DNA of 64,000 nt from Opitutus sp. GAS368 (GCA_945903545.1 CAMDOO010000003.1:1-64000); one strand, 5' to 3'; counted from the first letter of the stretch, positions 1 through 64,000 are shown. The notes: a model not told the origin generated them from the sequence alone. Numbers and translations: made by a program.

Positions 1-1220
1 ATCAGCGCGAAGAGCGTGATGCGGTTGAGCGTGTAGCCGTAGAGGTAGAAGACCAGCAGCGTGAGCCCGAGGGTCGAGGGGATCGCCAGGAGCACGACGA
101 GCGATTCGCGCCAGCCGAGGAAGAGCAGGATCAGGATCGCGACGCCGAAGACCGCGATGCCCATGTGGAGGAGCAGTTCGTTGCTTTTCTCCGCGGCGGT
201 GTGGCCGTAGTCGCGCGTCACCGTCAGCCCAACATCCGCCGGCAGCAGGGTGCCGCGCAGGGTCTCGACCTTGGCGAGGATGTCCTCGACGACGGCGATG
301 GCGTTGGCGCCGGGCCGCTTGGCGACACTGAGAGTCACGGCGGCCTCGAAGCCGCCGGTCGGCGCGGTGTGCAGCACGTAGTCGGCCGGCTCCTCGGCGT
401 CATCGGCGATGTCCGCGACCTCGCGGAGGAAGACCGGCCTTTGGTCGCGCACGCCAACCACGACGCCGCCGACGTCGGCCGCATCGCGCAGCCAACCGCC
501 GGTCTCCAGCTGCACCTCGGTGTTGGCAAAGGGGCGGGAGCCGGCCTGGCCCTGCCGGTTGGACTGGCGGAGGGCGCCGACCACCTGCTGCGGATCGAGC
601 CCGCGGGCGGCGAGTGCGGCGGGGTCGAGCTGGATGCGAACGGCGCGCCGGGCGCCGCCGATGAGGGTGGTCTCGGCGACGCGGTCGATGGACTTGATCG
701 CGTCGTCGACCTGGGCGGCGAGCCGCCGGAGGGCGAGGTGGTCGCGGCTCGCGCTATGCAGGGTGAGGGCGAACACGGGGACGTCGTCGATCGAGCGGAG
801 CTTGACCAGCGGGGTGCCGGCGCCGGGCGGGATGAGGTCGAAGTTGGCCTGCAGCTTCTGGTTGAGCCGCACGAGTGCGGCCTCGAGGTCGGTGCCGACC
901 TGGAAGCGCACGATGACGAGGGCCTGGCCCGGGCTGGAAGTGGAGTAGAGGTACTCGACGCCCGGGATCTCCCAGAGGAGTTTTTCCATCGGGCGGGTCA
1001 CGCGGTTCTCGACCTCCTGCGGGCTGACGCCCGGCATTGGCACCAAGACGTCGACCATCGGGACCTTGATCTGGGGCTCCTCCTCGCGGGGCAGGAGGAG
1101 AATGGCGCCGAGGCCGAGGGTGATGGAGAGGGTGAGCGCGAGCGGCGTCAGCTTGGAGCCGGCGAAGAACCCCGCGATGCGGCCGGCGAGCCCGGTCTGC
1201 GTTGGACCGGCGGACCTCAC
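1..1220 (-). CDS. RND efflux transporter permease, N-terminal part (runs off window)
   Basis: Inner-membrane proton-driven efflux pump of the AcrB/CzcA superfamily; only the first ~406 residues are inside the window. Seen: one transmembrane helix near residues 24-47 followed directly by [16 protein letters not shown], then a porter-domain segment, then a second hydrophobic stretch ([15 protein letters not shown]) near residue 370, which is the usual order. The GTG start at 1220 overlaps the TGA of the adaptor gene (GTGA), so the two are translationally coupled. The substrate (metal or organic) cannot be told from this part; the ArsR-type regulator nearby hints at a metal, metalloid or sulfur signal. 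Confidence 0.88.
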
Positions 1221-2230
1221 CGGCGGACCTCCAGCGGCTGGCCGTCGCTGAGGGTTGGCGCGGGCCCGGTCACGACGGTCTCGCCGGCGGCGAGGCCGGA
1301 GAGGATGACGAGGCGGTCGCCCTCGCGGCCGCCGGTGCGGACCAGGCGCAGCTCGGCGCGGTTGGTGGTGGTGACGACAAAGACCTGCTCCAGCTGCCCG
1401 AAGCGGGTAAGGGCGTTGGCGGGGATGAGCAGGGCGGTGGTGCGGCCGGCGGGCCAGAGCACGCGGACGAACTGGCCGGAGCGCACGGCGGCGCCGGCGG
1501 GCAGGTCGACCTTGGCGAGGCGGGTGCGCGTGGCGGGGTCCGCCGCCGGGGAAATCTCGGCGAGGCGGCCGGGGAGTGGGGTGCCGTCGGCCTCGACGGC
1601 CAGGGTGGCCCCGGGGTCGAGGAGGTCGAGGGACTCGGGGATGGCGACCTCGGCCCGGAGCCGCGTCGTGCCCTCCAGCTCGAGGAGGGGCGCGCCGGCG
1701 GCGGCGAGATCTCCGGTCTCGACCAGCCGGCGGGTGATCACGCCGGCGAATGGGGCGGTGACGGTGGTGTAGGACTGCAGCACGGTGGCCTCGTCGACGG
1801 CGGCGACGGCAGCGTGCCGGCGGTCCTCGAGGAGGCGCACGTTCTCCGGGCTGGTGGCGTTGCGCTCGAGCAGGGTCCGCTCGCGGGCGAGTTCCCGGTC
1901 GAGCTGGTCGAGCCCGGCCCTGGCCTGGGCGAGCCGGGCCCGGACCTCATCGGCACCGAGGATCACGAGCACGGCCCCGGCTTCCACGGTGGCGCCGAGC
2001 GCGGGCAGCGGGCCGGACACGACGCCCGTGACCCGCGCGGCGATGGTGGCGCGGGCGGCCGGCCGGACGGTGCCGGCGACGGGCTGTTGGCGGACCAAGG
2101 CGGCCGATTCCACCCGGGCCGTGGACACCGGCAAGGCGGGCAGGTCCGCGGCGGCGGTACGTTCCGGGGTCCGCCGGCAGGCGGTCAGCCCGGCGAGGGC
2201 GAGGACAAGCAGGACCAGGCGGCGCGTCAT
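1217..2230 (-). CDS. RND efflux periplasmic adaptor lipoprotein (membrane fusion protein)
   Basis: 337-residue HlyD/AcrA-type adaptor that links the inner-membrane pump to an outer-membrane channel. It starts with a lipoprotein signal ([14 protein letters not shown], lipid-accepting Cys18). A barrel/lipoyl part ([17 protein letters not shown]) and a short alpha-hairpin ([20 protein letters not shown]) follow, and the C-terminal barrel ends in [13 protein letters not shown]. The ATG at 2230 is chosen because the signal peptide begins there; the frame is open further upstream without protein-like sequence. It lies between a DUF2892 gene and the pump gene in one leftward operon. Confidence 0.88.
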
Positions 2231-2240
2231 GGCGGGGTCC

Positions 2241-2468
2241 TCAGCGGCGGGGCTGGCCGCCCCAGTGAATGACGCCGTCGTCGCCGACCCAGCCGAGAGC
2301 GCGGAGCACGAGGCTGGGCGGACAGAAGCCGGTGAAGGCGGACTGGATGAGGTTCGCCCCGACAAACACCGGGAGGAGCAGCCACCAGGGGCTGACAAAA
2401 TGGGTGAGGGTGGCGCCGAGCAAAACCATGGAGCCGGCGAGGACGCGGATGAAGGGTTCGATTTTCAT
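2241..2468 (-). CDS. small DUF2892 (YgaP-like) inner-membrane protein
   Basis: 75-residue protein with two hydrophobic segments (VLAGSMVLLGATLTHF and WLLLPVFVGANLIQSAF), the pattern of DUF2892 proteins, which also form the membrane tail of YgaP-type rhodaneses. The C-terminal half carries a Cys (TGFCPPS), as in that family. The start is taken at ATG 2468, where similarity to the family (MKIEPFIRVLAG) begins. It is the first gene of the efflux operon, 10 bases before the adaptor gene, and faces an ArsR-type regulator. DUF2892/ArsR pairs are common around sulfur and metal stress genes; the exact role is unknown. Confidence 0.8.
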   Translation of the reverse strand: MKIEPFIRVLAGSMVLLGATLTHFVSPWWLLLPVFVGANLIQSAFTGFCPPSLVLRALGWVGDDGVIHWGGQPRR

Positions 2469-2486
2469 GCGGAGTTGGTGGTTGAT

Positions 2487-2506
2487 ATATGAGCATATAC
2501 TCATAT
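2487..2506. promoter_or_regulatory. palindromic operator between ArsR-type gene and efflux operon
   Basis: Perfect 7-base inverted repeat, ATATGAG-CATATA-CTCATAT. It is the only strongly AT-rich spot in this GC-rich region and lies between the two divergent starts (2468 and 2544). Its place and shape fit an ArsR/SmtB-family dimer site repressing both directions. That role is inferred; the repeat itself is seen. Confidence 0.65.
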
Positions 2507-2543
2507 ACTTGATTTGATGTCAAGCTCCTGTTTCCTCCGTTCC

Positions 2544-2876
2544 ATGGCCAAGAAAGCCCCCCTGCCCGACAGCGCCCTCGAGCTCGTGGCCCGGCGATTC
2601 GCCGTGCTGGCCGAACCGATGCGGCTGCGCCTGATCCAGTCCCTCTTTGACGGCGAAAAGCCCGTGAACGCGCTGGTGGAGGCCACCGGTGGTACCCAGG
2701 CGAACATCTCGCGCCACCTCCAGACGCTGACCCAGGCGCACCTGCTTTCGCGCCGGAAGGAGGGCCTGCAGGTCTTCTATGCGATTGCGGACCCCACGCT
2801 GGTGCCACTCTGCGAGCTGGTCTGCGGGAGCCTGGAAAAGCAGCTGACGAAGCAGGCGGGGGTGCTGAAACGCTGA
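2544..2876 (+). CDS. ArsR/SmtB-family transcriptional repressor
   Basis: 110-residue winged-helix repressor. The fold shows as RRFAVLAEPMRLRLIQSLFDG (helices 1-2), recognition helix GGTQANISRHLQTLTQAHLL near residues 50-70, and wing RRKEGLQVFYAIAD. The C-terminal helix has two Cys (LCELVCGSL). The classic CxCxxC metal site in the recognition helix is absent, so any sensing would use the C-terminal cysteines or another ligand. ATG 2544 is chosen over the ATG ten codons upstream because the upstream residues are not family-like. It is divergent from the efflux operon and probably represses it through the palindrome at 2487-2506. Confidence 0.85.
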   Translation: MAKKAPLPDSALELVARRFAVLAEPMRLRLIQSLFDGEKPVNALVEATGGTQANISRHLQTLTQAHLLSRRKEGLQVFYAIADPTLVPLCELVCGSLEKQLTKQAGVLKR

Positions 2877-2899
2877 CGCGCCGCGCGTCAGCGTTTCAG
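2865..2899. terminator. 16-bp perfect inverted repeat shared by two convergent gene ends
   Basis: Arms CTGAAACGCTGACGCG and its exact complement enclose a 3-base loop (CCG). The repeat contains the last codons and stops of both the regulator (stop 2876, + strand) and metW (stop 2888, - strand); both proteins end in LKR. No clear T-run follows, so it is either a bidirectional termination or mRNA-end hairpin or a palindromic repeat that reached both genes. Confidence 0.7.
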
Positions 2900-3496
2900 G
2901 TCGTACAGCGCGTACCCCGCGAGGAGGTTCGGCGCGAAGGGGCAGGGCGAGTGCCAGTCGCCGAGCAGGTGGGCGCGGCGGGTGATGGTGATGCCCTGGG
3001 TGGCGCAGAAATCCTCGAAGTCGGCGACGGAGAGCGGATTGCTCGGGCGGCTTTCGTGCCACGACCGGGAGTCGAGCGCGTTGCGCACCTTGCGGCCGTG
3101 GAGAAGGGTGGCGACCCGGTTTTTCCAGAAGGCGTGGTTGATGAAGCCGACGGTGACGGACTTGCCGACGCGGAGCGCCTCGTTCACAACCGCGGCGGGA
3201 TCACCCTGCAGCTCCTGCAGGGTGCGCGAGCAGATCACGCGGTCGAAGTGGCCGTCGGGAAACGCGCGCATGCACTCCAGCAGGTCGCCCTGGTAGGCGG
3301 TCACGCCGCGCCGGACGCATTCCGAGACCTTGGCGAAGTCAAAGTCCACGCCGAGCGCCACGACCTCCTTGGTCTGGATCAGGTAGTCAAGCAGCTGCCC
3401 GCGGCCGCAGCCGAGATCGAGCACGCGCGAGCCGGGCTCGACCCAGGCGCCGATGGTGCGCATGTCGACGGTGCGTTTTTCGGGGCGCGCGGTCAT
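2888..3496 (-). CDS. metW: MetW-like SAM-dependent methyltransferase
   Basis: 202-residue class I methyltransferase-fold protein of the MetW family. The SAM-binding motif VLDLGCGRGQLL is near residues 25-36, with an acidic residue at the end of strand 2 (LGVDFD) and the family-typical stretch VICSRTLQEL. It starts 2 bases after metX ends in the same direction, and metX-metW pairing is standard for the family. MetW is associated with methionine synthesis via O-acylhomoserine; its exact reaction is not settled. Confidence 0.92.
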   Translation of the reverse strand: MTARPEKRTVDMRTIGAWVEPGSRVLDLGCGRGQLLDYLIQTKEVVALGVDFDFAKVSECVRRGVTAYQGDLLECMRAFPDGHFDRVICSRTLQELQGDPAAVVNEALRVGKSVTVGFINHAFWKNRVATLLHGRKVRNALDSRSWHESRPSNPLSVADFEDFCATQGITITRRAHLLGDWHSPCPFAPNLLAGYALYDLKR

Positions 3497-3498
3497 GG

Positions 3499-4677
3499 TC
3501 AGATGGAGAAGTCCGACACCTGTTTTTCGCTGCGCTGGAGGAAGCCGCGCACGAGGTCGTAGAGCTCGGGCGACTCGAGCAGGAAGGAGTCGTGGCCGAG
3601 GTCGGTGTCGAGCTCGGCGTAGCTGGCGCGCTTGCCGGCGCGGAGGAGCGCGAGGGCGACGGCGCGGTTCTGCTCGGGCGGGAAGAGCCAGTCGCTGGTG
3701 AAGCCGAGGACGAGGGTCTCCCCCAGCACGGGGGCGAACGCCTGCTCGAGCGAGCCGTAGGCGGCGGCGAGATCGAACTGGTCGAGCGCGCGGGTGATGT
3801 AGAGGTACGAGTTGGCGTCGAAGCGGTTGATGAAGCTCTGGCCCTGGTGGCGGAGGTAGCTCTCGACCTCGAACTGCACGTCGAAGCCGTTGCCGCTGCG
3901 GTCGGCGGTGTCCTTCTTCCGGCGGCCGAATTTCCGGTCCATCGACGCGTCGCTGAGGTAGGTGATGTGCGCCATCATCCGGGCGATGGCGAGGCCGACG
4001 CGCGGGCCGCCCTCGCGCGGGTAGTCGCCGCGGTTCCAGGCCGGGTCCTGCATGATGGCCTGGCGGCCGACCTCGTTGAAGGCGATGGCCTGGGCGCTCT
4101 CGCGGCCGGTCGTGGCCATGGCGAGCATGCGCTTGGTGAAGTGCGGGTACTCAATGCCCCATTGCAGCACCTGCATGCCGCCCATCGAGCCGCCGATCAC
4201 GGCGGCGAGGGAGGCAACGCCGAGATGCTCGAGCAGGAGCTTCTGCGAGCGGACCATGTCGCGGATGGTGACGAAGGGGAAGGCCACGCCGTAGGGATGG
4301 CCGGTCTCGGGGTTGGGCGACGACGGCCCGGTCGAACCGACGCAGCCGCCGAGGACGTTGGCGCACACGACGAAGAACCGGCGGGTGTCGACCGCCTTGC
4401 CGGGCCCGATGAGGTTGTTCCACCAGCCGGGCTTGCGGTCGCCGGCGTGCATTCCCGCGCAGTGGTGGTCGCCGCTCAGCGCGTGGCAGATGAGGACCGT
4501 GTTGTCGCGGGTGGGGTTGAGCTCGCCGTAGGTCTCGTAGCGGAGCGTGAAGCCCGGGAGGGTCTGGCCACTATCGAAGGTGAAGGGCAGGCGGCAGTGA
4601 AAATCGCGCGCCTCCACCAAGCCGATCTCGCCCGCCGCGGGGGCGGCAGGGGGGGCGGGGGAGGGCTCGGCGCTCAT
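3499..4677 (-). CDS. metX: homoserine O-acetyltransferase
   Basis: 392-residue alpha/beta-hydrolase that transfers an acetyl group (a succinyl group in some members) from acyl-CoA to homoserine, the first committed step of methionine synthesis in the cytosol. Seen: LICHALSGDHHC near residues 62-73, nucleophile elbow GGSMGGMQVLQW near 161-172, and the late Asp/His parts TSDWLFPPEQNR and LGHDSFLLE. Length is normal. The N-terminus carries an Ala/Pro-rich lead of about 15 residues. It is first in an operon with metW. No SAM riboswitch was recognised upstream. Confidence 0.93.
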   Translation of the reverse strand: MSAEPSPAPPAAPAAGEIGLVEARDFHCRLPFTFDSGQTLPGFTLRYETYGELNPTRDNTVLICHALSGDHHCAGMHAGDRKPGWWNNLIGPGKAVDTRRFFVVCANVLGGCVGSTGPSSPNPETGHPYGVAFPFVTIRDMVRSQKLLLEHLGVASLAAVIGGSMGGMQVLQWGIEYPHFTKRMLAMATTGRESAQAIAFNEVGRQAIMQDPAWNRGDYPREGGPRVGLAIARMMAHITYLSDASMDRKFGRRKKDTADRSGNGFDVQFEVESYLRHQGQSFINRFDANSYLYITRALDQFDLAAAYGSLEQAFAPVLGETLVLGFTSDWLFPPEQNRAVALALLRAGKRASYAELDTDLGHDSFLLESPELYDLVRGFLQRSEKQVSDFSI

Positions 4678-4750
4678 GAGGGATCAGGTGATAAACAAAG
4701 CGCCCTCCGGTCGAACACAGATTTCTGTGTCATGGGCAGGTTGGACGAGG

Positions 4751-4893
4751 GAAGGGGCAGTTGGAAATTGGCAGTTGGTGCCCCAGAACGCTGGAAGCGG
4801 CGGTTTCTGGTTTGTGGCGGGATTTCGGGAAAGCCACTGCGCAAGGGCGGCGGACTTCCGGACCAAAGGCCAACTTCCAACTGCCCTTTTCCT
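4751..4893. repeat. intergenic long hairpin, GGCAGTTGG/CCAACTGCC type
   Basis: The metX-yebC gap (4678-4902) is filled by an imperfect inverted repeat: arm 4751-4778 (GGGGCAGTTGGAAATTGG and on) and arm 4870-4893 (CCAACTTCCAACTGCCC). A second copy of the same style lies at 51702-51797. It is non-coding and of unknown function. Confidence 0.7.
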
Positions 4894-4902
4894 TCGCCCG
4901 CG

Positions 4903-5640
4903 CTAGGCGGTCGCAGTCGCATCCTCCTCGTTCGAAAATACGTGCTGCACGTCGTCGAGCTCCTCAAGCGCGTCGTGGAGGGCGACGAGGGCCTTGGCGA
5001 CATGGGGGTCGGTCACGGGCACGTGGTTGACCGGGATGTAGGCGATCTCGGCGCTCTCGGGCTTGACGCCCTTCTGTTCGAGCGCGTGCGACACCTTGTC
5101 GAAGCGGTGCAGGTCGCAGCGCACCTCGTAGCCGTGCTCGCTCACGATCACGTCGTCGGCCCCGGCCTCGAGGGCGATCTCCATCATGGCGTCCTCGCCC
5201 AGCGTGTCGCGGGCGACGAGGAACTGGCCGGCGTGGAGGAACTGGAAGGCGACCGCGCCGGCGCTGGCGAGGTGGCCGCCGTGGTGCGTGAGAATGGAGC
5301 GCACGTCCTGGGCGGCGCGCTGCTTGTTCTCGGTGGTGACCTTGACGATGAAGGCCACGCCACCGGGGCCGTAGGCCTCGTAGCTGATCTCCTCGAAGAC
5401 GACGCCGGGCAGCTCGCCGGTGCCCTTCTTGATCGCGCGGTCGACGTTGTCGGCCGGCATGTTCGCATCGCGGGCCTTGAGCAGGAGGGTGCGGAGGCGG
5501 GCGTTGCCGGTGGGATCACCGCCGCCGGACTTGGCGGCCATCGAGATCTCGCGGGAGAGCCGGGAGAACACCTTGGCCTTCCGGCCTTCGGTGACGGCCT
5601 TCAGGCGTTTGACTTTGGACCACTTGTTATGGCCGGCCAT
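4903..5640 (-). CDS. yebC: YebC/PmpR (TACO1) family protein
   Basis: 245-residue protein of the YebC/TACO1 family, described as transcription regulators (PmpR) and as translation factors that help ribosomes through difficult sequences. The N-terminus MAGHNKWSKVKRLK, the ARDANMPADNVDRAIKKG stretch and the C-terminal LDDVQHVFSN are family signatures. Length matches E. coli YebC. The stop is TAG, one of only two terminal TAG codons found in this window. It stands alone between two hairpin-filled gaps. Confidence 0.95.
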   Translation of the reverse strand: MAGHNKWSKVKRLKAVTEGRKAKVFSRLSREISMAAKSGGGDPTGNARLRTLLLKARDANMPADNVDRAIKKGTGELPGVVFEEISYEAYGPGGVAFIVKVTTENKQRAAQDVRSILTHHGGHLASAGAVAFQFLHAGQFLVARDTLGEDAMMEIALEAGADDVIVSEHGYEVRCDLHRFDKVSHALEQKGVKPESAEIAYIPVNHVPVTDPHVAKALVALHDALEELDDVQHVFSNEEDATATA

Positions 5641-5756
5641 GGGGTGGGGGCGGAAAACGGAGGGCGGACGACAGAAGGCAGACGGCTGCCTTGGCCGAGC
5701 AGGATCCTCTACGGCCCCGGCGTCAAGGAGGGGCGCGGGGGCCGAGCTGCCGGATT

Positions 5757-5965
5757 TCGGTCAACGCTTAACGCTTAACTTTTAACGCTTAAGTTTTCCG
5801 GACACACCGGATTTGGGCGTTCAGAGTTAAACGTTCAGCGTTAAGCGTTGCCCGAAATCCCTGCCCGCCGTGAACCAATCTCGATCCGGCGGCCCGAGCC
5901 CGTTCCGCCCTGTCTCGGATTGCAGGAATGGGTCAATGGGCGCGTGGGGACACGCGCCCCTACCT
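5757..5965. repeat. intergenic palindromic repeats between yebC and yidC
   Basis: The 324-base gap 5641-5964 holds no gene. An imperfect inverted repeat built from AACGCTTAACGCTTAAC (5763-5790) and AGCGTTAAGCGTTG (5836-5850) spans 5757-5852. Right before the yidC stop, 5937-5965 carries GGGGACACGCGCCCCTACC, one arm of the repeat type that is complete at 12089-12152. Bases 5641-5756 show nothing recognisable. Confidence 0.7.
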
Positions 5966-7770
5966 TACTTCTTCCGTGGCGTGACGTTCTTCACCGGCTT
6001 GCCGGTGGCGACGGGGTGGGTGGAGGGATCGCCGTCATCCTTCATCCGGTTGACGACCATCTGCTGGGCGATCGTGAAGAGGCCGTTGACGGTCGAGTAG
6101 AGGGCGAGGGCGCAGGAGAAATTGTAGCAGAAGAACGTGAAGATGTAGGGCATGAACTTCATCATCTTCACCTGCATGTTGTCGGCCGTGGCGGGCGTGG
6201 GCACGAGGCGCATCTGCCAGACCATCGTCGCGCCCATGAGGAGGGGGAGGATGTTGATCGGGATGCCGCCGAGGTGCGCGATGGTGTCGGGCGCGGAGAG
6301 GTCGGGCGCCCAGAGGAACGGCGCGAAGCGGAGCTCGGCGGTGCTCTGGAGCATGGAGAAAAAGCCCATGAAGAACGGCATCGGAAGGAGCATCGGGATG
6401 CAGCCGCCGAGCGGGTTCACCTTGTGCTCCTTGTAGAGCGCCATCATCCCCTCCTGCATCTTGCGGGGGTTGTCCTTGTGCTTCTCGCGGAGCGCCGTCA
6501 TCTCGGGCTGCAGTTTCTGCATGCGCTTCATCGAGCGTGCCGCGGCGAAGGTGGGCCAGAGGAAGACAATCTTCAGCGACAGGGTGGTGAGGATGATCGC
6601 GAGGCCCCAGCCCCAGGTCGTCTGCGGGAGATGGCCGTGGATGAACGACATCAGGGTGGTGAGGATCTGGCTGCACCACCGGAAAATGAAGAACCGGCTG
6701 AACTGCATGACCTCGTCCTGGTTTGCCTTGAACACCTCGACGTTCGAGAGCCGGCTGTACTCCTTCGGGCCGACGTAGAGATCCGAGGTGAGCTGGGCGG
6801 TGCCGTTGGGGGCGAGCGGCTTCACGTCGAACTGCGCGGCGGCGCTGATGCCGTAGGCGTTGGGGGCGGAGTCGGACTGATCGCCGTAGAGCTTCACGCG
6901 CCGGGTTGTGATTCCGGCGGCGGGCTCGGCGGGCGTGAGGATGCTGGCGAAAAACTGGTTGCTCACGACGCCCCAGGCAACGGTGCCCTTGAAGTCGATC
7001 GAGGGGCGGACGTCGTGCGCGCCGAAGCCGAGGAAACCGCCGCTGGCCTGGAGTTCCGAGCGGGGAGTGAACGTGGAGTCCTCGCCGTTGAAGTACCCGG
7101 TCGTGAGGAGCAGGCCGTCGTCGGTCGCGCTTTTCGGGGCGGCGGTGCCGAGCGACATCTCGATCCGGGGCAGGGCGACGGTCTCGGCGGTGAGATTCCG
7201 GAAGTTGGTGACGTGCTGCACGACGTACGGGTCGGTGCCGGCGCCGGAATTGGGCGAGAGCGAGTAGGTGCGGGTGACCTCGAGGCGACCGTCGAGCACG
7301 GCCCGGAAAACGACCTGGGTCTTGGTGGAGGAGACGAGCGTGTAACGGGTGCTGCGGTCGAGCCCCGGGAAGCCGGTCATCGCCAGCATCGGGTCGGCAT
7401 GGAGATCGTTGAAGACGAACGGCTGTTCGGGCTGGCCGACGGCCCAGTACTTGATGCGGCCCGACTCACGGGCGACGAAGGCAATGTCGCGGACGGCGCC
7501 GCCGTTGGCGGTGAAGTGAACGCGGACGAAACTGTTCTCCAGCACCGGATCGTCGGCGCCCGAGTCGTTGGTCGTCACGGCTGAGAGGGTGGGCGTGACG
7601 GGGGTCCCGGAAAGGATGGTGGCCGGCTTCGGGCCGGCGGCGGTCGTCTGCGTCGCGGCGGGGTTGGCGGCGGGGACGGCCTGCGTCTGCGGGGAGCGGG
7701 GCCCGAAGAACATGATGCCGAAGGCGGCGGCGAGCAGGAGCACGCCAATGGTCAGATTTTTTTTATCCAT
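5965..7770 (-). CDS. yidC: membrane protein insertase YidC
   Basis: 601-residue inner-membrane insertase/chaperone that helps integrate and fold membrane proteins. The N-terminal helix (LTIGVLLLAAAFGIMFFG) is followed by a Pro/Ala linker, a large periplasmic beta domain (about residues 65-330), and the conserved five-helix core at the end (LTTLMSFIHGH, GWGLAIILTTL, MLLPMPFFMGFF). The C-terminus is basic (NVTPRKK). ATG 7770 is chosen at the start of the first helix; the longer open frame upstream overlaps yidD. It is last in the rpmH-rnpA-yidD-yidC block. Confidence 0.95.
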   Translation of the reverse strand: MDKKNLTIGVLLLAAAFGIMFFGPRSPQTQAVPAANPAATQTTAAGPKPATILSGTPVTPTLSAVTTNDSGADDPVLENSFVRVHFTANGGAVRDIAFVARESGRIKYWAVGQPEQPFVFNDLHADPMLAMTGFPGLDRSTRYTLVSSTKTQVVFRAVLDGRLEVTRTYSLSPNSGAGTDPYVVQHVTNFRNLTAETVALPRIEMSLGTAAPKSATDDGLLLTTGYFNGEDSTFTPRSELQASGGFLGFGAHDVRPSIDFKGTVAWGVVSNQFFASILTPAEPAAGITTRRVKLYGDQSDSAPNAYGISAAAQFDVKPLAPNGTAQLTSDLYVGPKEYSRLSNVEVFKANQDEVMQFSRFFIFRWCSQILTTLMSFIHGHLPQTTWGWGLAIILTTLSLKIVFLWPTFAAARSMKRMQKLQPEMTALREKHKDNPRKMQEGMMALYKEHKVNPLGGCIPMLLPMPFFMGFFSMLQSTAELRFAPFLWAPDLSAPDTIAHLGGIPINILPLLMGATMVWQMRLVPTPATADNMQVKMMKFMPYIFTFFCYNFSCALALYSTVNGLFTIAQQMVVNRMKDDGDPSTHPVATGKPVKNVTPRKK

Positions 7771-7795
7771 TCGAGAAAAGAGTCGGGCGGGAAAT

Positions 7796-8110
7796 TCAGG
7801 CGGCCGAGCGGTGGCAGCGGGGGAGGGTGCGGTCGGCGGTGGCGGGGACCGGGTCGAAGCCGCCCGGGTGGAGCGGGGTGCATTTCGCGAGCCGTCGCAC
7901 CGCGAGCCAGGCGCCCCGGAGCGCGCCATGGCTTTGGATGGCCTCGGCGGCGTAATGCGAGCAGGTCGGGGCGAAGCGGCAACCGCAGGTAGGGCCGAAC
8001 AGGGCCGGAAGCGCGGGGGAGAGCGTGACCTGGTAGAGCCGGATCGCACGCAGCAGCGCCCGGGCAGGGAGGCCGGCGGGGGTGGGGACGGAGATCTCGA
8101 TCGAAGGCAT
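7796..8110 (-). CDS. yidD: membrane protein insertion efficiency factor YidD
   Basis: 104-residue peripheral membrane protein that aids YidC-dependent insertion. Family motifs are clear: [33 protein letters not shown] and [13 protein letters not shown]. It lies 25 bases before yidC. The start codon at 8110 directly abuts a palindromic element (8111-8276) that fills the whole rnpA-yidD gap, so its ribosome-binding sequence must come from the element. Confidence 0.93.
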
Positions 8111-8276
8111 GATTTTTACCCGCGAATACCCGCGAATGGATGCGAATCAGAACCCAATCCGAGGAGGACGGGAGACAATTCACCGGAGAAAATTGGGGAA
8201 ACCTTCCACGTCCGGCCGGATCCGTGGGTCTTGAAATTCGTGTTCATTCGCGTGGATTCGCGGGCAAAAAATAATC
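8111..8276. repeat. short inverted-repeat element, gene-less relative of the GxxExxY element
   Basis: Arm 8111-8150 (GATTTTTACCCGCGAATACC and on) and arm 8231-8276 (ending in ATTCGCGGGCAAAAAATAAT) are imperfect complements. The arm sequence CCCGCGAAT..CGCGAATG is the same as at 57288-57758 and 36621-36766. There is no reading frame inside. The element fills the rnpA-yidD gap exactly. Confidence 0.8.
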
Positions 8277-8281
8277 CCGGA

Positions 8282-8710
8282 TCAGGCATCCTTGGCGCCC
8301 GGGAGCCGGCGACAAGCCCCGATGAATTTCTCGGTCAGCTCATGGCTGTCCCAGCGGTTGACTGCTTGGCGCGCGACGAGGAGGAGATCGGTGCCGGCCG
8401 GAACCAGCTGCTGGTGCTGGCGGACGATCGCCCGCAGGCGGCGGCGGGCCCGGTTGCGCTGGACGGCGTTACCGACGGCGGCGGTGGAGGCGACAAAACC
8501 AACGCGCACGAGGTCCGGCGGCGTCGGCGGGAAAAGGGAGGGCTTGGCCACCGGGGCCACTGTTGCAGCGGCCGCCGGGACGATCTCACCGCGGTCCGCG
8601 CGTACGCGGTACCACACGGTGTAGGCGCCGCAATCGATGCGGCGGCCCTGTTCGCGCACGGCCTTGAAATCACCCTGCCGGCGCAGGTGCTGTTCCCGGC
8701 GGAAACGCAT
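8282..8710 (-). CDS. rnpA: ribonuclease P protein component
   Basis: 142-residue basic protein subunit of RNase P, which assists the catalytic RNA in trimming tRNA 5' ends. Seen: the start RFRREQHLRRQGDFKAVREQG, the family motif NAVQRNRARRRLRAIVRQH, and LLLVARQAVN. About 25 residues (EIVPAAAATVAPVAKPSLFP and on) are inserted between the first strand and VRVGFVAS, making it longer than the usual 110-120. It lies 26 bases after rpmH in the normal order. Confidence 0.92.
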   Translation of the reverse strand: MRFRREQHLRRQGDFKAVREQGRRIDCGAYTVWYRVRADRGEIVPAAAATVAPVAKPSLFPPTPPDLVRVGFVASTAAVGNAVQRNRARRRLRAIVRQHQQLVPAGTDLLLVARQAVNRWDSHELTEKFIGACRRLPGAKDA

Positions 8711-8736
8711 GGGGCCGGACCCGGGAGGGACGTCGC

Positions 8737-8874
8737 TCAGACGACGGTCAGGCGCTTGCGACCCTTGAGGCGGCGGGCGCGGATGACCTTGCGGCCGCCT
8801 TTGGTGGCCATACGGGCGCGATAACCGATCTTGCGGGCGCGCTTCTTGCGGTGCGGACGGAATGTGGGTTGCAT
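8737..8874 (-). CDS. rpmH: 50S ribosomal protein L34
   Basis: 45-residue, highly basic protein of the large ribosomal subunit. It begins [20 protein letters not shown] and ends [12 protein letters not shown], matching L34 throughout ([15 protein letters not shown]). It is the first gene of the conserved rpmH-rnpA-yidD-yidC block. No dnaA or origin-like cluster is visible on the other side (8875-9117), where only a short repeat-like TTTAACCGCGGATTTAACGG stands. Confidence 0.95.
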
Positions 8875-9117
8875 GGCTGTTAGGCGATTAAGAGGAAACT
8901 GAATGCCTTGGCGCCCCGGGGGGTGTCAAGGGCGGCCTTGGGATGGCGGAAGGATGTTTTAACCGCGGATTTAACGGATTTAGCGGATGGATTGAGGAAA
9001 TAGGGATCGGCTGCCTGATCGTTTCGGCCCGATTTCACGGTGCCTTCATCAAGGTTTCATTCGCCAGTGGGACAGTGGGGCATGGTCTTGAACCCAAACC
9101 CCATCGGAGGCTGAGCG

Positions 9118-10488
9118 ATGCCGATCCCTGATCACGCGGCCTGGTTTGAGGAACAGATCGACCAATGGCGGGGCTACCTCCGGCGGCGGCCGGCGATCCA
9201 ACCGGGCGAGGTCGAGCAAAGGGAAGGCCAGCTGCGCGAGCGTGTGGCTGGTCTGGTCGCCGCGGGGCTCGCCACCGATGAGGCGTTCCTCGTGGCGGTG
9301 AAACGCATGGGCGACCTTGATGCGGTCTCCCGCGAATTCGCTCGCGAGCACTCGACCCGCCTGTGGAAGCAGCTCGTTACCTTGCGACCCGACTCCGGGG
9401 AGTCCCGGAGGCTGGCGCGCCAGGATGCCGTCGTGGCCTTCTGCCTGGCGGTCGGGGCGGCCCTGCTGGTCAAGCTGCCGATCCTCTTCGGGCTGCCGTT
9501 CGTGGATAAGAATGAGGGCATCTACTTCCGCAACGTGAGCTTCTTCGTGTTGCCCCTTCTCGCGGGGTACTTCTGTTGGAAACGGCAGCTCGGCGCCGGT
9601 GTCGTCCGCTGGCTGGTCGTGGCCTTCCTCGTGGCGGGTGGACTGGCCAATCTCTATCCCTTCGTCGCGCGCGGCTCGACCGAGGCGCTGGCGGCGCTGC
9701 ACCTGCCGATCGCGCTGTGGCTGGTCGTCGGGGTGGCGCATGCCGGCGGACGGTGGGGACAGACGGCCGGCCGCATGGACTTCATCCGGTTCTCGGGTGA
9801 GCTCGTCATCTACTATGCGCTGATCGCGGCCGGCGGCGGCGTCTTCATGGGCTTCATGGCGGTGATTTTCCAGGCCATCGGGATCAACGCGGAACCCTAC
9901 TTCGAGTGGGTCGTGCCCTGCGGGGCGGCGGGGGCGGTCCTGATCGCCTCGCGGCTGGTGGAGGCCAAGCAGGGGGTGATCGACAACCTCGCGCCCGTGC
10001 TGACGCGCCTGTTCACGCCTCTCTTTGTCGCACTGCTGCTCGCGTTTCTCGGGACCGTGCTCTGGACCGGCCGCGGCATCGACATCCAGCGCAACGTGCT
10101 GATCGCGTTCGACCTGCTCCTGCTGGTGGTCCTGGGCCTGCTGCTCTACTCCATCTCGTCCCGCGATCCGCGGTCACCCCCTGGGGTCTTCGATGGATTG
10201 CAGGTCGTGTTGGTGATCAGCGCGCTCCTCGCCAACGGGCTGGCGCTGTGGGCCATTGCCGCCCGCATCTCCGAGTTCGGCTTCACCCCGAACCGCGTGG
10301 CCGCGCTGGGCGAGAATGTGCTCCTGCTGGTCAACCTCGCGTGGTCCGTCGTGCTCTACGTCCGCTTCCTCCGGGGCCGGGGTTCGTTCACCGCCCTCGA
10401 GAAATGGCAGACGGGTTACCTGCCCGTCTATAGCGCGTGGGCGGCGGCCGTGGTGATTCTCTTTCCTCCGCTGTTCGCTTACATCTGA
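9118..10488 (+). CDS. multi-pass membrane protein with N-terminal permease-prefix-like domain
   Basis: 456-residue membrane protein. Residues 1-85 are soluble and helical (EEQIDQWRGYLRRRPAIQPG..VKRMGDLDAVSREFAREHS), resembling the permease-prefix domain found in front of some transporters. About ten hydrophobic segments follow, similar in layout to DUF4153 proteins. A good ribosome-binding sequence (GGAGG) lies about 10 bases before ATG 9118. It is alone on its strand, without the PadR-type regulator often seen beside such genes. Function unknown. Confidence 0.75.
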   Translation: MPIPDHAAWFEEQIDQWRGYLRRRPAIQPGEVEQREGQLRERVAGLVAAGLATDEAFLVAVKRMGDLDAVSREFAREHSTRLWKQLVTLRPDSGESRRLARQDAVVAFCLAVGAALLVKLPILFGLPFVDKNEGIYFRNVSFFVLPLLAGYFCWKRQLGAGVVRWLVVAFLVAGGLANLYPFVARGSTEALAALHLPIALWLVVGVAHAGGRWGQTAGRMDFIRFSGELVIYYALIAAGGGVFMGFMAVIFQAIGINAEPYFEWVVPCGAAGAVLIASRLVEAKQGVIDNLAPVLTRLFTPLFVALLLAFLGTVLWTGRGIDIQRNVLIAFDLLLLVVLGLLLYSISSRDPRSPPGVFDGLQVVLVISALLANGLALWAIAARISEFGFTPNRVAALGENVLLLVNLAWSVVLYVRFLRGRGSFTALEKWQTGYLPVYSAWAAAVVILFPPLFAYI

Positions 10489-10660
10489 TATTGAAAACCC
10501 GGCTGCTCCGCGGAGCACGGGAGGGCCAGCCTGCACGGAAGGCGGGAATGATTGATGGGACTGATCCGACGGATCGGGCTGATGGGTCGGATCAAATCGG
10601 TCCGGCCCGAGGAAAACTCCATCGACTAGCGGGTGCCTGAGTGCCTGAGTCAGCCACCCC

Positions 10661-11098
10661 ATGCGGATTGCCGTTCTTGCCGACACGCACGACAGGTACC
10701 CCCCTTCCCTGCCGGAGCGCCTGCGCGGTGCCGACGAGATCTGGCACCTCGGGGACGTCTGTGCCCCGGAATGTCTGGTGGAGTTCGAGCAGCTGGGGCC
10801 GCCCCTGCGGGTCGTGCTGGGCAACGGTGATGACCATCCGGCCTGGCCGGAGACGCTCCAGCTTGAGCGGGGCGGCTTCACGTTTTTCCTGACGCACATC
10901 CCGCCGGCGCGGACGCCCCGGGGCGTGCATGCGATCCTGCACGGGCACACCCACGTGCCGCGCGACGAGACGGACCAGCTCGGGGTGCGCTGGCTCAACC
11001 CCGGGTGCATCACCCGTCCGCGGGGCGCGGGCCTGAGCTTTGCCTGGCTGATCCTGGAGCCGGGCCGCGGGATCGTCTGGCAGCGGGTGGTGATCTGA
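10661..11098 (+). CDS. YfcE/MJ0936-type metallophosphoesterase
   Basis: 145-residue small calcineurin-like phosphodiesterase. All metal-binding motifs are visible: LADTHD (residues 6-11), HLGDVC, LGNGDD, THIPPA, HGHTHVP, and NPGCITRPRG at the end, the pattern of YfcE-type enzymes acting on small phosphodiesters. It is shorter than E. coli YfcE (184). The gap before it (10489-10660) contains a low-complexity GATCCGACGGATCGGGC tract and no gene. Confidence 0.88.
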   Translation: MRIAVLADTHDRYPPSLPERLRGADEIWHLGDVCAPECLVEFEQLGPPLRVVLGNGDDHPAWPETLQLERGGFTFFLTHIPPARTPRGVHAILHGHTHVPRDETDQLGVRWLNPGCITRPRGAGLSFAWLILEPGRGIVWQRVVI

Positions 11099-11108
11099 CC
11101 CCGGATGT

Positions 11109-11210
11109 TTTTTGCCACAGAGCACAGAGACACAGAGGACGGAAGATTTTGGGGGCTCGGAACCAAACCGAGGCTTGGGCTCCGTGTCTCTGCGTCTCTG
11201 TGGCAGAAAT
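11109..11210. repeat. CACAGAG-type inverted repeat
   Basis: Arm TTTGCCACAGAGCACAGAGA and on is matched by TCTCTGCGTCTCTGTGGCAG about 100 bases later. The same style occurs at 16811-16935, 29426-29535 and 52503-52607. It sits between the phosphoesterase and the YgjP-type gene; the rest of the gap to 11319 has a CCTCTGCGCC tract and nothing else. Confidence 0.8.
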
Positions 11211-11319
11211 CTGGTTTAGTTCCCCTCTGCGATCATCTGGGTAATCCGCGGTCAAATCCGTTGAGATTCCTTTTGCGCCCTCTGCGCCTTTTTGCGGCTA
11301 TCTCCTCACAAATGAAGGC

Positions 11320-12084
11320 ATGACGAGTGACGACCAACAGGACCTGTTCGGGCTTTTCGCCCCGGAGGCGGGCGTGCACAAGGCGCCGCCGGACGGAGGT
11401 GGCGCCGGCGCGGTCCTGTACGAGCGGAGCCCGAAGGCGCGGCGTTACCGGTTGATGCTGCGCCGCGATGGCACGGCGGTGGCGGTGATCCCGGCGCGTG
11501 GCTCGGTGCGGGAGGCGGAACGCTTCGTGGCCCGGCATTTGGAGTGGCTGGAGCGGGCGCGGGAGCGGCAGAAAAAGCGTCCGCGGTCCGCGGAATTCTG
11601 GTTTCCCGGCACGCACGTGCTCTGGCGCGGGGAGATGGTCGAGATCCGCGCGGCGCCGGATTTCAGCGGCGCGGTGCCCGCCAAGCCGCAGGTCTGCCTC
11701 GCGGCCGATGTCTTCCGCGTGCCGGTGCTGGACCGCGATCTCCGGCCGGCGCTCGAGGCGCAGTTTGCGCGGCGCGCCCGCATCGAGCTGCCGGCGCGCA
11801 CCTGGGAGCTGGCCGCGGTGGCCGGGCTCGAGGTGAAGCAGGTGACGGTCCGCAACCAGCGCTCGCGCTGGGGCTCCTGCTCCGCCACGGGGACGATCTC
11901 GCTCAACTGGCGCCTGGTACAGACCCCCGACCCGGTGCGCGACTACATCATCCACCACGAGCTGATGCACCTGCGCGAGATGAACCACTCCGGCCGCTTC
12001 TGGGCGCGGGTCGAGGAAGTCTGCCCCGGCTGGCGCGAGGCCGAGCTCTGGCTCAAGCGCAACGGGAGCCTGCTGGGATTGTAG
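11320..12084 (+). CDS. YgjP-like (DUF45) zinc metallopeptidase-domain protein
   Basis: 254-residue protein of the YgjP/WLM family. The zinc motif HHELMHLREMNHSGRFW near residues 209-225 gives HExxH plus a downstream His. The preceding RNQRSRWGSCSATGTISLNW is the family signature. The N-terminal half is a beta-rich domain (RRYRLMLRRDGTAVAVIPAR). Stand-alone; predicted cytosolic peptidase, substrate unknown. The stop is TAG, the second of only two terminal TAG codons in the window. Confidence 0.88.
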   Translation: MTSDDQQDLFGLFAPEAGVHKAPPDGGGAGAVLYERSPKARRYRLMLRRDGTAVAVIPARGSVREAERFVARHLEWLERARERQKKRPRSAEFWFPGTHVLWRGEMVEIRAAPDFSGAVPAKPQVCLAADVFRVPVLDRDLRPALEAQFARRARIELPARTWELAAVAGLEVKQVTVRNQRSRWGSCSATGTISLNWRLVQTPDPVRDYIIHHELMHLREMNHSGRFWARVEEVCPGWREAELWLKRNGSLLGL

Positions 12085-12088
12085 AAAA

Positions 12089-12152
12089 AGGTAGGGGCGG
12101 CTGTCCCCAGCCGCCCTCGATCCAGGGCGCGTGGGGACACGTGCCCCTACCT
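12089..12152. repeat. GTAGGGGC hairpin
   Basis: Outer arms AGGTAGGGGC (12089-12098) and GCCCCTACCT (12143-12152) enclose two smaller palindromes (GGCGGCTG/CAGCCGCC and GCGTGGGGACACG). It follows the metallopeptidase stop and separates convergent genes. Possibly a terminator, but the same arm recurs at 5937-5965. Confidence 0.75.
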
Positions 12153-12163
12153 CGATCGCGACG

Positions 12164-13831
12164 TCAGATCAGCGACATCCCGCGCGGGGCTCGGACGACG
12201 ACGGTACCGGCGATCTTGTCGTGCCAGGACTGCTTCTCGGCGTCGAAGGCCACCCAGATGAATCCGAGGAACACCACGCCCAGCGAGATGAAGCAGGCAA
12301 GTGCGCGGACGATCGCGGTGGTCCAGTCGACGGGGCGGTCGTCCAGCCGCACGACCTTCAGCCCGAAGATGATCCCGCCGATCGTCGTGCCGCGGGCCCG
12401 CCACAGGCAGGCCGCGTAGAGTGCGAGGCCGGGCAACACCATCACGCCCTCGGTCAGGGGCCCGACGAGGATGCCGATGAGGAGGGCGTCGATGGCGAGG
12501 GCGAAGAAGCGGCGCCAGAAACCCACGCGGGGCCAGGTCGTGGCGGGGGGCAGGGACGCGGGGGCCGGGGGAGGCGCGCCGGCCGCGACGGGCACCAGGC
12601 CGAACGCTGGCGGAGGTTCCTGCGCGGTGAATGGGTTGGTCGGCGCGGCGGCGTACACTGGCGGGGTCGGGCTGGCTCCGGCCACGGCCTCGGCGGGACG
12701 GTCGCGCTTCAGGCCGAGAATGATGGTGTACCCCACCACGCCAAAGCCGAAGGCACCGAGCAGTTTCCAGAGGAGAAGCCCGAAAATCGGGATCGTGTAC
12801 AGCAGGGCGACGAGCCCGCCGCCCAGGATCACGGAGATCGCCAGCGATGAACCGGGCGTGCCATTAAAGGGACGAAGCAGGCCGCGGCCCAGCCAGGCGA
12901 GCAGCACAGCGCGACCGAACAGGCCCGCCCCGAGGAGGCCAAGCAGGAGGAGCGGCATAACGACCAGACCCACCACCGTGGAGGCCACCAGCACCAGCAC
13001 CAGCGGCGTCAGCACCAGCGTGAGCAGGGTTGCCAGCACCGCTCGGCCCGGCCGCTCGTGCAGGGTGACGAGGCATTTCTCCATCGAGTTGCTGGCGGTC
13101 AGGGCAAGAACGAGGTAGAAAAGCAGGAATCCGGCGGCCACGCCCCAGGCCCCGCCCAGATTGGAGCTGAAGGCGAGGGGGCGCCCGAGAAGCAGGCACT
13201 CGCGGATCCAGCCTTGGTACTTGGTGAAGTTCATGGTCCGGCCCACGGCCACGGCCTGGACGTCGCCGCGGACGACCGCACCGGGTGCACGGTGGATCGT
13301 GCCGCCGATCGAAACAACGTCGCCGTTCACGACGGCCTTCGGCCCGAGCTGGACGTTACCCATGATCGCCACGATGTCGCCGTTCACCGTGTCCTCTGCC
13401 CGGGCACTGCCGAGGATGGCCACGATGTCGCCACGCACGCGCCGGGCCGCCGAGGCATCGCCGAAAATGGCCACGATCTCGCCGGCGGAGCCCGTGACGG
13501 TGGCATTGCCGCCGATCGCCACGACACCTTGCCGGGCCTCGCCCTCCACAATGGCATTGCCGCCGATCGCCACCACCTCGTCCGCGATCTCGCCCCGTGC
13601 GACGATGGCATCACCGCCGAACCGGATCACATCCTGGTCGCTTCCGGCAAAGTCCCGGCCCTCGGGCGGAGGCGGCACGCTGGGGGCGACTTCCATCGCC
13701 GGGGCCACGGGCGCGGTGGGCGCAACGGGCGCCGGGATTTCCTGGGCGGCCAAGGAGGCGCCCGAGAGGAGCGCGGCGGTGCAGGCCAGCAGCAGGGCCG
13801 GCCAGCGGAAAAGCGTTGGGATCGATTTCAT
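12164..13831 (-). CDS. secreted bactofilin-like repeat plus RDD-domain membrane protein
   Basis: 555-residue fusion. A signal peptide (MKSIPTLFRWPALLLACTAALL) is followed by about 150 residues of short repeats of the form VAIGGNAxVxGxA/GDIVAIxGxA, like the beta-helix of polymer-forming bactofilins. Several transmembrane helices follow (about residues 225-370), then a Pro-rich linker, then an RDD domain (WRRFFALAIDALLIGILVG..GRTTIGGIIFGLKVVR). It is last in an operon with an ECF sigma factor and a putative anti-sigma protein, so it may be an envelope-stress output. ATG 13831 is chosen at the signal peptide. Confidence 0.75.
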   Translation of the reverse strand: MKSIPTLFRWPALLLACTAALLSGASLAAQEIPAPVAPTAPVAPAMEVAPSVPPPPEGRDFAGSDQDVIRFGGDAIVARGEIADEVVAIGGNAIVEGEARQGVVAIGGNATVTGSAGEIVAIFGDASAARRVRGDIVAILGSARAEDTVNGDIVAIMGNVQLGPKAVVNGDVVSIGGTIHRAPGAVVRGDVQAVAVGRTMNFTKYQGWIRECLLLGRPLAFSSNLGGAWGVAAGFLLFYLVLALTASNSMEKCLVTLHERPGRAVLATLLTLVLTPLVLVLVASTVVGLVVMPLLLLGLLGAGLFGRAVLLAWLGRGLLRPFNGTPGSSLAISVILGGGLVALLYTIPIFGLLLWKLLGAFGFGVVGYTIILGLKRDRPAEAVAGASPTPPVYAAAPTNPFTAQEPPPAFGLVPVAAGAPPPAPASLPPATTWPRVGFWRRFFALAIDALLIGILVGPLTEGVMVLPGLALYAACLWRARGTTIGGIIFGLKVVRLDDRPVDWTTAIVRALACFISLGVVFLGFIWVAFDAEKQSWHDKIAGTVVVRAPRGMSLI

Positions 13832-13847
13832 GAAAAAAGGCGGGAAT

Positions 13848-14294
13848 TCAATTGCGGGTGCAAAGGGTGCGATAGGCGGCGATGCCGCCGCCGAGGAGCG
13901 CGGCGGAGAGGGCGCCGGCCGCGGCGAGGCCGTAAAGCCAGAGGGTGGGCACCAGCGAAGCGGTGCCGGAAAGGGCATGGCCCACCGTGCGCAGGGCGGA
14001 CCAGGAGTCGGTGACCGGGGCCAGCCACACCGTGGCGCCTTGGGCGCCATCGCGCACACCGGTCGTCATCAGCCAGGTCAGGCCGACCGCGGCCGCGAGG
14101 GACGCGGCGACCAGGGCGATCCGCGCGGGTGCGGGCCAGGCGGCCGCCGACTGCCGCCACCACGGTTGCGCGGCGCGGGCCGCGATATCCGCGAAGACCC
14201 GGTCCTCGAGCGTGCGGGGGGCGGGAACGGCCGGCAGCTCGCGCAGGGCGCGGTGCAGGAGGTCGGCGGGGTCCTGGGATTCGGGGCGGTTCAT
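13848..14294 (-). CDS. putative anti-sigma/membrane partner of the ECF sigma factor
   Basis: 148-residue protein. The N-terminal soluble part (PADLLHRALRELPAVPAPRTLEDRVFADIAARA) looks like the sigma-binding tail of small anti-sigma proteins, and two transmembrane segments follow (IALVAASLAAAVGLTWLM and LYGLAAAGALSAALLGGG). The ATG overlaps the sigma gene stop (ATGA), so the two are made together. No zinc motif (HxxxCxxC) is present. Function is inferred from position. Confidence 0.6.
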   Translation of the reverse strand: MNRPESQDPADLLHRALRELPAVPAPRTLEDRVFADIAARAAQPWWRQSAAAWPAPARIALVAASLAAAVGLTWLMTTGVRDGAQGATVWLAPVTDSWSALRTVGHALSGTASLVPTLWLYGLAAAGALSAALLGGGIAAYRTLCTRN

Positions 14295-14893
14295 GAAGGA
14301 TCAGGGTTGAAGGTTTCGCGGCCGGCGTCGTTGCGCACGAGGGCCCGCGCGAGTGCGGCGCGGCCGCGGTGCAGGTCGGACTTCACCTTGGCGAGCGAGA
14401 CGCCGAGGCGGTGGGCGATCTCGTTGTACGGCAGTTCCTCGAAGTGATGCAGCACCAGCGGCACGCGCTGGTGTTCGGGGAGGCGCTCCAACTCGGACTG
14501 CAGCCGGCCGTGGCGCTCGGACTGGCCGAGGGCGGCGAAGAGCGTTTCCTCCGCGGGAAATTGCACCTCCGGGGCGTCGGAGTCGTCGGTCGCGGGGCGC
14601 ATTTCCGAGAAGAAGCGCCAGCGCGAGCGATAGCGCCGGAGGTGGTTAAGGGAGAGATTCGTCGCCACGGTCCTCAGCCAGCCGCCCGCGGTCGGGCTGA
14701 CCTGCAGCTCAGCCCAATGCGCATGGGCCCGCAGGAAGACCTCCTGCGAGATGTCCTCCGCCGTGGCCGCGTCGGCGAGCAGCCGCAGGGAAGTGGAATA
14801 TACCATGTCTTGGTAATTGCGCATGAAGGTTCGGAAATCGTCCGGGGGTTTCATCCCCGATTCGGCGGAGGGCACGGGCTTGTCATCGTTCAT
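14291..14893 (-). CDS. ECF-family RNA polymerase sigma factor
   Basis: 200-residue sigma-70-like factor. Region 2 is seen as YSTSLRLLADAATAEDISQEVFLRAH and TVATNLSLNHLRRYR, and region 4 as LPEHQRVPLVLHHFEELPY and EIAHRLGVSLAKVKSDLHRG. The start is set at ATG 14893 because family-like sequence begins shortly after; the frame remains open upstream into a repeat. It heads a three-gene operon with the anti-sigma-like gene and the bactofilin-like/RDD gene. Confidence 0.92.
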   Translation of the reverse strand: MNDDKPVPSAESGMKPPDDFRTFMRNYQDMVYSTSLRLLADAATAEDISQEVFLRAHAHWAELQVSPTAGGWLRTVATNLSLNHLRRYRSRWRFFSEMRPATDDSDAPEVQFPAEETLFAALGQSERHGRLQSELERLPEHQRVPLVLHHFEELPYNEIAHRLGVSLAKVKSDLHRGRAALARALVRNDAGRETFNPDPS

Positions 14894-14989
14894 GCGGATA
14901 ACCCCGGGGCGGCCCGAAAAGTTGCAGGAATCTGGATGCCCTTCGCGCCCGCTGGGGGCGAGCGCGAAGGGCAGCGGGAGGACGATCGG

Positions 14990-15112
14990 AAGTGAGAGTG
15001 AAAGTGGAGAGTGAGTGAAAGCGGCCGGTGAAGGTGCCGGAGATGGGTCGGGTTCGGCCGGCTCCGAAACCGCTTTCACTTTCGACCCTCAACTCACTTT
15101 CACTTTCACTCA
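14990..15112. repeat. GTGAAAGTGAG-type inverted repeat
   Basis: Arm 14990-15023 (AGTGAGAGTGAAAGTGGAGA and on) pairs with arm 15070-15112 (TTTCACTTTC..ACTCACTTTCACTTTC). Two more copies are at 34388-34431/34459-34504 and 40261-40283/40319-40364. Here the repeat ends on the base before the methyltransferase ATG and lies between divergent genes. Confidence 0.8.
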
Positions 15113-15870
15113 TGTTGGATCCCACCCAGCGTTTCTCCGACCGCGTGGCCGACTACGTCCGCTGGCGGCCGTCCTATCCCGCGGGAGTGATCGGTGCGCT
15201 GCGCACGGCGGGACGGCTCCGACCGGAATCCGTGGTGGCCGACCTCGGCTCGGGTACGGGCATCTTTTCCGCGCTGCTGGTGCCGCACTGTGCGCGCGTT
15301 TTCGCCGTCGAGCCCAACGCCCCGATGCGGGCGGCGGCCGAGGCGCAGCTCGGCGCGAAGGCGAACTTCACCAGCATCGCCGGCTCGGCCGAGGCGACGA
15401 CGCTCGCGGACGCGAGCGTGGACCTCGTGGTGGCGGCGCAGGCTTTCCATTGGTTCGACCCGCCGCGGGCGCGCCGGGAGTTTGCGCGGATCCTGCGCGC
15501 GGGCGGCAGGGTGGCGCTGGTCTGGAACGAGCGGCTCACAGACCGCACGACGTTCCTCGTCGACTACGAGGCGCTGCTGCGGCGGCGCGCGACGGACTAC
15601 GAGCAGGTGAACCACGCCAACCTCGGCGCGCAGGACCTGGGCGGCTTCTTCGGCCCCGGAGGTTTCGGGCTGGAGACCTTCGACTACCGGCAGGACTTCG
15701 ACCTCGCCGGGCTCACGGGCCGGTTGCTCTCGTCGTCGTACGCCCCCGCGGCGGGCCGGCCGGGCCACGACGAGATGCTGCGCGAGCTGGGGGAAATCTT
15801 TGCGTGTCACCAGGAGTCGGGCCGCGTCGCCTTTCTCTACCAGACGAAGCAGTATCACGGCGCGCTCTGA
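15112..15870 (+). CDS. class I SAM-dependent methyltransferase
   Basis: 252-residue methyltransferase of the Methyltransf_11/UbiE-like type. Seen: ADLGSGTGIFSALL (SAM motif I) near residues 43-56, acidic strand-2 end FAVEPN, motif II VVAAQAFHWFDPP, and the RILRAGGRVALVWNERL stretch after it. Substrate unknown. ATG 15112 follows a palindromic repeat immediately; the open frame continues upstream but only translates the repeat (SLSLSTLNSLSLSL). Confidence 0.85.
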   Translation: MLDPTQRFSDRVADYVRWRPSYPAGVIGALRTAGRLRPESVVADLGSGTGIFSALLVPHCARVFAVEPNAPMRAAAEAQLGAKANFTSIAGSAEATTLADASVDLVVAAQAFHWFDPPRARREFARILRAGGRVALVWNERLTDRTTFLVDYEALLRRRATDYEQVNHANLGAQDLGGFFGPGGFGLETFDYRQDFDLAGLTGRLLSSSYAPAAGRPGHDEMLRELGEIFACHQESGRVAFLYQTKQYHGAL

Positions 15871-15874
15871 GCTG

Positions 15875-16050
15875 AACTTTAACCACTGGATTCACGGATG
15901 CACTGGATGGGAACCGACCCTCCCGGCAGTTTTACAGGAGGGCACTGAGGACACGGAGAATTCGCCGAAATTAAATTCCGTTTCTTGTGCAAAACGGTCC
16001 GGTGGCCCGGAGCCTAATCCGTGGCATCCGTGAAATCCGTGGTTGAACTG
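15875..16050. repeat. CCACGGATT-type inverted repeat
   Basis: Arm 15875-15912 (TTTAACCACTGGATTCACGG and on) and arm 16017-16050 (CATCCGTGAAATCCGTGG and on) are near complements, with a CACTGAGGACACGGAG tract between them. It fills most of the gap between the methyltransferase and the FKBP gene. No reading frame is convincing inside. Confidence 0.7.
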
Positions 16051-16100
16051 GTTTCCTCCGCGCTCTCTGCGTCTCGGCGAGAAACCTTCCTGCCGGCTGC

Positions 16101-16649
16101 TTACCGGAAGTCGACCAGCTCGACCTCGAAGACCAGGGTGGCGCGGGGGGGGATGTTCGGGGTGCGGCCGCTCACGCCGTAGCCGAGCCAGTAGGGGACG
16201 ATCAGCGTGCGCTTCTCGCCTTTCCGCATCGTCAGGAAGGCCTCGTCCCAGCCCTTCACGACCTGGCCGACGCCGACCTGGAAGGTGATGGGTACTCCGC
16301 GGTTGTAGGAGCTGTCGAAGGGCGAGCCGTCGAGCAGGCGGCCATCGTAATGGGCTGTGACCTGCGCGCCGCGCACCGGCAGCGGGCCGGTGCCGCGCTG
16401 GCGCTCGACGTACATCAGGCCCGAATCGGTGGAGTGCGCGGTCCGGTATTTTTGCCGGATCACCGTGGCATCCTCGGCGCTGACCTGCGGCCGGCCGCCT
16501 TCCTCCATGGCCTCGCGCATCGCGCTGTTGATCGGCCGGTCCGTCGGATTGTTGCGCGCGAGCATGCCGGAGCGCACCACGATCGCGATCGTGAGCAGGA
16601 TGGCCCCGAGCAGGGCGAGGTACATGAAACTGCGCGGGGGCTTGGGCAT
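16101..16649 (-). CDS. membrane-anchored FKBP-type peptidyl-prolyl isomerase
   Basis: 182-residue protein. One N-terminal membrane helix (FMYLALLGAILLTIAIVV) is followed by a linker and a full FKBP domain: VTAHYDGRLLDGSPFDSSY, VGQVVKGWDEAFLTMRKGEK, and the end IPPRATLVFEVELVDFR. It likely catalyses proline isomerisation in the periplasm. ATG 16649 is chosen just before the helix; the frame is open further upstream but not family-like. Confidence 0.92.
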   Translation of the reverse strand: MPKPPRSFMYLALLGAILLTIAIVVRSGMLARNNPTDRPINSAMREAMEEGGRPQVSAEDATVIRQKYRTAHSTDSGLMYVERQRGTGPLPVRGAQVTAHYDGRLLDGSPFDSSYNRGVPITFQVGVGQVVKGWDEAFLTMRKGEKRTLIVPYWLGYGVSGRTPNIPPRATLVFEVELVDFR

Positions 16650-16985
16650 GGGGGGAAAATGAGTGGCGGGAATCGGCTCGATTGCAACCGCGGGAGGAAT
16701 TCGGAAGGGGGGACGCTGATCTTCGCTGATCAACGCTAATAGAGGCAGGCAACCCAGGGTAAGGGCTGATGTGCCGTGCGAGGAGCCCAAGGGGTGGAGT
16801 CAGACGTGATCAGCCGGATTATTTGCCCCAGAGCCACAGAGCCCAAGCCTCGGGGGTTTTCGATTCCCAGGATCCGGCAACCCAACCCACGAGGCTTGGG
16901 CTCGGTGAGCTCTGTGCCTCTGGGGCAAAAACCGGTTCGCTATCCGAGAACGAGAAAGAGCAGGAGAACGAGAACGATTCCCGGA
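16650..16985. repeat. gap with CACAGAG-type inverted repeat (16811-16935)
   Basis: The 336-base gap contains no gene. 16811-16935 is an imperfect palindrome: TTTGCCCCAGAGCCACAGAG and, on the far side, CTCTGTGCCTCTGGGGCAAA, with inner arms GAGCCCAAGCCTC/GAGGCTTGGGCTC. 16710-16745 has a short GCTGATCTTCGCTGATCAACG tract of another repeat style. Nothing else is recognised. Confidence 0.75.
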
Positions 16986-17315
16986 TTACGGCAGGAACGA
17001 GCAGATGTATTCGCAGATGTCACCGGCGACCTCGATCGTGAAGCCGTTCTTGGCGGGGACGTCGAAGAAAGTCCCGGCCGCGTAGGACGCGACGGTCGTC
17101 TGGCCGTCAAGGGTCACCTTGCAGGCGCCGGCGGTGATCTCCATGCGCTCGGCGTCGTCGGTGCCGAAGTGGTAGCTGCCCGCGTAGATGAGACCGAGGG
17201 TCTTCTTCGCGCCGCCGGGCAGGAGCAGGGTGTGGCTGACGACTTTGCCGCCGAAGTAGACGTTGGCCTTGGTGATGACGGTGACGCCGGTGAACTGGGT
17301 GGGGAGGGAGGACAT
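16986..17315 (-). CDS. ppnP: pyrimidine/purine nucleoside phosphorylase PpnP
   Basis: 109-residue single-domain cupin of the PpnP (YaiE, DUF1255) family, which splits nucleosides with phosphate to base and sugar-1-phosphate. Family stretches: ANVYFGGKVVSHTLL, KTLGLIYAGSYHFGT, ERMEITAGACKVTLDGQ, AGTFFDVPAKNGFTIEV, and YICSFLP at the end. Length is slightly above E. coli PpnP (94). Stand-alone. Confidence 0.92.
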   Translation of the reverse strand: MSSLPTQFTGVTVITKANVYFGGKVVSHTLLLPGGAKKTLGLIYAGSYHFGTDDAERMEITAGACKVTLDGQTTVASYAAGTFFDVPAKNGFTIEVAGDICEYICSFLP

Positions 17316-17418
17316 GGGACGAAGTGGGAGATGGAAGATGGGAGATCGGAGATGGGGCCAGCCTGCGCCGAGCCTACGGCTGGTTCGTCCTGACGCCAGG
17401 CGTCAGGCGAAGCGGAGG

Positions 17419-18402
17419 TCAGGGAATCTTGATGACGCGGCCGATGACCAGGCTGCGGTCGTCCTTGAGCACGTCGCGGTTGGCATTGAGGATGTCGGTC
17501 CAGCGCGAGGCGGTGCCGTAGTAGCGGAGCGAGATGCCCGAGAGCGTGTCGCCCGACGCGACGGTGTGCGTGCGGGTGGCGGCGGCGGCGGGCGCCGGCA
17601 CGGGCTGGCCGGCCGGGACGGCGCCGGGGCGGGTGGGATTGGCGGCGCTGCGCAGCTGGCTGACATCGGCCTCGAGGCGCGCGGTCGGCACCGGGGTGGA
17701 CGCGTTGAGGGCGGTCTGCAGGCTGGAGGTGGAAAGGTCGCGGGCCTCGCCGGCCGAGGAGGAGCGGGCGCCGGAGAGGGTGGCGATGCGGTCGTTGGCG
17801 ACGGTGAGCTGGGAGCGCAGCGATTCCGAGGCCTGCTCGGCGCGGTTGCGGGACTCGCGCTGGGCGATGAGTTCGACGTTGAGATTGGCGAGCGCGGCCT
17901 GGGCCTGCTGGTTCTGCGTGGTGAGATCGCGGACCTTGGTGGAGAGGGAGGCGTTTTCCAGCTGCACCTTGTCGACCTGGGTGCGGAGCTTGGCGGTCTC
18001 GTCCTGGAGCGACGTGTAGGCGCGCAGGGAGGTGGCGAGGCGCTCCTCGGTCTCGCGCAGCTTGGCGTTGGTGTCGCCCGCGGTCGCGGGACTGCTGGCC
18101 CGCTCGGCCTGCAGGCGCTCGTAGCTGAGGCGGAGCGCGGCGAGCTGCTTGGTGGTATCGTTCAGGCGGCTGACCAGGTTGTCGGACGTGGCCCCGATGG
18201 GTACGGGGGTCTCGATTATGGCCCGCAGGGTGGCGCCTTCCTTGTGGGCGAGGGAGAGCTGTTGCTCCAGGAGTTCCTTCTCCGAGCGCAACGCGCTGTT
18301 CTCATCCTTCAGGCTGGCCGGCCCGAGGTGGACATAACTGCAGCCGGAGGCGGCGAACAGGAGGAGCCCGGCGAGGGCGGGGCGGAAGCTCGGGGAACGC
18401 AT
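17419..18402 (-). CDS. coiled-coil lipoprotein with C-terminal LysM domain
   Basis: 327-residue protein. Lipoprotein signal (LAGLLLFAASGC), then a long coiled coil (about residues 30-220, rich in Leu/Glu/Gln/Ala: KDENSALRSEKELLEQQL), an Ala/Pro linker, and one LysM domain at the end (THTVASGDTLSGISLRYYGT and on to IGRVIKIP). LysM binds peptidoglycan, so it probably spans from membrane to wall. A smaller paralogue of its tail lies just upstream at 18537-18953 in the same direction. Confidence 0.85.
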   Translation of the reverse strand: MRSPSFRPALAGLLLFAASGCSYVHLGPASLKDENSALRSEKELLEQQLSLAHKEGATLRAIIETPVPIGATSDNLVSRLNDTTKQLAALRLSYERLQAERASSPATAGDTNAKLRETEERLATSLRAYTSLQDETAKLRTQVDKVQLENASLSTKVRDLTTQNQQAQAALANLNVELIAQRESRNRAEQASESLRSQLTVANDRIATLSGARSSSAGEARDLSTSSLQTALNASTPVPTARLEADVSQLRSAANPTRPGAVPAGQPVPAPAAAATRTHTVASGDTLSGISLRYYGTASRWTDILNANRDVLKDDRSLVIGRVIKIP

Positions 18403-18464
18403 GGGGCAGGGAGCAAGAGGGCAAAACCGCGGGGTGGCAATGCTGGGGACATCGGCAGATCTTC

Positions 18465-18530
18465 CCCGGGTAGAGGTCTACCCGGGCTACAAACCTTAAG
18501 ATGTGATTTAGCCCGGCAGACCTCTGCCGG
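18465..18530. repeat. paired short palindromes between two LysM genes
   Basis: CCCGGGTAGA-GG-TCTACCCGGG (18465-18486) and CCGGCAGA-CC-TCTGCCGG (18513-18530) are two perfect hairpins built alike, 26 bases apart, in the 134-base gap between the LysM genes. Unknown role; possible transcript-end structures. Confidence 0.8.
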
Positions 18531-18536
18531 ATGACT

Positions 18537-18953
18537 TCACGGGATCCGCAGGGTGCGGCCGGCGACCAGGGAGGTGGAGCCGCGGAGCACATCGCTGTTG
18601 GCGGCGAGGATCTCCTGCCAGCGGGACGGCGTGCCATAGTAACGCTGCGAGATGCTGGAGAGGGTGCCTTCCTCGTACTGTTCCGAGGTCAGGTTGCCGA
18701 TGAGATTGTCAAGCTGGCGGCCGCCGGTGCCGTTCTCGGTGGCGAAGGAAAGCCACACGAAGGCCTCGATGGGGTCGGCGGCGATCCCGCGGCCCTCGGC
18801 GTAGGCGATGCCGAGGTTGAATTGTGCGATCACATTGCCGCGCTCCGCTTGGAAGCGGGCGGTGCCGGGATCAATGGTGGCCTCCCCGGCCTGGAGCGGG
18901 GTGGCCGCCAGGGCCGCGGCGAGGGCGAGCCATGTCAGGTGCCTTGTGATCAT
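18537..18953 (-). CDS. secreted protein with Sel1-like repeat and degenerate LysM end
   Basis: 138-residue protein. Signal peptide (LTWLALAAALAATPLQAGEA), then a Sel1-type segment (QAERGNVIAQFNLGIAYAEGRGI..IEAFVWLSFATENGTG), then a LysM-like tail (EGTLSSISQRYYGTPSRWQE..LRGSTSLVAGRTLRIP). The tail aligns with that of the next LysM protein but lacks the usual first strand (xYxVxxGDTL). ATG 18953 begins the signal peptide. Likely envelope protein of unknown function. Confidence 0.75.
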   Translation of the reverse strand: MITRHLTWLALAAALAATPLQAGEATIDPGTARFQAERGNVIAQFNLGIAYAEGRGIAADPIEAFVWLSFATENGTGGRQLDNLIGNLTSEQYEEGTLSSISQRYYGTPSRWQEILAANSDVLRGSTSLVAGRTLRIP

Positions 18954-19025
18954 CGCAGGCGCCAAGGCTAGGCAGGCTTTTTCCGGACACACAATCCGCG
19001 AAACGCGGGTCGTGGCCGGCGGTTG

Positions 19026-20525
<1,500 letters not shown>

Positions 20526-20630
20526 GGGGCGACGAAATGCATCCGCTTCGTTACAGGCAAGCCCGCCCGGGGACCGCATGGGTGAAACCTTCTGGCCACG
20601 GTCCTGTCTCCCGGTTATCCTTCCTTTGCC

Positions 20631-21269
20631 ATGAAAACACTCTTCTCCCTCGGCCTGCTCGCGTTTTTCGGCTCGGTATCCGTCCAGGCGCAGATCTTCC
20701 GTCCCGAGGCGATTCACGGCGCCGCGGTCGGCGCCATCGCCGGCGCGATCATCGGCAACAACAGCGGCAGCCTCGGCCACGACGGCCTGCGCGGCGCGGC
20801 CTGGGGGGCCGGGATCGGCCTGATCACCGGCCAGATCGCCGGCGACGTCCGGGCCGAGCGCGACTGGCGCGGCACCCAGGTGCCGCCGTACCGCAGCCAT
20901 GGCGGCCGTTATTCCCGCGGCCCGGTTTATGGCGTGGATCGCGGCCCGCTGGCCTGGGAGCAGCCCATGACGCGGGGCGACGGCCTGGTCCTCGGTGCCA
21001 TCGCCGGGGCGGTCATCGGCAACAACAGCGGGATCTTTGGTCACCGTGGCGATCGCGGTGCGGCTTGGGGGGCGGGGATTGGCTACATCCTCGGCGCCAT
21101 CTCCCAGGATAACGCCCGGGTCCGCGCGGTCCCGCCCCCGGTCCGGGTGATCGAGGTGCCGGCCGCGGCCGCCCCGGTCCCGCCGCAGCAAATCACGATC
21201 ATCAACAATTACTACAACCCGCCGGCCACCGCGATGACCCCGGCCAACCAGCTTTTCGGCCGCAACTGA
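20631..21269 (+). CDS. secreted double glycine-zipper protein
   Basis: 212-residue exported protein (signal [21 protein letters not shown]). It carries two copies of a glycine-zipper unit: [39 protein letters not shown] and, about 85 residues later, [35 protein letters not shown]. The C-terminus is Pro/Asn-rich ([10 protein letters not shown]). Glycine-zipper proteins usually insert in or stabilise the envelope. It is the first of five rightward genes encoding exported proteins. Confidence 0.75.
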
Positions 21270-21296
21270 GGCCGATCCTCCCGCGTCACCTTTCCC

Positions 21297-21932
21297 ATGA
21301 AACCAGCCCTCCGTCTCGTCTCCCTCTCGAGTCTCGCCCTCGCGGCCGCGCTCTTCCCCGGCTGCGCCACGAGCTCCGGCGTCAGGAATCCGTCCGGCAC
21401 GGCCGTCCGCGAGCTCCGGCCCGATGAGGCCGGCACCGTGCGCACGACCGGGGTCGAGTCGCAGGACCTGGTTGCCGTGACCGACAAGATGGCGCGCAGC
21501 ATCCTTGCGATCCCGCAGATCGCCCGCGCCCAGGTGGCGCCGCGCATCGTGCTTGAGCCGGTGGTGAACGACACGCGCTTCCCGATCAACAACGACATCT
21601 TCCTCACCCGGATCCGGGTGCAGCTGAACTCCAAGGCCGCGGGCCGGCTCAGCTTCCTCGACCGCGAGATGATGAAGACGCTGGAGCGCGAGCGCGACCT
21701 GAAGCGCAGCGGCCAGGTCACCGCGAGCGCCGACCCGAACGTGGTCGAGTTCCGCGGTGCGGATTATTTCCTGACCGGCAAGCTCTCGGGGCTCAGCCAG
21801 CGCACCGGCGGCGGCACGAGCGACTACATCCTCTACGCCTTCCGGCTGACCGACGCGCGCACGAGCGAGATCGTCTGGGAGGACGCGGCGGAGATCAAGA
21901 AAGAGGGCGTGGCCGACGCCGCCTACCGTTGA
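21297..21932 (+). CDS. LpoB-like lipoprotein (penicillin-binding protein activator family)
   Basis: 211-residue lipoprotein ([16 protein letters not shown]). The body matches the LpoB/YcfM family: [46 protein letters not shown], and the late [20 protein letters not shown] and [14 protein letters not shown]. In E. coli, LpoB is an outer-membrane lipoprotein that activates PBP1b. It is followed by COG3014- and YcfL-like lipoprotein genes, the grouping known from gammaproteobacteria. Whether the partner here is a PBP is inference. Confidence 0.82.
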
Positions 21933-21966
21933 GCGCCGGCGCCGCGCCGCCGGCGTCCCGCCGATC

Positions 21967-23382
21967 ATGACGTCCGACCGTCCGACCTTTGCCGGGTGGG
22001 TCAGCCGCGCCGCCCTCGGGGCCGGGCTCCTGCTGGGTGCGGGCTGCGCCACGCTGGAGGACGAGTACCCCGTCCGCTTCACGGGCGACCCCGTCCAGGA
22101 TGCGCGGCCGCGCGACAAGGTGCTCGTCGAGTATCGCGAGGCCCTCGCGGCGCTGCGCACGGGAAAATATCCGGAGGCGAAGTTGTACCTCGATGACGCG
22201 ATCCGGCGCATCGGCGGGCTCCTGAGCGGGCCCGACGACGCGGCGGCCAAGGCGCGCGGGCTTTTCGCCGCCGAGGGCACCAAGACCTACATCGGTGAAC
22301 CTTACGAGCGGGCGATGGCCTATTACTACCGCGGGCTGCTCTATTGGCGCGACGGCGAGGTCGACAACGCGCGCGCCTGCTTCCGCTCGGCGCAGCTGGC
22401 CGACAGCGAGGCCGAGGGGGCCGAGCACCGCGCGGACTTCGTGCTCCTCGACTACCTCGACGGATTGGCCTCGGCCAAGCTGGGGGGCGACGGTGCCGGG
22501 GCGCTGGCCCGGGCGGCGGCGCACTCGCAGCGGGAGCTGCCGCCGTACGATGTGCGGGCGAATGTGATCTTCTTCACGGAGTTCGGCAGCGGCCCGCGGA
22601 AATACGCCGGCGGCGACTTCGGCGAGCAGCTGCGCATTCGCACCACGGATTCGAAGGTGCGCTCGGCGAAACTCACGGTGGCGGCGCAGGAGGTGCGCTT
22701 CCTGCCGTGGGACGACCTGAATTTCCAGGCCACGACGCGCGGCGGCCGCGTGATGGACCATGTGCTGGGCCGCAAGGCGGTCTTCAAGGGCGGCGCCGAT
22801 GCGGTGGGGGACGTCGCGCTCGTCGGGGCGGTGATCGCCGCGCAGAATATCTACAAGCCGGTGGAGAAAAAGCCCGAGCCCAAGGCCGAGAAGAAACCGG
22901 AAACCAGGGCCGAGACCAAACCCGAACCTGTCCAGGACCGGAAGGCGGAGCCGCCGGCGCCATCCCGCCGTCTCGGCCGGATCGAGGCGATCGAGGCGGA
23001 GCGCCGCGCGGCGGCCGAGCAGGAAAAGCAGCAGGCGGCCGAGGCGAAGAAAAGGAAGCCCGACGAGACCAAGGCGGCCAAGCCCGAGTATGAGAAGGAC
23101 GAGGATGCGGCCAACCTCGCGCTGGCCCTCGGGGCGATCGGGATCTTTGCCAAGGCGATCTCCGTGGCCACGACGCCCGAGGCCGACACGCGCACGTGGG
23201 ACACCCTCCCGCAGTTCCTCAGCACCGGCACGGCGGCCCTGCCGGCCGGCGAGCATGAGGCGATCCTCGAGTTCTTCGACGCGGGCGAGCGCCGGATCGA
23301 TGCCCTCACCCGTAAACTGACTGTTACCGTGGCGGAGCCGAACCGTGACACGGTCGTATTTCTGAGCGAACATCCGCGCTGA
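21967..23382 (+). CDS. COG3014-like lipoprotein
   Basis: 471-residue lipoprotein ([15 protein letters not shown]). The N-terminal two thirds are helical and TPR-like ([54 protein letters not shown]). A strongly charged Lys/Glu/Pro segment near residues 295-380 is inserted ([20 protein letters not shown]), then a compact end ([20 protein letters not shown]). It resembles the COG3014 family that travels with LpoB and YcfL genes. Specific function unknown; probably periplasmic side of the outer membrane. Confidence 0.7.
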
Positions 23383-23405
23383 ATCGCAGTCCCAATTTCC
23401 ACGCC

Positions 23406-23822
23406 ATGAAAAACCCACTCCCCGCCATCCTTGCCGCCGCCGCCCTTGCCGCCCTGGCGGGCTGCGCCTCCGGGTCCGGCCCGTACGCGCCCCAGGACAC
23501 GAACAAGTACACGCTCGAGAACACCGAGTTCTTCGTGACCATGGACAAGGCCACGCAGACGTCGGTGACCTGCACGGGCCTGCAGGCCAACCAGCTGCCC
23601 GACGGCCGGCTTGAGGTGGTGGCCAACGTGAAGAACCGCGAGGGGCGACGCATCCAGGTCCAGATCAGCTGCGTCTTCAAGGACGAGCAGGGGGTATCGA
23701 CCGGCGACGAGACGCCCTTCCAGAACCTCGTCCTCGGCGAGAACGCGACCGAGGCGGTGCGATTCACCGCGATGAACACGCAGGCCAAGAAGTACACGGT
23801 CCGCGTCCGCCAGTTCCGCTGA
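23406..23822 (+). CDS. YcfL-like (DUF1425) lipoprotein
   Basis: 138-residue lipoprotein (LAALAGCASGSG). The rest is a small beta-sandwich as in YcfL: LEVVANVKNREGRRIQVQIS, CVFKDEQGVSTGDETPFQNL, TEAVRFTAMNTQAKKYTVRV. It lies 23 bases after the COG3014-like gene. In E. coli ycfL is directly beside lpoB, so the triad is conserved here in a distant lineage. Confidence 0.8.
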   Translation: MKNPLPAILAAAALAALAGCASGSGPYAPQDTNKYTLENTEFFVTMDKATQTSVTCTGLQANQLPDGRLEVVANVKNREGRRIQVQISCVFKDEQGVSTGDETPFQNLVLGENATEAVRFTAMNTQAKKYTVRVRQFR

Positions 23823-23857
23823 GCCATCCCTCCGTTTTTCCGACCGCGACCCCGACC

Positions 23858-24715
23858 ATGAAAACCATTCTCCTTTTCCGCGGACTGCTTCTTTCCAGCC
23901 CGATCCTGCTGGCCGGCCTCCACGCCGCCGCGGTGATCGAGACGCCGCCGCCCCAGATCCCGGGCCGGCCGCTCCCGGAGGCCCCGGCGCGCCTCGTCGA
24001 GAACCAGCGCCTCTACGGCGCCGAGTCCGACAGCCGTCCGCTCGTCACCCCCGAGGCAGCCAAGCGACTCGTGGACCGTTTTCGCGCCGCCTTCAGCGCC
24101 CCGACCTCCCCGCGGATCGTGCTCTACGTGAACCGCGAGCTGGTCGGCGACAGCGCGGCGTTGAAACTCACCGGCCACACCGAGAGCTACACGCAGACGG
24201 AAAAGGCCGGGGTCGACACCTCGCTCAAGACCCGCGGGGCGAACACCTATGAAGTGAAGAATGACCCCGCGCCCTCGCTCGCCGACCGCCAGACGGTGCG
24301 CGAGATCGAGCGGCTGTTCGGCCGCGTGTTCCGCAATGCCGATACCCGCCTCGCCGACCAGGCCGTCGCGGTGGCGTTGCTCCCCGAAGAACCCGGCCGC
24401 CGGCTCGTGGGCGACCAGGCCGCGAAGGATCGCGCGGCGCTGGCCAAGGTGGCGGACATCGCGATCGAGGTGCTGATCACCAGCCGCACGCTTTCCGTGA
24501 CGATGATTTCCGGGGACCAACTGATCCCGGTGCCCGATATCCAGGTCACCGCGATCCGGCTGAAGGATGCGGCGATCGTCGGCCAGGCCAGCGCATCCGA
24601 CGTGCTCGGCCAGGGCGCCGAGGCGGGCCGCAAGGCGCGCCAGTACGACGTGCAGGAGATCACCGAGGCCACCGCGCTCGCGCTGATGGAGGACATGCTG
24701 ATCGGTGCGAAGTGA
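23858..24715 (+). CDS. exported protein of unknown function in the LpoB-like operon
   Basis: 285-residue exported protein (signal LLFRGLLLSSPILLAGLHAAA). No family recognised. Features: an early Pro-rich stretch (IETPPPQIPGRPLPEAP), a segment SPRIVLYVNRELVGDSAALK, and a late mixed domain (IAIEVLITSRTLSVTMISGD..PVPDIQVTAIRLKDAAIVGQ) whose IxVTAIRLxDAxIVGQ strand resembles the end of LpoB/CsgG-like domains. 35 bases after the YcfL-like gene, hence probably the last gene of this operon. Confidence 0.6.
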   Translation: MKTILLFRGLLLSSPILLAGLHAAAVIETPPPQIPGRPLPEAPARLVENQRLYGAESDSRPLVTPEAAKRLVDRFRAAFSAPTSPRIVLYVNRELVGDSAALKLTGHTESYTQTEKAGVDTSLKTRGANTYEVKNDPAPSLADRQTVREIERLFGRVFRNADTRLADQAVAVALLPEEPGRRLVGDQAAKDRAALAKVADIAIEVLITSRTLSVTMISGDQLIPVPDIQVTAIRLKDAAIVGQASASDVLGQGAEAGRKARQYDVQEITEATALALMEDMLIGAK

Positions 24716-24745
24716 AGGGAGCGCGGGCAGCCGTCCCGAACTTTC

Positions 24746-25171
24746 TCACTTCACCTGCACTGGCCCGCCGTTGGGGCCGAAGGTCACGCCTTGCGTCGCC
24801 TCCTCGATCTCCTTGAGCGCGGCCTCGATCGCGGCTTTTTCCGCGGCGTCGTCCTTCACCACGGCTTTGCCGCTGGAGAAGTCCAAGGTCTTCTGGTCCT
24901 GAATGGCCACGACCCCGGGCGCGAGCGGCCGGCGCGGCTCGCTGGCCGGCGTGGCCGCGGCTGAAACGCGGGCGGGCGGGGCGGCGGGCGGTGGCGGCTC
25001 GGCGGGCATGACCACGGGCGGAAGCGACCCCGTGGCCGGGGCAGTCACAACGGCCGGCGTGACCGGCGTCGGGGCCGCGGGAACAACCGGGGTCGGCGCC
25101 GCCCGCCAGAGCAGAAGCGCGGCGATGAGTGCGGCGGCGGTGACGAACCAGACAATGCTTTTCGAGGACAT
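24746..25171 (-). CDS. single-pass membrane protein, Pro/Ala-rich, unknown
   Basis: 141-residue protein. One N-terminal helix (IVWFVTAAALIAALLLWRA), then about 60 residues of Pro/Ala/Val-rich linker, and a short charged end (DDAAEKAAIEAALKEIEEAT). Its ATG overlaps the stop of the upstream transporter gene (ATGA), so the two are co-translated. No domain recognised. Confidence 0.55.
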   Translation of the reverse strand: MSSKSIVWFVTAAALIAALLLWRAAPTPVVPAAPTPVTPAVVTAPATGSLPPVVMPAEPPPPAAPPARVSAAATPASEPRRPLAPGVVAIQDQKTLDFSSGKAVVKDDAAEKAAIEAALKEIEEATQGVTFGPNGGPVQVK

Positions 25172-26037
25172 CAGCCGAGGGCGAGGGCGATGACCCCGGC
25201 GGCCATCGCGATTGCGGCGCCGACCCTGCGGGCGGTGTCGCCTTCCTTCAACACTTTTGCCCCGAGGAAGGCGCCGATCACGATGCTGACCTCGCGGGCC
25301 GGCGCCACGTAGCTGACCGGGGTGAAACTCATCGCCGTCAGCACCAGCACATAAGCCGCGGGGGAGAGTAGCGCCACGCCGAAGGCCCAGTGCCGGTCGT
25401 GGCGCCAGTGTCGCGTCACCTCGGGCCACCGCCGGACGGCGAATGGCGTGACCAGCACGAGCTGCGTGACGGCCGTGCCGGCGTCATAGAGGATCGGCGC
25501 GATCGCGAGCCCGGCGACGCCGTGCCGGTCCCAGAGCGTATAGGCGGCGATGAAGACCCCCGAGGTGATCCCGTAGCCCAGCGCGATCCGGAGGTGGGCG
25601 CGGTCTTGGTGCAGCAGCTTCGTGCCGCCCGCGACCCAGAAGACCCCGCCAATGACGAGGAAGGCTCCGGCGAGCGCGAGCGGGGTGGGGCGCTCGCCGA
25701 GCACAACGACGGCGGCGAGGGTGGAGAGCAGCGGGCCGGTGCCGCGGGCGAGGGGATAGATCAGGGAGAAGTCGCCGGTGCGGTAACTGCGCTGGAGAAA
25801 GAGCGAGTATGCGGTCTTGAGCACGCCACTGCCGAGGATCCAGCCGGCCGCGGTCCACGGGATCTCCGGCGAGTACCAGAGCACGTAGCCGGTCACGACC
25901 GGCACATAGATCACGCAGATGATCGCGCCGACCAGCCACACGAACGGCAGGCCGCCGCCCGCGCGCTTGGCGCAAAGGTTCCACGTCGCATGCAGCACGG
26001 CGGCGACGAGGATCAGGCCGAGGGCGGTGGCGTTCAT
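25171..26037 (-). CDS. EamA/DMT-superfamily transporter
   Basis: 288-residue inner-membrane protein with ten predicted helices in two EamA-type halves: LILVAAVLHATWNLCAKRAG begins half one, LRIALGYGITSGVFIAAYTL begins half two. Helix ends such as GAFLVIGGVFWVAGG and IAMAAGVIALALG are typical. Substrate unknown. ATG 26037 fits the family start; the frame is open upstream. It shares an ATGA overlap with the small membrane gene that follows. Confidence 0.85.
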   Translation of the reverse strand: MNATALGLILVAAVLHATWNLCAKRAGGGLPFVWLVGAIICVIYVPVVTGYVLWYSPEIPWTAAGWILGSGVLKTAYSLFLQRSYRTGDFSLIYPLARGTGPLLSTLAAVVVLGERPTPLALAGAFLVIGGVFWVAGGTKLLHQDRAHLRIALGYGITSGVFIAAYTLWDRHGVAGLAIAPILYDAGTAVTQLVLVTPFAVRRWPEVTRHWRHDRHWAFGVALLSPAAYVLVLTAMSFTPVSYVAPAREVSIVIGAFLGAKVLKEGDTARRVGAAIAMAAGVIALALG

Positions 26038-26265
26038 CCGCGCCCGATGAAGGGGTAAATTTCCCCGAAGAGAACCCCGTTCTGCGCGCGGGGCGCTGTT
26101 CGCTTTTTGCTTCGGGCAGCATGGAGATCCCGCAAACGCTGCGCATGCCTGACCAACATATGCGCAGCGGGCGGCGGGCCGTTCGGGCATGCTGGCCGCC
26201 GACAACCCGAATTCCACCGCGAGCTTCCGCCGCGTTCTCTCCCTCGAATCTTCAACTCCAACACC

Positions 26266-27063
26266 ATGAGCCTCTCCCACCGCTGGTCCAAACGCCTGAT
26301 CCTTGGCGCCCTTTCGCTCTGGGGCCTCGTCTTCATCTCCTGTGTCGTGGTCGGCCGCACCGCCCTCGCGCCCCCGAAGATCGCCGGCGCGACCTTTGTC
26401 GGCACCAAGGAATGCATCCAGTGCCACTCTGACCAGACCGAGCACTTCACCACCGCCAGCCATGCGCGCATCGCGATTGCGGACGCCAAGGTCGGCGCGA
26501 CGGGCTGCGAGGCCTGCCACGGCCCCGCCAGCCTGCACGTGAAGTCCGGCGGCGGACCGAACACGATCATCAATCCGCGCCGGTCCCCTGAGACCTGCTT
26601 CCAGTGCCACACCGACAAGCGCGGCCAGTTCAGCCTGCCGAACAGCCATCCCGTGATGGCGGGCAAGGTCTCCTGCGCCGACTGCCACAACCCCCACGAG
26701 GGCAACGCGGTCCCCGGCTCGGGTGCCGCCCTGGCGGACATGTCCGAGACCTGCACCAAGTGCCACACGGCCCAGAAGGGCCCGTTTGTCTTCGAGCACG
26801 CCGCCCTGCGCGAGGGCTGCACGGTCTGTCACAGCCCGCACGGTTCGGTGAACGCCAAGATGCTGGTCGCCCGTGACGCCAACCTCTGCCTGCGCTGCCA
26901 TCTCCAGGCCCCCGATGCCGGGAGCAGCGGCCAGATCAACGCCAACGCCATCCTGAGGACCGTGGAGAACCACAACACCCGTCTCATGCAGGGCACCTGC
27001 TGGAGCGCCGGATGCCATGAGGCCCCCCACGGTTCCAACGCCAGCTACCACTTCCGCAACTAA
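26266..27063 (+). CDS. multiheme c-type cytochrome (seven CxxCH plus one CX4CH)
   Basis: 265-residue exported cytochrome. A signal/anchor helix (LILGALSLWGLVFISCVVVG) is followed by heme motifs CIQCH (50), CEACH (81), CFQCH (111), CADCH (137), CTKCH (163), CTVCH (185), CLRCH (208) and a wider CWSAGCH (245). This is the layout of DmsE/MtrA-like cytochromes that carry electrons through or to the outer membrane, though those usually have ten hemes. The next gene encodes an MtrB/PioB-like barrel, the expected partner. ATG 26266 is chosen just before the helix. Confidence 0.88.
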   Translation: MSLSHRWSKRLILGALSLWGLVFISCVVVGRTALAPPKIAGATFVGTKECIQCHSDQTEHFTTASHARIAIADAKVGATGCEACHGPASLHVKSGGGPNTIINPRRSPETCFQCHTDKRGQFSLPNSHPVMAGKVSCADCHNPHEGNAVPGSGAALADMSETCTKCHTAQKGPFVFEHAALREGCTVCHSPHGSVNAKMLVARDANLCLRCHLQAPDAGSSGQINANAILRTVENHNTRLMQGTCWSAGCHEAPHGSNASYHFRN

Positions 27064-27082
27064 CCCCCAACCACTGGCTACC

Positions 27083-29266
27083 ATGCAATCGACATCCTCA
27101 TTCCTCCGTCGACCCGTGGGGGTCCTGGCCGGGGCCACCCTCATGCTCGCGGGCGGATTGTCGTCGTCCGCCAACGCGGCCGAGGACAGCGACCCGTTCC
27201 CGTCCTTCTAGAGCTACATCAAGATCGCCGGCCAGACCCCTTGGGTCACCGGCAACCAGGCCGCCTACCAGAACCGCACCCGCAGCAGCGGTGACGGCTC
27301 GGCTGGCATCGAGGACCTGCATATCTACAAGGACGTCTCGCGCACGTCCTTCTACGAGATCGACGGTCACGCCCTGACCGGGGCCAATGATTACCTCGCG
27401 CAGTTCAAGTTAGAGAAGACCGAGGTGGGCTCGGTCGAGGCGGGCTACAAGCGCTTACGCACGTTCTACGACGGCGCCGGCGGCTTCTTCCCCCTGAACA
27501 ACGCGTGGCTGCCCCTGGCCAACCAGGACCTCCACACCGACCGCGCCACCTACTGGATCGAGGCCAAGGTCAATCTGCCCGACCGCCCCGTCTACACCGT
27601 GCGCTACGAGAACCTGCTGCGCAACGGTACCAAGGACTCGCTCCACTGGGGTGACAGCGACTTCACCGGCCTGCCCAACAACCGGCCGCCCATCTCGCAG
27701 GTCCGCAAGATCGTCCCGAGCTGGCGGCAGCTGGGCGAGCGCCATCAGGTCCTCGAGGCCTCGATCGCCCACAAGATCGGCAAGACCTCCTACCTCCTGA
27801 AGGCCGAGGGTGAGAAGACGCACAACCTCGACACCCGCAACGTCACCCGCTTCCCGGGCGAGGTCCGGCCTTTCCCGACTCCGGCCAGCACGCTGCTCGT
27901 CCCGGCGGAGAACATGAACAACCAGGTCATCCTGGCCCAGACCGACGGCATGGACACTACCTCGGCCAAGGTGATCGGCTCCACCGCGACGACGTTCAAC
28001 CCGAAGTTCAAGCTGCGCACGGCCCTGAGCTACGAGCTGGAGAACACGGACTTCACCGGCGACCGCCCGCTCATCACCAGCACCCCGACCGCCGCCGGCG
28101 TCGTGCTCGTGACAACCAACAACTACCAGAACCTGACGGGCGGCTCCCGGATCAAGATCCTCGCGGGCAACGTGGTGCTCGACACCCAGCCCTCGGCCAA
28201 CCTCGGGGTGCGGCTCTCGCTGCGCGGCGAGGACAAATACACCAATGGCACCGGCACCTTCGACGTGCTGTCCGCCAGCGGGACTCCGGCCGTGACCCTG
28301 GCGACCACGCCGCGGCGCGAGTTCGCCCGCGTCAAGGAGCACTCCCTGACACCGGACCTCGACATCCGCTACACGGGGATCCCGAACCTGGCGCTCTACG
28401 CCTCGGGCAACTGGCGGAACCTGAACGGCGACGAGCGCAATACCAGCGCCTTCAACCCGCTCACCGCCACCCAGGGCACCGTCGCCAACAACACCATCGG
28501 GGAGATCCACGCGAACTACAACGTGGGCGCCAGCTGGCATCGCTCCGACCTGCTGACGCTGCGCGGTGACCTCTCCTACAAGGATCACGAGTACTCCTCG
28601 ATCGCCTACGGCCCGAAGCTGGGTGAGCGCTATGTCCGCAATTCGCAGACCAGCACCCTCAAGCTCACCGCGACCACGCGCCCCTCGGACCAGTGGTCAT
28701 TCACCACGCGCTACATCTACCAGCACGGCGCGATGCAGGTGGAGGGATACCTGCCCGACCGGCCGGCCTACGACTCGATGGCGCTGCGGAACCACACGAT
28801 TGACGAGACCATCGATTGGAACCCGACGAAGCAGTTCTACGCCCAGCTCAATGCCAACGTGGTCTACGGGTACATCAGCACGGTCTACCCGCGGGCGGGC
28901 ATCACCGCTCCGACGACCCCGACCAACGTGGCCTTCAACACCAACGACGTCCTGCAGAACTCCAACAACAACTACGTCAATGGCAGCGTCCTGGCGGGCA
29001 TGGTCCTGACCAAGAAGGACGACGTGCAGATCCAGTACACCTACTATCACGCCGCCAATGCCAACCCCCAGGTCGCCTACCTCTCGATGCCCTATGGCGT
29101 GGCGGCCTTGGATTATGCCGTCACCGTCGGCCTGAAGCACAAGGTGTCCGACAACCTCGTCCTCAACGCGAAGGCGGGCTACACCCTGAGCCGCAACGAC
29201 ACCACCGGCGGGCGCACCAGCTACCACGCCCCCATGGCCTACGTGTCGCTCACCTACGGGCTCTGA
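27083..29266 (+). pseudogene. MtrB/PioB-like outer-membrane barrel, interrupted by in-frame TAG
   Basis: The 728-codon frame starts at ATG 27083 with a signal peptide (LAGATLMLAGGLSSSANA). It meets TAG at 27209-27211 (FPSF-stop-SYIKIAGQ) and then continues in the same frame without further stops to TGA 29266. The body is beta-barrel-like with alternating strands, ends in YVSLTYGL, and fits the decaheme-associated MtrB/PioB family that sheathes a multiheme cytochrome. A single C-to-T change (CAG to TAG) would explain the stop. Two TTA codons, rare in this genome, lie at about 27409 and 27455. It may be a recent nonsense mutation, a base-call error, or read through. Confidence 0.75.
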
Positions 29267-29349
29267 GCCGAAGTCAGCAGACGAGAGTCCAGAGTAGAGA
29301 GTCGAGAGCCGGAGCTTCCAGCCAACGCCCGGCATGGGTTTTCCCAAGG

Positions 29350-29377
29350 GCCGCCCAACCGGGCGGCGCTTTTTGTT
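29350..29377 (+). terminator. Rho-independent terminator after the cytochrome/barrel pair
   Basis: GCCGCCC-AACC-GGGCGGC stem-loop followed by GCTTTTTGTT, 84 bases after the barrel gene stop. Stem and T-run are both good. Confidence 0.75.
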
Positions 29378-29379
29378 CT

Positions 29380-29576
29380 TCTGCGGGTAGGGCTGCCTCG
29401 ACGAGGCGGCCGTGATTGTCCGGATGCTTTGCCACCGAACCACCAAGACACGGAGCCCAAGCCTCAGCTGATTCGGATCCTGAAACCCAAACCCTCCGGG
29501 CTCTGCGTCTCTAGGCCTCTGTGGCAAAAAACGGTTTGAAATCATCGCGGCCGGCTCGTCGAGCCAGCCCTACCTG
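29380..29576. repeat. nested intergenic repeats: CTCGACGAG pair around a CACAGAG palindrome
   Basis: The 335-base gap 29267-29601 has no gene. GGGTAGGGCTGCCTCGACGA (29384 on) and the near-complement CGGCTCGTCGAGCCAGCCCT (29552 on) enclose a CACAGAG-type palindrome (29426-29535, TTTGCCACCGAACCACCAAG to GGCCTCTGTGGCAAAA). One repeat type therefore sits inside another. 29276-29310 has a further GAGAGTCCAGAGTAGAGAG tract. Confidence 0.75.
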
Positions 29577-29601
29577 CCAATCAATACACCCCATCGCCGC
29601 G

Positions 29602-30264
29602 TCACGGATGATAATACTGCTTCCGGGCCTTGACCTGGACGATTTCAAAACCCGGGAGCACGACCGCGGTCAGGCAGCCGCCGAGCACGCAGGCGGTGTC
29701 GATGCCCATCGTCCATTTGGTGCGCACCACCTCGGGCCGGGGCGTGTGGCCGTAGATCACGAAGGGCGGGCCGCGCCACAGGTCGGCCCAGGGCTTGGCG
29801 CGCGGCGCCTCCGACCGCTTGCGGGCCTCTCCGAGGGAGTCGACCACCTGGATCCGGGTGACAATCCGCGCGGGCTGTGAGCGCCACGGGACATCGGGCA
29901 GGAATCCGCCGTGGACGAGCACGATCCCGTGCTGCCGGTCCTCGTAGGTGAGGCGCATCCTGGCCAGGTAGTCCCAGGAGGGGCGGTCCAGCGCGTCGAG
30001 CGTGGCGTGGTCGTACGGCTTGAGGTGGGTGGGGTCGTCGGTCTTCCGGTAATTGAGGAGCCGCAGCTCGTGGTTGCCCAGCAGCGCTGCGGTCGCGTGC
30101 TTCCGCGCGAGCTGGATGACCCGGTGGCTGTCCGGCCCGCGATTCACCAGGTCCCCGAGGAGCACCACCCGGTCGGCCCTTTCCGGCGCGAGGGTCTCGA
30201 GGAGGATCTCGAACTCCTCGTGGCAGCCGTGGATGTCGCCGATGACGATGAGGCGTCCGCTCAT
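29602..30264 (-). CDS. PPP-family serine/threonine-type protein phosphatase
   Basis: 220-residue metallophosphatase. All PPP motifs present: GDIHGCHEE (residues 8-16), LGDLVNRGPDS, LGNHELRLL, VHGGFLPD and YGHTPRPE. Similar to the bacterial PrpA/PrpE/ApaH group; it could act on phosphoproteins or nucleotides. It faces away from the glycolipid operon across the gap 30265-30602. Confidence 0.85.
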   Translation of the reverse strand: MSGRLIVIGDIHGCHEEFEILLETLAPERADRVVLLGDLVNRGPDSHRVIQLARKHATAALLGNHELRLLNYRKTDDPTHLKPYDHATLDALDRPSWDYLARMRLTYEDRQHGIVLVHGGFLPDVPWRSQPARIVTRIQVVDSLGEARKRSEAPRAKPWADLWRGPPFVIYGHTPRPEVVRTKWTMGIDTACVLGGCLTAVVLPGFEIVQVKARKQYYHP

Positions 30265-30602
30265 GTTCGGTCGGATCGCGGGCCCCGGCCGAGCGCGGCC
30301 GTTTGTGGCGTGAGTGGCAGGGCGCGCCCGGCCCGGGCGCGGATGAGGGGAACGGATGACATCGCGATGCCGGACACTGGTACGGGCGTGATTCCGTCAC
30401 TTCCAGAGGAAATCCGGGACGACACCGAAACTTCACAATGCCCGGCCCGGCTTCCTTTTAACGCATTAAGTGAAAAGTGCGTAACGCGCCCGGTAGGGCT
30501 TCGCCCAGCATTTCACGTATTACGTGAAAGGGAGGCACGACCCAATGCTCCACGCGTTGTTGCGCGCTTGTCACGTCTCCGCCGCGCAATCGCCACGCGG
30601 GG
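30265..30602. other. intergenic region with a 19-base palindrome upstream of the glycolipid operon
   Basis: No gene is recognised in 338 bases. TTTCACGTA-T-TACGTGAAA (30511-30529) is a perfect 9-base inverted repeat, about 75 bases before the glycosyltransferase ATG. CATTAAGTGAAAAGTGCG stands just upstream. It may be an operator for the operon or a repeat of the same style as 48730-48746. A Pho box was looked for and not found; only one TTGTCACG half-site-like word exists at 30568. Confidence 0.5.
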
Positions 30603-31838
30603 ATGCCAGGCTGGGTCTGCGGGCCGACCGTCGGCCGGCACCACGATTTGCACCTCGCCCTCGTCACCGAAACCTACGCACCCGAAATCAACGGGGTCGC
30701 CCTGACCCTGGGGCGGATCGTCGACGGCGCGGCGGCCCGCGGGCACCGCGTGACGATCATCCGGCCGCGGCAGCGGCACGAGTCCCCGCGCTCCTCGGTC
30801 ACCCGCCGGCTTTCCTGCCTGCATGTCCGCCTGCCCGGGATCCCGTTGCCGGGATACCCGCAGCTCCGGATCGGCCTGCCGGCCGGCGGCCGTCTCGACC
30901 GCCTGTGGCGCCGCGACCGGCCCGACCTCGTGCATGTTGCCACCGAGGGACCGCTCGGCTCCTCGGCGATCGCCGCCGCCCGCCGCGCCGGTCTCCCGGT
31001 CACCTCGAGCTTCCACACCAACTTTGACCAGTACACGCGCGACTACCGCATCGGCTGGCTCGGGCCGCTCGTGGGCGCCTGGCTGCGCCGGGTCCACAAC
31101 CGGACGATGCGCACCTATGTGCCGACCGGAGACCTGTGCGCGCGGCTCGAGGCGTCCGGCTACCGCAACCTCCGCATCCTCTCGCGCGGCGTGGACACCG
31201 CGCTGTTCAACCCCGCGCGGCGCGATGAGGCCCTGCGCGCCGCCTGGGGCGCCGGCCCGCGCGACCCCGTTGTGATCCACGTCGGCCGGATGGCGGCCGA
31301 GAAGAACTACCCGCTCGTCTTCCGCGCCTTCGCCGCGATTCGCGAGGTTCATCCCCGGGCAAGGCTCGTCCTCGTCGGCGACGGACCGCTGCTCACGTCC
31401 CTCCAGCAGCAGCAGCCCGACGCGATTTTCACCGGCTTCTACACTGGTCCCAACCTCGCGCGGTACTACGCCTCGGGCGACATCTACCTGCACGCCAGCA
31501 CCACCGAGACATTCGGCAATGTTGTCCTCGAGGCCATGGCCAGTGGTCTCGCGCTCGGCGCCTTCCACTATGCCGCGGCGCGGGAGTTCGTCCGCCCCGG
31601 CCGCAGCGGCCTCACCTGCCCGCTGGGCGACGAGGCGGCGTTCCTCGCGCAGGCCCGGCGCCTGGCCGACGACGACGCACTGCGGCGCGAGCTCGGCGCC
31701 ACGGCCCGCGCGGAGGCGCTCCCCTGGTCGTGGGATGCCGTGATCGACGGTTTCCTGCACGACCTCGGGGGCGCGGTCGCGGAGCACCGCCCGGCCGGTT
31801 CCGGTCCAGCCATTCATCCCGTCCCCTCCGCCCCATGA
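30603..31838 (+). CDS. GT4-family glycosyltransferase, MgtA-like (lipid mannosyl/glucosyltransferase)
   Basis: 411-residue GT-B enzyme. Start HLALVTETYAPEINGVALTL and the pair TSSFHTNFDQYTR and HVGRMAAEKNYPLVFRAF match GT4 enzymes that glycosylate diacylglycerol or other lipids. The C-terminal nucleotide-sugar motif STTETFGNVVLEAMASGLA is clear. It probably works at the cytosolic face of the inner membrane. ATG 30603 adds a 15-residue lead; a TTG at 30648 is possible. Its TGA overlaps the ATG of the next gene (ATGA). Context suggests glycolipid synthesis. Confidence 0.85.
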   Translation: MPGWVCGPTVGRHHDLHLALVTETYAPEINGVALTLGRIVDGAAARGHRVTIIRPRQRHESPRSSVTRRLSCLHVRLPGIPLPGYPQLRIGLPAGGRLDRLWRRDRPDLVHVATEGPLGSSAIAAARRAGLPVTSSFHTNFDQYTRDYRIGWLGPLVGAWLRRVHNRTMRTYVPTGDLCARLEASGYRNLRILSRGVDTALFNPARRDEALRAAWGAGPRDPVVIHVGRMAAEKNYPLVFRAFAAIREVHPRARLVLVGDGPLLTSLQQQQPDAIFTGFYTGPNLARYYASGDIYLHASTTETFGNVVLEAMASGLALGAFHYAAAREFVRPGRSGLTCPLGDEAAFLAQARRLADDDALRRELGATARAEALPWSWDAVIDGFLHDLGGAVAEHRPAGSGPAIHPVPSAP

Positions 31839-32677
31839 GCAAACCCATCCTCCATGTCCGCTCGGTGATCCTCTCCGATGTCCACCTCGGCACCCCGCAC
31901 TCCAAGGCGGAGGAAGCCGCGTTCTTCCTCAAGCACGTCCGGTGCGAGCGCCTGATCCTAAACGGTGACATCATCGACGGCTGGCGTCTCCGCCGCGACG
32001 GCCGCTGGACCGCCGCCCACACCCGCTTCGTCCGGCGGGTGCTCACCATGGTCCAGAAGCGCGAGACGGAGGTGATCTACCTGCGCGGCAACCACGACGA
32101 TTTTGTCGGGCGCCTGATCCCGCTTGAGCTAGGGCTGATCCGGATGGAGGAGGACATGATCCTCGAGACCCCGGCCGGCCGCTACCTCGTGCTGCACGGC
32201 GATGTCTTCGACGGGGTGATCAAGAACATGGTCTTCCTCGCCCACCTCGGCGACATTGGGTACGCGCTGCTCCTCCGCCTCAACCGCGTGTACAACGCGT
32301 GGCGGCGTTTCCGCGGCAAGGATTACTTCTCGCTGAGCAAGGCGATCAAGGCGCGGGTGAAGCAGGCCACGAGCTTCATCGGCAAGTTCGAGGAGCAGGT
32401 GGCGGCGCTGGCCCGCAGCCGCGGCTGCGTGGGCGTGATCTGCGGCCACATCCACACCCCGGCCAACAAGTGGATCGGCGGTGTGCACTACCTCAACTCC
32501 GGCGACTGGGTGGAAACGCTGTCCGCCATCGTCGAGCACCACGACGGCCGCTTCGAGCTGATCCATTTCGCGGATTTTGTCCGCCGTTTCCCGGAGCCGC
32601 CCCCGGCTGAGGCCGAGGACGGGGAACCACCGGACCACGTCGTGCCCGCCGCCGCCTTCCACGGGTTCGCAACATGA
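31835..32677 (+). CDS. PlcP-like metallophosphoesterase (LpxH superfamily)
   Basis: 280-residue calcineurin-like phosphoesterase. Metal motifs: LSDVHLGTP (residues 13-21), LNGDIIDGWRLR, RGNHDDFV, LHGDVFDGVIKN and CGHIHTPANK. The middle (LGDIGYALLLRLNRVYNAWR, TSFIGKFEEQVAALARSRG) and the end (LNSGDWVETLSAIVEHHDG) match PlcP, the phospholipase C used to strip phosphate head groups under phosphate limitation, rather than short LpxH. It is sandwiched with 4-base overlaps between two glycosyltransferase genes, fitting phospholipid-to-glycolipid conversion. Annotation pipelines would likely name it UDP-2,3-diacylglucosamine diphosphatase. Confidence 0.82.
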   Translation: MSKPILHVRSVILSDVHLGTPHSKAEEAAFFLKHVRCERLILNGDIIDGWRLRRDGRWTAAHTRFVRRVLTMVQKRETEVIYLRGNHDDFVGRLIPLELGLIRMEEDMILETPAGRYLVLHGDVFDGVIKNMVFLAHLGDIGYALLLRLNRVYNAWRRFRGKDYFSLSKAIKARVKQATSFIGKFEEQVAALARSRGCVGVICGHIHTPANKWIGGVHYLNSGDWVETLSAIVEHHDGRFELIHFADFVRRFPEPPPAEAEDGEPPDHVVPAAAFHGFAT

Positions 32678-33840
32678 ATCGCGTCCGCCGCACGGTCCTC
32701 ATTCTCACCGCGGGTTATGGCGAGGGCCACAACAGCGCGGCCCGCGCGCTGCAGGCGGCCTTTCACGAGCACCCGGGGATTGATGCCAAGCTGGTCGACA
32801 TCTTCGCCGACTTCGCCCCGGTGGCGAACGACTGGTCGCGGAAAGCCTACCTCCAGACGATCAATCGCGCGCCCGGCGTGTGGGGTGCCTGCTACCGGTG
32901 GCTGGACCGCTCGCGCTCCGTGCCGGGTCTCCTGCGGCTGCTCTCCGGCCATGCCCGGCTGCTCGAGCGGCGTCTGGCGCAGGAGCGGCCCGTGGCACTC
33001 TGCTGCACCTATCCCGTTTATCCCTGGCTGCTGCGGCAGCTCCGGAATCCGCCGCCGGTGTTCACCGTCGTCACGGATGCGCTGACCATCAATTCCCTCT
33101 GGTTCCGCGCCGCGTCCCGCCGCTGGTATGTCACGGACGAGGGCTCCGCCAAGGTGCTGGCCGGCGGGGGAATTTCTCCGGCCGACGTCGAGGTCTCCGG
33201 GTTTCCGGTCGGGCTCGCCTTTGCGGACCGGCCCGCGGCGTGGCAGCCCGCCGCCGAAGCCGGGGCAGAGAAGCGCGTGCTCTTCATGGTGAACTCCGGG
33301 CGCGCCGCGGCGGCGCCCGCCGTGCGGGCCATCCTCGAGCGGACGGAATGCGCGCTGACCGTGACCGCGGGCCGCGACCGGAAGCTCCAGCGTCAATTGG
33401 AGGAGATGGCGCCTTCCTTTCCCGGACGGCTGCAAGTCCTCGGCTGGACTGATCGCATGCCTGAGCTGCTCATGACCCACCACCTCGTGATCAGCAAGGC
33501 GGGCGGCGCGACGACGCAAGAGGCGATCAACGCGCTCTGTCCGATGATCGTGAGCCAGGTCGTGCCCGGGCAGGAGGAGGGCAACTGGGAACTGTTGCGA
33601 CGGAACGCGGCCGGAGTACGCGCCGATTCCACGGAGGAGATGTGCGCGATGATCCGGCGGGCCTTCGTGGCGGAAGGCACGCTCTGGCACTCATGGCGGC
33701 GGCAGCTGGCCGGCATCGCCCGGCCGCAGGCGGCCCGCACCATCGCGCACTCGGTGCTCGAGCGGGCCGAAGCCCCGATTGCGGTGGCCGCCGCAACCTC
33801 GAATTCACGCTTCGGTAACCTCAAGGTCGCGGGATTGTAA
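32674..33840 (+). CDS. MGDG synthase/UgtP-like diacylglycerol glycosyltransferase (GT28)
   Basis: 388-residue GT28-type enzyme. The N-terminal LILTAGYGEGHNSAARALQAAF is the signature of MGDG-synthase and processive diacylglycerol glucosyltransferases. The C-terminal half has VLGWTDRMPELLMTHHLVIS, KAGGATTQEAINALCPMIV and GQEEGNWELL, the UDP-sugar site. It likely adds galactose or glucose to diacylglycerol. It starts inside the stop of the PlcP-like gene. Together the three genes could produce diacylglycerol and glycosylate it. Confidence 0.85.
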   Translation: MNRVRRTVLILTAGYGEGHNSAARALQAAFHEHPGIDAKLVDIFADFAPVANDWSRKAYLQTINRAPGVWGACYRWLDRSRSVPGLLRLLSGHARLLERRLAQERPVALCCTYPVYPWLLRQLRNPPPVFTVVTDALTINSLWFRAASRRWYVTDEGSAKVLAGGGISPADVEVSGFPVGLAFADRPAAWQPAAEAGAEKRVLFMVNSGRAAAAPAVRAILERTECALTVTAGRDRKLQRQLEEMAPSFPGRLQVLGWTDRMPELLMTHHLVISKAGGATTQEAINALCPMIVSQVVPGQEEGNWELLRRNAAGVRADSTEEMCAMIRRAFVAEGTLWHSWRRQLAGIARPQAARTIAHSVLERAEAPIAVAAATSNSRFGNLKVAGL

Positions 33841-33863
33841 CCCGGCGCTGCTACCTTGCGGCG

Positions 33864-34382
33864 ATGAAGACCAGTGCCCAAGCCGTCGCCACCGTGCCCG
33901 GGCCGCTTGGGCTGGGCCCGGTCGGGACGGCCCAGGATTTCCTGGTGACCCCCGTGCGCCAGGTGGGTGAGGACTGCGGTTTGCTGGCCTGCATCGAGTC
34001 GATCGCCCGCGACCGCAACATCCGGGTGGACCAGGCGTCGCTCAGTTGGCGCTATCCCCATTACCGGCGGAAACCCGCCTCCGACCGCGGCCGGGTGGGC
34101 GTCCGCGCCGCGCTCGAGATCATGGCCGACCTCGGTCTCTCCTCCAACTCGGAGACCGTCCATGGCCGCGCCCTCGCGATGCTCGCCGCGAAGATCCCGA
34201 ACGGGGTGCTGCTCGTCGTGGAGGACGATTTTGGCGGCACCCGCTGGTGGCGGATCGCCGAGATCACGCCGGGGTTCGTGCGCGTGATGCAGCCCGAGGC
34301 GGCCGATCCCGCCCGGCTCGCCGAGCTGACCTGGGACGAGGTCGAGGCGCTGCGCGGGTGCGGGCTGGCCTTCGATCTTTGA
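33864..34382 (+). CDS. papain-like (C39-type) cysteine-peptidase-fold protein, possibly inactive
   Basis: 172-residue protein. VRQVGEDCGLLACIESIARD (residues 32-51) looks like the Gln-x-Gly-x-x-Cys oxyanion/nucleophile segment of C39/papain-like peptidases. The later GVLLVVEDDFGGTRWWRIAE and VRVMQPEA resemble the second half, but the expected catalytic His is replaced by Trp/Arg (GTRWWRI). It may be a pseudo-peptidase or use another His. 23 bases after the glycosyltransferase, likely co-transcribed. Function unknown. Confidence 0.45.
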   Translation: MKTSAQAVATVPGPLGLGPVGTAQDFLVTPVRQVGEDCGLLACIESIARDRNIRVDQASLSWRYPHYRRKPASDRGRVGVRAALEIMADLGLSSNSETVHGRALAMLAAKIPNGVLLVVEDDFGGTRWWRIAEITPGFVRVMQPEAADPARLAELTWDEVEALRGCGLAFDL

Positions 34383-34387
34383 AGCAG

Positions 34388-34504
34388 AAGTGAAGGTGAA
34401 AGAGGAAAGTGAGTGCGAAGGTGAAAGTGCGCAGCCGTCACCCGGTACCGATTCCGTACACTCTCACTTCCCACCCTCACGCACTTTCCTCTTTCACTTT
34501 CACA
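34388..34504. repeat. GTGAAAGTGAG-type inverted repeat
   Basis: Arm 34388-34431 (AAGTGAAGGTGAAAGAGGAA and on) pairs with arm 34459-34504 (CTCTCACTTCC..TTTCCTCTTTCACTTT). It sits between convergent genes, starting 6 bases after one stop. Copies at 14990 and 40261. Confidence 0.8.
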
Positions 34505-34525
34505 CGGACGGGCGTCCCCGCCCCG

Positions 34526-35398
34526 TCAGTGCGTCATCTGGTAAAGCAGGATGTTGATCGCGAGGGGGTAGGCGATTTTCTCAGAGTAGCGCTCGAAGTA
34601 GTCGTGATCCTCGCCTTCCCGCTCCCAGCCGTCGCTGTCGTCGGAGTTGTGGAGGCTCATCGCCATGATCCGGCCCTTGGCGTCGAAGAGGACGCGGTGC
34701 TCGATGCGGGTGCCGGGAATCTTCATGCCGATGCGGATGTTGGCCACCTGGGCTTTCTCGGTGATGTTGAACACGGCCCGGTAGAGCGGGTGCTCGATCG
34801 GCAGTTCGACAAAATGAGACCCGGGGAGGATCTGGTCGAAGATCCGGTTCACGTTGTTGGCATCCGCATCACCCCAGGAATCGGTCATGAGCATGAAGCC
34901 ACCGTTCAGCAGATAGGCCCGAAGCGCGGCGAGCTCGTCGGCGGTCAACGCGAGCGAGCCCGGGGCCGAGGCGAACAGGAAGGGATAATCCGCGAGCTCG
35001 GGATCGGTGGCCCGCACGATCCGGCCATTGGGGTCCACCTTCATCGCCGTCATCTGCTGGAGGCGGTAGGAGAGGTTGAGGTCGGCGTCAGGCAGGTCGG
35101 TGGTCCAGCCGCCCCGCCCGCGGCCGCCGGCCCGAATCCCGCCCGGGGTGTCGTAACGCAACCGCGCGAAGGTGAAAACGTCCCGCTCAAACCCGACCGG
35201 GTTGGCCCATTCGGGCGTGCCCACGCTGCGAGAACCAATCTCACGCGAGGTCCGGGTGTAGGGATCGACGTAGATCTGGCCGCCCCCAAAGATGCGGAAC
35301 TGGGCGAACAGCGTGGATGCGACTCCCAGCGCCGCGAGGAGGAGGAGCCGCCTTGTGGTTTTGGGCAGGCGTTCCGGAGTCTCGGATAGGGCGGGCAT
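34526..35398 (-). CDS. DUF4159-domain exported protein
   Basis: 290-residue protein. After an N-terminal hydrophobic segment (RRLLLLAALGVASTLFAQF), the DUF4159 fold shows as VFTFARLRYDTPGG, YPFLFASAPGSLALTADELA, LRAYLLNGGFMLMTDSWGD, and the end FERYSEKIAYPLAINILLYQ. DUF4159 proteins resemble a glutamine-amidotransferase-like fold and often occur with MoxR/BatA-type clusters, which are not seen here. ATG 35398 is chosen before the hydrophobic segment. Function unknown. Confidence 0.8.
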   Translation of the reverse strand: MPALSETPERLPKTTRRLLLLAALGVASTLFAQFRIFGGGQIYVDPYTRTSREIGSRSVGTPEWANPVGFERDVFTFARLRYDTPGGIRAGGRGRGGWTTDLPDADLNLSYRLQQMTAMKVDPNGRIVRATDPELADYPFLFASAPGSLALTADELAALRAYLLNGGFMLMTDSWGDADANNVNRIFDQILPGSHFVELPIEHPLYRAVFNITEKAQVANIRIGMKIPGTRIEHRVLFDAKGRIMAMSLHNSDDSDGWEREGEDHDYFERYSEKIAYPLAINILLYQMTH

Positions 35399-35513
35399 GT
35401 TCCTGTGACGGCTCCGGAGCCGAAAATATGCCACCTGACGCCGAAATGTAACACCGACACCGTTGCGCCGCTCTTCCCGGGGGATGAACGTCGGTCCAGA
35501 AAAAGCCCGACCC

Positions 35514-35951
35514 ATGAAAAAGAAATCGAAGCATGCGGTGAAAACCTCCGCCGTCCCGGCCCAGGCGGCCGCGCTGAAGCTCCGGCTCCGCCAAGTGCTC
35601 GAGCAGGCGCAGGTCGCCCAGGCGGTGGCCAAGGACGCCAAGGAGAAACTGAAGCGGGCCAAGAAACTGGCCAAGGTGACGCGCAAGGAGGCCAAGCGGC
35701 TGCGCAAGGCCGCCAAGGAAATGCAGGAACAGTTCACCTTTGCGACCAAGGCCGCGAAGCCGGCCGCGACGAAATCCCGGCCAAAGACCAAGAAGGCGGC
35801 CAAGGTTGTCCGGCCGACGGCCGCGCCCGTGCTTTCGCCCGATCCCACGCCGCCCACGCAGGAGGTACCGGCGGAGAGCCCGGTGAGTCACGGGTCGGCG
35901 GCTGCCAGCCCGGAGTCCGAGGCCGGTCACGGAAGTTCGACGGATAACTGA
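35514..35951 (+). CDS. Lys/Ala-rich coiled-coil protein
   Basis: 145-residue protein with a basic helical core (LRLRQVLEQAQVAQAVAKDA, KEKLKRAKKLAKVTRKEAKR, LRKAAKEMQEQ) and a Pro/Ser-rich tail. The composition recalls histone-H1-like or phasin-like proteins; no specific family is recognised. ATG 35514 gives MKKKSKHAVK; an ATG at 35484 is also possible. Divergent from the DUF4159 gene. Confidence 0.55.
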   Translation: MKKKSKHAVKTSAVPAQAAALKLRLRQVLEQAQVAQAVAKDAKEKLKRAKKLAKVTRKEAKRLRKAAKEMQEQFTFATKAAKPAATKSRPKTKKAAKVVRPTAAPVLSPDPTPPTQEVPAESPVSHGSAAASPESEAGHGSSTDN

Positions 35952-35958
35952 CGTACCC

Positions 35959-36060
35959 CGGTAGGGCGGTGACCCCTCGACAGGCTCGGGGCCTTGAGCT
36001 TGTCGAAACGGCTCCGTCGCCGCCGAGGGCGGACGGCGCGGACGGAGTCCACGCCCTACC
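35959..36060. repeat. GTAGGGCGG..CGCCCTACC long hairpin
   Basis: GGTAGGGCGGTGACCCCTCG (35960 on) pairs with GGACGGAGTCCACGCCCTAC (36040 on); a CTCGACAGGCTCGG..GAGCTTGTCGA palindrome lies within. It is related to 41399-41490. It fills the gap before cinA together with a CAGATTTCAGATTTGAGATTT tract. Confidence 0.75.
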
Positions 36061-36110
36061 GGCAGTCTGTTGCGCGCTTCCGTCCGAATTTCAGATTTCA
36101 GATTTGAGAT

Positions 36111-36611
36111 TTAGCCACGCCCGCGGGATTCCAGCCAGTCGATCAGCTCCGCCAGCACCGCATCGGCGAAATGCTGCTGGGTCGCGGCGCGGCTGAACCC
36201 GAGGCATTTGATTTCGCCCTGGCGCACGACGGTCACGCCGCTGCGGCGACGCATGGCGATGGCCCAATGCGCCAGGGGTGTAACGACCTGCTGCGGGGGC
36301 GCCGGCTCCGCGTAACCGGTGATCGCGGCGCCGATGTCACTCTTGAAGAGCCGGCACACGCCGCGGGCCATTTCCGCCGCCACGGCGGCGGAAACGCAGT
36401 TCACGTTCCGGGCGGCGGCGCGACTCACGCCGAGGTGCCGAACCTTTTCGTCCAGCGTGTAGGTGGTGATCCCGCCGAGAAAAAATTCCGAGGCGCCGGA
36501 AATTTCGCCGACCCGTGCCTGGATCCGGCCGCAGGTCACGCTCTCCGCCACCGCGAGGGTGCGGCGGGGACGCCGGAGCAGGTGGGTCTTCAGGGCGGGG
36601 AGAAGTTTCAT
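36111..36611 (-). CDS. CinA C-terminal-domain protein (PncC-like nicotinamide-nucleotide amidase)
   Basis: 166-residue stand-alone CinA C-terminal domain. Family motifs: LAVAESVTCGRIQARVGEIS near residues 19-38, FFLGGITTYTLDEKVRHLGV, and AAITGYAEPAPP. The usual AESCTGG reads AESVTCG here, so the conserved Cys and Gly positions are altered while Ser is kept. The family deamidates NMN to nicotinate mononucleotide. It lies downstream of xth, separated by a palindromic element. Confidence 0.8.
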   Translation of the reverse strand: MKLLPALKTHLLRRPRRTLAVAESVTCGRIQARVGEISGASEFFLGGITTYTLDEKVRHLGVSRAAARNVNCVSAAVAAEMARGVCRLFKSDIGAAITGYAEPAPPQQVVTPLAHWAIAMRRRSGVTVVRQGEIKCLGFSRAATQQHFADAVLAELIDWLESRGRG

Positions 36612-36620
36612 GGGTGGATG

Positions 36621-36766
36621 ACTTTTTGCCCGCGAATGACGCGAATGGTCGCGAATCTCGGAGGAGGCGGGGGAATACGATCAAGGCCAGGCGCGGGCGG
36701 TTTTCCCGGATTGGGTTCGGCCCTCGATGCTTGGTTCGCGTTCATTCGCGTTATTCGCGGGCAAAC
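36621..36766. repeat. short inverted-repeat element, gene-less relative of the GxxExxY element
   Basis: Arm 36621-36660 (CCCGCGAATGACGCGAATGG and on) and arm 36733-36766 (CATTCGCGTTATTCGCGGGC and on) match the arms of the GxxExxY element almost base for base. The interior (about 70 bases) has no gene. It fills the xth-cinA gap. Confidence 0.8.
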
Positions 36767-36780
36767 TGCCCGGATGCGTT

Positions 36781-37542
36781 TCATTTCAACTCCAACCCCA
36801 CCGGGCAATGGTCGCTGCCCACCACCTCGGGGCTGATCCAGGCGCGCTTCAGGGCGGGGCGGAGTTTCTCGGCGGCCACGAAGTAGTCGACGCGCCACCC
36901 GATGTTCCGGGCGCGGCAGTTCATCATCTGGCTCCACCAGCTGTAATGGCCCGGGCCCGGCTCGAAGGCCCGGAAGGTGTCGATGAAACCCTGGTCGAGG
37001 ATGGCCGAAAAATTGGTCCGCTCCTCCTCGGTGAAGCCCGCGTTGCGCCGGTTGGTCTTGGGATTGGTGAGGTCGATCTCGGTGTGCGCGACGTTGAGGT
37101 CGCCGCAGAAAATGACCGGCTTCCCCTGCTTCCCGAGTTTTTTCAGGAACGCGAGGAAGGCGCCGTCCCAATCCTGCGTGCGGTACGCGAGGCGGGTCAG
37201 GCCGCGCTGCGAGTTCGGCTGGTAGACGTTTACGAGGTGGAAGTCGGGAAACTCCGCGGTGAGCACCCGGCCCTCGTCATCGTGGCCCTTGATCCCGATG
37301 TGCGGGGTGACCGCCAGCGGCTTCACCCGCGTGAGGATGGCGGTGCCGCTGTAGCCCTTTTTCGAGGCGCTGTTCCAGAAAACCTCGTAGCCCTTCGGCC
37401 ACTCCACGTGCTGCACGTCGCCCGGGTGGGCCTTGGTCTCCTGCAGGCAGACCACGTCGGCATCCGCCGCCACAAGATATTCCGCGAGGCCCTTCTTCAG
37501 GGCGGCGCGCACGCCGTTGACGTTCCAGGACACGAGCTTCAT
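36781..37542 (-). CDS. xth: exodeoxyribonuclease III / AP endonuclease
   Basis: 253-residue EEP-fold DNA-repair nuclease that cuts at abasic sites and trims 3' ends. Seen: LVSWNVNGVRAALKKGL (start), VVCLQETKA with metal-binding Glu, YQPNSQRG, the catalytic FCGDLNVAHTEIDL, and the end VGSDHCPVGLEL. Length is normal. ATG 37542 is set by the family start MKLVSWNVNG. Confidence 0.95.
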   Translation of the reverse strand: MKLVSWNVNGVRAALKKGLAEYLVAADADVVCLQETKAHPGDVQHVEWPKGYEVFWNSASKKGYSGTAILTRVKPLAVTPHIGIKGHDDEGRVLTAEFPDFHLVNVYQPNSQRGLTRLAYRTQDWDGAFLAFLKKLGKQGKPVIFCGDLNVAHTEIDLTNPKTNRRNAGFTEEERTNFSAILDQGFIDTFRAFEPGPGHYSWWSQMMNCRARNIGWRVDYFVAAEKLRPALKRAWISPEVVGSDHCPVGLELK

Positions 37543-37558
37543 CGCGCCACGATTTCGA

Positions 37559-37747
37559 TCAGCGTTTCTTTTTGCCAAAGAAAAATGCGAGCCACACGCC
37601 GAAGCTGAGCAGCAGGACGAGCCACCAGAGGTAACGCAGCTCGCGGGCGGCGAGTTCGACGAAGGCCAGTGCGCGCGGGAAGACCAGGCAGATGCCGACG
37701 AGCACCAGCCCCGCGATGATCCAGCCGATGGTGCGTGGTCGGATCAT
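37559..37747 (-). CDS. small two-helix membrane protein
   Basis: 62-residue protein with two hydrophobic helices (TIGWIIAGLVLVGICLVF and LWWLVLLLSFGVWLAFFF) and a basic end (GKKKR). ATG 37747 overlaps the stop of the prohibitin-like gene (ATGA), so the two are co-translated. Possibly an accessory of the SPFH protein; no family recognised. Confidence 0.65.
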   Translation of the reverse strand: MIRPRTIGWIIAGLVLVGICLVFPRALAFVELAARELRYLWWLVLLLSFGVWLAFFFGKKKR

Positions 37748-38568
37748 CGGCGGATCGCGGGGACCGGGGCCGGAGTGGCGGGCAGGTTGAGCGGCAACAG
37801 GATGTTGGCGCCGCCTTCGCCGCCGCCACCGACCACGAGCGGCGCCTTGCCATCCCATTTCTCCACGATCTGGAGCTGGATCAGTCCGGGGTTGTCGCGA
37901 ATGGCCTCGGCGCGGACGCGAATGGCCTCGGCCTCGCCCTTGGCCTTGATGATCGCGGTGTCGGCCTCGATCTGCGCCTTTTGCTGGGTGAAGCGAGCCT
38001 TCGCGGCTTCCTGCTCCTGGACCATCTTGGACTCGATCGCGGTCTCGAGCTCCTTGGAGAGCGTGATGTTTTCCAGCACGATGTCCTCGACCAGGAGGAT
38101 GTCGCCGATCTTCTTGCGGGCCTCGGCCAGCGTGCGGGACTTGATGTCCTCGCGCTTCTTCACGATCTGCTCGGCGCTTTGCAGGGCGGTGACCTCCTTG
38201 AGCGCTTCCTGGACGCGCGGGGCGATGAGGCTGGTGAAGGGATCGCCGTCATAGGCCTTGTAGATCTGGACGACCGAGGCCTCGGGGATGCGGTAGAGCA
38301 CGCGGAGGGCGATGTTCACCTGCTGCAGGTCCGCCGAATAGCACTCGGCCGGGAGTTCGCGCGCGAGCTGGCGCACGGGGATGGAGACGATGTGGGTGAT
38401 GAAGGGGGATTTGGTCCCGAATCCCTCCGGCTTGAAGGTGTCGTTGACCTTGCCGAGGGTGACTTCGACCCCGCGGAAGCCGGGGTCGACGACATAGGTC
38501 GATTGCGAACCGGCGAGGACGAGAACCAGGATGATAATGCCGAGGCCGATGAGTTTGGCGGGAGTCAT
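37744..38568 (-). CDS. prohibitin-family SPFH protein
   Basis: 274-residue membrane-anchored SPFH/band-7 protein. N-terminal helix (IGLGIIILVLVLAGSQSTYV), SPFH domain (VDPGFRGVEVTLGKVNDTF, AECYSADLQQVNIALRVLYR) and a charged coiled coil (KELETAIESKMVQEQEAAKA, RFTQQKAQIEADTAIIKAKG), as in prohibitins and HflC/HflK. It likely forms large membrane rings. ATG 38568 is chosen just before the helix. Confidence 0.9.
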   Translation of the reverse strand: MTPAKLIGLGIIILVLVLAGSQSTYVVDPGFRGVEVTLGKVNDTFKPEGFGTKSPFITHIVSIPVRQLARELPAECYSADLQQVNIALRVLYRIPEASVVQIYKAYDGDPFTSLIAPRVQEALKEVTALQSAEQIVKKREDIKSRTLAEARKKIGDILLVEDIVLENITLSKELETAIESKMVQEQEAAKARFTQQKAQIEADTAIIKAKGEAEAIRVRAEAIRDNPGLIQLQIVEKWDGKAPLVVGGGGEGGANILLPLNLPATPAPVPAIRR

Positions 38569-38785
38569 GGGACGGATGACACAACCGCGCTGCCCAGCCC
38601 GCAAGCCTGCACCCGGTGGAATTGCCCGGGGGATTTCAACCGCCGGCTGCGGGCGCAGAGGCCTGCCTGCCGTTCTGGAAATGCTGCATGGCGATCCACC
38701 CGGACAATTTTTGCGCGCAATCCGATCCGATTTCCCTTCGGCTGCGTCGTACTCGCGGCCTGCCGGCTGCTTTAGTCTGCCCCTG

Positions 38786-40264
38786 ATGAACCCCTTTTTC
38801 TCGTTTTGCCTCACGAATCGCCTCACGAGAGGCTTGGGCGGTTCGCTCGTGTTGCTGGTCGCCGGATGTGTTTCCCGGGTCCCGGCGCCCGCTCCCACGG
38901 CTCCACCTCCAGTCGCTGTCGCGCCTGCGCCGCCGGTCGTCATCCCCCCGGCCCCGCTTTCGACGCCACCGGCTCCCGCCGTCGTGCCGCCCCCGGTGAT
39001 CCTGGCCCCGACCTTGGCGCCGACGGTGGTGGCCCCGCCGCCGGCTTCCTTGGCGGCGGTCGCGCCGGTTGATGATTCCGACGAGATCTTCGGGCTCACC
39101 AAGCTGCACCAGTTCCGGCTCGAGATTGCGAAGTCCGAGTGGGGCGTCCTCCAGACCAGCAGCGCGCGCGGCGGCCTGGGCGTGAGGGGATCCGATTATG
39201 TCCAGACCGACGGGCGTCCGGTCCATGTCGGCAGCGGTTTTGGCGGGCATTATCCCTGGGCGCGCGCCGACGTCTCGCTCGACGGCCGCGAGTTCAAGAA
39301 CGTCGGCCTGCGGTACCGCGGCAACGGCAGCTTCAGCCAGTCCTCGGGCTTTGCGCCGCTCCGGGCGAACTTCAAGCTGAAGCTCGATGTGTTCGGGACC
39401 AAGGGCACGTGGCGTGACGAAAAGAGCCTGAACCTGAACGCCGGCGTGGTGGACACCTCCAACGTGCGCGAGGCGGCGGCGTTCGCCCTGTTCCGCGGGG
39501 CGGGTGTCCCGGCGCCGCGCACGGCCTATGCGCAGCTCACGTTCAATGTCCCCGATTTCTACAAGGACACCTCCGGCGGCTACGTCTACACGATGATCGA
39601 GAATGTCGGCACCCGCTTCCTGAAGCGCGCACTGCCGCCCGGCACCGGCCTGCTGATGAAACCCGAGGGTACGCGCGGCGGGATCCAGTGGCAGGGCGGC
39701 TCCTGGGCGGCGCACGCCGGAGTGTTCTACCCGGACCGCGAGGCCACGCCGCACGAGCAGCAGCGGATCATGGAGTTCTGCCAGCTGATCTCGCAGCCGG
39801 ACGTTGCGCTCTTCCGCGCGCGCGTCGGCACCTACCTGGATGTCGACGAGTTCCTCCGCTTCATCGCGGTCCACGCCTTCATCCAGAACGGCGACAGCTA
39901 TCTCCGCGGCACCCACAATTATTATTTCTACCTCGATTCTGCGGACGACAAGTTCCGCTTCATCCCGTGGGACCAGGACCTCTCCATGGGCAGCGGGAAT
40001 TTTGGCAACGGGATCGACTTCCTGACGCCGTGGAGTGGCGACCAGCCGTTGATCTACTGGCTGCTCGATGATCCGGCGGTGAACGCACGCTACCGGGCGA
40101 TCCTGAAGGAGCTCTCGGCCACCGTGCTGTCCCGGGCCGAGATCGGCAAGCTGGTGGACGCCCTGGAAGGCGTGGCGGGACGCCATGGCTATTCGCCGCG
40201 GAGCTTCCTCGACGGCCGCGCGCTCCAGCTTGAACGCCTCGTGGCGGGCTGGCCGGTAAAGTGA
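38786..40264 (+). CDS. CotH-kinase family lipoprotein
   Basis: 492-residue lipoprotein (GSLVLLVAGCVSR), then about 60 residues of Pro/Ala linker, then a CotH domain: FRLEIAKSEWGVLQTSS, VGLRYRGNGSFSQSSG, KLDVFGTKGTWRDEKSLNLN, VHAFIQNGDSYLRGTHNYYF and RFIPWDQDLSMGSGNFGNGI. The WDQD-type end carries the metal-binding Asp of spore-coat CotH kinases. It probably phosphorylates or modifies a cell-surface protein; the target is unknown. Its stop lies in the first bases of the downstream repeat. Confidence 0.88.
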   Translation: MNPFFSFCLTNRLTRGLGGSLVLLVAGCVSRVPAPAPTAPPPVAVAPAPPVVIPPAPLSTPPAPAVVPPPVILAPTLAPTVVAPPPASLAAVAPVDDSDEIFGLTKLHQFRLEIAKSEWGVLQTSSARGGLGVRGSDYVQTDGRPVHVGSGFGGHYPWARADVSLDGREFKNVGLRYRGNGSFSQSSGFAPLRANFKLKLDVFGTKGTWRDEKSLNLNAGVVDTSNVREAAAFALFRGAGVPAPRTAYAQLTFNVPDFYKDTSGGYVYTMIENVGTRFLKRALPPGTGLLMKPEGTRGGIQWQGGSWAAHAGVFYPDREATPHEQQRIMEFCQLISQPDVALFRARVGTYLDVDEFLRFIAVHAFIQNGDSYLRGTHNYYFYLDSADDKFRFIPWDQDLSMGSGNFGNGIDFLTPWSGDQPLIYWLLDDPAVNARYRAILKELSATVLSRAEIGKLVDALEGVAGRHGYSPRSFLDGRALQLERLVAGWPVK

Positions 40265-40364
40265 GAGAGGAAAGTGAAAGTGTCGGGCGGCAGAGGTAAT
40301 CCCCGCCTGAAGCCGCGCGCACTTTCCTCCTTCACTCACTTTCCTCTCTCACTCACTTTCACTC
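40261..40364. repeat. GTGAAAGTGAG-type inverted repeat
   Basis: Arm 40261-40283 (GTGAGAGAGGAAAGTGAAAG) and arm 40319-40364 (CACTTTCCTCCTTCACTCAC and on). It begins within the CotH stop codon and ends two bases before the next ATG, so it fills the gap exactly. Confidence 0.85.
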
Positions 40365-40366
40365 GT

Positions 40367-41371
40367 ATGACGACGTCCCCATCCCCATCCCTCGCCCCGG
40401 TCATCGAGCTTTCCGATGGGGGCAGGTTCCCCGCCGTCGGCCTTGGCACCTGGAAGCTCCCCAAGCCGCTGGCGCCCCGGATCGTGCAGGAGGCCATTCG
40501 CGGCGGTTACCGGCATCTCGACTGCGCGTGCGACTACGGCAACGAGGCCGAGGTTGGCGCCGGGCTGGCCGCGGCGCTCAAGGCGGGCGATTGCAGGCGC
40601 GACGAGATGTGGGTGACGTCCAAGCTCTGGAACACCTACCACGAGCCGAAGCACGTGCGCGCCGCGTGCGAGCGCTCGCTCCGCGACCTCGGGCTCAACG
40701 AGCTTGATCTCTATCTGGTGCATTTCCCGATCGCGCTGGCGTTCGTGCCCTTCGCGGAACGCTACCCGCCGGAGTGGTTCTTCGATCCGAAGGCTGCCCA
40801 GCCGGCGATGAAGCCGATCCATGTCCCTTACGCCGAGACCTGGGGCGCGATGGAGGAGCTGCAGCGCGCTGGCCTCGTGAAGCGGATCGGCGTGTGCAAC
40901 CTCAACATCTCCATGTTGCGCGAGCTGCTGGTTGGCTGCCGCATCCGGCCGACGGTGCACCAGGTGGAGATGCATCCGTATCTTGGGCAGTCGCGGCAAC
41001 TCCGCTTCTGCGCGCAGGAGAAGATCGCCGTGACGGCATTCTCACCGCTCGGCGCGCCGTCCTACCTGCCGCTCGGCATGGCGCAACCCGAAGAGTCGGT
41101 GCTCGTGGACCCCGCGGTCACGGCCATCGCCGCGGCCCACGGCCGGACCGTCGCGCAGATTGTCCTCCGTTGGAGCGTGCAGCGCGGTTGCGCCGTCATT
41201 CCCAAGACGCAGAGGGAGGCGCGCCTGGCGGAGAACCTGGCCCTGTTTGACTTCAAGCTCAGCCCCGCGGAGATGACGGCCATCGACGGGCTGGATCGCG
41301 ACCGGCGGTTCAACGACCCGGGCTTCTTCTGCGAGAAGGCGTTCAACGCGTTTTTCCCGATCTTCGACTGA
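40367..41371 (+). CDS. aldo/keto reductase
   Basis: 334-residue (alpha/beta)8 NAD(P)H-dependent reductase. The catalytic tetrad is visible: Asp and Tyr in HLDCACDYGNEAEVG, Lys in WVTSKLWNTYHEP, His in LYLVHFPIAL. The late CAVIPKTQREARLAENLALF is the cofactor site. The layout with SKLWN and a long loop (WFFDPKAAQPAMKPIHVPYA) resembles xylose/aldose reductases. ATG 40367 follows a palindromic repeat; the longer frame only translates the repeat. Confidence 0.92.
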   Translation: MTTSPSPSLAPVIELSDGGRFPAVGLGTWKLPKPLAPRIVQEAIRGGYRHLDCACDYGNEAEVGAGLAAALKAGDCRRDEMWVTSKLWNTYHEPKHVRAACERSLRDLGLNELDLYLVHFPIALAFVPFAERYPPEWFFDPKAAQPAMKPIHVPYAETWGAMEELQRAGLVKRIGVCNLNISMLRELLVGCRIRPTVHQVEMHPYLGQSRQLRFCAQEKIAVTAFSPLGAPSYLPLGMAQPEESVLVDPAVTAIAAAHGRTVAQIVLRWSVQRGCAVIPKTQREARLAENLALFDFKLSPAEMTAIDGLDRDRRFNDPGFFCEKAFNAFFPIFD

Positions 41372-41398
41372 GAGCCGCGGCCTCCGACCGCGGCTGGC

Positions 41399-41490
41399 GG
41401 TAGGGCGGCGACTCCGTCGGCGCCGGGCAGGCTGCCAGCTCCGAATCAACATGAGGGTAAACCCGGCGCGGACGGAGTCCACGCCCTACC
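41399..41490. repeat. GTAGGGCGG..CGCCCTACC hairpin
   Basis: GGTAGGGCGGCGACTCCGTC (41399 on) and GACGGAGTCCACGCCCTACC (41471 on) are near-perfect complements, between convergent genes. Same type as 35959-36060. Confidence 0.8.
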
Positions 41491-41505
41491 GGGAATCGGC
41501 GGCGC

Positions 41506-43446
41506 TCAACGCTTCGCGGGCCGGAAATCCAATTTCAGCACCGCCTGGTTCTTCGCCCAGTCGAGTGCGGGCAGGCCGCGCTGCGGGGCGGGGCGGCCGA
41601 GGGTCTTGCCAGCCCGGGGCGGGGGATTCCGCAGGGTGAGCTCGGACATGCCGTCGGTGAGGGTGATGCCGCCGATCCTGACCTGCCCGACGCCGCGGAC
41701 CGCGATCCGCAGGGGCGTGTCCGCGGCGGGCGCCGGGACGCTGAATTCGCGGGTCAGGGAGGAACGCGGGCGGGCGGACGTGCCGCGGAACTCGATGGTG
41801 AAGCGGGCGCCGAGCTCGGCCCAGGTGCCGTCGGCCTGCCGGGCCTCGACGATCACCTTCTGCAGGGCGGGCGCGAAGTTGCGCACCGTGAAAGAGAGCT
41901 GCCAAGCTCCGCAGAACGGCGTGGCGTGATGGGCGATGGCGGGATGCTGCTGGGCGCGGATCAGCCAGTGCTGCCAGTCGTGGAGCCGACGGGCATCCTC
42001 GTGCAGCTGGGCGACGTTAGGGCTGGTGGCCTGCGGGTCGCGCGTGCGGGCCCACATCGCGTGGGCGGCGCGGTCACCGGCCCAGAGGGCGGCGCTGAAC
42101 AGCTTGGCCTCCTTGGTGGCGGCGGCGAGGGCGGCGCGGATCCGGGGATCGGTCGGGCCGTGGTGGTGCAGCCATTGGCGGATCCGGAAAACCTCTGCGG
42201 CGTTGCGGCGGATGAAGGCGTCGCGGGCCGCGAGGTAGCGCCGGAAGGCGAGGCTGGCGGCGAGCGGGGCGGGCAGGTCCTGGGCGGCGTGGGCGAGGCG
42301 ATCGATGGCCGCGAACTCGTGCGCGGCGGGCTTGGGTCCCTTCGCGCCAGGGCCGAGGTCCCAGCGGTGGTTGGACTCCCAGCGGGCGTACCCGGCGAAG
42401 GCGTAGCGGTCCGAGGCCAGCGCGACCTGCGCGGCGCGGCGCGCGGAGGTGCGGCCGAAGACGCGGGCGAAGCCGCGTTCCAGCATCGCGGCGGGTGAGG
42501 GGTTGCCCGCATCGAGCCAGAGCGAGGCCGCGGCGGCGTCGAGGACGGTCGTTAGCTCCGCCGCGAGTCGCCCGGTTTCCCATGAGGTCACGAGGAAACC
42601 CTTAGCCCCGACCCGGGCGCAGTGGTCCCACCAGGAGCGCAGGTTGGCGAGCCGGTCGGAAAACACCGGCAGCGGCTCGTGGCGGAACCCGCTGTTCATC
42701 GGGCAGCCCCAGTAGTCAATGCCCCGCGCCTGCAGCGGCGCGGCCAGGTCGCGCTCGGCGAAGTTGAAGAGCTCGACGCGCGGCAGGCGCTGGAAGGGAT
42801 AATAGTACCAGTCGTAGGCCGCGATCCCGCGTGGCAGCCGGGCGATGGCGCCCGGCAGGAAGTACAGCATGTCGGCCCAGAGGCCGAGTTGCAGGCCGTG
42901 CCCGGTGGCGAGGGCATGCAGGCGGCCGACATGGGCGGCGAAGTGCCCGGCCAGCCCGCGCTGGGCGATGTCGCGCTGGCTCAGCGGATGCCGGCCGAGG
43001 TGGAAGGACTCATCAAGCCCCACGTGCACGCGGCCCGCGGTGCAGAACGGCGCCAGGTCGCGCAGCAGCTTGGTTGCGATCTCGAGGAAACGCGGATGCA
43101 CCGGGCAGACCTGGCCCCGCTCCAGCGCCGAGCCGTCGGCGGCGCGCAACTCGTTGAGGTCGCGCAGCGCCGCTACCTTGATCAGGTACTGGGTGTGCCC
43201 GAGCAGGTTGACGATCGGCACGACCCGGATGCCGGACTTGGTGGCCGCGCCGACCAACGTCTCGAGTTGGCGGTAGGTGTAGGCGTCGGGCCGCGCGACC
43301 CCGGGCACGCTGGGGTATTCCACGGCGTCCTCGAGGTGCAGGTGGAGTTCCTCGTAACCCCACGCGGCGTAGCGCGGCAACTGGGCGGTGAGCCAGTCAA
43401 GGCGCTCAACCTGGCGGGCGAGATCCCATTGGAACGCACGGATCAT
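41506..43446 (-). CDS. glycoside hydrolase family 20-like beta-N-acetylhexosaminidase
   Basis: 646-residue enzyme. The (beta/alpha)8 part shows YAAWGYEELHLHLEDAVEYP, RVVPIVNLLGHTQYLIK and the catalytic region RVHVGLDESFHLGRHP, where Asp-Glu is the GH20-like acid pair. VTSWETGR closes the barrel. The C-terminal ~130 residues are beta-rich and may bind carbohydrate. No signal peptide is seen from ATG 43446, so it may be cytosolic and act on imported amino-sugar glycans. Divergent from the TonB receptor. Confidence 0.8.
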   Translation of the reverse strand: MIRAFQWDLARQVERLDWLTAQLPRYAAWGYEELHLHLEDAVEYPSVPGVARPDAYTYRQLETLVGAATKSGIRVVPIVNLLGHTQYLIKVAALRDLNELRAADGSALERGQVCPVHPRFLEIATKLLRDLAPFCTAGRVHVGLDESFHLGRHPLSQRDIAQRGLAGHFAAHVGRLHALATGHGLQLGLWADMLYFLPGAIARLPRGIAAYDWYYYPFQRLPRVELFNFAERDLAAPLQARGIDYWGCPMNSGFRHEPLPVFSDRLANLRSWWDHCARVGAKGFLVTSWETGRLAAELTTVLDAAAASLWLDAGNPSPAAMLERGFARVFGRTSARRAAQVALASDRYAFAGYARWESNHRWDLGPGAKGPKPAAHEFAAIDRLAHAAQDLPAPLAASLAFRRYLAARDAFIRRNAAEVFRIRQWLHHHGPTDPRIRAALAAATKEAKLFSAALWAGDRAAHAMWARTRDPQATSPNVAQLHEDARRLHDWQHWLIRAQQHPAIAHHATPFCGAWQLSFTVRNFAPALQKVIVEARQADGTWAELGARFTIEFRGTSARPRSSLTREFSVPAPAADTPLRIAVRGVGQVRIGGITLTDGMSELTLRNPPPRAGKTLGRPAPQRGLPALDWAKNQAVLKLDFRPAKR

Positions 43447-43628
43447 GACGGAGCGAGAATCGTCACCCGCGGGCGGGGCGTCGAGCTTTGGCTGGAGTGT
43501 GAGCGACGGGCAAAAAACCGCGGTTTGTGGCGGACGGGTCACGCCCCAGTTACGGTCGGGTGATATCTGAACGACCCGCGCTCGCGGCGCTTGACCGCGA
43601 TTTGCCGGCGCGCCCACGGTCGGTCTCG

Positions 43629-46424
43629 ATGAACACTTACAACCGTATCCGATTCATTTTTGCGCTGACCGCGGCCTTGGGCTGCGCGTCCGTGCTCTCC
43701 GCCCAGACTGCACCGACCGGCTCCGTCGCCGGCCGCGTGACCGATGAGCAGACCAGGTTGTCGCTTGGTGGAACCCGCATCTCGGTCGCCGGCACCGATC
43801 TCACCACCTATGCCGACCGGACGGGCGGCTACAACCTGGCGAATGTCCCCGCCGGCGCGCAGACGATCGAGTTCAACTACGTGGGATATCCGGCGCTGCG
43901 CCTGCCGGTGACGGTCGGATCGGACGGGACGGTCACGCTTGACGCGGGCTTCGGCGGCACGGCGCTCGATACCGTCCGCCTGGACGCGATGATCATCACC
44001 GGCGACGCCGTGGGCCAGGCGCGGGCGATCAACCAGCAGCGGGCGGCAACAACGCTCAGTAATTTTGTCGCCGCGGATGAGATCGGTCGGTTTCCGGACC
44101 AGAACGCCGCCGAGTCGATGCAGCGCATCCCGGGGCTCGCACTCTATCGCGACCAGGGCGAGGGCCGCTTCATCGTGGTACGCGGTATCCGCCCGGACCT
44201 GAACAGCGTGAAGCTCAATGGCGTCTCGATGGCCTCGCCCGAGCGCGGCGACCGCACCATCGCACTCGACGTGCTGCCCTCGGATGCACTGGCGGCGATC
44301 GAGGTGACCAAGGTGCCGACGCCCGACATGGACGCCGACGGCCTGGGCGGGACCATCAACGTGAAGACCAAGAGCGCCTTCGATGGCGACGGCCAGCAGC
44401 TGCAGTTCACGGCCCAAGGCCAGTTCAACAACCTGCGCGACCGTTACAGCAGCAAGCTCAGCCTGACCGCCGGCAGCATCTTCAACGACGGCAAGGTCGG
44501 CGTGATCTTCTCCCCGACCTGGCAGGAGCGCCGGTTCGGTTCCAATAACTTCGAGGAGGCCGGCGGCTGGGCCCAGCGCGCGGTGCCCGGTTCCGTGACG
44601 GGACAGACGGCCTTCTTCTTCAACGAGCCGGCCTTCCGCGAATACGAGATCACGCGCCACCGCTACGGCGCGAATGCCGCGATCGAGCTGAAGCCGGACC
44701 AGGAAACCTATTTCTACCTGCGCGGCACCTTTTCCAAGTTCAACGACCACGAGAACCGCTATGTCCTGGACCTCCCGTTTTCCGAGGGGACCCTGACGGC
44801 GCTGACGGACACCAGCGCCACGGTGACGGGAGTCCGTCGCGAGCGGCATGACATCCGGATCCGCACCAAGCTCCAGGAAGTGTGGAACGTGGTGGCGGGC
44901 GCGGAAAAAACCGTGGGTTCCTGGCAAATCGACGGCCGGGCGGCCCTCAGCCAGGGGAACGAGGAGCGCCCCAACGAGATTACGGTGCGCTTCCGGAAGA
45001 GCACGCGCGGCACCGATTGGACCTATTCGTTTGCGAACGGCACCTACGCCCCGGTCGTTTCAGTTACGGGTGCCAACATATCCGATCCGGCGCTCTACAA
45101 CGAAATCAGCCGCTTTCGGGTGGTGAATGCGCCGGCCAGCGAGAGGGAGACCAATCTGGGTGGCAACGCGCGCTACAATTTTCCGCTGTCGGGGCGTGGC
45201 ACCGGCTTCCTGAAGGTGGGGGCGCAGTTGCGCCAGAAGGACAAGGTTAGTGCGAACGAAGCCGTGGACTATGCCGTGCCGGCGTCCTTCACCTTTGCCG
45301 CCATGTCCGAGCCGCAGGGCCCGAACGACTATCCGTTTCTCTCTTCCGGGCTGCGCGGCAGCGCGCCGAAGATCCAGGCGGCACTGGGAGCCGGCGGCTT
45401 TACCCCGACCCGGCTGTTTGCCGAGAGCACCCAGGATGACTGGAAGTCGACCGAGGACGTGGCTGCTGGTTACTTCATGGGCGGTGTGACCGTGGGCCCG
45501 CTCAACGCGATCGCGGGAATGCGTTACGAGGGCACCCAGTATAACAACGCCGGCAACGAGTTGACCGGGCCGACGGCCGTGGCTGTCAGCCGCGGCCGCG
45601 ACTACACCAATTACCTCCCGGGAGCGTACCTGCGTTACGACCTCAACCCGCAGACCATTCTGCGGGCTTCCTGGAGCAATTCCCTGGCGCGGCCGAGCTT
45701 TGACGACAGCGCGCTGCGTCGCAGCGTTGATCTCGCGGCAAGCCGCGTGACCGAGGGCAATCCCGGCCTCAAGCCGCTGGAGTCCTCGAACCTGGACGCC
45801 TCGCTCGAGCGGTATTTCCCGTCGCTCGGCATGTTCTCCGCGGCCTATTTCCGCAAGGACATCGAGAACTTCACCTATCAGAAGACGATTCCCGGCGGCG
45901 ATCCGACCACCGGGTTTGCCCTCGTGACGTTTGTGAACGGCAACAAGGCGAAGATCTCCGGCCTCGAGCTCGCCTGGCAGCAGCAGCTCCGTTTCCTGCC
46001 GGGCCCGCTCGACGGGCTGGGCGTCATGGTCAACTATACGATGACCAAGTCCGAGGCGACCTATCCTTCCCGCCCGGGTGAGACGCTCGATTTCATCGGT
46101 CAGTCGGAGGAGATCGGGAACGCCGCCCTGACCTATGAAAAGCGCGGGTTCTTCGTCCGCGCGTCGGTCAATTTCCGCTCGCCCCGGCTCCGCGAGGACG
46201 AGCCCCTTGGGCCCGATGCCACCACCGACCGCTGGGTGGACGACACGGCGCAGATCGATGTGAACTCCAGTTACCGCATCAACCAGAACTGGGAAATCTT
46301 CGCCGAGGCCCTGAACATCTCGAACGAGCCGTTCCGCGTCTACTTCGGCAAGAACGGCACGCGCCTAACGCAGTTCGAGGAGTACGGCTGGAGCGCCAAC
46401 TTCGGCGTGCGCTGGAGGCAGTAA
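43629..46424 (+). CDS. TonB-dependent outer-membrane receptor
   Basis: 931-residue receptor. Signal peptide (IFALTAALGCASVLSAQ), an N-terminal carboxypeptidase-like repeat (GSVAGRVTDEQTRLSLGGTR), plug domain with QRIPGLALYRDQGEGRFIVV and RGIRPDLNSVKLNGVSM, then the beta-barrel ending EEYGWSANFGVRWRQ with a terminal aromatic pattern. It lies 7 bases before a phytase gene; such pairing is known for beta-propeller phytases in aquatic bacteria, so the cargo may be phytate or its products. ATG 43629 is chosen at the signal peptide. Confidence 0.92.
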   Translation: MNTYNRIRFIFALTAALGCASVLSAQTAPTGSVAGRVTDEQTRLSLGGTRISVAGTDLTTYADRTGGYNLANVPAGAQTIEFNYVGYPALRLPVTVGSDGTVTLDAGFGGTALDTVRLDAMIITGDAVGQARAINQQRAATTLSNFVAADEIGRFPDQNAAESMQRIPGLALYRDQGEGRFIVVRGIRPDLNSVKLNGVSMASPERGDRTIALDVLPSDALAAIEVTKVPTPDMDADGLGGTINVKTKSAFDGDGQQLQFTAQGQFNNLRDRYSSKLSLTAGSIFNDGKVGVIFSPTWQERRFGSNNFEEAGGWAQRAVPGSVTGQTAFFFNEPAFREYEITRHRYGANAAIELKPDQETYFYLRGTFSKFNDHENRYVLDLPFSEGTLTALTDTSATVTGVRRERHDIRIRTKLQEVWNVVAGAEKTVGSWQIDGRAALSQGNEERPNEITVRFRKSTRGTDWTYSFANGTYAPVVSVTGANISDPALYNEISRFRVVNAPASERETNLGGNARYNFPLSGRGTGFLKVGAQLRQKDKVSANEAVDYAVPASFTFAAMSEPQGPNDYPFLSSGLRGSAPKIQAALGAGGFTPTRLFAESTQDDWKSTEDVAAGYFMGGVTVGPLNAIAGMRYEGTQYNNAGNELTGPTAVAVSRGRDYTNYLPGAYLRYDLNPQTILRASWSNSLARPSFDDSALRRSVDLAASRVTEGNPGLKPLESSNLDASLERYFPSLGMFSAAYFRKDIENFTYQKTIPGGDPTTGFALVTFVNGNKAKISGLELAWQQQLRFLPGPLDGLGVMVNYTMTKSEATYPSRPGETLDFIGQSEEIGNAALTYEKRGFFVRASVNFRSPRLREDEPLGPDATTDRWVDDTAQIDVNSSYRINQNWEIFAEALNISNEPFRVYFGKNGTRLTQFEEYGWSANFGVRWRQ

Positions 46425-46431
46425 TCCCGCG

Positions 46432-47484
46432 ATGCGCATCCTCGCGATGGGGTGGCTCGCGCTCTCCGCGGGGCTGCTGTGTTCCTGCGCCACCGGCCTT
46501 GCGCCGGTGGCCAAGGACGCCGTCCGCCCGCGGATCGTGACCGAGCGCACCCGGCACGACACCGATGACCCGGCGATCTGGATCAACCCCGCCGACCCGG
46601 CGCAGAGTCTCGTGCTTGGCACCGACAAGGAAACGGACGGTGCGCTTTACGCCTTCGACCTGGCCGGGCGCGTGGTCCGGGTCGTGTCCGGACTGAAGCG
46701 ACCGAACAACGTCGACCTCGTGCGCGGGCTGCGACTCGGCGGGCAGGAGGTGGACGTGGCGGTCGTGACCGAGCGCGAGCGCCAGAGACTGCGGGTCTTC
46801 CGGCTACCCGGGCTGGAGGATGTCGGCGGCGAGGGACTGGTGGTGTTCGACGGGGACACCAGCCGCGCCCCGATGGGCGTCGCGCTCTATCGCCGGCCCG
46901 CCGACGGCGCGGTCTTCGCGATCGTGGGCGGCAAGTCCGGCCCGGCGGAGGATTACCTCTGGCAATACCGGCTGGAGGACGACGGCAGCGGACGGGTGAA
47001 GCTGACCAAGGTGCGGGCCTTCGGCAGCTACAGCGGCCGCAAGGAGATCGAGGCCATCGCGGTTGATGCCGAGCTCGGTTACGTCTATTATTCGGACGAG
47101 ACCTTTGGCGTACACAAGTACCACGCCGATCCGGACCTCTCCGATGCCGCCGTGGAACTCGCGGTCTTCGCCACCGAGGGCTTCGCGAGCGACCATGAAG
47201 GCATCTCGATCTACAAGCACGCCGACGGCACGGGTTTCATTGTCGTCTCCGACCAGCAGGCCAACCGCTTCCGCTTCTACCGCCGCGAAGGCGAGCCGGG
47301 CAATCCGCACGAGCACCGGTTCCTCCGGACCGTGCCGGTGGCCGCGGTCGAAAGCGACGGCAGCGAGGTGACCAGCCTCCCGCTCGGGCCCGGATTCCCT
47401 CACGGGCTCTTCGTCGCGATGTCGAACGGGCGGGTTTTTCATTTCTATTCGTGGGATGATCTGGCCGGTCCGGAATTGAAATGA
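46432..47484 (+). CDS. beta-propeller phytase (3-phytase) lipoprotein
   Basis: 350-residue protein with a lipoprotein signal (LALSAGLLCSCATG). The propeller family is clear: TRHDTDDPAIWINPADPAQS, VLGTDKETDGALYAFDLAG, GLKRPNNVDL, GRKEIEAIAVDAELGYVYYS and FASDHEGISIY, giving the acidic calcium-binding residues. It releases phosphate from inositol hexakisphosphate outside or at the cell surface. It directly follows the TonB receptor and is likely co-transcribed with it. Confidence 0.93.
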   Translation: MRILAMGWLALSAGLLCSCATGLAPVAKDAVRPRIVTERTRHDTDDPAIWINPADPAQSLVLGTDKETDGALYAFDLAGRVVRVVSGLKRPNNVDLVRGLRLGGQEVDVAVVTERERQRLRVFRLPGLEDVGGEGLVVFDGDTSRAPMGVALYRRPADGAVFAIVGGKSGPAEDYLWQYRLEDDGSGRVKLTKVRAFGSYSGRKEIEAIAVDAELGYVYYSDETFGVHKYHADPDLSDAAVELAVFATEGFASDHEGISIYKHADGTGFIVVSDQQANRFRFYRREGEPGNPHEHRFLRTVPVAAVESDGSEVTSLPLGPGFPHGLFVAMSNGRVFHFYSWDDLAGPELK

Positions 47485-47569
47485 CGGCGGCGGGGCGGGG
47501 GCGCGTCCGGCCCACCCTTTCCGTTTGCGCCGGGGCCGGGTGGGTTTAACGCTCGGCGGCACACCTCCC

Positions 47570-47806
47570 ATGAGCTTCAAGGCCGTCCTCAAATCCATCT
47601 GCTTCCTGATCCTGCTCTTCGTCGTGCTCTACGTGGGCATGTACAACACCGGCCGCATCAGCTTCGCCTTCCCGCTGGCGACGCCCAAGCCCATCAATGC
47701 CCCGGCGGCGCTGATCTTCTTCGGCATGTTCGCGATCGGCGTCCTCGCTGGCACGCTGCTCCACGGCAGCTCGGGCGGGAAGAAGAGCTCGTCAAAGGAG
47801 AAGTGA
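47570..47806 (+). CDS. small LapA-like two-helix membrane protein
   Basis: 78-residue protein with two helices (AVLKSICFLILLFVVLYVGM and AALIFFGMFAIGVLAGTLLH) and a Ser/Lys tail. The spacing and the short polar link resemble LapA/DUF1049 proteins. ATG 47570 follows a weak purine stretch. Function unknown. Confidence 0.65.
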   Translation: MSFKAVLKSICFLILLFVVLYVGMYNTGRISFAFPLATPKPINAPAALIFFGMFAIGVLAGTLLHGSSGGKKSSSKEK

Positions 47807-47876
47807 GCGGCGACCTGCCGCTCACGGTTATTCGTTGTCGGTTATTGGTTGTTGGGCTTGGAGAATGCGCAATGGC

Positions 47877-47912
47877 GCGGTAGGACTGGCTCGACGAGCC
47901 GGCCGCGATGTT
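47877..47912. repeat. CTCGACGAG repeat copy
   Basis: GTAGGACTGGCTCGACGAGC followed by CGGCCGCGATG: the same unit as at 29384, 29552, 52463, 52689 and 52726. GGCTCGACGAGCC-type palindrome in the gap before the methyltransferase gene. Confidence 0.7.
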
Positions 47913-47943
47913 TCCGATGCTGGGACACACGTCCCGGCCTTTT

Positions 47944-48669
47944 TTACCGCGGGCGGCGCAGATTATCGCAGACGATGGCCGCGGCGACGGCGGCATTGAG
48001 CGACTCGGCCGCGCCGAAGCGCGGAATGGTCACGCGGCGGGTCACGAGCCGGCGCACGCCTTCGGAGAGGCCGCGGCCCTCGCTGCCGATCACGATCACG
48101 GCGTCGGCGAGCCTCGGCAGGCCGTGGACATCGTCGCCCATGAGATCGCAACCGAGCACCGGGGTGTGCCGGCCGGTCAGGGCGGTGACCAGGTCGACGG
48201 TGTGCACGACCACCCGGGCGAAGGAGCCCATGCTGGCGTTGATGACCTTCTGCGAGAAAAGGTCGGCGCAGTCGGGGGAGAGCAGCACGCGGTCGACCGC
48301 GTACCAATCGGCGATGCGCAGGAGTGTGCCGACGTTGCCCGGGTCCTGGATGCCGTCGAGCGCCAGGGTGAGCCCGCGCTCAAGTGCGCCTTGGGGCAGG
48401 GGCCGGCGGGCGAGCGGGCCGACGGCGAGGATCGCGGACGGCGTCGGGAAATGGCTGATCCGGCCCATCTCCTCGGCGTCGATGCGGCGCAGGGTCGCGG
48501 GGGCCGGGCCGGTCCATTCCGGCGTGGCATAGAGTTCACTGAAGGGGAAGCCGGCGGCGAGCAGCTCGGCGACGACCTTCGGGCCCTCGACCACGAACAG
48601 GCCCAGCGCCTCGCGCGAGGACTTCTCGCGCAGCGAGCGCAGGCGCTGGATTTCCGGCTTGGTGAGCAT
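47944..48669 (-). CDS. TrmH/SpoU-family RNA 2'-O-methyltransferase
   Basis: 241-residue SPOUT methyltransferase. An N-terminal substrate-binding domain (LREKSSREALGLFVVEGPKV) is followed by the knotted SAM domain: LALDGIQDPGNVGTLLRIAD (motif 1), DAVIVIGSEGRGLSEGV (motif 2) and VTIPRFGAAESLNAAVAAAI (motif 3). Modifies rRNA or tRNA ribose; the target is not given by sequence. ATG 48669 is chosen over one five codons upstream. Confidence 0.9.
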   Translation of the reverse strand: MLTKPEIQRLRSLREKSSREALGLFVVEGPKVVAELLAAGFPFSELYATPEWTGPAPATLRRIDAEEMGRISHFPTPSAILAVGPLARRPLPQGALERGLTLALDGIQDPGNVGTLLRIADWYAVDRVLLSPDCADLFSQKVINASMGSFARVVVHTVDLVTALTGRHTPVLGCDLMGDDVHGLPRLADAVIVIGSEGRGLSEGVRRLVTRRVTIPRFGAAESLNAAVAAAIVCDNLRRPR

Positions 48670-48724
48670 GGCGCAGCGAACCAACGACCGCCGCCCGGGG
48701 CAAGCGCGCGGCCCGCCGCCTGAT

Positions 48725-48798
48725 GGAATGTCATCTAATAGATGACGTTCCTTTCCGGGACTGCGCCCTGTGGAATGTCATCTAATAGATGACGTTCC
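48725..48798. promoter_or_regulatory. twin palindromes GTCATCTA-A-TAGATGAC in a divergent promoter region
   Basis: Two identical 27-base units (48725-48751 and 48772-48798), each with core GTCATCTAATAGATGAC flanked by GGAAT and GTTCC, start 47 bases apart. They lie between the divergent methyltransferase (48669) and membrane-protein (48849) starts, so a dimeric regulator site is plausible. They could instead be repeat units; similar small palindromes stand at 30511 and 60508. Confidence 0.6.
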
Positions 48799-48848
48799 TT
48801 TTCGGACTTGCGGCTTTTCAACACCGGCTCCCGGGGGTACGAAGAGGC

Positions 48849-50069
48849 ATGAAACGTGTGAAGCTCCCCGTGGCCCTGGTCCTCCTCGGCGTCCTTCTGG
48901 CGGCACCGCTGGCATGGGCCGCGGCGGCCGCCGCCAAGCCGGCCGCGACCGCGCCGGCGGATCGCTCGCCGGCGGCACCGCTGGCGAAGGGGGTGGCGAC
49001 GGTGACCGGCCTGGCCATTTCGCCGCTGCTGGGGACCGCGGGCTACGGCGCGTACCAGTACTTCACGGCCGACGAGGCCGCGCGGGCCGGGCTGCCGTGG
49101 TATGCGCAGATGAAATTCTGGCTGCCGGCGCTGCTGATCGTGGGGGTATGCGCGGCCAAGGACACGCTGGGCGCGGTCGTTCCGCCCGGCCTGAAGAAGC
49201 CGCTGGATGTGCTGGAGACGTTTGAGAACAAGATCTCGGGCCTCGTGGCGGCGGGCGCGGTGGTGCCGATCACGATGGGCACGGTCGCGGACGCGATCCT
49301 CGCCTGGCAGGGCGGGTCGGACCCGATGCTGCACGCCACCGGCCTGGCGGCGATCCACGTGGGGGCGGTCAGCGGGGGCTCGCTCCTGAGCCTGCTCACG
49401 ATCCCGTTCGGCGTGGCTGTGTTTGCCGTCGTCTGGATGGCTGCGCACGCGATCAACGTGCTCATCCTGCTCAGCCCGTGGGGCGCGATCGATGCGGTGC
49501 TCAAGGGCGGGCGCACGGCGTTGCTGGGGCTCGTGGCCCTCACGGCGAACGTCAACCCCTGGCTGGGCGCGGCGTTTTCCCTCGTGGTGATTGTCGTGGC
49601 CTACTTCGTCGCGGGGTGGTCGTTCCGGCTGACGGTGTTCGGCGCGGTTTTCTGCTGGGACTTTTTCACGGGCCGGAGCGGACGCTCCCGGCCGAGGGAG
49701 AACGACAACCGGATGTTCGCGGGGGGCAACCTGCCCGGCGTGCCGGCGCGGACCTACGGCCGGCTGGTGGAGCGCTCAAGCGGCACGCTGGAGTTCTTCC
49801 ACCGCCCGTGGCTGGTCGGGGCGGAAAAACGCGTGACGGTGCCGGCGGGCCGGATCCAGGTCGGCCGGGGACTCTTCCTCTCCAGCATCGCGACGGAGTC
49901 GGGCGACACCTTTTTCCTGCTGCCGCCGCGCTACCGGGGGCATGAGGAGGAGCTGGTGCGGATCTACAAGTTCACCGGCGGCGTGCAGCCGGCCGGCCTC
50001 CGCAAGGCCTGGAGCCTGCTGCGCGAGCTCTTCGGGGGCGCGGCCGCGAAAGCGCAAGTGGTGGCATGA
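48849..50069 (+). CDS. exported/multi-pass membrane protein of unknown function
   Basis: 406-residue protein. Signal-like start (LPVALVLLGVLLAAPLAWAA), then about six hydrophobic segments between residues 50 and 280 (FWLPALLIVGVCAAKDTLGA, VWMAAHAINVLILLSPWGAI, FSLVVIVVAYFVAGWSFRLT). The C-terminal ~110 residues are soluble (VPARTYGRLVERSSGTLEFF, RYRGHEEELVRIYKFTGGVQ). No family recognised. Preceded by the twin palindromes. Confidence 0.65.
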   Translation: MKRVKLPVALVLLGVLLAAPLAWAAAAAAKPAATAPADRSPAAPLAKGVATVTGLAISPLLGTAGYGAYQYFTADEAARAGLPWYAQMKFWLPALLIVGVCAAKDTLGAVVPPGLKKPLDVLETFENKISGLVAAGAVVPITMGTVADAILAWQGGSDPMLHATGLAAIHVGAVSGGSLLSLLTIPFGVAVFAVVWMAAHAINVLILLSPWGAIDAVLKGGRTALLGLVALTANVNPWLGAAFSLVVIVVAYFVAGWSFRLTVFGAVFCWDFFTGRSGRSRPRENDNRMFAGGNLPGVPARTYGRLVERSSGTLEFFHRPWLVGAEKRVTVPAGRIQVGRGLFLSSIATESGDTFFLLPPRYRGHEEELVRIYKFTGGVQPAGLRKAWSLLRELFGGAAAKAQVVA

Positions 50070-50155
50070 AAAATATTCCGGTGCGCCGGGGCCTTTCTTT
50101 CATCGACAGACCGGTGCCCGGGTGCACATTGGCGGCGGAAAATAACTCCTGATCG

Positions 50156-51676
50156 ATGGAAAATCTGCGCGGGGCGACAGCCCCAAAACCGCGGCTGAGG
50201 GTTACGGCAAAGGTGAAAACCTTCGTCCTAGACACAAACGTCCTGCTGCACGACCCGCAGTCCATTTATAAATTCGAGGAGAACAACCTCGCCATCCCCG
50301 TGGAGGTCCTGGAGGAGCTCGATGCCATCAAGGGCGAGCAGTCCACGGAGCGGGGGCGCAACGCGCGCCGCGTTCACCGGATCCTGCAGGAGCTTCTGCC
50401 CGACTCCCGCTCGATGCACGAGGGCGTCGAGCTGCCCAACGGCGGCACGCTCTCCATCATCATCAACCCGTACCTGACGGAGGGGCGCACGTCGCCGGCG
50501 ATGGACCGGCTGCGCGCGATCCTGCCCGATCTCACGAAGAAGGACAACCGCATCATCGCCGCGGCGCTGTTCGTGCAGGAGCAGTTCCCGCCGCCGACGA
50601 TCCTCGTGACGAAGGACGTCAACGTGCAGCTCAAGGCCCGCGCCGTCGGTCTCGAGTCCGAGGATTACCTCAACGACAAGGTCCCGGAGCAGGATGAGGA
50701 GGCGAGCTACCGCGAGATCTCCCTCACGGTCTACGAGCTCCAGCGCTTCGCCTCCGAGGGCGAGTTCGAACTCGGCGCGGCCAGCCGCGGCCTGCACCTC
50801 AACGAGTACCTCTTGCTCCGCTCGGACGAGGGCAAGACGATGCCGGCCCGCTACTATGGCGACGGCCTGGTCCGCCGGCTGAAGCTCCCGGATTTCCTCC
50901 GGGCCCCGGGTGGGATCCCGATCCGCGCCCGCAACCTGGAGCAGCAGTTCCTGCTCGATGCGCTGCTCGACGACAGCATCCACATGCTGACCTGCTACGG
51001 CAAGGCGGGCACGGGCAAGACGCTGCTCTCGATCGCGGGGGCCCTGCACCAGGTGACCGACGACAATTCCCGCTACGACGGCGTCTCGATCTCGCGTCCC
51101 GTGATCGCGCTGGGCAAGGACATCGGCTTCCTGCCCGGCACGCTGGAGGAGAAGATGAAGCCCTGGCTGCAGCCGTACTACGACGCGCTGGAGGTCCTCA
51201 TCCCCTCGAAACCGCCGAAGGAGCCGCAGTTCGCCTCCAAGAAGGTGGCGAAGAAGATGTCGAAGGGGCACGACGGGCACCACGGGGCCGTGATCCACGC
51301 CCCGGCCCACCTGCCGCACGCCCCCGGCGGGATCGTGGCGAAGCCCTACGAGCGGCTGCTGAAGAGCGGGCTGGTGGAGATCGAGGCGCTGGCCTTCATC
51401 CGCGGCCGGTCGATCGCGCGCCGGTTCTTCATCCTCGACGAGGCTCAGCAGCTGACGCCGCACGAAGTGAAGACGGTCATCACCCGCATTTCCGAGGGCT
51501 CGAAGATCGTCCTGATCGGCGACCCGGCGCAGATCGACAACCCGTATGTCGACGCGCGCAGCAACGGCTTGGTCTATTGCCACAACCGCATGAAGGGGCA
51601 GGCCGTGGCCGCGCACGTGAAGCTGACGAAGGGCGAGCGCTCGAAGCTTGCCGAGCTCGCGGCGGATCTGCTCTGA
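50156..51676 (+). CDS. PIN-domain PhoH-family ATPase
   Basis: 506-residue PhoH2-type protein. An N-terminal PIN nuclease domain (FVLDTNVLLHDPQSIYKFEE, LPDLTKKDNRIIAAALF, ILVTKDVNVQLKARAVG) is joined to a PhoH ATPase/helicase domain: Walker A CYGKAGTGKTLLSIAGA near residue 280, SRPVIALGKDIGFLPGTLEEK, Walker B RFFILDEAQQLTPHEVKTV, and GSKIVLIGDPAQIDNPYVD. The family couples RNA unwinding to cleavage. ATG 50156 adds a basic 20-residue lead; GTG 50216 is an alternative. Confidence 0.92.
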   Translation: MENLRGATAPKPRLRVTAKVKTFVLDTNVLLHDPQSIYKFEENNLAIPVEVLEELDAIKGEQSTERGRNARRVHRILQELLPDSRSMHEGVELPNGGTLSIIINPYLTEGRTSPAMDRLRAILPDLTKKDNRIIAAALFVQEQFPPPTILVTKDVNVQLKARAVGLESEDYLNDKVPEQDEEASYREISLTVYELQRFASEGEFELGAASRGLHLNEYLLLRSDEGKTMPARYYGDGLVRRLKLPDFLRAPGGIPIRARNLEQQFLLDALLDDSIHMLTCYGKAGTGKTLLSIAGALHQVTDDNSRYDGVSISRPVIALGKDIGFLPGTLEEKMKPWLQPYYDALEVLIPSKPPKEPQFASKKVAKKMSKGHDGHHGAVIHAPAHLPHAPGGIVAKPYERLLKSGLVEIEALAFIRGRSIARRFFILDEAQQLTPHEVKTVITRISEGSKIVLIGDPAQIDNPYVDARSNGLVYCHNRMKGQAVAAHVKLTKGERSKLAELAADLL

Positions 51677-51701
51677 CCGCCGCCACGGGCGGCGGAGGAG
51701 C

Positions 51702-51797
51702 GGGGAAGGGGAAATTGGAAATTGGCGGAGAGCCTCCGAGCCCCGACCCGTCGGCCGGATTCCGGACCAACTGCCAATTACAAACTGCCAACTTCCC
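51702..51797. repeat. GGCAGTTGG-type hairpin overlapping the DUF6580 stop
   Basis: Arm 51702-51727 (GGGGAAGGGGAAATTGGAAA and on) and arm 51766-51797 (CCAACTGCCAATTACAAACT and on), the same style as 4751-4893. The 3' arm contains the last codons and TAA stop of the DUF6580 gene. Confidence 0.7.
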
Positions 51798-52389
51798 CGC
51801 GGGAGGCCGGGCCCTTGCGACCGAGAATGGAGAACGCTCCCGCCCGCCGGGCCGCGACCTCCATCACCAAGGCAAACGCGGCCGTGAAGAGCATGTCGCT
51901 CACGAACGTGTTGCGGAAAAAGAGCAGGGTGGGCGCGAACTCGGGGTGCCCGATCGTCATGGCCTGCCACCAGCCGGCGGCGGTGCCGGCGTAGGCGGCA
52001 TCACCGGCCCACGAGGCGGTGTTGGTGACGAGATAGAAGAGCAGGGAGCCGCCAAGGGCGCCGCTGAACAGGTTGGTCCAGGAGCGGCGCACGGCGACGA
52101 GGCGGCCGAGGCCGAGCGCGGCGGCGAAGCAGAGCAGGCGGATCATGGCACCGGAGGTGTGCCACTCGTACCCGAAGTGCACGGCGTAATAGCGGTCGAT
52201 GTAAACGTCCGAGAGGACCAGCGCGATGAACGGCACGAGCCAGAGGCGGCGGTCGCGGAAGTAGACGGCGCCGCAGAAGGTCAGCGCCATCAGGGGCGCG
52301 AAATTGGACAATTCCGGGGCGTGCACGGCCGCCATGCGCCACGCGGCCGAGAGGACAATGAGGATCAGGGCGAGAGGCATGCCGGCCAT
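51778..52389 (-). CDS. DUF6580-family membrane protein
   Basis: 203-residue protein with five to six helices, similar in look to S-components of ECF importers: LALILIVLSAAWRMAAVHAP, LSNFAPLMALTFCGAVYF, RRLWLVPFIALVLSDVYID, GALGGSLLFYLVTNTASW and AGWWQAMTIGHPEFAPTLLF. Substrate unknown. The start is set at ATG 52389 (or 52380). Upstream the frame stays open through repeats into the truncated cyclase gene, so an automatic call may give one very long fusion. Confidence 0.75.
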   Translation of the reverse strand: MAGMPLALILIVLSAAWRMAAVHAPELSNFAPLMALTFCGAVYFRDRRLWLVPFIALVLSDVYIDRYYAVHFGYEWHTSGAMIRLLCFAAALGLGRLVAVRRSWTNLFSGALGGSLLFYLVTNTASWAGDAAYAGTAAGWWQAMTIGHPEFAPTLLFFRNTFVSDMLFTAAFALVMEVAARRAGAFSILGRKGPASRGEVGSL

Positions 52390-52787
52390 TGGAGCGTTTA
52401 CCGGGCGAATGACAAGCTGTCCGGCGGGGGATGACAGGGATGGGGCGGCAGGAGGCTGGCGGTAGGGCTGGGTCGACGACCCGGCCGCGATGAGGCCAGA
52501 AGGGTTTTTGCCACAGAGGCGCAGAGAGCGCAGAGCCCACGCCTCGTTGTTTTGGCTTCCGAGCCACAAATCTCCGACCTCGGTGTCTCTATGCCGAAAA
52601 AACGGTTTGGGATCCAAGGCGTTTGGGGAACACATGCCCGGCTTTGAACCGGCGGCGAGCGGAGTCGCCGCCCTGCCGGGGAGGCCGATCCGGCCGGCTT
52701 GTCGAGCCAGCCCTACCCATTGATCCGGCCGGCTCGTCGAGGCCGCCCTGCCCCGGATCCGGCCCGCCGGGACGTCGGGCCCTACCT
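52390..52787. repeat. 398-base gap packed with three repeat types
   Basis: No gene. 52463-52492 is a CTCGACGAG-style unit (GTAGGGCTGGGTCGACGACC), 52503-52607 a CACAGAG-type palindrome (TTTTTGCCACAGAGGCGCAG to TGTCTCTATGCCGAAAAA), and 52689-52760 has two more CTCGACGAG-style units (GGCTTGTCGAGCCAGCCCTA and GGCCGGCTCGTCGAGGCCGC). It lies between DUF6580 and the PEP-CTERM fragment. Confidence 0.75.
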
Positions 52788-53125
52788 TTAGCTCCGCCGG
52801 CGGCGGAGGCGAAGGGCGAGGGCACCGAGGCCGGAACCGAGGAGGAGCCAGGTGGAGGGCTCGGGAACGGGGGTGAAGTTCAGAAGCAGGCTGCGCTGGG
52901 CGAGGCCTTGGGAGATGCTGAACCGGCCGCCGTTGAGCGCGTTGGTGAATTCGCCGGGAACGAGGTTGAACTGGGCCGCGTTGAAGCCGGTGATGTTCGC
53001 GTTGGGCGAGTTGGCGAAGGTCCAGGAGTAGGACTGGCCGGGGTTGAAATTGAGCGCATTGCCGTTGTTCCCGTCGTTGTTGAGCGAGACGATGTTGAAG
53101 GTGATTGTGTTGGTCGGACGGCTTT
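52788..53125 (-). pseudogene. C-terminal fragment of a PEP-CTERM protein
   Basis: About 110 codons without a start. The reading frame shows TNTITFNIVSLNNDGNNGNA, then FNLVPGEFTNALNGGRFSIS, and ends with the sorting signal VPEPSTWLLLGSGLGALALR-LRRRRS: the PEP motif, a helix and a basic tail, which mark proteins for exosortase-type surface sorting. In its own frame a TAA stands just upstream, at the joint with the cyclase fragment. The N-terminal part is missing. Confidence 0.8.
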
Positions 53126-54243
53126 ACCAGCGATCCCACCCAGTTGCTCGGGCTCATCACCGCGCCCGGCACGTTCTTGTCGAGCAGGTCGCGCACCTGG
53201 TCGCGCTCGGCGAGGCCCTGGGACATGTCATCAAAGGCCTGGGCCAGGCGCCCCAGTTCGTCCGTCCGGTAAGGCCCGCCCTGCACGCGATAGTCCCCGG
53301 TGGCGATCCGGCGAGTCTGCTCGACCAGCGCGACGATCGGGCGGACGAGGCGTCCGGCAAAGGTCCGGCTGAGCAACACCGCGATCAGCAGACTGCCGAT
53401 CGCGACCCACTGAAGGATGTTTTGCAGCGTAAGTGCGGGCCCGAGCTTTTCATCCAGCGAAAACTGGAGCGCGAGAGTGGCGGTTTGGCCGGCACTGATG
53501 GGCAGCCGCCTGACGTCCACGAGGGCATTTTCTCCGTTCAGCACGATCTGACGGATGCCGGCCGCGGCTTGGTTTCCGGCCAGGGAAGCGGCGAGGGCTT
53601 GGGCCAGATCGGTCGGCAAGGTGGTGGCCAGCGGGTGGCCCTGCTGGTCGAGGAACGTGAGCTCGATCCCGGTGATCTGCTTCAGGTCGCGGACGAATTC
53701 ACGGTCGATCTGGAATCCGATGGCCAGCCAGGAGATGATATCGGGGGCCCGGACGGGTGCGACCACAAGGGAGAACAGCTGGCCATCGAAAAAGCCGAAG
53801 CCCGAGGCCGATGGCTGGGGCCGCGGGTCGGCCTCCGCCCGGGACACCAGCCCTGCATGGAAGCCGGGCGCGGGAGCGGCGGACGACGTGGAGGCGAGCG
53901 TGCGACCTTCGAGATCGAGGGCAGTGACGATGTCGCTGCGGCTGCTCAACTGGATGCTTTCGAGCGCGGACTTAAGGGTAACTGCGTCGTCCCCGACGAA
54001 GAGCGGCTTGACGGCATAGTCGCGGGCGGCCGTTGAGGCGCCGGCGGCGAGCAGGTTGTTGCGCTCGGCCACCAGTTTGGCAAACGCGCTGCCGGCCTTT
54101 TGGAAATCGCTTTCGATCAGTTCCTGCGCCTGGCGGCGGTTGTACCGCGAGACAATGAACCAGGTGGCGGCTTGGGCTCCCGTGACCACCAGCGCCATCA
54201 GGAGCAGCAGCTTGGTGCCGAAGCTCTGGAAACGCGGGATCAC
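53126..54243 (-). pseudogene. truncated membrane sensor (cyclase-type), catalytic domain lost
   Basis: GTG start at 54243 (IPRFQSFGTKLLLLMALVVT). An extracellular double-Cache-like sensor (residues ~45-275), a second helix (ILQWVAIGSLLIAVLLS) and a HAMP domain (FAGRLVRPIVALVEQTRRIA..LAERDQVRDLLDKNV) follow. After DLLDKNVPGAVMSP one expects an adenylate/guanylate cyclase domain, but the sequence passes straight into the PEP-CTERM fragment in another frame. The sensor frame has no stop until 51778, so translation would run through the repeats into DUF6580. Last gene of a cluster with the cupredoxin-like and outer-membrane genes. Confidence 0.7.
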
Positions 54244-54268
54244 GGCGGGAGCGGCGCGCGTTTCCGGA

Positions 54269-54934
54269 TTACTTGTACGAGCCCGTGCCGCCGTCGGGAG
54301 CCCGGCGGACGCGACGATCAATGCCGAGGGTGACCTTCATGACCTGGGTCGCGGGATCGGCGGTAATCGTGACCTCGCGCTGCTCCGGGACCTTGAGGCG
54401 CGGGTGCCAGACCTCCAGGCGGTAGCGCCCCGGGGGCAGTCCGCTGACCGCCGCCACGCCGCTTGATCCACTCTTGGCAAAGTGCGGTGTGGCGAGAACC
54501 ACCACATAGGCGGCCATCCAGTCGTGAATATTGCAGCCGAGGCTGACGATGCCCGGCTGGTCAAACAGCACGGTTTCCTTCGGCTCCCCCCGGTAGAGCT
54601 GGAGGTCGAACTTTTTGGCTTTCGAAACGGAAAAGACATGGTGCTGAACCTTGTCTTGGTTCGGGAAATTCACCCGGGTGCCCGTGACCACCGGCGTCAC
54701 GTAAGGTTGGAATTCCTCGCCCTGCTGGATGATGGCGACCGGCTCGGCGGGAGGCGCGAAGGTCACGCTGCGGTCCAACGGCAGCAGCGAGGTGACGGCG
54801 TCGTCCACCGGCGTGCCCGTGGTGTCAACAATCTCAACGCGCATGCCCATGACGGTCGGCTCGGCGGCGGCCAGCGCCACCGCGGCGAAACTGGCCGCTG
54901 CGACGCCGACGAGCCAGGGGAAGGACATTTTCAT
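54269..54934 (-). CDS. methylamine-utilization-type cupredoxin-like protein
   Basis: 221-residue exported protein (signal LVGVAAASFAAVALAAAEPT). The core resembles plastocyanin-like domains: RVNFPNQDKVQHHVFSVSKA, VLFDQPGIVSLGCNIHDWMA and GLPPGRYRLEVWHPRLKVPE, giving His, Cys, His and Met suited to copper binding. Proteins of this kind are often annotated as methylamine utilization proteins without experimental support. It begins 5 bases after the outer-membrane gene and is followed by the cyclase sensor. Confidence 0.75.
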   Translation of the reverse strand: MKMSFPWLVGVAAASFAAVALAAAEPTVMGMRVEIVDTTGTPVDDAVTSLLPLDRSVTFAPPAEPVAIIQQGEEFQPYVTPVVTGTRVNFPNQDKVQHHVFSVSKAKKFDLQLYRGEPKETVLFDQPGIVSLGCNIHDWMAAYVVVLATPHFAKSGSSGVAAVSGLPPGRYRLEVWHPRLKVPEQREVTITADPATQVMKVTLGIDRRVRRAPDGGTGSYK

Positions 54935-54939
54935 GCGAG

Positions 54940-55887
54940 TTAGAAACTGTGATTCAAGGAGAGTGAGACCGGGCGATTGGCATAGGTGACTGGCCCCTGG
55001 GAGGTCGTGCGGCGTTCGATCGCCAGCACCAGCTCGCTGCGGGGGCCCAGAGTGTGGCCGAGTTCGAGGCGCACGGCGTCGGTCCGCGCGATGAAGTAGT
55101 ATGCGATCATCGGCTGGTCGCGGTCAAAGGAGGTCACCGTGGTCAAAGCCTTGCCGGCTTTCACCAACACGGGATGGGGCGGGGTGGCGTAGGAAAGAAC
55201 CCCGCCATGGCGATGCCGGCCGGTCAGGGAAATGCGCCAGGTGCGGCTGAGATCGGCATTGAGCGTGGCGGTCGTTTCCCCGTCGGTGCGATCGAAGGCA
55301 TGGGCCTTGCCGTCGTACCGATTGAATTCATGGCCGAGCAGCACCCGCCAAGAGGTGCCAAAACGTTTGCGTACCGAAAGGGCCGCGCTGCCGGCGCGGC
55401 CCGACCGGCCGTTTTCCCGGGCGAGGAAATCATCGGCGACGAGGTCCACCCGCAGCGCGGGGGCCTGCGCACCGAGGCCGAATTTATGCTGCCAGCCCAG
55501 ACGGACCCCCGCGGCCATCCGGTCGAGCCCGTCGTAGCGGGGCCAGATTTCGGCGCGGATCCTTGGGCCGAGGAAAACCGCATTGTCCCGGCCCAGGCTC
55601 CAACGCCAGGTGGCCGCCGCTTCCTAGGTGAATTCGAGGGCGCCGACGATGTCGGCGGCGCGATCGGCATTCGTCGCGTTGTCGTGCCAGGTGGTGGTCG
55701 TGAGTGTGCCGGACACCAGGCTTGGGGCTGCGGCGCGGGCCGAGGCGGGCAGGAGGGCGAGGACGCCGACCAGGGCGAGCAGGGCGAAGTCTGTCGGAGC
55801 GGCTTTATGCCGCGAATGACCGGAACCACGGGCGATGAATCGCGGCATAAAGCCGCTCCTGCCGTTCGAAGTCAGGGGCGGACTCAT
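54940..55887 (-). pseudogene. outer-membrane barrel-like protein, interrupted by in-frame TAG
   Basis: One reading frame runs from ATG 55887 to TAA 54940 with a single TAG at about 55626-55624 (GALEFT-stop-EAAATWRWSLG). The C-terminal part is strand-rich (RISLTGRHRHGGVLSYATPP, RLELGHTLGPRSELVLAIER) and ends in LSLNHSF with the terminal Phe typical of barrels. A signal peptide (FALLALVGVLALLPASARA) lies before the stop. The first ~30 codons are translated palindromic repeat, so the true start is unclear. CAG to TAG within CCAGG would explain the stop. Confidence 0.65.
55796..55859. repeat. 20-bp perfect inverted repeat over the 5' end of the barrel gene
   Basis: GGAGCGGCTTTATGCCGCGA (55796-55815) and its exact complement (55840-55859), 24 bases apart. 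It sits over the codons before the signal peptide of the interrupted barrel gene and even provides an ATG (55848). Confidence 0.85.
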
Positions 55888-56555
55888 AGCAGCGGCCGGA
55901 GGACCTTCCAGACGTTGTCGGCGAGGATGGCGTGGCCTTCCGGCCGGGGGTGGATGCCGTCGCCCTGGTTCAGCTCGCGCCTGCCGCCGACGCCCTCGAG
56001 CAGGAAGGGCACGAACGCGATTTTGTTTTTCTCGGCGAGGGCGGGAAAGAGCTCGCGGAAGGCCTTGGTGAACTCGGGGCCCATGTTGTCGGGCATCACC
56101 ATGCCGGCGACGACGATCCTCGCCTGCGGGTACTTGGCGCGGACGCGGTCGATGATCGCCTGGAGGTTCCGCCCGGTGACGGCTGGCGCCGTGCCGCGGA
56201 GCCCGTCGTTGGCGCCGAGCGCGAGGACGAACACGTCGATGGGCTGGCGCATCGCCCAGTCGATCCGCGACAGGCCGCCCGCCGAGGTGTCGCCGCTCAG
56301 GCCGGCGTTGACGACGCGGTAGTGGAGGCTGGCGGCGTCGAGCTTGTCCTGGATCAGGGCGGGGTAGGCCTCGCGGCCGGGGTTGGCCAGGCCGTAGCCG
56401 GCGGTGAGGCTGTCGCCGAAGAAGACAATATTGGGGGTTTCCGCGGCCGCCGCGGCCACTCGGGGCGCAAGGGCGAGGGCAAGCCCAAGGAACAGGAAGG
56501 CACGGCGGAAGAGGGGGCGGACCGCTGCCGACTTCTGGCGACCGTTCGGCATCAT
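55884..56555 (-). CDS. tesA: arylesterase / acyl-CoA thioesterase I (SGNH hydrolase)
   Basis: 223-residue exported SGNH-type esterase. Signal peptide (FLFLGLALALAPRVAAAAAE), block I IVFFGDSLTAGYGLANPG with the nucleophile Ser, block II NAGLSGDTSAGG, block III LALGANDGLRG, and the late DGIHPRPEGH with Asp and His. It is divergent from the ABC exporter genes, the same arrangement as tesA/ybbA-ybbP in E. coli. ATG 56555 begins MMPNGRQK. Confidence 0.92.
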   Translation of the reverse strand: MMPNGRQKSAAVRPLFRRAFLFLGLALALAPRVAAAAAETPNIVFFGDSLTAGYGLANPGREAYPALIQDKLDAASLHYRVVNAGLSGDTSAGGLSRIDWAMRQPIDVFVLALGANDGLRGTAPAVTGRNLQAIIDRVRAKYPQARIVVAGMVMPDNMGPEFTKAFRELFPALAEKNKIAFVPFLLEGVGGRRELNQGDGIHPRPEGHAILADNVWKVLRPLL

Positions 56556-56597
56556 GGGCTTTCTTTCCGGGAATTCATGTATTTGGTGACTCTCTTC

Positions 56598-57287
<690 letters not shown>

Positions 57288-57302
<15 letters not shown>

Positions 57303-57758
57303 CGCGAATGACCACGAATCCAGAAACGACCGTCGCGGGAAAAGTTATTTTTGCCGACGAGAGCTACCGGATCATGGGAGCTTGCTACGAAGTCCATAAC
57401 GACAAGGGCAGTGGTTTTCTGGAGGCCGTCTATCAGGAATGCCTGGCCCTCGAGTTTGCCCGCCAGGGTATCTCCGCCGAGGCTCAGGTGGCGTTGCCTC
57501 TGACATACAAAGGGACGGCTTTGCAGCAGGTCTATCGCGCCGACTTTGTCTGTTTCGGAAAAATCATCGTGGAACTGAAGACCGTGGAACGGCTCGCGGA
57601 TGAGCACGTGGCTCAGGTTCTGAATTACCTGAACGCCACCGGGTTTGAACTCGGTCTTTTGGTGAATTTCGGCCACCACCCCAAGTTGGAGTACAAGCGC
57701 ATCGTGCGCACCCGGCCATGAATCTGGATTCGCATCCATTCGCGTTATTCGCGGGCAA
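57288..57758. mobile_element. 471-base inverted-repeat-bounded element carrying one GxxExxY gene
   Basis: Left arm 57288-57324 (TTGGCCCGCGAATGACGCGA and on to AATCCAGA) and right arm 57723-57758 (TCTGGATTCGCATCCATTCG and on to CGGGCAA) are complements over about 36 bases with a few mismatches and one gap. The gene starts inside the left arm and stops two bases before the right arm. The element splits an ABC ATPase from its permease. Shorter copies without a gene stand at 8111-8276 and 36621-36766. Mobility is inferred; no transposase or target duplication was identified. Confidence 0.65.
57299..57721 (+). CDS. GxxExxY protein
   Basis: 140-residue protein of the GxxExxY family. The naming motif is GSGFLEAVYQECLALEFARQ near residues 37-56. 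The YRADFVCFGKIIVELKTVER segment has the Asp and Glu-x-Lys spacing of PD-(D/E)xK nuclease-like folds. LGLLVNFGHHPKLEYKRIV ends the domain. Function unknown. ATG 57299 (MTRMTTN) lies in the repeat arm and overlaps the ATPase stop; ATG 57308 is an alternative. It is foreign to the exporter operon in which it sits. Confidence 0.9.
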
Positions 57759-57764
57759 CTCCTC

Positions 57765-60386
57765 ATGAATTTCATCCTTACCATGGCCTGGCGGGATTCC
57801 CGCGCGTCGCGGAAGCGGCTCGCGCTGTTCTCGCTGTCCGTGGTGCTCGGCATCGCGGCGCTTGTCGCCATCGGGTCGTTCAGCCGGAACCTGCGGCAGG
57901 CGGTCGAGGACCAGGCCAAGGGCCTCCTCGGGGCGGATCTCGTGATCGAGTCGCGCGATCCCCTCAGCGCCGGGCTGCAGGCGTATGCGGCCAGCCTCGG
58001 CGAGGTCTCGCGCGACCAGATGTTTTCCTCGATGGCGGTGTTCCCCTCGGCCGAGGGCGGCACCCGGCTCGTGCAGCTCCGCGCCATGGCCGGGGCCTTT
58101 CCCTTCTACGGAGATTTCGTCACGACCCCCGCCGACGCCCCCGCGAAACTGCGCGCGGGCGGCAACGTGGCGATCGTGGAGGAAACCCTGCTCGCGCAGT
58201 TCGGCGTGCCGGTCGGCGGCCAGGTGAAACTCGGCCAGACCACGTTCAACGTGATCGGGGCGCTGGAGACGATCCCTGGCGAGTCGATGGCGATCACGAT
58301 GCTCGCCCCCCGCATCTTCATCCCGCTGGACGCGCTCCCGGCCACCGACCTGGCCGGCCCGGGCAAAGAGGTCCTCACCCGCCACCGGATGCAGTTGAAG
58401 CTGCCGAACACCAGCGACGCGCTCGCGGTCGAGCGCGACATCCGTGACCGCTTCCGCGGCGAGCGGCTTTCGAGTGACACGGTCGAGGAGCGGAAACGCG
58501 AAATGGGCCGGGCGCTGGAGAACATCCAGGGGTTCCTGAGCCTGGTCGGCTTCATCGCGCTCTTCCTCGGCGGTGTCGGCGTGGCCAGCGCGATGCACGT
58601 CTACGTGCGGCAGAAGGTGACGACCGTCGCCGTGCTGCGCTGCCTCGGCGCCAGTGCGCGCCAGAGTTTCTCGGTTTATCTGCTGCAGGGCCTCGGGCTC
58701 GGGCTGTTCGGGGCGGTGCTCGGGGCGTCGCTCGGCGTGGCCGTGCAGTTCGCGCTGCCGGCGCTGATTGCGGACATGCTGCCGGTGAAGATCGAGCTTT
58801 TCATCGCGTGGCCGGCCGTGGCGGAGGGGATGATCGCCGGGCTGGTGATCTGCCTGCTGTTCGCGCTGCTGCCGCTGCTCGCGATCCGGAAGGTGTCGCC
58901 CCTCGTGGCGATCCGCTCGGCGTTTGCGGAGCAGGGCACGGGCTCCGATCCGTGGCGGGTGGTGATCGGGGTGGTGATCCTGGGGGCGGTGGCGGGGTTT
59001 GCGATCTGGCAGACCGGGGAGACGGACATCGGGCTGGGTTTTGCGGGCATGCTCGTGGTCAGTTTCGCGCTGCTGACCGGGGTCGCGCAGGCGGTGATGT
59101 GGTCGGCGCGGCGCTGGTTCCCGCGCGGGCTGCCGTACGTGGCGCGGCAGGGCGTGGCGAATCTCTACCGTCCGAACAACCGTACCGCGCTGCTTCTGGT
59201 GTCGCTCGGCCTCGGCACCTTCCTGATCCTCACGCTTTACCTCACGCGCACGACCCTGCTGCGCGAATTGCAGCTCGCCGACGAGGCGGGGCGGCCAAAC
59301 CTCCTGCTCTTCGACGTGCAGGACGACCAGGTGGAACCCCTGCGGAAAATTGCGGCGGACGAGCGGGTGACCGTGGTGCAGTCGGCGCCGATCGTCTCGA
59401 TGAAGATCGCCCGGCTGAAAGGCCGGCCGGTGGAGGAAATTCTGCGCGACAACAACCGCGGCGGGCGCGGAGGCCCGGGCGAAGGCGACCCGGCCGAGGC
59501 CCGCGGGGGTGGTGGCGGCCGCGGCGGACGGGGCGGCGGCGGAGGGGGCGGGCCCTCGGGTTGGACGCTGCGCCGCGAGTACCGCTCGACGTATCGCGAG
59601 GCGCTGGACCCGACGGAGGAGCTGATTTCCGGCACCTTCACCGGCCGCGCCGAGCCGGGGGCGGCGGTGTATCCCATTTCGCTCGAGCAGGGCGTCTTCA
59701 ACAGCATGGGACTCCAGCTCGGCGATGAAATCACCTGGGACGTGCAGGGGGTGATGATCCCGACGAAGGTGACGAGCGTGCGCACCGTGCAATGGCGGCA
59801 GATGGGCGCGAATTTCTTCGCGGTGTTTCCCGCCGGCGTGCTCGAGGCCGCGCCGAAGTTCCATGTCATGGCCCTGCGCGCGGCGAGCCCGGCCGATTCC
59901 GGCCGGCTGCAGCGGACCGCGATCGCGGCGCACCCGAACGTGACGGCGATCGACCTGGCGCTGGTGATGCAGACGATCGACAGCGTGACCTCGAAGGTCT
60001 CGTTCGTGATCGAGTTCATGGCGCTGTTCACCGTCGCGACCGGCATCATCGTCCTCGCCGGCTCCGTGATGACCGGCCGTTACCAGCGCATCCGCGAGAC
60101 CGTCCTCCTCCGCACCCTCGGCGCCTCGCGCCAGCAGCTCGTGCGCATCCAGCTGATCGAGTACGCCATCCTCGGCCTCCTCGGCGCCGTCGTCGGCTGC
60201 GGCCTCGCGGTCGTGGGCAACTGGCTCTTCGCCTACTACGTCCTCGACCTGCCCCCCGCCGCCCCCCTCGGCCAGCTGGCCGTCGCCGTGCTCGCCGTGA
60301 TGACCGTGACCCTGACGACCGGTCTGCTCTCGTCCCGAGGCATCACGAACCACCCGCCGCTGGAAGTGTTGAGGCAGGAGACGTAA
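57765..60386 (+). CDS. FtsX-like ABC permease, YbbP type
   Basis: 873-residue permease with two FtsX-type halves: first helix ALFSLSVVLGIAALVAIGSF, periplasmic MacB-like domain (residues ~45-260), helices near 265-480 (LVGFIALFLGGVGVASAMHV) and, after a second soluble domain, the final helices (LLGAVVGCGLAVVGNWLFAY). A Gly/Arg-rich stretch near residues 564-600 (RGGRGGPGEGDPAEARGGGG) is unusual. It probably works with the ATPase at 56598 in lipid or toxic-compound export. The GxxExxY element separates them. Confidence 0.9.
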   Translation: MNFILTMAWRDSRASRKRLALFSLSVVLGIAALVAIGSFSRNLRQAVEDQAKGLLGADLVIESRDPLSAGLQAYAASLGEVSRDQMFSSMAVFPSAEGGTRLVQLRAMAGAFPFYGDFVTTPADAPAKLRAGGNVAIVEETLLAQFGVPVGGQVKLGQTTFNVIGALETIPGESMAITMLAPRIFIPLDALPATDLAGPGKEVLTRHRMQLKLPNTSDALAVERDIRDRFRGERLSSDTVEERKREMGRALENIQGFLSLVGFIALFLGGVGVASAMHVYVRQKVTTVAVLRCLGASARQSFSVYLLQGLGLGLFGAVLGASLGVAVQFALPALIADMLPVKIELFIAWPAVAEGMIAGLVICLLFALLPLLAIRKVSPLVAIRSAFAEQGTGSDPWRVVIGVVILGAVAGFAIWQTGETDIGLGFAGMLVVSFALLTGVAQAVMWSARRWFPRGLPYVARQGVANLYRPNNRTALLLVSLGLGTFLILTLYLTRTTLLRELQLADEAGRPNLLLFDVQDDQVEPLRKIAADERVTVVQSAPIVSMKIARLKGRPVEEILRDNNRGGRGGPGEGDPAEARGGGGGRGGRGGGGGGGPSGWTLRREYRSTYREALDPTEELISGTFTGRAEPGAAVYPISLEQGVFNSMGLQLGDEITWDVQGVMIPTKVTSVRTVQWRQMGANFFAVFPAGVLEAAPKFHVMALRAASPADSGRLQRTAIAAHPNVTAIDLALVMQTIDSVTSKVSFVIEFMALFTVATGIIVLAGSVMTGRYQRIRETVLLRTLGASRQQLVRIQLIEYAILGLLGAVVGCGLAVVGNWLFAYYVLDLPPAAPLGQLAVAVLAVMTVTLTTGLLSSRGITNHPPLEVLRQET

Positions 60387-60843
60387 GCGATCATTCCTAT
60401 TCTTGGGCCGAGCCAAAGGGGCTGGGCCGTACATTATCACATTCTCCGGCTTGTCGGGGAAGGAATGTCACAAAGTACGGCCCAACCCTTCTGGAGGGAC
60501 CCCTCACGTCACGCATTCCGTGACATTATAGGTGGGGCCCTTCTGAGGCATCGCGGCCTGCTCGCTGCGGCTTGGCTGCTTGGTAGCAGCATCATGGCGG
60601 CCTGATGGCGGTGTGGGACTCCGGGTAGCAAAGCTATGGGGGTGAGGCGATCCCGGCCTGGACTCTGCGGCCGCGGCGAACTCGGCGTGAAACCATCCGG
60701 CCCAAAAAATGCGCCGGATGACCGATTGGGTGAAAGATTGGGGCCGGATTTTACGTTCTACCGGGTATGGACCAAGTTGTACCCGAAACCTTGGATGAGG
60801 AAGTACCTGTGTTGGGGAGTCATCCGGCTGGAGGCGGCCTCCC
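60387..60843. other. 457-base gap with hairpins and a leader repeat
   Basis: No sure gene. TGGGCCGTAC (60423-60432) and GTACGGCCCA (60475-60484) form one hairpin, and GTCACG-CATTC-CGTGAC (60508-60524) another. 60675-60772 is the first copy of a ~98-base unit repeated at 62005-62104. A 28-codon frame (60767-60853, MDQVVPETLDEEVPVLGS) starts at the end of the unit and overlaps the next gene; it may be a remnant or a leader peptide. Confidence 0.65.
60675..60772 (+). repeat. leader repeat, copy 1, before the DUF4160 gene
   Basis: GGCGAACTCGGCGTGAAACC at the start, GTGAAAGATTGGGGC in the middle, GGTATGGAC at the end. Copy 2 (62005-62104) shares nearly all of it and ends at the ATG of the ORF6N gene. 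Confidence 0.85.
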
Positions 60844-61113
60844 ATGCCGGAGCTAGCCCGCTTCTATGGGATTGTCATCCGCATGTACTGCGAGGTGGGC
60901 GAGCCGCACAACCAGCCGCATTTCCATGCCTATTATCAGGACCAGACCGGGGTCTTTGCCATCCGACCGGTCCGCTTGATCGCTGGATCGATGCCGCCGC
61001 CCCAGCGCCGGTTGGTCGAGACATGGGCCCGGCTGCACGGAGACGAGTTGCAACGGGATTGGGAGCTTCTACTTTCCGGAGACCGACCGCATCCGATCCA
61101 ACCCCTGAACTGA
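60844..61113 (+). CDS. DUF4160 protein
   Basis: 89-residue protein. Family motifs: FYGIVIRMYCEVGEPHNQPH, FHAYYQDQTGVFAIRPVRLI and ETWARLHGDELQRDWELLLS. DUF4160 genes are usually paired with DUF2442 genes, as here (3-base gap), and the pair is thought to be toxin-antitoxin-like. Which partner would be toxic is not known. Confidence 0.88.
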   Translation: MPELARFYGIVIRMYCEVGEPHNQPHFHAYYQDQTGVFAIRPVRLIAGSMPPPQRRLVETWARLHGDELQRDWELLLSGDRPHPIQPLN

Positions 61114-61116
61114 GCC

Positions 61117-61413
61117 ATGTCGCACCTGATTGCCAAAGTGACCTCGTTCGAGCCTCTCGGCGGGCATGTGTTGCGGGTCTGCTTCGATGACGGGGTGGAG
61201 CGCCGGATCGACTTCCTGCCTGTGCTGGGCGGGAAACTGTTTTCCCCGCTGCGCGATCCGGCGTTGTTTGCCCAAGTGAAGCTCGATCTCGAGTGTCACA
61301 CGCTGGTCTGGCCCAACGGGGCCGATTTCGATCCGGCCACGCTGCACGACTGGCCGAAGTACGCGACCGTCCTGGCCGCCCGGGCCCGCAGCTGGCAGCC
61401 GGCGCACGCGTGA
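61117..61413 (+). CDS. DUF2442 protein
   Basis: 98-residue protein: VTSFEPLGGHVLRVCFDDGV, RRIDFLPVLGGKLFSPLRDP, CHTLVWPNGADFDPATLHDW, all typical of DUF2442. Partner of the DUF4160 gene before it. The domain has a NADAR/HigA-like proposal in databases but no settled role. Confidence 0.88.
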   Translation: MSHLIAKVTSFEPLGGHVLRVCFDDGVERRIDFLPVLGGKLFSPLRDPALFAQVKLDLECHTLVWPNGADFDPATLHDWPKYATVLAARARSWQPAHA

Positions 61414-61447
61414 GGGTGGATATTGCCTCCGCATGAGACTTTCGGCC

Positions 61448-61666
61448 ATGACCGCGAGTGATGTCATCAGCTATCTTCGGGCCCTGCCAGCTGCCGAGCT
61501 GGCCAAGGTCCGGCAGTGGATCCTTGCGCATGCCGATGAGTCCTCCGAGCTGTTGGCTGCCGTGGATGCCGGGTTGCGCTCCAGCGAGCGTACCGGTCCG
61601 CGTCTCACCACCCGCAAGGAACTTGAGGGCAAGGTGCGGCAATGGGCGGGTAGCGGATCGCGCTGA
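61448..61666 (+). CDS. antitoxin-like small protein
   Basis: 72-residue helical protein (MTASDVISYLRALPAAELAK..SSERTGPRLTTRKELEGKVR) in the position of the antitoxin, overlapping or abutting a ParE-type toxin frame. The TTRKELEGKVRQW tail looks like the toxin-wrapping part of ParD/RelB-like antitoxins. ATG 61433 is an alternative start. Confidence 0.65.
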   Translation: MTASDVISYLRALPAAELAKVRQWILAHADESSELLAAVDAGLRSSERTGPRLTTRKELEGKVRQWAGSGSR

Positions 61667-61695
61667 CGGAAAAGGCCGAGGCGGATCTGGCGGCG

Positions 61696-61941
61696 TTGGG
61701 GGTTTTCCTCGCCGCCAAGAGTCCGGCCGCCGCCGAACGCATCGGTTTGGAGATCGTTGAGGCGATCTTCACGCTGGATCGTCTGCCGAATCTCGGGGCC
61801 CCGATGCGGAAGCGTCCGGGACTACGGAAACTGGTGCACCGGCAATGGCTGATCATTTATCGGGTCAACGCCAGTGCGGCGCTGGTGGAGATAATCAGGA
61901 TCTGGGACAGCCGCCGCGATCCGGTGAAGCTGAGAACTTGA
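61696..61941 (+). CDS. RelE/ParE-type toxin, start codon uncertain
   Basis: 81 residues from TTG 61696, but ParE-like sequence begins earlier (RIALTEKAEADLAALGVFLA, from 61654). The rest (LDRLPNLGAPMRKRPGLRKL, HRQWLIIYRVNASAALVEII, RIWDSRRDP) is typical of the family. The only ATG in frame upstream (61642) is followed by TAG at 61651, so a canonical full-length start is missing. It may use a rare start, be shortened, or be inactive. Its TGA lies in the palindrome at 61935-61965. Confidence 0.65.
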   Translation: MGVFLAAKSPAAAERIGLEIVEAIFTLDRLPNLGAPMRKRPGLRKLVHRQWLIIYRVNASAALVEIIRIWDSRRDPVKLRT

Positions 61942-61965
61942 GGTCACAAATTGTGACCTCAAGTT
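61935..61965. promoter_or_regulatory. 15-bp-arm palindrome with core AGGTCACAAATTGTGACCT
   Basis: AACTTGAGGTCACAA-A-TTGTGACCTCAAGTT is a perfect inverted repeat of 15-base arms around one A, over the toxin stop and 134 bases before the ORF6N gene. The same 19-base core recurs inside the ORF6N gene at 62330-62348. An operator read by the ORF6N protein or by the toxin-antitoxin pair is possible. Confidence 0.65.
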
Positions 61966-62004
61966 GAAGGTTCATCGAGGCAGGAGCGGTTTCTCTGCGT
62001 TCAC

Positions 62005-62104
62005 GGCGAACTCGGCGTGAAATCCATCCTGCCGGAAAAAATGCACCGAATGAGCGATTGAGTGAAAGATTGGGGCGGTTTCCTGCGTTCTGGGAGGTAT
62101 GGAC
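62005..62104 (+). repeat. leader repeat, copy 2, before the ORF6N gene
   Basis: Second copy of the unit at 60675-60772 (GGCGAACTCGGCGTGAAATC, GTGAAAGATTGGGGCGG, GGTATGGAC). The ATG in the last bases is the start codon of the ORF6N gene. Confidence 0.85.
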
Positions 62105-62653
62105 ACCCATACTGCCCTTCCACCCATCCACGTCGTCCGCGGCCAGCGCGTCATTCTCGATAGCGACCTGGCCAAGCTCTACGAGGTGCCGACCAAGGTC
62201 TTCAACCAGACGATCCGCAGAAACCTCGACCGCTTTCCGCCGGACTTTCTTTTTCAGCTTACGCCAGAGGAGCTTGCAGACGTGAAGTCCAGGGTGGTGT
62301 CTGTGAGTCCGACTGACGCGCCGTCTTTAAGGTCACAAATTGTGACCTTAAAGAACCCTGGCCGGGGGCAGCACCGGAAGTACCTGCCTTTGGCCTTCAC
62401 CGAACACGGGGCCATCATGGCGGCAATGATCCTCCGCAGCCCCCATGCGGTGGCGATGAGCGTCTACGTCGTCCGCGCCTATGTGCGGATGCGGGAAGCG
62501 TTGCTGACCAACGCCGTCATCCTCAAGCGCCTCGCTCAAGTCGACAAGCGGCTGCTGGAGCACGATGTGGTTCTCCGGGATGTGGTCGGAAAGCTTCAGC
62601 CACTCCTTGATCCGCCGCCCGCGCCGCCCAAACACCGGATCGGATTTCATTAA
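62099..62653 (+). CDS. ORF6N-domain (KilA-N-like) DNA-binding protein
   Basis: 184-residue protein. The ORF6N domain is complete: VRGQRVILDSDLAKLYEVPT, VFNQTIRRNLDRFPPDFLFQ, LTPEE, SLRSQIVTLKNPGRGQHRKY and LPLAFTEHGAIMAAMILRSP; a coiled tail follows (ILKRLAQVDKRLLEHDVVLR). Such proteins occur in phages and chromosomal islands. Codons for RSQIVT form the palindrome core AGGTCACAAATTGTGACCT, here with 15-base arms (62324-62338/62340-62354). It starts at the end of a leader repeat. Confidence 0.9.
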   Translation: MDTHTALPPIHVVRGQRVILDSDLAKLYEVPTKVFNQTIRRNLDRFPPDFLFQLTPEELADVKSRVVSVSPTDAPSLRSQIVTLKNPGRGQHRKYLPLAFTEHGAIMAAMILRSPHAVAMSVYVVRAYVRMREALLTNAVILKRLAQVDKRLLEHDVVLRDVVGKLQPLLDPPPAPPKHRIGFH

Positions 62654-62664
62654 GAAGCCAAACC

Positions 62665-62762
62665 TGGCGCTTTCGGGGTCCTTCTCTGCGCTCCCTGTGG
62701 CCTCTGCGTGAAACCTTCCGGTTGTCCGGAAAGATTAGCGCGGATTAGCGAAGCTTAGCGTT
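62665..62762. repeat. repeat tracts before the PhoX gene end
   Basis: TCTCTGCGCTCCCTGTGGCC (one arm of the CACAGAG type) and GATTAGCGCGGATTAGCGAA stand in the gap between two convergent genes. No gene. Confidence 0.6.
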
Positions 62763-62778
62763 CCTCTCCCCATCCGGC

Positions 62779-64000
62779 TCAGGTCGCCGCGGGCGCCGCG
62801 GCCGCGGCAGGCGGAGTCTCCGGCGGGATCACCGACACGGGCGGGGTCTTCTTCAGGCTGTCCCAAGGGCCGGTGATCGCGAGCGTGAGGCCCGGAACCT
62901 GGATGTTCACGAACATCGTCGGGTGGTTCGGTGCGAAGCAGATGCCGGCCAGCTCGGAGATGGTCAGGTAACGGTTGCGTCCGAGGGTGTATATTTTGCC
63001 GTCGGGCGTCACGCCGCGGAGGTAGTTCGAGGCGGCGACGGCCCCGACCACCGGAGTGGGGGCGGCGTTGTCCTCGCAGATGAGCAGGTCGCCCCAGGGT
63101 GCGACCGTGACGTTGTCGCAGCTCTCGAGCAGCGCGGAGTTGTTGGGCTCGAGGTAGAGCTCGAGTGTGCCGGGATTGGCTTCCTCGCCGGGTGTGCCCT
63201 CGGCCGGGCTCGGGCGGTAGCGGAAGATCTGGCCGCGCTGGGTGAGGCCGCCGTTGGTGCAGGCGAAGAAGACCTCGTTGTTGCCGAACCACATGCCCTC
63301 GCCACGGGCGAACACCGCGGCCCCGAGGGCGGCACCGCGGGTGCGGAGGTCGTCCTTGGGCGACTCGACGGCACCGATGTCGAGCCACTGCACGGGCATC
63401 GGCACATTCGGCCGCATCGTGGGGCCGCCGGTCTCGGGGTAGTTCCGGGTCTCGTAGGTCTTCTTTCCCTTCACGGCCAGCACCTGCAGCCGGCCGCCGG
63501 CGGCGAGCTGGCGCGGGGTGTTCGGGATGAAGCGGTAGATCAGGCCGTCGCTCCGGTCCTCGGTCTGGTACACGATGCTGGTGCGCGGATCGACGGCGAC
63601 AGCCTCATGGTTGAAGCGCCCCATCGCCTTCAGGGGCACGGGCACGGTGAGCCCGATCTCGGTGGAGGCGGGGACCTCGAAGTTGTAGCCGTGCTCCTTC
63701 TCGTTGTTGTCGCTGACACCCTCGACCGCCTCCTCGCAGGTGATCCAGGTGCCCCAGGGGGTCGGGCCGCCGGCGCAGTTGTGCATCGTGCCGGCGAGGC
63801 TGAGGAACATCTTCTCCGTGGTTTTCGTGGCGGGATCGTAGACCAGGGTCGAGGTGCCGCCGTTGTGCGGGCGGCCCTTGCCGGCGTCGTAGATCCGCGA
63901 GGCATCGATCTTCGGCAGCAGGTAGTAATCGGCGCCGAACGGGCCGCTCTGCGGCAGCGGCGGGTCGAGTTCGTGGTTGCGGACGAGGATGACGCGGCCA
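62779..64000 (-). CDS. PhoX-family (DUF839) phosphatase, N-terminus outside window
   Basis: At least 406 residues of a DUF839/PhoX protein. Seen: ILVRNHELDPPLPQSGPFGA, GGTSTLVYD, LAGTMHNCAGGPTPWGTWIT-CEE, MGRFNHEAVAVDPRTSIVYQ-TEDRSDGLIYRFIP, and ESCDNVTVAPWGDLLICEDN near the end. The Asn/Glu/Asp pattern matches the calcium/iron-binding propeller of PhoX alkaline phosphatases, which release phosphate from esters outside the cytosol. It ends in an Ala/Pro-rich tail. The signal sequence would lie beyond the window edge. Confidence 0.88.
   Translation of the reverse strand, partial: GRVILVRNHELDPPLPQSGPFGADYYLLPKIDASRIYDAGKGRPHNGGTSTLVYDPATKTTEKMFLSLAGTMHNCAGGPTPWGTWITCEEAVEGVSDNNEKEHGYNFEVPASTEIGLTVPVPLKAMGRFNHEAVAVDPRTSIVYQTEDRSDGLIYRFIPNTPRQLAAGGRLQVLAVKGKKTYETRNYPETGGPTMRPNVPMPVQWLDIGAVESPKDDLRTRGAALGAAVFARGEGMWFGNNEVFFACTNGGLTQRGQIFRYRPSPAEGTPGEEANPGTLELYLEPNNSALLESCDNVTVAPWGDLLICEDNAAPTPVVGAVAASNYLRGVTPDGKIYTLGRNRYLTISELAGICFAPNHPTMFVNIQVPGLTLAITGPWDSLKKTPPVSVIPPETPPAAAAAPAAT

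Follow-up and report, generated by a model that had tools for sequence, protein, structure and literature searches.

When phosphate is scarce, does Opitutus sp. GAS368 replace its phospholipids with glycolipids, and if so, with which enzymes? The question is raised by three overlapping genes at 30603-33840 on the plus strand of the window (by which we mean the whole 64,000-nucleotide stretch of DNA that was analysed). A sequence-only reading had described them as a lipid-remodelling operon with a glycosyltransferase of family GT4, a phosphoesterase similar to the phospholipase C PlcP, and a glycosyltransferase of family GT28. All three open reading frames are present with the positions, strand, and 4-base overlaps that it gave (Table 1). 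Both junctions are ATGA (GT4/PLC at 31835-31838 and PLC/GT28 at 32674-32677, where PLC is the PlcP-type phosphoesterase), and all three products score above the Pfam cut-offs: 97 and 96 bits for the GT4 domains, 39.6 bits for Metallophos, and 49 bits for MGDG_synth (cut-off 25). We think it quite likely that this is a phosphate-starvation lipid-remodelling operon.

Table 1. Features of the putative lipid-remodelling operon in the window
Feature	Position	Strand	Basis or remark
Candidate Pho-box-like tandem repeat, TTGTTGC-GCGC-TTGTCAC, 11-bp period	30557..30574	+	Upstream of GT4
GT4, retaining glycosyltransferase, Agt-like, 411 aa; alternative start TTG at 30649	30603..31838	+	Pfam GT4 domains
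PLC, PlcP-type metallophosphoesterase, putative phospholipase C, 280 aa	31835..32677	+	Identity, tree, GNHD motif
GT28, glycosyltransferase of MGDG-synthase/UgtP type, 388 aa	32674..33840	+	PF06925

Two adjacent genes were considered as members of the operon and excluded as non-lipid enzymes by Pfam: a divergent phosphatase gene (ApaH/PNKP-like, 29602-30264) and the gene for a 172-aa protein at 33864. The 172-aa protein (33864-34382) is itself without a Pfam match and is conserved in a congener; it has a faint look of a C39-type peptidase, but this is just an impression. Further out, 27425-29266 encodes a 613-aa protein that reads as an outer-membrane beta-barrel and whose only Pfam match is sub-threshold, and 34526-35425, shortly downstream of the operon and on the minus strand, encodes a DUF4159 protein (134 bits). 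Upstream of the operon, at 30457-30529, the 19-bp palindrome TTTCACGTATTACGTGAAA occurs twice, 54 bp apart, with one copy imperfect. A pair with the same spacing lies near this locus in a congener (L030), and there is a single near-copy on contig C122 of the genome. Perhaps the pair is a small repeat element.

The phosphoesterase

The best curated names for the middle protein are UDP-2,3-diacylglucosamine diphosphatase, and the only solved relatives that we found are LpxH, with which it shares the calcineurin-like metallophosphoesterase fold and the metal ligands. But its scores for the curated names are 37.6 and 28 bits, against cut-offs of 134 and 190; the lower score is for the LpxH model. 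It is 23% identical to LpxH of E. coli versus 49% to PlcP of P. aeruginosa, and it has the motif GNHD where LpxH of E. coli and the solved LpxH have GNRD. In a maximum-likelihood tree of phosphoesterases (67 rows), the three LpxH sequences are split from the PLC/PlcP side by a long branch with 100/100 support. Finally, LpxI was identified in the window's genome (137 bits) and in 36 of the 38 genomes searched, and a profile search found no LpxH above the cut-off among the genomes searched. Because the genome encodes LpxI, lipid A should be independent of PLC. The tree, the motif, the low identity, the sub-cut-off score, and the separate LpxI all speak against LpxH, so judging from its sequence, the middle protein is PlcP-type. 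This is what the sequence-only reading had preferred; it had also named a phylogeny against PlcP and LpxH as one way to check, and what we find is that PLC falls apart from LpxH, with LpxI to serve lipid A. For this branch of proteins, the database name is misleading.

We take the P. aeruginosa comparison protein to be PlcP (PA3219), going by gene order rather than by accession. In the P. aeruginosa record, its gene lies directly before the gene in the agt1 position, with an overlapping glycosyltransferase and then a nucleotide cyclase, as in the plcP-agt1 pattern of PA3219-PA3218. The characterised PlcPs of Sinorhizobium and Phaeobacter share 46-47% identity with PA3219 (PMC8528852), so at 49%, the window's protein is within the range of identity among characterised PlcPs. 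The metal-binding residues (D15, H17, D45, N86, H121, H205, and H207) are invariant. In the tree, the window's protein lies among the Verrucomicrobiota, next to the Bacteroidota and then the Planctomycetota, with the proteobacterial PlcPs outside; its nearest relatives form a separate Verrucomicrobiota/Bacteroidota branch. In the literature that we examined, we found no PlcP knock-out or enzyme assay from this branch.

Besides the ApaH-like neighbour, the only further metallophosphoesterase that we found in the genome is a 345-aa protein at C3:66553, whose start resembles that of an exported protein. In another genome, a copy of PLC (L017; G023:C65:5213-6019) has a TAA stop within the matched stretch.

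The glycosyltransferases and gene order in relatives

The GT4 protein is 33% identical to the agt1-position protein of P. aeruginosa. Of the two donor motifs of Agt, GRVAxEKN and TDTFG, the first appears as GRMAAEKN (fitting GRxAxEKN), and TETFG stands in the place of the second; the protein scores far below the equivalog cut-offs of the curated models. Its start could be off by about 15 codons: similarity to other genera begins around residue 16, but in the congener G001 it extends back to residue 2. A GT4 from Hydrogenophaga is 47% identical, and there the gene order is GT4, a UDP-glucose-dehydrogenase-like gene, and PLC. By analogy, this hints that one of the sugars might be glucuronic acid. 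The same type of GT4 is found near PLC in loci from Burkholderiales (L160:473-3973, with the dehydrogenase-like gene in between, and also L148 and L155).

The GT28 protein shares the MGDG_synth domain with UgtP/YpfP and with plant MGD1, as well as the residues GH, TD, KAGG-T--E, and PGQE-GN, which are invariant among its relatives. Against solved enzymes, the UgtP type matches at 8e-21 and MGD1 at 2e-19. Unlike UgtP/YpfP, it scores just 154.6 bits on the diglucosyl-diacylglycerol synthase model (PRK13609), whose equivalog cut-off is 500. At 45% identity or above, GT28 was found in 13 of the 25 genomes from the window's own family that were searched.

A relative of PLC was found in 26 of the 38 close relatives and, phylum-wide, in 97 of 289 genomes. 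We tabulated 67 loci, mostly from Verrucomicrobiota (L097-L099 are from Bacteroidota, and L090 duplicates L046); the lineage is verrucomicrobial, as had been guessed from the sequence. Because GT4, PLC, and GT28 are neighbours on the same strand in 24 of the 67 loci, the set is no chance cluster. They appear in three orders, always with GT4 first (24 of 24): GT4-GT28-DAGK-PLC (13 loci), GT4-PLC-GT28 (7 loci, including the window), and GT4-GT28-PLC (4 loci, including G005, which we take to be Opitutus terrae). The remaining arrangements include PLC alone (15 of 67), GT4-PLC (13), and GT4-PLC as a single open reading frame (10). DAGK denotes a lipid kinase whose domains are DAGK_cat and YegS_C, and besides the 13 four-gene loci, it is in the operon in 4 further verrucomicrobial loci. 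In the window's genome it is encoded away from the operon, at C67:733. More broadly within the Opitutaceae, the kinase lies between GT28 and PLC in L036, L039, L042, and L084-L091, and outside the operon in the window's genus. For loci without an adjacent GT4, we found a GT4 elsewhere in 11 of the 13 genomes that were checked. Outside of the window's family, GT4 and PLC without GT28 or the kinase is the usual pattern. By gene order, GT4 and PLC are the verrucomicrobial core pair, and GT28, often with DAGK, is an addition in the window's family.

Do GT4 and GT28 act in series? If GT4 added the first sugar and GT28 the second, the operon would make one two-sugar lipid, which would be compatible with lipid remodelling. 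That GT28 accompanies GT4 and PLC in 24 loci, with GT4 always first, would fit. On the other hand, PLC adjoins GT28 in G132, whose genome has no such GT4, and a contig from Planctomycetota has PLC-GT28 without a neighbouring GT4. Also, MGD1 and UgtP use diacylglycerol directly. A strict series is conceivable, but we doubt it; because of the two PLC-GT28 pairings, the comparison of sequences favours a GT28 that acts directly on diacylglycerol.

The 10 loci of the Akkermansia group that we read directly each encode GT4 and PLC domains in one uninterrupted reading frame of about 650-690 codons. In family f19, 21 of the 22 genomes with a match have it in an open frame of 643-762 amino acids, and 5 of these were read directly. 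Examples include L093, L096, and L165:4591-6651, which is from G143, presumably Akkermansia muciniphila.

In Parabacteroides (L071:3977-5898), the gene that comes after PLC and overlaps it encodes a glycosyltransferase of a different Pfam type (PF13528), which may mean that Bacteroidota have a version of their own.

Evidence for phosphate control

The repeat upstream of GT4 is a candidate site, similar to the Pho boxes known from other bacteria. With a Pho-box model that was trained without the window's genus, it has the top score of the 127,964 positions in the window (both strands), and when 300-bp stretches were taken from the window at random, none of 200 scored as high. It also falls in the range of positions that is common to the sites in relatives (-62 to -125). 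It is imperfect, as one unit is TTGTTGC and the third unit is degenerate, and the classical E. coli Pho-box matrix missed it. A YYGTMAC-like tandem repeat with an 11-bp period is present on the coding strand upstream of GT4 in 13 of 37 operons; when real sequence was drawn from these loci at random 1000 times, the average count was 1.2 and the highest was 5. A caveat is that the pattern was picked after inspecting the relatives. In many relatives, a Pho-box-like site is absent or weak in the upstream region of the operon. Of the two best sites in L082, one is upstream of GT4; the other, at 1839 and on the opposite strand, lies to the side from which the pstS fragment at the end of the locus would be read. 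In the window's genome, similar sites are found shortly after pstS and 84 bp ahead of the best PhoB-like gene. PstS was identified in this genome with NCBIfam; the PhoB-type proteins are below the NCBIfam cut-off for PhoB.

Of the 67 loci, 11 have genes for Pst or PhoU close to the operon (within the stretch that was read, and weakly in L081). For example, L053 has the order porin-like, PstS, GT4, PLC, PhoB-like, PhoR-like, PstC, PstA, PstB, PhoU, and L039 has the order GT4-GT28-DAGK-PLC, porin-like, PstS, PstC, PstA, PstB, PhoU, PhoB-like. Of these, PstS (in both loci) and PstB and PhoU (in L053) score above the NCBIfam cut-offs, while the PhoB- and PhoR-like proteins are below them; for PstC and PstA of both loci, the names come from reading and similarity. 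Directly after PLC, L100 and L101 have a phoU-like gene. If we assume sizes for the genomes and the clusters, a rough binomial P value for 8 of 46 loci with pst or pho neighbours is about 2e-10. Taken as comparative evidence, the site in the window and the neighbours in relatives support phosphate control of the operon, and with it the link to phosphate that the sequence-only reading had proposed.

Proposed function and relation to known pathways

We infer the substrates, the sugars, and the regulation in the cell as follows. At low phosphate, a PhoB-type regulator would bind the repeat and turn on the operon. The PlcP-type enzyme, as expected from its family, would take the phospho-head group off of membrane phospholipids to give diacylglycerol, and GT4 and GT28 would each glycosylate diacylglycerol from a nucleotide sugar. 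GT4 enzymes retain the sugar linkage and GT28 enzymes invert it, so two linkages are expected. Like Agt, GT4 would add glucose or glucuronic acid in alpha linkage, and GT28, like UgtP, would add a sugar in beta linkage and possibly further ones. Phosphate would be spared, and the membrane would retain both charged and neutral lipids. In the many relatives that have it, the DAGK_cat kinase could turn diacylglycerol back to phosphatidic acid when phosphate returns.

Another idea is that the product is a glycolipid that is always present, or one that anchors a cell-surface polymer, in which case PLC and the kinase would be for the turnover of diacylglycerol instead of for saving phosphate. Gram-positive bacteria, with UgtP and recycling by a kinase, are the model for this. 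The UgtP-like GT28 and the kinase in the operons of relatives would make sense, but the Pho-box-like repeats and the pst and pho neighbours would not, and neither would the prevalence of GT4 with PLC, and no GT28 or kinase, outside of the family. We consider this explanation unlikely. Alternatively, the acceptor might be ceramide or another non-glycerol lipid; lipid kinases of the DAGK fold can use other lipids. There is a precedent for two phosphate-controlled glycosyltransferases in the two-step glycosphingolipid pathway (Sgt1/Sgt2) of phosphate-starved Caulobacter (PMC6445935). However, the GT28 is of the MGDG-synthase/UgtP type, which uses diacylglycerol, and PlcP would supply diacylglycerol, so a non-glycerol acceptor seems quite improbable. 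We give hardly any credence to the idea that PLC is an LpxH-type lipid A enzyme and that the glycosyltransferases make lipopolysaccharide: the curated names and the solved relatives are in its favour, and the scores far under the cut-offs, LpxI, the tree, the GNHD motif, the Pho-box-like site, and the pst and phoU neighbours are all against it.

Lipid remodelling by PlcP, the explanation that we prefer, is already well established, and the verrucomicrobial operon is a real variant of it. PlcP-Agt systems are known from Sinorhizobium/Agrobacterium, Phaeobacter, Pelagibacter HTCC7211, and P. aeruginosa (PA3219-PA3218/PA0842). As in those systems, PlcP is beside a GT4 lipid glycosyltransferase and under Pho-box control (here, as predicted from the sequence), and P. 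aeruginosa also employs two glycosyltransferases (PMC8528852). Unlike in those systems, the verrucomicrobial PlcP is in its own branch next to the Bacteroidota, the GT4 is only about one-third identical to Agt, a GT28 is present in addition, as is a lipid kinase in many relatives, the gene order is different, and the Akkermansia group has the fusion. In type Ia methanotrophs, plcP similarly adjoins a processive-type diacylglycerol glycosyltransferase, but this UgtP-like enzyme reportedly takes the place of agt (PMC9239053), whereas here there is a GT4 as well, and the lineage is different.

The sequence-only reading had stated that one glycosyltransferase is usual in known plcP loci, which is only partly right, as some of these loci (types 3 and 5) have several (PMC4796936). 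It had also stated that the operon would extend this kind of remodelling to a probably verrucomicrobial lineage. The lineage does have a PlcP-type operon, but this is not new: PlcP was already noted in the single-cell genome of a verrucomicrobium (PMC4796936). Our search of mostly open-access literature found no report of a GT4-PlcP fusion, of the GT4-GT28-DAGK-PLC set, or of any plcP operon that includes a lipid kinase, so we view these as a variant of established PlcP lipid remodelling.

On balance, we lean towards the view that Verrucomicrobiota have their own PlcP lipid-remodelling module, in which the GT4-PLC protein of the Akkermansia group (presumably including A. muciniphila) is bifunctional and the two glycosyltransferases and the kinase of Opitutaceae are a reversible switch. 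If this is true, then the fused GT4-PLC would be a single protein that converts phospholipid to glycolipid. In the three-gene operon, the two glycosyltransferase folds predict one alpha-linked and one beta-linked glycolipid. The Verrucomicrobiota include cultured species such as Opitutus terrae and Akkermansia muciniphila. Phosphate-sparing lipid replacement, which has been studied mostly in Proteobacteria, would extend to a phylum that is common in soil, lakes, and the gut.
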